Source of the DNA: an uncultured Lachnospiraceae bacterium
GTDB taxonomy: Bacteria > Bacillota > Clostridia > Lachnospirales > Lachnospiraceae
Length of the DNA stretch: 12,417 nucleotides
Direction: 5' to 3'
Assembly (NCBI GenBank): GCA_946537585.1
Contig: CAMNFX010000020.1
Location: 1 to 12,417, forward strand
Shown here: positions 1 to 12,417 of the stretch, one piece after another
How positions within the stretch are numbered: the first letter of the stretch is position 1
Layout: each line of letters opens with the position of its first letter
Notes under the pieces: model-generated
The model's input: the letters and a program-made list of their open reading frames with translations, nothing else
What the model was told of the DNA's origin: nothing
The model's database searches: none
Program-made: the position numbers and the translations under genes

Positions 1-2
1 AT

Positions 3-986
3 TCACTGCTGCGATTTCGCCGCGAGGTTGCGCATCGACACATACATCTGCTCGTAGATCGGTGAGTTCATGATGATCGATACGTACTGCTTTCCGGCGG
101 CATCCTTTTCCCCGAGAACCAGGCAGAAGCCGGCGGCATTGGTATGGCCGGTCTTTCCGCAGAGGATCTCCATGTTGTCGGCGAAGGAGAACTTGCCGTT
201 ATAGAATGCGTTGCCGGAGGTCCAGGTGACATCGCGGGATTTGGAGGTATCAGAAGGATGCTCCACGTGACAGGTGTATTCCGCTGTCCGGGCGATCTTC
301 TGAAACTCCTTGTTTTTCATGGCTTCCTTAAAGATGAGATACATGTCGTAGACGGTGACATAGTGTTCTTCATCGGGAAGCCCGTGCGGGTTCATGAAAT
401 GGGAATGTGTTGCGCCGAGCTGCTTCGCGCGGCTGTTCATGACGGAGGCAAAGCCTTCCACATCGCCGCTGATATGGTGAGCGATCGCAACAGCAGCGTC
501 GTTGCCGCTCGGGACCATCAGGCCGTACAGAAGGTCCCTTAAGGGCAGCTCGTCTCCCGGCTGCAGGTCTGCCATCGAGGACCCGGATACCGTGATGTTC
601 GACTCGTCGGGGACCCGGACGATCTCGTCAAGGTCGCCGCGTTCAAGCGCGATCAGGCAGGTGAGGATCTTTGTCGTGGATGCGGGATAGACCTTTTCAT
701 ACACATTGTGCTGAGATAACACCTCGGCATCATCCAGGGAGAAAAGGCCGAAAGCCTTTGCGTTTACGTTTTCTGTGTTGAGATCGGCATCTTCCATCGG
801 AACACACAGTTTTGCGGCAAAGCCGGACGGCCTGAGTGCGGAATCATCCGTCATCAGGGACAGCAGCCCTTCTTTGGGAAAGACATAGGTATTTTCCAGC
901 TCAGGCTTTGCGCAGCCCGAAAGCAGGATCACTGCAGATAAAATAATGACGGCCGGCAGAAACCGGCCCATGATGTTACATTTCAC
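3..986 (-). CDS. D-alanyl-D-alanine carboxypeptidase, lipoprotein (peptidase S11 family)
   Basis: This enzyme removes the terminal D-Ala from peptidoglycan stem peptides and so limits cross-linking. The reading frame is complete and its TGA is at 3-5. Two starts are plausible: GTG 986, with GGAG upstream and overlapping the mgsA stop, or ATG 971, with no clear ribosome binding site. I use GTG, giving 327 aa. The N-terminus is a signal peptide ending in the lipobox LLSGC with Cys25, so the protein should be lipid-anchored on the outer face of the membrane. Catalytic motifs are STTK at 103-106, SGN at 160-162 and KTG at 278-280, with the S11 block NPHGLPDEEHYVT near 199-211. It ends soon after the catalytic domain and lacks the PBP5-type C-terminal beta domain and amphipathic anchor, consistent with anchoring by lipid instead. 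Confidence 0.92.
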   Translation of the reverse strand: MKCNIMGRFLPAVIILSAVILLSGCAKPELENTYVFPKEGLLSLMTDDSALRPSGFAAKLCVPMEDADLNTENVNAKAFGLFSLDDAEVLSQHNVYEKVYPASTTKILTCLIALERGDLDEIVRVPDESNITVSGSSMADLQPGDELPLRDLLYGLMVPSGNDAAVAIAHHISGDVEGFASVMNSRAKQLGATHSHFMNPHGLPDEEHYVTVYDMYLIFKEAMKNKEFQKIARTAEYTCHVEHPSDTSKSRDVTWTSGNAFYNGKFSFADNMEILCGKTGHTNAAGFCLVLGEKDAAGKQYVSIIMNSPIYEQMYVSMRNLAAKSQQ

Positions 987-1365
987 GCCACTCCAACTCT
1001 CCGTTTCCAAGTGCCAGCACCAGAAGCTCTGCCGTCGCCAGGTTGGTGGCGATCGGGATGTTGTAGATATCGCAGAGCTTTACGATGTCGTTGACATCCG
1101 GCTCATGAGGGGCGGGATGCTGCGGATCTCTTAAGAAGATCACCATGTCCATGTCGTTGTTCGAGATCTGCGCCGCCATCTGCTGCTGCCCTCCGAGGTG
1201 TCCGGGCAGAAACTTATGAATGTGCAGGTTGGTGACCTCTTCGATCAGGCGGCCGGTCGTTGCTGTCGCAAACAGCTGATGCTTGGACAGGATCCCCTTA
1301 TATGCGATGCAGAAATCCTGCATCAGCTTTTTTTTGGAACTGTGAGCTACAAATCCGACGTTCAT
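976..1365 (-). CDS. mgsA: Methylglyoxal synthase-like protein with altered active site
   Basis: Methylglyoxal synthase converts dihydroxyacetone phosphate to methylglyoxal and phosphate. I place the start at ATG 1365, which has GGAGAGG 5 nt upstream; the in-frame GTG at 1371 lies inside that site. The product is 129 aa (137 in B. subtilis, 152 in E. coli). It keeps the family outline: VAHSSKKK, ATATTGRLIEE for phosphate binding (Thr34, Thr36, Thr37), FLRDPQHPAPHEPDV with Asp80, His87 and Asp90, and IPIATNLATAELL. However, the GGDQQ motif reads GGQQQ (58-62), so Gln60 replaces the catalytic aspartate (Asp71 of E. coli), and Ser9 replaces the aspartate after the first conserved His (Asp20 of E. 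coli). Membership of the family is clear, but synthase activity is doubtful. Its end overlaps the proposed start of the carboxypeptidase gene by 11 nt. Confidence 0.88.
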   Translation of the reverse strand: MNVGFVAHSSKKKLMQDFCIAYKGILSKHQLFATATTGRLIEEVTNLHIHKFLPGHLGGQQQMAAQISNNDMDMVIFLRDPQHPAPHEPDVNDIVKLCDIYNIPIATNLATAELLVLALGNGELEWREM

Positions 1366-1386
1366 AGGCACCTCTCCATATAATTG

Positions 1387-2508
1387 TTATTCCCTCGTCT
1401 GCAGACCTATATTGGAGACAAGACCGATTCCGATATAAAGTGAAAGCAGCGAGGAAGCGCCACGGCTGAAAAACGGAAGTGTTACACCCGTATTCGGGAA
1501 TAATGCAGTGGCGACTGCGATGTTGGTAAATGTCTGGAAGCCGATCCAGGCGGCTACGCCGGCACAGATGACGGCACCGGCCACGTTTTTGGACTTCATG
1601 GCGATCCAGAGGATCGTAAGGATCAGGGCGATGTACAGGAAAAGGATCGCCAGGCAGCCGCGGAAGCCGAGTTCCTCGCCGATGATCGCGAAAATGAAGT
1701 CCGTGTCTTCCTCGATCAGGAAGTTGCCGGCCTTTACGGAGCTGATATCGGTATTGTAAAGACCTTTGCCGAAAAAGCCGCCGGAGCCGATGGCCATGAT
1801 CGAGTTTGCCTGCTGGAAAAACGTATCCGAGTACTGCTCCGGATACAGGAAGCTTAAGATACGGTTCTTCTGGTATCCCTGAATAAACGGGATCAGCTGA
1901 TAATTGTCAGTCGTAAAGAGGAAGACCAGCAGTCCGGCTGCAAGACCCGCCAGCGCTCCGAAAACAAGGATCCATGAAATACTGAGACCGGAAACGACAA
2001 GCATGACTGTAAAAATAACAGTCAGAATAATGGTGGTGCTGAGGTTGGGTTCAATAAAAACAAGCAGTGCGGGAATTGCGAACAGCAAAAACGAGAGGAA
2101 CAGGTTTTTGGGTTCATTGATATGTTCCTGAGTCCTTCCGAAGTATCCGCCGAAAAACAGGATCAGTCCGGCTTTTACAAACTCGGCAGGCTGAATCTGT
2201 CCTACAACGGGCAAAACGATCCAGCGGCCGGCGCCCTTATGAACGGCACCCCATACCGCTACTGCCGCAAGCATGATCACAATGCCCAGATAGATGAGAA
2301 AATTGTACTTGATCAGTCTGTTATAGTCGATAAAAGAAATCGCAAGGCAGATAGCAAAACCTGCCAGGGATCCGACGATCTGCCTGGAAACGATAGCGGC
2401 ATCCATGTTGGAGGCCGATCTTAAGATCAGGATCCCCAGAAAATTCAGGACTGTCACTACTGCCAGCAGAAACAGACTATGCGCTTTAATACTGTACTTA
2501 AATTTCAT
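1387..2508 (-). CDS. rodA: RodA, SEDS-family peptidoglycan glycosyltransferase
   Basis: RodA polymerises lipid II into glycan strands in partnership with PBP2. The 373-aa, roughly ten-helix membrane protein has the family blocks GRWIVLPVVGQIQPAEFVK (94-112), the FQQANSIMAIGSGGFFGKGL loop (231-250), EEDTDFIFAIIGEELG (266-281) and TGVTLPFFSRGASSLL (340-355). Asp270 in TDFIFA corresponds to the catalytic aspartate of SEDS proteins and is kept. One small deviation is EPNLSTT at 153-159, where most family members have a PDLG-type motif. The ATG is preceded by TTAGG with almost no spacing, and the predicted leader is very short, so initiation may be unusual. It stops 21 nt before mgsA. Pairing with PBP2 and MreCD supports RodA over FtsW. 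Confidence 0.94.
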   Translation of the reverse strand: MKFKYSIKAHSLFLLAVVTVLNFLGILILRSASNMDAAIVSRQIVGSLAGFAICLAISFIDYNRLIKYNFLIYLGIVIMLAAVAVWGAVHKGAGRWIVLPVVGQIQPAEFVKAGLILFFGGYFGRTQEHINEPKNLFLSFLLFAIPALLVFIEPNLSTTIILTVIFTVMLVVSGLSISWILVFGALAGLAAGLLVFLFTTDNYQLIPFIQGYQKNRILSFLYPEQYSDTFFQQANSIMAIGSGGFFGKGLYNTDISSVKAGNFLIEEDTDFIFAIIGEELGFRGCLAILFLYIALILTILWIAMKSKNVAGAVICAGVAAWIGFQTFTNIAVATALFPNTGVTLPFFSRGASSLLSLYIGIGLVSNIGLQTRE

Positions 2509-2526
2509 CCTAATTTATACGAGTAT

Positions 2527-2555
2527 AGTATAACATCACGTGAAAATTTTGTCAC
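2527..2555 (-). promoter_or_regulatory. Putative sigma-A promoter for rodA-mgsA-carboxypeptidase
   Basis: GTGACA (2550-2555, 5 of 6 bases of the -35 consensus), a 17-nt spacer, and TATACT (2527-2532, 5 of 6 of the -10) preceded by TGT, giving an extended -10. It sits in the 53-nt PBP2-rodA gap. The expected start point near 2520 would leave a leader of only about 12 nt before the rodA ATG. Confidence 0.65.
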
Positions 2556-2556
2556 G
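2536..2556. promoter_or_regulatory. Palindromes overlapping the rodA promoter (possible operator)
   Basis: A perfect 8-bp palindrome TCACGTGA (2536-2543) lies in the promoter spacer. It overlaps an imperfect 18-bp inverted repeat CGTGACAAAATTTTCACG (2539-2556, 7 of 9 pairs) that covers the -35. Such a placement would suit a repressor, but no regulator is identified and AT-rich spacers often give chance palindromes. Confidence 0.3.
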
Positions 2557-2561
2557 GACAA

Positions 2562-5486
2562 TCAGCCGCCGACGACATTAATAATTTCTATATCACGTGC
2601 GTTGCCGTTGATTATGCTGGGAAGGTCCGTTGCGCCGTAGTAATAGTCATAAACACGGCGTGCCAGCCTTGCTGCGTTACCTGAGGAATAGCCGAAAGGA
2701 ATCACGACCGTAACGGCGATCTCGGGGTTGTCATAAGGAGCATAGGATATGAACTCCGCGTGGTTGCCGCGGGTCTTGACCTCTTCTGCTGTTCCGGTCT
2801 TTCCGGCGATCTCTACGGTCTCATATCCCTGGAAAACACGCCTTGCGACACCGGTGGTGATGACGGAACGCACACCGCTTCGAACGATGTTCCAGGTGGA
2901 ATCCATCAGCTGTACGGTGTCGATCTGCTCTGCAGGGAAATACTGGATCAGGTTGCCGTCCGGATCTGTTTCCTTCTGTAAAAGCGTCAGATTGAACAGC
3001 TTGCCTGTCGCGAGCGCCGTCGTATAGCGTGCCAGCTGGACATTGTTATAGGAGTTGGTACCCTGACCGAAGGCGGAACGCTCCGGATCGCTGTCGGTCA
3101 TGTGCGGTTCCTTTTCATCGATCTGGATGCCGCTGACGCGGTCCAGACCGAACATGGAGATATATTTCTGCAGCCGTTCGATACCGAGCGTGGTGGAATA
3201 GGTCTCCTCTCCCGTCTCGGGGTCGCGGGTCGTTGCCAGACGGTGTCCGTACTCTGCAAAGCTGTAGTTGCAGGAGTTTTCGATAGCGCCGGCAACGGTC
3301 AGCGCCGCATGGCCGGGACGGCCGATCCAGCACTTGATGTTGGGCTCGACTTCTTCGTAAACACCGGAGCAGTAGATCTGCTCATAGGGGCCTACGACCT
3401 TTTCTTCGAGGACCGCGGCTGCAGCAAGCGGCTTGAAGGTGGATCCGGGCGCTTTGTTCGTCTGTGTCGCGGAATTGATCAGCGGGAGGGACTGGTCATG
3501 CAGGCAGGCATTGAAATAGCTGCGGTCGTTGATCCGGTTGTTGTCGTAGCCGGGATAAGCGACCAGTGCCTTGACGTCTCCCGTATTGACATCCGTGATG
3601 ACAACAGATCCCATACACGGATCGAGCGCCAGCTGCGCGGGGGTGATGTCGATGTCCTTGATGCGGTCGATCAGGAAGGAATAGGCATAATCCTCTCCGT
3701 TGACGGAAAGCTCATAATAGAGCTCCGGATTGTTTTTCAGAACACCCTGCTCATACAGCGCCATGCAGAGAAGACGCCCGGAAAGGCCGTCGCGGTCGAG
3801 CAGCATGTAACGGTAGATCAGCTTATCAAAGCTGCTGTCATTTTCCAGATCTTTCAGGATGAGCTCGGAGATCCTGTCATAAATATAATCCGAATCCTGA
3901 TACTGCTCGCCGTCCTGCAGATTCAGATGATCGATGTTGACCCAGCCCTCGGAAATTCCGGCATAAATGTAATTGCGCAGGCTGATGGTATCGTTTTTCC
4001 AGGAAAGATAGCTTTCACCGTAGATGTCGATGCCGTTTTTGTCGATGATCCCCGTGCTGCTCTGCGAAAGGTATTCATAGATGTAGGCCATGTAGGAAAC
4101 GTATTCATTGGACAGCTCCGCCAGCGGGACATCCTTTCCGCTCGTAAGCTCATAGCGGAGCCGTTCCATGACGGCGTCCTTGTGCCTGCGGAAGCCTTCC
4201 GCGATCTCGGCCTCGGCGGCACCGCGCTCCTCCATGTTGAAAAAGTGCGCCGTGTCAAGGATATTGTTGTTGATGAACTGGAAATAAGCCTCATCGACGG
4301 AAATGACGATCTCGGAGGATTCCTCCGGCAGCTCGATATCCGCAGCGGCCATATTGACGATCTTGTTTGCAATGATACCAGCGAGCTGCTGCTCGAGCAG
4401 GTGGTATACGCCGATCTGCAGGTTCTGCTGGATCGTGAGGTAAAAGTCATTTCCGGCGGAAGGCGCCGTTTCGTTGATGATCTCAAGGATCTGTCCGTAG
4501 TTGTCAACGTGCATGTCACGCTGGCCTTTCGTGCCCTGAAGGTGCTGCTCCATGGTCTTTTCGATACCGGTCGCACCGACGGAGTCCGTGATCATATAAT
4601 CCGGGTTGGACTTCTGAAGCTCGCGAAGCTTCGTCTCATCCTGGATCGCACCGGTATATCCGATGATATGCGAAAAATACCGCGCATTATTATAACGGCG
4701 GATATAGGTCTCTTCCACGTTCATGCCGCGGAGCTCACCCTGATTCTCCAGAAGCTCCGCCATGCAGTTTTCGTCAATATCTTCCGCAATCGTGCTGGTC
4801 TCATACCGCTGGAAGGCAGTCTGACGCATGGCATACAGGATCTTGACCATATCAAGGAGCGTACGGTCATCCGGAAGCACGGGCGCTCCGTCCGCGTCCT
4901 TGATGGCATCAAAGGCATAGTCCGAAACCTTCTTGCGGAAAGCCTCCTCGGCAGTCATGGCGGAAGGATATCGGACAACTCCGTCTTCGTCGGGCTGATC
5001 GAGCTGCGATGTGGGAACACCGTAAACATTGGCGACGAATCTTCGCCGTGCGGACTCGCTGCCGGTCGTGAAGCGGAAGCTTCCGTCCTCTTCCACGTCA
5101 ACCTCGAAACGGGTGACAACATTGACATTGTGCTTTTCAAGAATGGAGGCCAGACGGTACAGCATCAGGTTGCGGTCGTTATAGCTCTTGTAAGCTCCGT
5201 TGTCCGCGATCACGACATTATACGCCAGTCGGTTATAGGCCAAAAGATTGCCGTCCGCATCGTAAATGTTGCCGCGGGCACCGGGGATCTTGACGGAACG
5301 CTCTGTCTTTTCGATAAACTCATCCGAATAGCTGTCGCCGCTGACGACCTGCAGATTATAAAGCTTATTGGCAAGGACACCAAAGAGCAGCACAAAAAAG
5401 AGACCAACCACCGCCAGTCTGATCTGGAGCGGGTGATCCAGTTTTTCATGTATGAGTCCGAATATGTCCTTTAATCGTTCGCGCAC
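2562..5486 (-). CDS. mrdA: Class B penicillin-binding protein 2 (elongation transpeptidase), extra-long form
   Basis: This monofunctional transpeptidase cross-links peptidoglycan together with RodA during elongation. The GTG start has TGAGG 7 nt upstream. The 974-aa protein is far longer than the 600-700 usual for PBP2. Order of parts: a cytoplasmic basic/amphipathic N-terminus; a membrane anchor at about 24-43; the class B pedestal motif ARGNIYDADGNLLAYN at 70-85; a pedestal to about 345 with GATGIEKTMEQHLQGTKG at 304-321; then TIQQNLQ at 351-357. After this an insertion of about 250 residues, rich in Asp, Glu and Tyr, precedes GSVVITDVNTGDVKALVAYP, which opens the catalytic domain near 626. 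Catalytic motifs are SxxK at 682-685 (STFK), SxN at 738-740 (SCN) and KTG at 896-898. All are intact, so it should be active. The domain is followed by a short tail. rodA follows after 53 nt. Confidence 0.95.
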   Translation of the reverse strand: MRERLKDIFGLIHEKLDHPLQIRLAVVGLFFVLLFGVLANKLYNLQVVSGDSYSDEFIEKTERSVKIPGARGNIYDADGNLLAYNRLAYNVVIADNGAYKSYNDRNLMLYRLASILEKHNVNVVTRFEVDVEEDGSFRFTTGSESARRRFVANVYGVPTSQLDQPDEDGVVRYPSAMTAEEAFRKKVSDYAFDAIKDADGAPVLPDDRTLLDMVKILYAMRQTAFQRYETSTIAEDIDENCMAELLENQGELRGMNVEETYIRRYNNARYFSHIIGYTGAIQDETKLRELQKSNPDYMITDSVGATGIEKTMEQHLQGTKGQRDMHVDNYGQILEIINETAPSAGNDFYLTIQQNLQIGVYHLLEQQLAGIIANKIVNMAAADIELPEESSEIVISVDEAYFQFINNNILDTAHFFNMEERGAAEAEIAEGFRRHKDAVMERLRYELTSGKDVPLAELSNEYVSYMAYIYEYLSQSSTGIIDKNGIDIYGESYLSWKNDTISLRNYIYAGISEGWVNIDHLNLQDGEQYQDSDYIYDRISELILKDLENDSSFDKLIYRYMLLDRDGLSGRLLCMALYEQGVLKNNPELYYELSVNGEDYAYSFLIDRIKDIDITPAQLALDPCMGSVVITDVNTGDVKALVAYPGYDNNRINDRSYFNACLHDQSLPLINSATQTNKAPGSTFKPLAAAAVLEEKVVGPYEQIYCSGVYEEVEPNIKCWIGRPGHAALTVAGAIENSCNYSFAEYGHRLATTRDPETGEETYSTTLGIERLQKYISMFGLDRVSGIQIDEKEPHMTDSDPERSAFGQGTNSYNNVQLARYTTALATGKLFNLTLLQKETDPDGNLIQYFPAEQIDTVQLMDSTWNIVRSGVRSVITTGVARRVFQGYETVEIAGKTGTAEEVKTRGNHAEFISYAPYDNPEIAVTVVIPFGYSSGNAARLARRVYDYYYGATDLPSIINGNARDIEIINVVGG

Positions 5487-5488
5487 GT

Positions 5489-5498
5489 AATTGCCTCA
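5489..5498. repeat. 10-bp direct repeat, copy 2, containing the PBP2 ribosome binding site
   Basis: This is the second copy of AATTGCCTCA (TGAGGCAATT in the transcript). Here the TGAGG is the ribosome binding site of PBP2, with a spacing of about 7 nt to its GTG start at 5486. The repeat thus duplicates the RBS on the far side of element A. Confidence 0.6.
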
Positions 5499-5501
5499 CT
5501 G

Positions 5502-5640
5502 GCTCCGGGATATTCCGGAAGCAGGTCGTCGGCCCGCAGCCAGGTTTTTGCTTCTATGACATCTCGTCAGAGGCTTTGCCTCGGCCCATAAAAGCAAAAA
5601 CCGCAGCGGGAGGGTTTGCCTGCCCGGAATTTTCCGGAGC
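5502..5640 (-). ncRNA. Candidate structured RNA or palindromic repeat, element A
   Basis: This 139-nt near-palindrome lies between mreD and PBP2. The outer stem pairs 5502-5525 with 5619-5640 (GCTCCGG, ATTCCGG and GCAGG blocks separated by small internal loops, 19 pairs). An invariant CCCGC/GCGGG helix follows (5533-5537 with 5606-5610), then a 16-position inner stem with one mismatch (5543-5558 with 5587-5602, GGTTTTTGCTTCTATG type). At the tip, GAGGC-AAA-GCCTC forms a small hairpin and TGAC-GAGAT-GTCA may form another. The loop blocks match element B although the outer arms do not. It ends about 4 nt before the TGAGG ribosome binding site of PBP2, so control of PBP2 translation is a plausible inference. 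The alternative is a palindromic DNA insertion. Confidence 0.6.
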
Positions 5641-5642
5641 TA

Positions 5643-5652
5643 AATTGCCTCA
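5643..5652. repeat. 10-bp direct repeat, copy 1, flanking element A
   Basis: AATTGCCTCA on the plus strand, read TGAGGCAATT in the transcript, lies 2 nt outside the upstream end of element A. An identical copy lies 3 nt outside the other end. This is the layout of a target-site duplication, although a GAGGCAA heptamer also recurs elsewhere in this gap. Confidence 0.6.
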
Positions 5653-5668
5653 GGCGGGTCTGCGCCTG
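5651..5668 (-). other. Short GC-rich hairpin downstream of mreD
   Basis: CAGGCG and CGCCTG form a perfect 6-bp stem with a 6-nt loop, 30 nt past the mreD stop and just before element A. No T-run follows on the transcribed strand, so it is not a standard terminator. Its 3' arm runs directly into the upstream copy of the TGAGGCAATT direct repeat. Confidence 0.4.
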
Positions 5669-5697
5669 GCATGTTTCGAGAGCAGAATAGTTTGCCC

Positions 5698-6234
5698 TCA
5701 GGCAGCCTGCTTGCCTCTTAAGTCGTCCACACGGTCCATACGCCGGTTTGCGATCAGCAGTATACGGTAGACGAGCAGGGTGACCAGCAGGGTGAAAAAG
5801 ATCTCAGGTATGATGATATGTACCAGAGAATAGTTGAAATACAGCTCACCGATCGTCATATAGCGGTAAGCCAGAATGGCAAAGTTGTAAAATACCTCGC
5901 TGACGAGGCAGAGGATCAGGGGCAGCATGATCGAATCCGAGCGGTAGGTATGGCTGTAAAGCCCGCTGAAAAATCCCAGATAGCTGTAGATCAGGATAAA
6001 AAGCCCGAACGGTTCCGTATAAAAGAGGTCCATCATCAGACCCGCAAAAAAGCCGCACAGGATCCCCCATTCTGTTCCGTATATGAACCCGTAGGTAAAG
6101 GTAATGATCAGGATCAGGTTCGGCGCGGAAGCAAGAAAGCTGAGAAACGGAAACACGCAGGTCTGCACAATGAACGCCAGCACGACCAGCAGGAAATAGA
6201 TCAGTATTCGTTTTATGACGATCTGATATCTCAT
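5698..6234 (-). CDS. mreD: Rod shape-determining protein MreD
   Basis: MreD is a small polytopic inner-membrane protein that works with MreC in the elongation complex. The 178-aa product is strongly hydrophobic, with about five predicted membrane segments. The first (LIYFLLVVLAFIVQTCVF) follows a short basic N-terminus. The family-like block NLILIITFTYGFIYGTEWG comes next, then GLMMDLFYTEPFGLFIL. The ATG lies 12 nt after the mreC stop and has no good ribosome binding site of its own (the nearest GAGG is about 17 nt away), so translational coupling to mreC is likely. The C-terminus is polar (RRMDRVDDLRGKQAA). A 210-nt non-coding gap follows before PBP2, which is unusual in this otherwise compact cluster. 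Confidence 0.93.
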   Translation of the reverse strand: MRYQIVIKRILIYFLLVVLAFIVQTCVFPFLSFLASAPNLILIITFTYGFIYGTEWGILCGFFAGLMMDLFYTEPFGLFILIYSYLGFFSGLYSHTYRSDSIMLPLILCLVSEVFYNFAILAYRYMTIGELYFNYSLVHIIIPEIFFTLLVTLLVYRILLIANRRMDRVDDLRGKQAA

Positions 6235-6246
6235 TATGACGGATGA

Positions 6247-7101
6247 TTATTCCTCTCCGGGAGTGATGATGCCGGAATCTGTCTTGACCTGGGTGATGAT
6301 AAGCACCTCCTGGATATTGTCGAAATCGGCCACAGGGATCAGCTTGCCGGATTTGGTCAGATGCTGGCTGTTGATGCTGATATCGGCCGCATATCCGATC
6401 AGGATGCCGGGCAGAAACTTGGTGCTTAAGGTGGAGGTGACCACGGCGTCGCCGTCATTGAAGACAGCGTTCTTATCAATGTTGGTGATATCCAGCGTGC
6501 CGTCCTCATAGGCTGTGATGTTTCCCTTGACAAGGCAGGTATCGCTGCTGTACTGAGACATCGCGTAGACGTTGGACTCATCGTCGATGATCGACCGCAC
6601 AGTTGCGTAGTTGGCGCCGACCTCCGTCACGATACCGACCAGACCGCCGCCGCTTAAGACGTTCATATCCTTGGTAATGCCGTCGGAAAGCCCCTTGTCA
6701 ATACGGAAGACGCGGAACCATTTCTGTGAATCGCGCGCAATGACGCGGGCCGCAACCTTGGGGTACTGCATATAGTTCTGATCGAGCCGGTACAGCTCCC
6801 TTAAGCGTTCAAGCTCAAGCTCGTCAGAGCGCAGACGGTTGTTTTCCTCTGTCAGCGCATCGACCCTCTCCTGCAGCCTGCGGTTTTCGTCATAGACCTC
6901 ATGGAGATGGCGCTGCTCCCTGATCGAATTGGATACTGTGACGCCAAAGCGGTTGATGCCGCTCTGAACAGGGGTCAGGAAATAGCCCGCATAGTATCGT
7001 ACGGGCTCCAAAAGGGAACTCTGCAGGTAACTGACGACCATCAGAAAGCCGCAAAGTATCGTTATTACGATCAGTATGTTTTTGGAAAGTCTGTTATGCA
7101 A
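6247..7101 (-). CDS. mreC: Rod shape-determining protein MreC
   Basis: MreC is a bitopic membrane protein that forms extracytoplasmic filaments and activates the PBP2-RodA elongation synthase. I choose TTG 7101 as the start. AGGGAG lies 6 nt upstream, and the resulting product begins HNRLSKNILIVIT with a short basic leader and one membrane helix at about residues 9-27. An ATG at 7182 would overlap radC and add 27 residues without family character. The product is 284 aa. After the membrane helix there is a heptad-rich coiled coil at about 66-105 (the segment containing NRRLQERVDALTEENNRLR). The two beta-barrel subdomains follow at about 113-268, with IDKGLSDGI and VLSGGGLVGIVTEVG as the recognisable family blocks. 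mreB is not upstream; radC is the direct neighbour. Confidence 0.94.
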   Translation of the reverse strand: MHNRLSKNILIVITILCGFLMVVSYLQSSLLEPVRYYAGYFLTPVQSGINRFGVTVSNSIREQRHLHEVYDENRRLQERVDALTEENNRLRSDELELERLRELYRLDQNYMQYPKVAARVIARDSQKWFRVFRIDKGLSDGITKDMNVLSGGGLVGIVTEVGANYATVRSIIDDESNVYAMSQYSSDTCLVKGNITAYEDGTLDITNIDKNAVFNDGDAVVTSTLSTKFLPGILIGYAADISINSQHLTKSGKLIPVADFDNIQEVLIITQVKTDSGIITPGEE

Positions 7102-7119
7102 CAAGCACTCCCTGTGTTT

Positions 7120-7138
7120 AAAAAAATCGGCGCTGCCG
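7120..7138 (-). terminator. Possible weak attenuator hairpin between radC and mreC
   Basis: On the transcribed strand CGGC-AGC-GCCG forms a 4-bp all-GC stem with a 3-nt loop, followed by A and seven consecutive T. This has the layout of an intrinsic terminator, but the stem is short. If active it would leave partial read-through from the radC promoter into mreC-mreD-PBP2. It could equally be chance, since no separate promoter for mreC is visible after it. Confidence 0.33.
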
Positions 7139-7150
7139 GGTACTCTGCAG

Positions 7151-7894
7151 TTATGATTCGGCAACGTCTGACAGCGGATCATTCATGGCGGAATCAAGCC
7201 TGGTCAGGACGCCGTCTTCAAAAAAACTGTAGTAAATACCGTCTCCGATGATCAGTGAATCGATCAGGGGGATATTCATGAGCTGCCCGCCCTGCAGCAG
7301 GCTGGAGGTCATCAGAATATCCTCGCGGCTCGGCTCCGGCTGTCCGCTCGGATGGTTGTGGATCAGCACAAAGGAAGCGGCTCCGTGGCGCAGCGCGCAT
7401 GAAAAGATCTCTCTGGGAGACACCGCGGAAAGATTTACGGTGCCCCGGCTGATCAGGGCGCTCCGGATCATTCTGCCCCGGGAATCCGCCAGCATCAGGT
7501 GCACCTCTTCTTCCGTGCAGTGGCGCAGATGCTCCATGTAATAGTCGGCAATACTGGCGGGAGAACTTAAGTCCAGACGGGACTCTGCCCTCTTTCTGGA
7601 GATCCGTTTCGCAAGCTCTGCTACGCACAACAACTGGAGAGCCTTGACTCTCCCGACACCCTTGATGGCCTTGTAGTCTTCCGGACCGCAGTGCATGAGG
7701 TTCAGAAGCCCGCAGCCGATGCCGTCGGAAAAAAGGATCTCCTCTGCCAGACTCACAGCGCTCTTTTCGCGGGATCCCGTCTTCAGTATCACTGCAAGCA
7801 GCTCGGGATCCGTCAGCGTTTCCACGCCGTATTTTTCACACTTTTCATAGGGACGAAGGTCCGCCGGCAGGTCAGCAATCAGTTTGTTATTCAA
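7151..7894 (-). CDS. radC: RadC family JAMM/MPN+ protein
   Basis: RadC-family proteins combine helix-hairpin-helix DNA-binding motifs with a JAMM metalloprotease-like domain. Their cellular role is unsettled, and the original DNA-repair assignment in E. coli was not upheld. I place the start at TTG 7894, not the ATG at 7972. The TTG has AAAGGAA 5 nt upstream, the family-conserved NKLIADLPADLRPYEK begins there, and the extra 26 residues would overlap a likely promoter. That gives 247 aa, close to the family norm of 220-230. Numbered from this start, the HhH segment IKGVGRVKALQLL is near 77-89, SPREIF near 159-164, and the metal motif HNHPSGQPEPSREDI places His179, His181 and Asp192 as ligands. 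It stops 49 nt before mreC. The radC-mre linkage is common in Firmicutes. Confidence 0.95.
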   Translation of the reverse strand: MNNKLIADLPADLRPYEKCEKYGVETLTDPELLAVILKTGSREKSAVSLAEEILFSDGIGCGLLNLMHCGPEDYKAIKGVGRVKALQLLCVAELAKRISRKRAESRLDLSSPASIADYYMEHLRHCTEEEVHLMLADSRGRMIRSALISRGTVNLSAVSPREIFSCALRHGAASFVLIHNHPSGQPEPSREDILMTSSLLQGGQLMNIPLIDSLIIGDGIYYSFFEDGVLTRLDSAMNDPLSDVAES

Positions 7895-7931
7895 TCTGTT
7901 CCTTTCTGCCGGACAGAACAAACACGGGTGT

Positions 7932-7960
7932 ATTCTACCATAATTCAAAACATGTGGGAA
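7932..7960 (-). promoter_or_regulatory. Putative sigma-A promoter for radC and the elongation cluster
   Basis: On the minus strand a TTCCCA -35 (7955-7960, 4 of 6 consensus bases) is separated by 17 nt from a TAGAAT -10 (7932-7937, 5 of 6). A TG one base upstream of the -10 makes it an extended -10. An AT-rich stretch lies just upstream at about 7971-7990. Transcription would start near 7925, leaving a leader of about 30 nt that contains the AAAGGAA ribosome binding site of radC. Its position inside the region that a longer radC reading frame would cover argues for the shorter TTG start. Confidence 0.55.
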
Positions 7961-8021
7961 CTCATCCCGCATATTTTAATGGAAATTTAAGGAAGGGACA
8001 CTTGTGTTAAGAAAACTGACA

Positions 8022-8143
8022 CGGACGAAATCCCCTTCTGCGGACGTCGACGGCCCGCAGCGCAGATTTTTGCCTCTTTGGATTCAGGCAATGATAAGCA
8101 AAAATCAAGCGGGAGGGGAACCGCAGAAGGGGATTTGTGTCCG
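8022..8143 (-). ncRNA. Candidate structured RNA or palindromic repeat, element B
   Basis: A long near-palindrome fills most of the gap between the PLP-enzyme gene and radC, beginning 3 nt after the stop codon. The outer stem is 16 perfect base pairs (8028-8043 with 8121-8136, AAATCCCCTTCTGCGG and its complement), extended by CGGAC/GTCCG (8022-8026 with 8139-8143) across a small bulge. Next comes an invariant CCCGC/GCGGG helix (8054-8058 with 8109-8113), then GATTTTTGC/GCAAAAATC (8065-8073 with 8098-8106). In the apical part, TTGCCT and AGGCAA can form a competing hairpin that shares bases with the inner stem. The same architecture and conserved loop blocks occur in element A. I infer an RNA on the minus strand because both copies have the same orientation relative to transcription. 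It has no adjacent U-tract and is not a canonical terminator. A DNA-level repeat is the alternative. Confidence 0.6.
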
Positions 8144-8146
8144 GAG

Positions 8147-9433
8147 TTATGCAAGGTCGTCTAAAAACCCGTCCTCGAGAAGCTGCTCGGCACTCATACA
8201 CACGCCGAGCTTGGAATGCTGGTAGGTCAGGCCTCCCTGGAAAAATACGGTATAGGGATCCCGCAGCGGTCCGTCAGCGCTCAGCTCGATCGAGGATCCT
8301 GATATAAAGCTGCCGTTTGCCATGATGATATCGCTGTCATAGCCGGGCATCGGACTCGGTTCCGGCGCTACGAAGGCATCTACGGCAGCAGCCCGCTGCA
8401 CACCGCGGCAGAAGGAAACGACCTTTTCGGGAGAACCGAGCGTAACCGCCTCAATAATGTCATAACGCGGGTCCGCAGCCTTCGGAGCAGTACGAAAGCC
8501 CAGCTTTTCATATACGGCAGCCGCCAGGATCGCGCCCTTTACGGCGCCCGCGGTCACGGTCGGAGAAAGGAAGATCCCCTGGTATAAAAGCCGGTTGTTC
8601 CCAAGGGAAGGACCGAGCTCCTTTTCAAGGCCGGGACCGGTCAGCCTTGCGGCAGCATTGCCCACGCATTCCTCCGTGCCCGCGATATAGCCGCCGACGG
8701 GCGCGATGCCGCCGCCCGGATTCTTGATCAGGGACCCGACGATCATATCTGCACCGGCCTCGGAGGGCTCTGTGATCTCCGTAAACTCTCCGTAGCAGTT
8801 GTCGACCATGATGATGACATCCTTTTTGATGCTCCGGATATAGCGGATCAGCTCTCCGATCTCTTCCACCGAGAAGGTCCTGCGGTCTGCGTAGCCGCGG
8901 CTTCGCTGTATTTCGACGAGGCGGGTCTTTTCACTGATGGCTTTTCGGATGCCTTCAAGATCGAAGCTTCCGTCTTGAAGAAGATCCACATAGCGGAAGC
9001 CCACGCCGTAATCCCTTAAGGACCCTCTCGCGCCGCTTAAACCCAGTACGGTCTGCAGGGTATCATAGGGCATGCCGACCGGCGAAAGGATCTCGTCTCC
9101 GGGACGTGTGTTTCCGAACAGCGCCACGCTTAATGCGTGTGTGCCGCAGACGATCTGGCTGCGCACGAGCGCATCCTCGGTATGAAAGATATCGGCATAG
9201 ACTCTTTCGAGCTTGTCCCTGCCGAGATCATCGTAACCGTAACCGGTCGTTTCCAGCATGCAGGCACCGGAGATGCCGTTTTCCTGCATGGCCCGGATGA
9301 CCTTCAGCTGGTTGTATTCCGCGATCCTGTCGATCTCAAGGAACCGCTCCCTGAGGCCTTCCTCCGCTTCATCTGCAAGAGCGGCGATCCTGTCATCCAC
9401 CCCAAAGAGTCTGTATATGTTTTCTGATTTCAT
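8147..9433 (-). CDS. PLP-dependent methionine gamma-lyase family protein (YnbB/'aluminium resistance' family)
   Basis: This 428-aa protein belongs to the PLP-dependent Cys/Met-metabolism fold, in the subfamily annotated as methionine gamma-lyase or aluminium resistance protein (Pfam Met_gamma_lyase; B. subtilis YnbB). Visible signatures are GTHA at 97-100 for the PLP phosphate region, DNCYGEF at 211-217 with Asp211 placed to hold the pyridine nitrogen, and SLIKNPGGG with Lys237 as the probable Schiff-base lysine. The C-terminal part FFQGGLTYQHSKLG is also typical. A C-S lyase reaction on a sulfur amino acid is the family inference; the true substrate is not established by sequence. The ATG has a strong AAGGAG about 10 nt upstream. 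The gene starts inside the end of miaA (41-nt overlap), which implies co-transcription with mutL-miaA. The stop is followed almost at once by structured element B. Confidence 0.92.
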   Translation of the reverse strand: MKSENIYRLFGVDDRIAALADEAEEGLRERFLEIDRIAEYNQLKVIRAMQENGISGACMLETTGYGYDDLGRDKLERVYADIFHTEDALVRSQIVCGTHALSVALFGNTRPGDEILSPVGMPYDTLQTVLGLSGARGSLRDYGVGFRYVDLLQDGSFDLEGIRKAISEKTRLVEIQRSRGYADRRTFSVEEIGELIRYIRSIKKDVIIMVDNCYGEFTEITEPSEAGADMIVGSLIKNPGGGIAPVGGYIAGTEECVGNAAARLTGPGLEKELGPSLGNNRLLYQGIFLSPTVTAGAVKGAILAAAVYEKLGFRTAPKAADPRYDIIEAVTLGSPEKVVSFCRGVQRAAAVDAFVAPEPSPMPGYDSDIIMANGSFISGSSIELSADGPLRDPYTVFFQGGLTYQHSKLGVCMSAEQLLEDGFLDDLA

Positions 9434-10424
9434 TCAAAGGGTCTCCTTCATCAATATTGATCCATATTACCCCGCGTTCCCTTTTGAACCAGGTCAGCTG
9501 CCGCTTGGCAAAACGCCTTGTGTTCCGTTTGATCAGGCGGACTGCTTCGGAAAGGGGGATCTCTCCCTTAAGCCAGGAGAACATCTCCTTATATCCGATG
9601 CCCTGGGCAGCTGTGTATGTTTTTCCCGGACGGGACGGATCATCCCCGTTTTCGGGAAAGAATAACGGAAAAAGCTTTTTTGTCTCTTCTTCAAGACCTT
9701 CGGAAAGCATCCGGTCCACGCGGGCATCGATCTTCTGATAGAGCCGCTCCCGGTCGCCGCAGAGTACAAAGAAAAGGTAGTCATAGGGTGAATGCTCCTG
9801 CCCGTTCAGCCTTTTTTCGGATTCTTCAAGGTTATGCTCCGAGATCTTCTTTCCGTGAAGATGAATGAACTCCAGCGCACGGATCACACGCTTCAGATTA
9901 TTCGGACCGATCGCCTCTGCAGCCTCCGGATCTGCTTCCTCCAAGCTGGAAAAGAGCTTCCTGCGTCCGAGATCATCCCGCGCGGTATCCTCGAGCTGCT
10001 TTCTGTACAGAAGGCTTTCTTCGTCTTCCGGCTCATCGCTGAAATCGATCCCGTAAAGCAGGGCCTGGATATAAAAGCCGGTGCCGCCGCAGACGATCGG
10101 AATATGCCCGCGGGCAGTGATTTCGGATGCCGCTTCCGAGGCCATCTTCTGAAATACGGCTGCGCTGTAGTCAGCGGTCGGTTCAAGCACATCAATGAGA
10201 TGGTGCGGGACGCCCTGCATTTCTTCCTGCGTGATCTTTGCGGAGCCGATATCAAGTCCCTTATAGACCTGCATGCTGTCTGCCGAGATGATCTCTCCCC
10301 CGATCTCCCCTGCAAGGCGCACGGAAAGACCGCTCTTTCCGGTCGCGGTCGGGCCGGCGATCACGATCAGGCGGGGACGTTTGTCTTTCTGATAATAATG
10401 TGAGCGTGTTTCGTGATTTTCCAT
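9393..10424 (-). CDS. miaA: tRNA dimethylallyltransferase MiaA
   Basis: MiaA transfers a dimethylallyl group from DMAPP to N6 of A37 in tRNAs that read UNN codons. The protein is 343 aa, slightly longer than the usual 300-320. It carries the P-loop GPTATGKS at residues 24-31, the substrate-binding DSMQVY at 49-54 (Asp49 is the expected general base), GGTGFYIQALL near 117-127, the RVIRALE segment, and a C-terminal QGIGYKEM plus the basic block RRFAKRQLTWFKRE. The N-terminal extension of about 18 polar residues ahead of the P-loop strand contains no other Met. The ATG has only a weak GAG upstream, so translation may be coupled to mutL, which stops 16 nt before. Its 3' end overlaps the next gene by 41 nt. 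Placement after mutL is the standard mutS-mutL-miaA order. Confidence 0.97.
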   Translation of the reverse strand: MENHETRSHYYQKDKRPRLIVIAGPTATGKSGLSVRLAGEIGGEIISADSMQVYKGLDIGSAKITQEEMQGVPHHLIDVLEPTADYSAAVFQKMASEAASEITARGHIPIVCGGTGFYIQALLYGIDFSDEPEDEESLLYRKQLEDTARDDLGRRKLFSSLEEADPEAAEAIGPNNLKRVIRALEFIHLHGKKISEHNLEESEKRLNGQEHSPYDYLFFVLCGDRERLYQKIDARVDRMLSEGLEEETKKLFPLFFPENGDDPSRPGKTYTAAQGIGYKEMFSWLKGEIPLSEAVRLIKRNTRRFAKRQLTWFKRERGVIWINIDEGDPLNEIRKHIQTLWGG

Positions 10425-10440
10425 AGTTGCTCAGTATTCT

Positions 10441-12417
10441 TTATACGATACGCTTGAACAGCCGGTCGAGGTCCGCCTTGCTCCACCGGACGATCGTAGG
10501 CCTTCCGTGCGGGCAGGCGTAGGGGTTTTCACACTGAAGAAGCTCTGCGATCAGTGCCTTCATCTCCTGCTCTGAAAGAGGGCGGTTTCCCTTGACGGCA
10601 GCCTTGCAGGACATGGAAGCGATCCTGTCCTTCAGAAGGCCGGAGCTGATGCCCCTGGTCTCCTCGCTCATGCTCTGGATCATGTCCTTCAGTATGGCTT
10701 CCTCTCCGATATTCGGAAGATTGGAAGGCACCGCACGGACGATGTAGTCCCGGTCCCCGGCTTCCTCGATCTCATATCCGAGCTCCGAAAACGCCTCCAG
10801 GTTCTTTTCAAGCAGCACAGCCTCCTTCGGGGAAAGCGTCAGCACGACCGGAGGAAACAGCATCTGGCTCGTTACCGCATGAGATGCGATCAGCCTTGTG
10901 AAGCGTTCGTAATTGACCTTCTCATGCGCGGCATGCTGATCGATCAGATACATCTCGTTATTGTACTCAATGATCCAGTAGGTTTCAAAGACCTGACCGA
11001 TCATTTTAAAATACGGCGCGGCCTTGATATCCATGAAACGTCCCGAAGGGCTTTGAACCTCCGGCTTTTCATCCGGCACAGCGCTTTCCAGAGGAACACT
11101 CCGGGGCGCCGGGCTCTCCGCAGGGACTGCAGCGGTCTCCTGTTCTTTCAGAGAAGCAGCGGAAGGAAGCGGTGCCGCTGCCGTCTCCGGCTCATTATGT
11201 AAAGCCCTGTTCCAGACGGCGGCAGGACTTTCTACTGCTGCATCCCGGAGCAGCTCTGCTGTTTTGACGCCGTCCTTTTTTAATTCACTGACAATGTCGC
11301 TGACATAGTCGAAGCTGCGGTTCTTTTCAAAAGGAAGCGGATCCTTTCCCGGGAGCCGGTCGGCTGAAACGACGTTTCCGGCGTAGGCGTGCCCTGTCGG
11401 GGGCTGCCATTTTCTGGTCCCGGCAGCGCCGTCAACCACATGCTCGCGTTCCGTAAGCGCTTTTGCGACGGCGGCCTTTACCGCATTATAGACCTGTTCT
11501 CCGTCGGAGAAACGGACTTCGGTTTTGCGGGGGTGAACATTGACATCGACTTTTTCCGGAGGAAGTATGACATGAAGGACCGTCATCGGAAAACGGTGCT
11601 GCATCATATAAGGGGAGAATGCGTCCTCCGCTGCCTTCATCAGAATATCGGAGTGAATATGACGCCCGTTGACGAAGAAGATCTCCTGATCCCTTCTGCT
11701 GCGTGAAATGACGGGCTTTCCCGCATATCCCTCGACCCTGATGCCGTCCGTTTCTTCGGAGACCTCCATCAGGTTGGCGGTGACCTCCTGACCGAAGAGG
11801 ATGTAGATCACATCCTTCAGCCTTCCGTTTCCGGAGGTGTGAAGCACACTCCGGCCGTCGACGGTGAGGGAAAAGCTGATCCCGGTATGGGACAGCGCGG
11901 CCTTTTCCACCGTGTCAACCATATAGGAATTTTCCACCGCGGTCGATTTCAAAAACTGCCTCCGGACGGGGACATTCAGAAGGAAATCCCTGACGACCAC
12001 GGTCGTTCCGACAGGGGCTCCGATCTCTCGCTTTGTCCTCTCCATGCCCTCATGGATATTGTAGAGGATCCCGGTCAGGTCATTTTCCGTGCGTGTGATC
12101 AGTTCCACGTCAGAGACTGCGGCGATCGATGCCAGCGCCTCGCCGCGGAAGCCCATGGTGCGGATATGTTCAATGTCCTCTGCGGTCATCAGCTTGGAAG
12201 TGGCATGACGGATGAAGGCAGCGGGCACATCCTCCTTCGGAATGCCGCAGCCATTGTCAGTCACACGGATCAGCTCCAGTCCGCCGCCCTTGAGCTCTAC
12301 GCTGATCGCGTCCGCTCCGGCGTCGATGGCATTGTCGAGAAGCTCCTTCACGACGCTCTGCGGGCGCTCGGCAACCTCACCGGCGGCGATCTTATCAATT
12401 GTTTCTTTGCTCAGTAT
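10441..12417 (-). CDS. mutL: DNA mismatch repair protein MutL (5' end outside window)
   Basis: MutL is the ATPase and nicking endonuclease that couples mismatch recognition by MutS to strand removal. The frame stays open to the window edge and reads back through IAAGEVAERP, which is the usual start of MutL, so only about 5-8 residues are missing. About 658 codons are present. Counting from the first in-window codon, the GHKL ATPase motifs are DNAIDAGA near 28, DNGCGI near 54 and the TMGFRGEA lid motif near 87. A low-complexity Ala/Pro/Glu linker runs from about 340 to 460. The C-terminal domain has DQHAAHEKVNYE at about 493-504, which matches the DQHA(x)2E(x)4E endonuclease motif, plus SCKAAVKG and CPHGRP for the regulatory zinc. 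This is therefore the nuclease-active type found outside the E. coli group. It ends 16 nt before miaA. mutS is probably upstream, as in most Firmicutes, but cannot be seen here. Confidence 0.97.
   Translation of the reverse strand: MLSKETIDKIAAGEVAERPQSVVKELLDNAIDAGADAISVELKGGGLELIRVTDNGCGIPKEDVPAAFIRHATSKLMTAEDIEHIRTMGFRGEALASIAAVSDVELITRTENDLTGILYNIHEGMERTKREIGAPVGTTVVVRDFLLNVPVRRQFLKSTAVENSYMVDTVEKAALSHTGISFSLTVDGRSVLHTSGNGRLKDVIYILFGQEVTANLMEVSEETDGIRVEGYAGKPVISRSRRDQEIFFVNGRHIHSDILMKAAEDAFSPYMMQHRFPMTVLHVILPPEKVDVNVHPRKTEVRFSDGEQVYNAVKAAVAKALTEREHVVDGAAGTRKWQPPTGHAYAGNVVSADRLPGKDPLPFEKNRSFDYVSDIVSELKKDGVKTAELLRDAAVESPAAVWNRALHNEPETAAAPLPSAASLKEQETAAVPAESPAPRSVPLESAVPDEKPEVQSPSGRFMDIKAAPYFKMIGQVFETYWIIEYNNEMYLIDQHAAHEKVNYERFTRLIASHAVTSQMLFPPVVLTLSPKEAVLLEKNLEAFSELGYEIEEAGDRDYIVRAVPSNLPNIGEEAILKDMIQSMSEETRGISSGLLKDRIASMSCKAAVKGNRPLSEQEMKALIAELLQCENPYACPHGRPTIVRWSKADLDRLFKRIV

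Follow-up and report, generated by a model that had tools for sequence, protein, structure and literature searches.

A structured, apparently undescribed and probably mobile repeat family from one genus of the Lachnospiraceae

Two long hairpins, elements A and B, occupy intergenic gaps of the window, i.e. the whole 12,417-nt stretch of DNA from an uncultured Lachnospiraceae bacterium that was analysed here (Table 1). Both lie on the minus strand, from which the genes on either side are also read. Minus-strand folding gave -72.8 kcal/mol (z -4.6) for 161 nt around A and -58.2 kcal/mol (z -6.35) for 141 nt around B, and in either case 0/200 shuffles folded as well. The hairpins had been described at these positions in an earlier sequence-only reading, most details of which were recovered. 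The loop block CCCTCCCGC and the right block GCTGCGGGCCGNCG are exact in the sequence, as is the two-sided change of the inner stem, GGTTTTTGC/GCAAAAACC in A versus GATTTTTGC/GCAAAAATC in B. The outer stem of 19 pairs in A was confirmed, whereas the 21 pairs given for B are about right but were not exactly reproduced (16 uninterrupted pairs in the arm, to which the fold adds more outer pairs). The arms were correctly seen to be unrelated between the two copies and to pair within each; only additional copies could show that both kinds of arm are found again at other loci. The conserved core common to A and B, CCCTCCCGC...GCTGCGGGCCGNCG on the minus strand, has seven pattern matches in the own genome (G000) and none for the reversed control, so the likeness of A and B is not due to chance.

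Table 1. Elements A and B and neighbouring features, in window coordinates
Feature	Position	Strand	Remarks
Element A, type-2 copy	5502..5640	-	between mreD and PBP2 gene (mrdA)
A 5' arm GCTCCGGAAAATTCCGGGCAGG	5619..5640	-	pairs with 5502-5525 in the fold
A 3' arm CCTGCTTCCGGAATATCCCGGAGC	5502..5525	-	from fold and sequence
A core, left strand CCCTCCCGC	5606..5614	-	CCCGC is the 5' strand of helix P2
A core, right strand GCTGCGGGCCGACGA	5526..5540	-	GCGGG inside is the 3' strand of P2
A helix P3 and terminal hairpin	5543..5602	-	GGTTTTTGC 5594-5602 with GCAAAAACC 5543-5551
Direct repeat TGAGGCAATT	5489..5498	-	3 nt outside A 3' arm; possible target duplication
Direct repeat TGAGGCAATT	5643..5652	-	2 nt outside A 5' arm
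Element B, type-1 copy	8022..8143	-	between methionine gamma-lyase-like gene and radC
B 5' arm AAATCCCCTTCTGCGG	8121..8136	-	from sequence
B 3' arm CCGCAGAAGGGGATTT	8028..8043	-	full complement of B 5' arm
B core, left strand CCCTCCCGC	8109..8117	-	from sequence
B core, right strand GCTGCGGGCCGTCGACG	8045..8061	-	from sequence
B helix P3 and loop	8065..8106	-	GATTTTTGC 8098-8106 with GCAAAAATC 8065-8073
Separate short terminator-like hairpin	7952..7972	.	between B and radC promoter region

A model search gave 40 matches, one of which (G021:C48, minus strand) repeats in reverse a palindrome already counted, leaving 39 loci in 5 of the 25 genomes of the genus: 15 in the own genome, which is 59% complete, 20 in one sister species and 2, 1 and 1 in three others. 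The other 20 genus genomes had no model match. Across 397 genomes from 334 genera of the wider family, only the own genome was hit, under stricter filters that kept 8 of its 15 matches. The element is non-coding and about 110-200 bp long, and none of the 39 loci falls inside a called gene except for a 4-nt overlap at C27. Two arm types were distinguished, namely type 1 (AAATCCCCTTCTRCGG), carried by B, and type 2 (..GGCAGG(G)), carried by A, and a copy may have an additional hairpin module to one side of the core or the other. The sequence-only reading recognised no known family, in agreement with the Rfam covariance models, which had no match in the window up to E 1 and, over 14 loci with other copies, produced a single Clostridiales-1 match outside the element.

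Element A is an insertion between mreD and the PBP2 gene. The gap that holds it measures 211 nt, and the matched MreD and PBP2 ends are 214 nt apart here but at most 48 nt apart, several of them overlapping, in all 21 relatives that have both genes. A 10-bp direct repeat flanks A, with no general pattern of target duplication across the copies (by eye). Empty sites were also found elsewhere. The flanks of nine copies matched sequence of G022, and at the eight sites examined (all but C60) the element was present in 0/8; the single model match in the whole G022 genome lies elsewhere. Among the loci compared, no site was occupied in two species; one 347-nt match was noted alongside. As for B, several relatives have hairpin-like sequence (read by eye) where the window has its separate short hairpin, and B therefore probably did not replace that hairpin.

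Copies are concentrated at gene 3' ends. All copies with genes called on both sides (29/29) adjoin the end of one of these genes or of both. Divergent gaps contain no copies, compared with 27 of 208 gaps in a relative, and convergent gaps contain 10, compared with 22 of 208. In the 19 co-directional gaps, 11 copies are oriented with transcription and 8 against it. No fixed orientation to a conserved host gene was observed, and the copies sit at different sites in different species.

Covariation is strong within the family. In alignment A3, which leaves out 7 of the 39 loci without a full core and one duplicate core, 95.8% of the P2 and P3 cells are paired and 8 of 15 pairs show two-sided changes; three rows (L066, L067 and L069) have right ends that enter an extra module, so their P2 cells are scored as unpaired. 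Four of five covariation measures exceeded all 500 shuffles, a null that is not phylogeny-aware. The arms pair far better with their own partners than with those of other copies (0/10000 permutations), and this copy-specific pairing is clear over the first 24 nt or so, disappears at 24-36 nt, returns at 36-50 nt and is lost again at 50-100 nt; in the permutation and distance tests 5 of the 39 loci were skipped for missing anchors, plus 2 and 3 for short flanks. Unpaired core nucleotides are conserved as well. Covarying arms by themselves do not, we infer, prove selection on RNA, since the pattern would be no different if copies had inserted into hairpins that already existed or if palindromes underwent templated correction.

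We consider it very probable (roughly 0.85) that A and B belong to a mobile palindromic repeat of the MITE or REP kind, one that is short, non-coding and non-autonomous. This reading follows from the dispersed intergenic copies, the empty sites in relatives wherever these could be checked, the conserved core, the covarying helices and the placement at gene 3' ends in either orientation. The best reading of the element is not a conserved cis-regulatory RNA. Rather than an established gene switch, the copies seem to represent a new family within a known class of mobile repeats. Against the mobile repeat, covariation of this strength could mean a selected function and not mere mobility. The interpretation in the sequence-only reading is partly supported: the shared architecture and the compensatory changes hold, and more intergenic copies do exist, which covary and keep an almost invariant core. 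A duplicated repeat had been dismissed, however, and the family proved to be dispersed, insertion-polymorphic and patchy across species. Nor is there support for favouring a cis-regulatory or strand-specific RNA: copies lie in both orientations relative to flanking genes, an outcome that the sequence-only reading itself had counted as refuting evidence should the copies not be transcribed.

As a moving unit, the repeat would be hairpin-forming DNA on which a transposase with a liking for hairpin targets acts in trans. An IS1182-family transposase is the best candidate for type-1 copies, whose outer ends are similar to those of an insertion sequence (IS) of that family in a sister species; another member, IS1272, is reported to target hairpins. 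The type-1 outer end GGGGCTGTCGCATTAAGA occurs at six places in G000, all beside copies, against one for the backwards control; for the TIR-like pattern, chance-type control matches numbered one in G000 and one in G011. In G001 the two ends of a complete IS1182-family IS are GGGGTTGTCGCACTA and GGGGCCGTCGCACTA, which the type-1 ends resemble without being identical. Terminal inverted repeats are present in many type-1 copies, incomplete in B and absent from A; neither window copy has both IS1182-like ends (by eye; B lacks the left one, A is type 2). The transposase was not found in G000, a genome only 59% complete, or in G021, G022 and G011, all of which carry copies, and G024 has the transposase and no model match. 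Passages of PMC4923244 and PMC5678879 report that IS1272, of the IS1182 family, enters or replaces terminators and other hairpins and makes no target duplication, whereas A is flanked by its 10-bp direct repeat. The element has no transposase gene of its own, and type-2 copies such as A are without these ends. A RAYT or IS200 transposase was rejected as partner: Y1 transposases occur in 15 of the 25 genus genomes, not including G000 (incomplete) or G021, and do not track the repeat, and 12 fetched Y1 loci had no core alongside, only four single-half near-matches. Once in place, a copy is predicted to be transcribed at the gene 3' end and to fold into a long hairpin, with a possible secondary influence on termination or on mRNA decay.

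The MITE bcr1 of Bacillus cereus is, like this element, short, non-coding, dispersed and insertion-polymorphic, with a long-hairpin fold and size variants. The same likeness holds for the MITEs ERIC, Correia and BOX as described in parts of PMC10969869, and the 39 dispersed loci and the insertion polymorphism with empty sites are those of a MITE. In contrast to MITEs, however, the arms pair within every copy but are completely different from one copy to another, the conserved asymmetric core lies in the middle and not at the ends, and there are optional hairpin modules on either side of it. With REPs, as presented in portions of PMC3733652 (GTAG- and CGTC-tagged), the element shares small palindromes with a conserved unpaired side motif and a location downstream of ORFs, for the most part in gaps where the genes are co-directional or convergent. 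A CGTC REP has, according to the same portions, its CGTC tag by an 8-9 bp stem, usually with AT first, a loop of 4-5 nt and a CCA-like tail. Here a tag-like CGTCGG is present on the other strand of type 2, whereas stem, loop and tail differ (a 5-bp helix, a helix of about 10 bp and a P2-P3 unit of 57-81 nt). No associated RAYT was found, and at none of the 12 fetched Y1 loci do the repeats flank the transposase gene; in those portions of PMC3733652 short palindromes are mobilised in trans by IS200/IS605-type transposases and RAYTs, and the phyla named for REPs do not include Firmicutes, a word with 0 occurrences in the paper as a whole.

Among alternatives, it is possible, though less likely than not, that the core itself is the mobile unit and inserts into loops of hairpins that were already present, host transcription terminators in particular, so that the arms are a split hairpin of the host or of a carrier MITE and lie outside the element. 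The clear case is G001:C148, where the core sits inside an orthologous terminator loop: its arms ATCCTCCTGAGA and TCTCAGGAGGAT flank the core exactly where its closest relative, the sister species G021, with an upstream protein 94% identical, has a plain terminator, AAAAAGTCATCCTCCGGAGA-AATGAA-TCTCCGGAGGTCTTTTTG. Arms and terminator agree at 11/12 and 9/12 positions, and none of 304 post-stop G022 windows reached 11/12. The arms of G001:C55a likewise form a U-tract terminator, and G021 has a terminator with a different stem at the same place; some REP families are described as nested inside longer palindromes in portions of PMC3733652. However, C148 is the only clear case and its arms also resemble those of a G011 copy (by eye). 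Arms of both types, 1 and 2, are seen again at many loci and so travel with the core, and a type-1 hairpin without core was sought in vain, the exact pattern giving 3 loci in five genomes, all retaining core letters inside. Moreover, the hairpin next to B is intact, and at the A site the spacers of relatives are mostly too short for such a hairpin. The more specific proposal, a self-contained structured core of about 75-110 nt that specifically enters existing hairpin loops, working terminators included, and leaves the host stem intact as a hairpin within a hairpin with the host's arms, is rather doubtful. If true, loop insertion would let repeats spread along transcript ends in a simple manner and at mild selective cost.

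Near-perfect palindromes are known to be corrected by template switching or gene conversion. Such a mutational process could keep the arms complementary with no selection on folding, and the copy-specific complementarity is strongest beside the loop; but several copies have mismatched or bulged arms, the unpaired core is conserved too, and we regard this as unlikely. A selected structured RNA, acting in the 3' UTR to stabilise mRNA, to bring about its processing or to terminate transcription and kept by selection on pairing, would account for the covariation, the pairing of arms with their own partners, the conserved unpaired core and the 29/29 copies at gene 3' ends, but appears improbable: the two orientations are about equal, 20 of 25 congeners lack a match and loci differ between species, mobile palindromes would likewise be filtered out of genes and promoters, and neither A nor B was called by a terminator scan, the rule of which allowed loops of 3-8 nt only. 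As a caution, two-sided compensatory changes are commonly taken to indicate a functional RNA, yet between intergenic copies they can mark a mobile palindrome.

A larger parent element was considered for C76, C78 and C56 and rejected; the extra sequence is about 85 nt of more hairpin-like sequence, with ordinary-looking genes beyond. In viral contigs there were 32 matches to the core pattern, with the P3 helix letters in 0/32. A scan of a genome collection with an overly loose pattern, which may have missed named hosts elsewhere, gave at least 120 stretches; of 80 examined, 3 passed the letter test and one is the element. This match (L129, JAFTBX010000096.1), from Lachnospiraceae bacterium RGIG3678 of the goat rumen, has the same sequence as G001:C53.

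Elements A (type 2) and B (type 1) of the window are copies of a dispersed, mobile palindromic repeat that we class as a new family. The sequence blocks that the sequence-only reading had claimed for both proved exact when the window was re-read, and both elements fold strongly on the minus strand, the strand of the flanking genes and of all genes in the window. Read 5' to 3' on this strand, an element consists of an outer arm, AAACC or TTCC, CCTCCCGC, the inner helix P3 with its variable hairpin, GCTGCGGGCCGNCG and the other outer arm. Two kinds of arm recur: type 1 has the inner arm CCCCTTCTRCGG, with additional outer ends close to GGGGCTGTCGCATTA in many copies, and type 2 has the arm ..GGCAGGG. 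On either side of A, TGAGGCAATT is present.

Features of the window in gene order, and one Rfam match at another locus (genes named from Pfam families, part of these names being our presumption)
Feature	Position	Strand	Remark
mutL		-	
miaA		-	
methionine gamma-lyase-like gene		-	
element B	8022-8143	-	hairpin
radC		-	
mreC		-	
mreD		-	
GAAACATGCCAGGCGCAGAC	5653-5697		range given is the whole stretch from the mreD stop to A, which contains the sequence
element A	5502-5640	-	hairpin
PBP2	2562-5486	-	974 aa
rodA		-	
MGS-domain gene		-	
D-Ala-D-Ala carboxypeptidase		-	
Clostridiales-1 RNA (RF01699)	L087:2681-2821		sub-threshold

The exact core pattern (conserved left and right strands) occurs at seven places in G000, the genome of the window, and its reversed control at none. 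A covariance model built from 12 copies, six from G000 and six from the congeneric genome G001, gave 15 matches in G000 and 20 in G001, each count including the six building copies. Three matches in G021 represent two loci, one of them read on both strands, and one match each was found in G022 (at C17) and G011; the remaining 20 genomes of the genus gave none. Only one of the 16 genus genomes at least 90% complete has a match, and the copy counts are minima because most carrier genomes are incomplete. Several G000 contigs (C86, C1, C169, C56 and C76) start or stop within or right next to the repeat, which thus probably breaks the assembly, so that the actual copy number would exceed the count. 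In a family-wide search (397 genomes, 334 genera) G000 was the sole match; the filters were stricter here, retaining 8 of the 15 G000 matches, and may therefore have passed over weak relatives elsewhere. At 34.9 bits (cut-off 48, E 0.00038), the Clostridiales-1 RNA match in Rfam stays below the threshold; it lies about 1 kb away from a copy.

In the MAFFT alignment of the unit formed by P3 and the CCCGC/GCGGG helix P2 (n=31 sequences), 95.8% of the cells are paired, compared with 40-50% for slid structures. Two-sided changes occur at 8 of the 15 pairs, 7 of them among the 10 pairs of P3; P2 itself is nearly invariant. The covariation score was 0.292 versus 0.113 in shuffles, and four of five covariation measures exceeded all 500 shuffles, which ignore relatedness; the fifth, further pair types, was reached by 44 of 500. 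Flanks were usable in 32 of 39 copies; in these, an arm pairs with the partner from its own copy at a mean of -15.6 kcal/mol, versus -10.3 kcal/mol for other copies' partners, and none of 10000 permutations reached the observed own-partner sum; in several single copies the arms bind other copies' partners better than their own. Within about 24 nt of the loop this copy-specific pairing is evident; it is absent at 24-36 nt, returns at 36-50 nt (30 of 10000 permutations) and is lost beyond 50 nt.

The repeat is mobile. In all 21 relatives in which both genes were found, at most 48 nt separate the matched MreD and PBP2 ends, which often overlap; the spacer measures 31 nt in G022 and 11 nt in G001, the closest relatives. 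In G000 the matched ends are 214 nt apart, and the 211-nt intergenic gap contains A. The spacer of B varies among relatives, so that only G022, the closest, is cleanly comparable; there it is shorter and lacks the element. A terminator-like hairpin beside B is intact. Flanks of nine copies matched extracted G022 sequence, and none of the eight sites compared (A, B, C56, C76, C49, C55a, C148 and G011:C16), some on one flank only, is occupied in G022. No two species share an occupied site among the loci compared, whose reach is about 1.5 kb. A stretch of 347 nt matches at 92% between the G021:C52 and G001:C114 flanks, but it is found 573 nt downstream from one element and, relative to the other, 1133 nt upstream, and the two elements are thus at different sites.

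At least once, the core is located in the loop of a host terminator. Downstream of a transketolase-subunit gene in G001, it is flanked by ATCCTCCTGAGAC and GTCTCAGGAGGAT, beyond which lie A- and T-tracts. At the same place in G021, where the upstream protein shows 94% identity, there is a plain terminator without the core, and its stem core equals the G001 arms except for one compensated pair. An arm match at 11/12 was found in none of 304 post-stop windows of G022. At the rsmE site, G021 also has a terminator at the same place, with a different stem. Loop insertion may not be the rule, since the arms of types 1 and 2 clearly move along with the core as well.

A transposase of the IS1182 family may move the repeat, a lead rather than a proof. 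G001:C17 (L252, L349) carries a complete IS of this family with a full-length transposase gene (NF033551, cut-off 270 bits: 277 bits for the piece tested, 331 bits for the complete sequence) and inverted terminal ends, GGGGTTGTCGCACTA and GGGGCCGTCGCACTA, which match the type-1 end GGGGCTGTCGCATTA at 13 of 15 letters. With at most three mismatches over 18 letters, this end occurs at six places in G000, all adjoining copies; the control gave one match. In two studies, IS1272 of the same family is reported to insert into hairpins, often terminators, which are partly or wholly lost, with no target duplication (PMC4923244, PMC5678879). No IS1182-family transposase was found in the repeat carriers G000 (59% complete, the window being its contig C20), G021, G022 and G011; G024, another genome of the genus, has one and lacks the repeat. 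Element A is without IS1182-like ends. Ends similar to those of the IS were also seen on G001:C13, G001:C102 and G011:C63, contigs on which no such transposase was found.

A codon-usage gene caller placed genes on both sides of 29 of the 39 copies, the other ten having a one-sided neighbour because of contig ends. The element is co-directional with its neighbours in 11 cases, directed against them in 8 and between convergent genes in 10, and no copy lies between divergent genes. Gaps of at least 30 nt called likewise in 388 kb of G022, a relative rather than G000 itself, comprise 159 co-directional, 22 convergent and 27 divergent ones; on this baseline, the probability of 0 of 29 divergent is 0.018 by gap number and 0.002 by gap length.

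REPs are similar in size class, placement and even nesting within palindromes, but the stem, loop and tail of the repeat do not follow the rules for CGTC REPs (PMC3733652). No RAYT association was found for it, and the matches listed for Lachnospiraceae REP/MITE literature, with most subscription journals outside coverage, include no such family.

Some copies have an extra GC-rich hairpin-like stretch left of the core, and three (C56, C76, C78) a different one right of it. Shortened copies with arms and part of the core were found at C59, C37, C114 and G021:C52 and once in G022. PBP2 is long for a class B penicillin-binding protein. By eye, GAAACATGCCAGGCGCAGAC resembles the left arm, of type 2, in the copy at G000:C27 and looks as if it were an older partial copy adjoining A. 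At L096, a degenerate second hairpin, CTCCCTTCTACGGTTCCCTTCCGCAGAGGGGGATTTTT, likewise by eye, adjoins the full G001:C60 copy.
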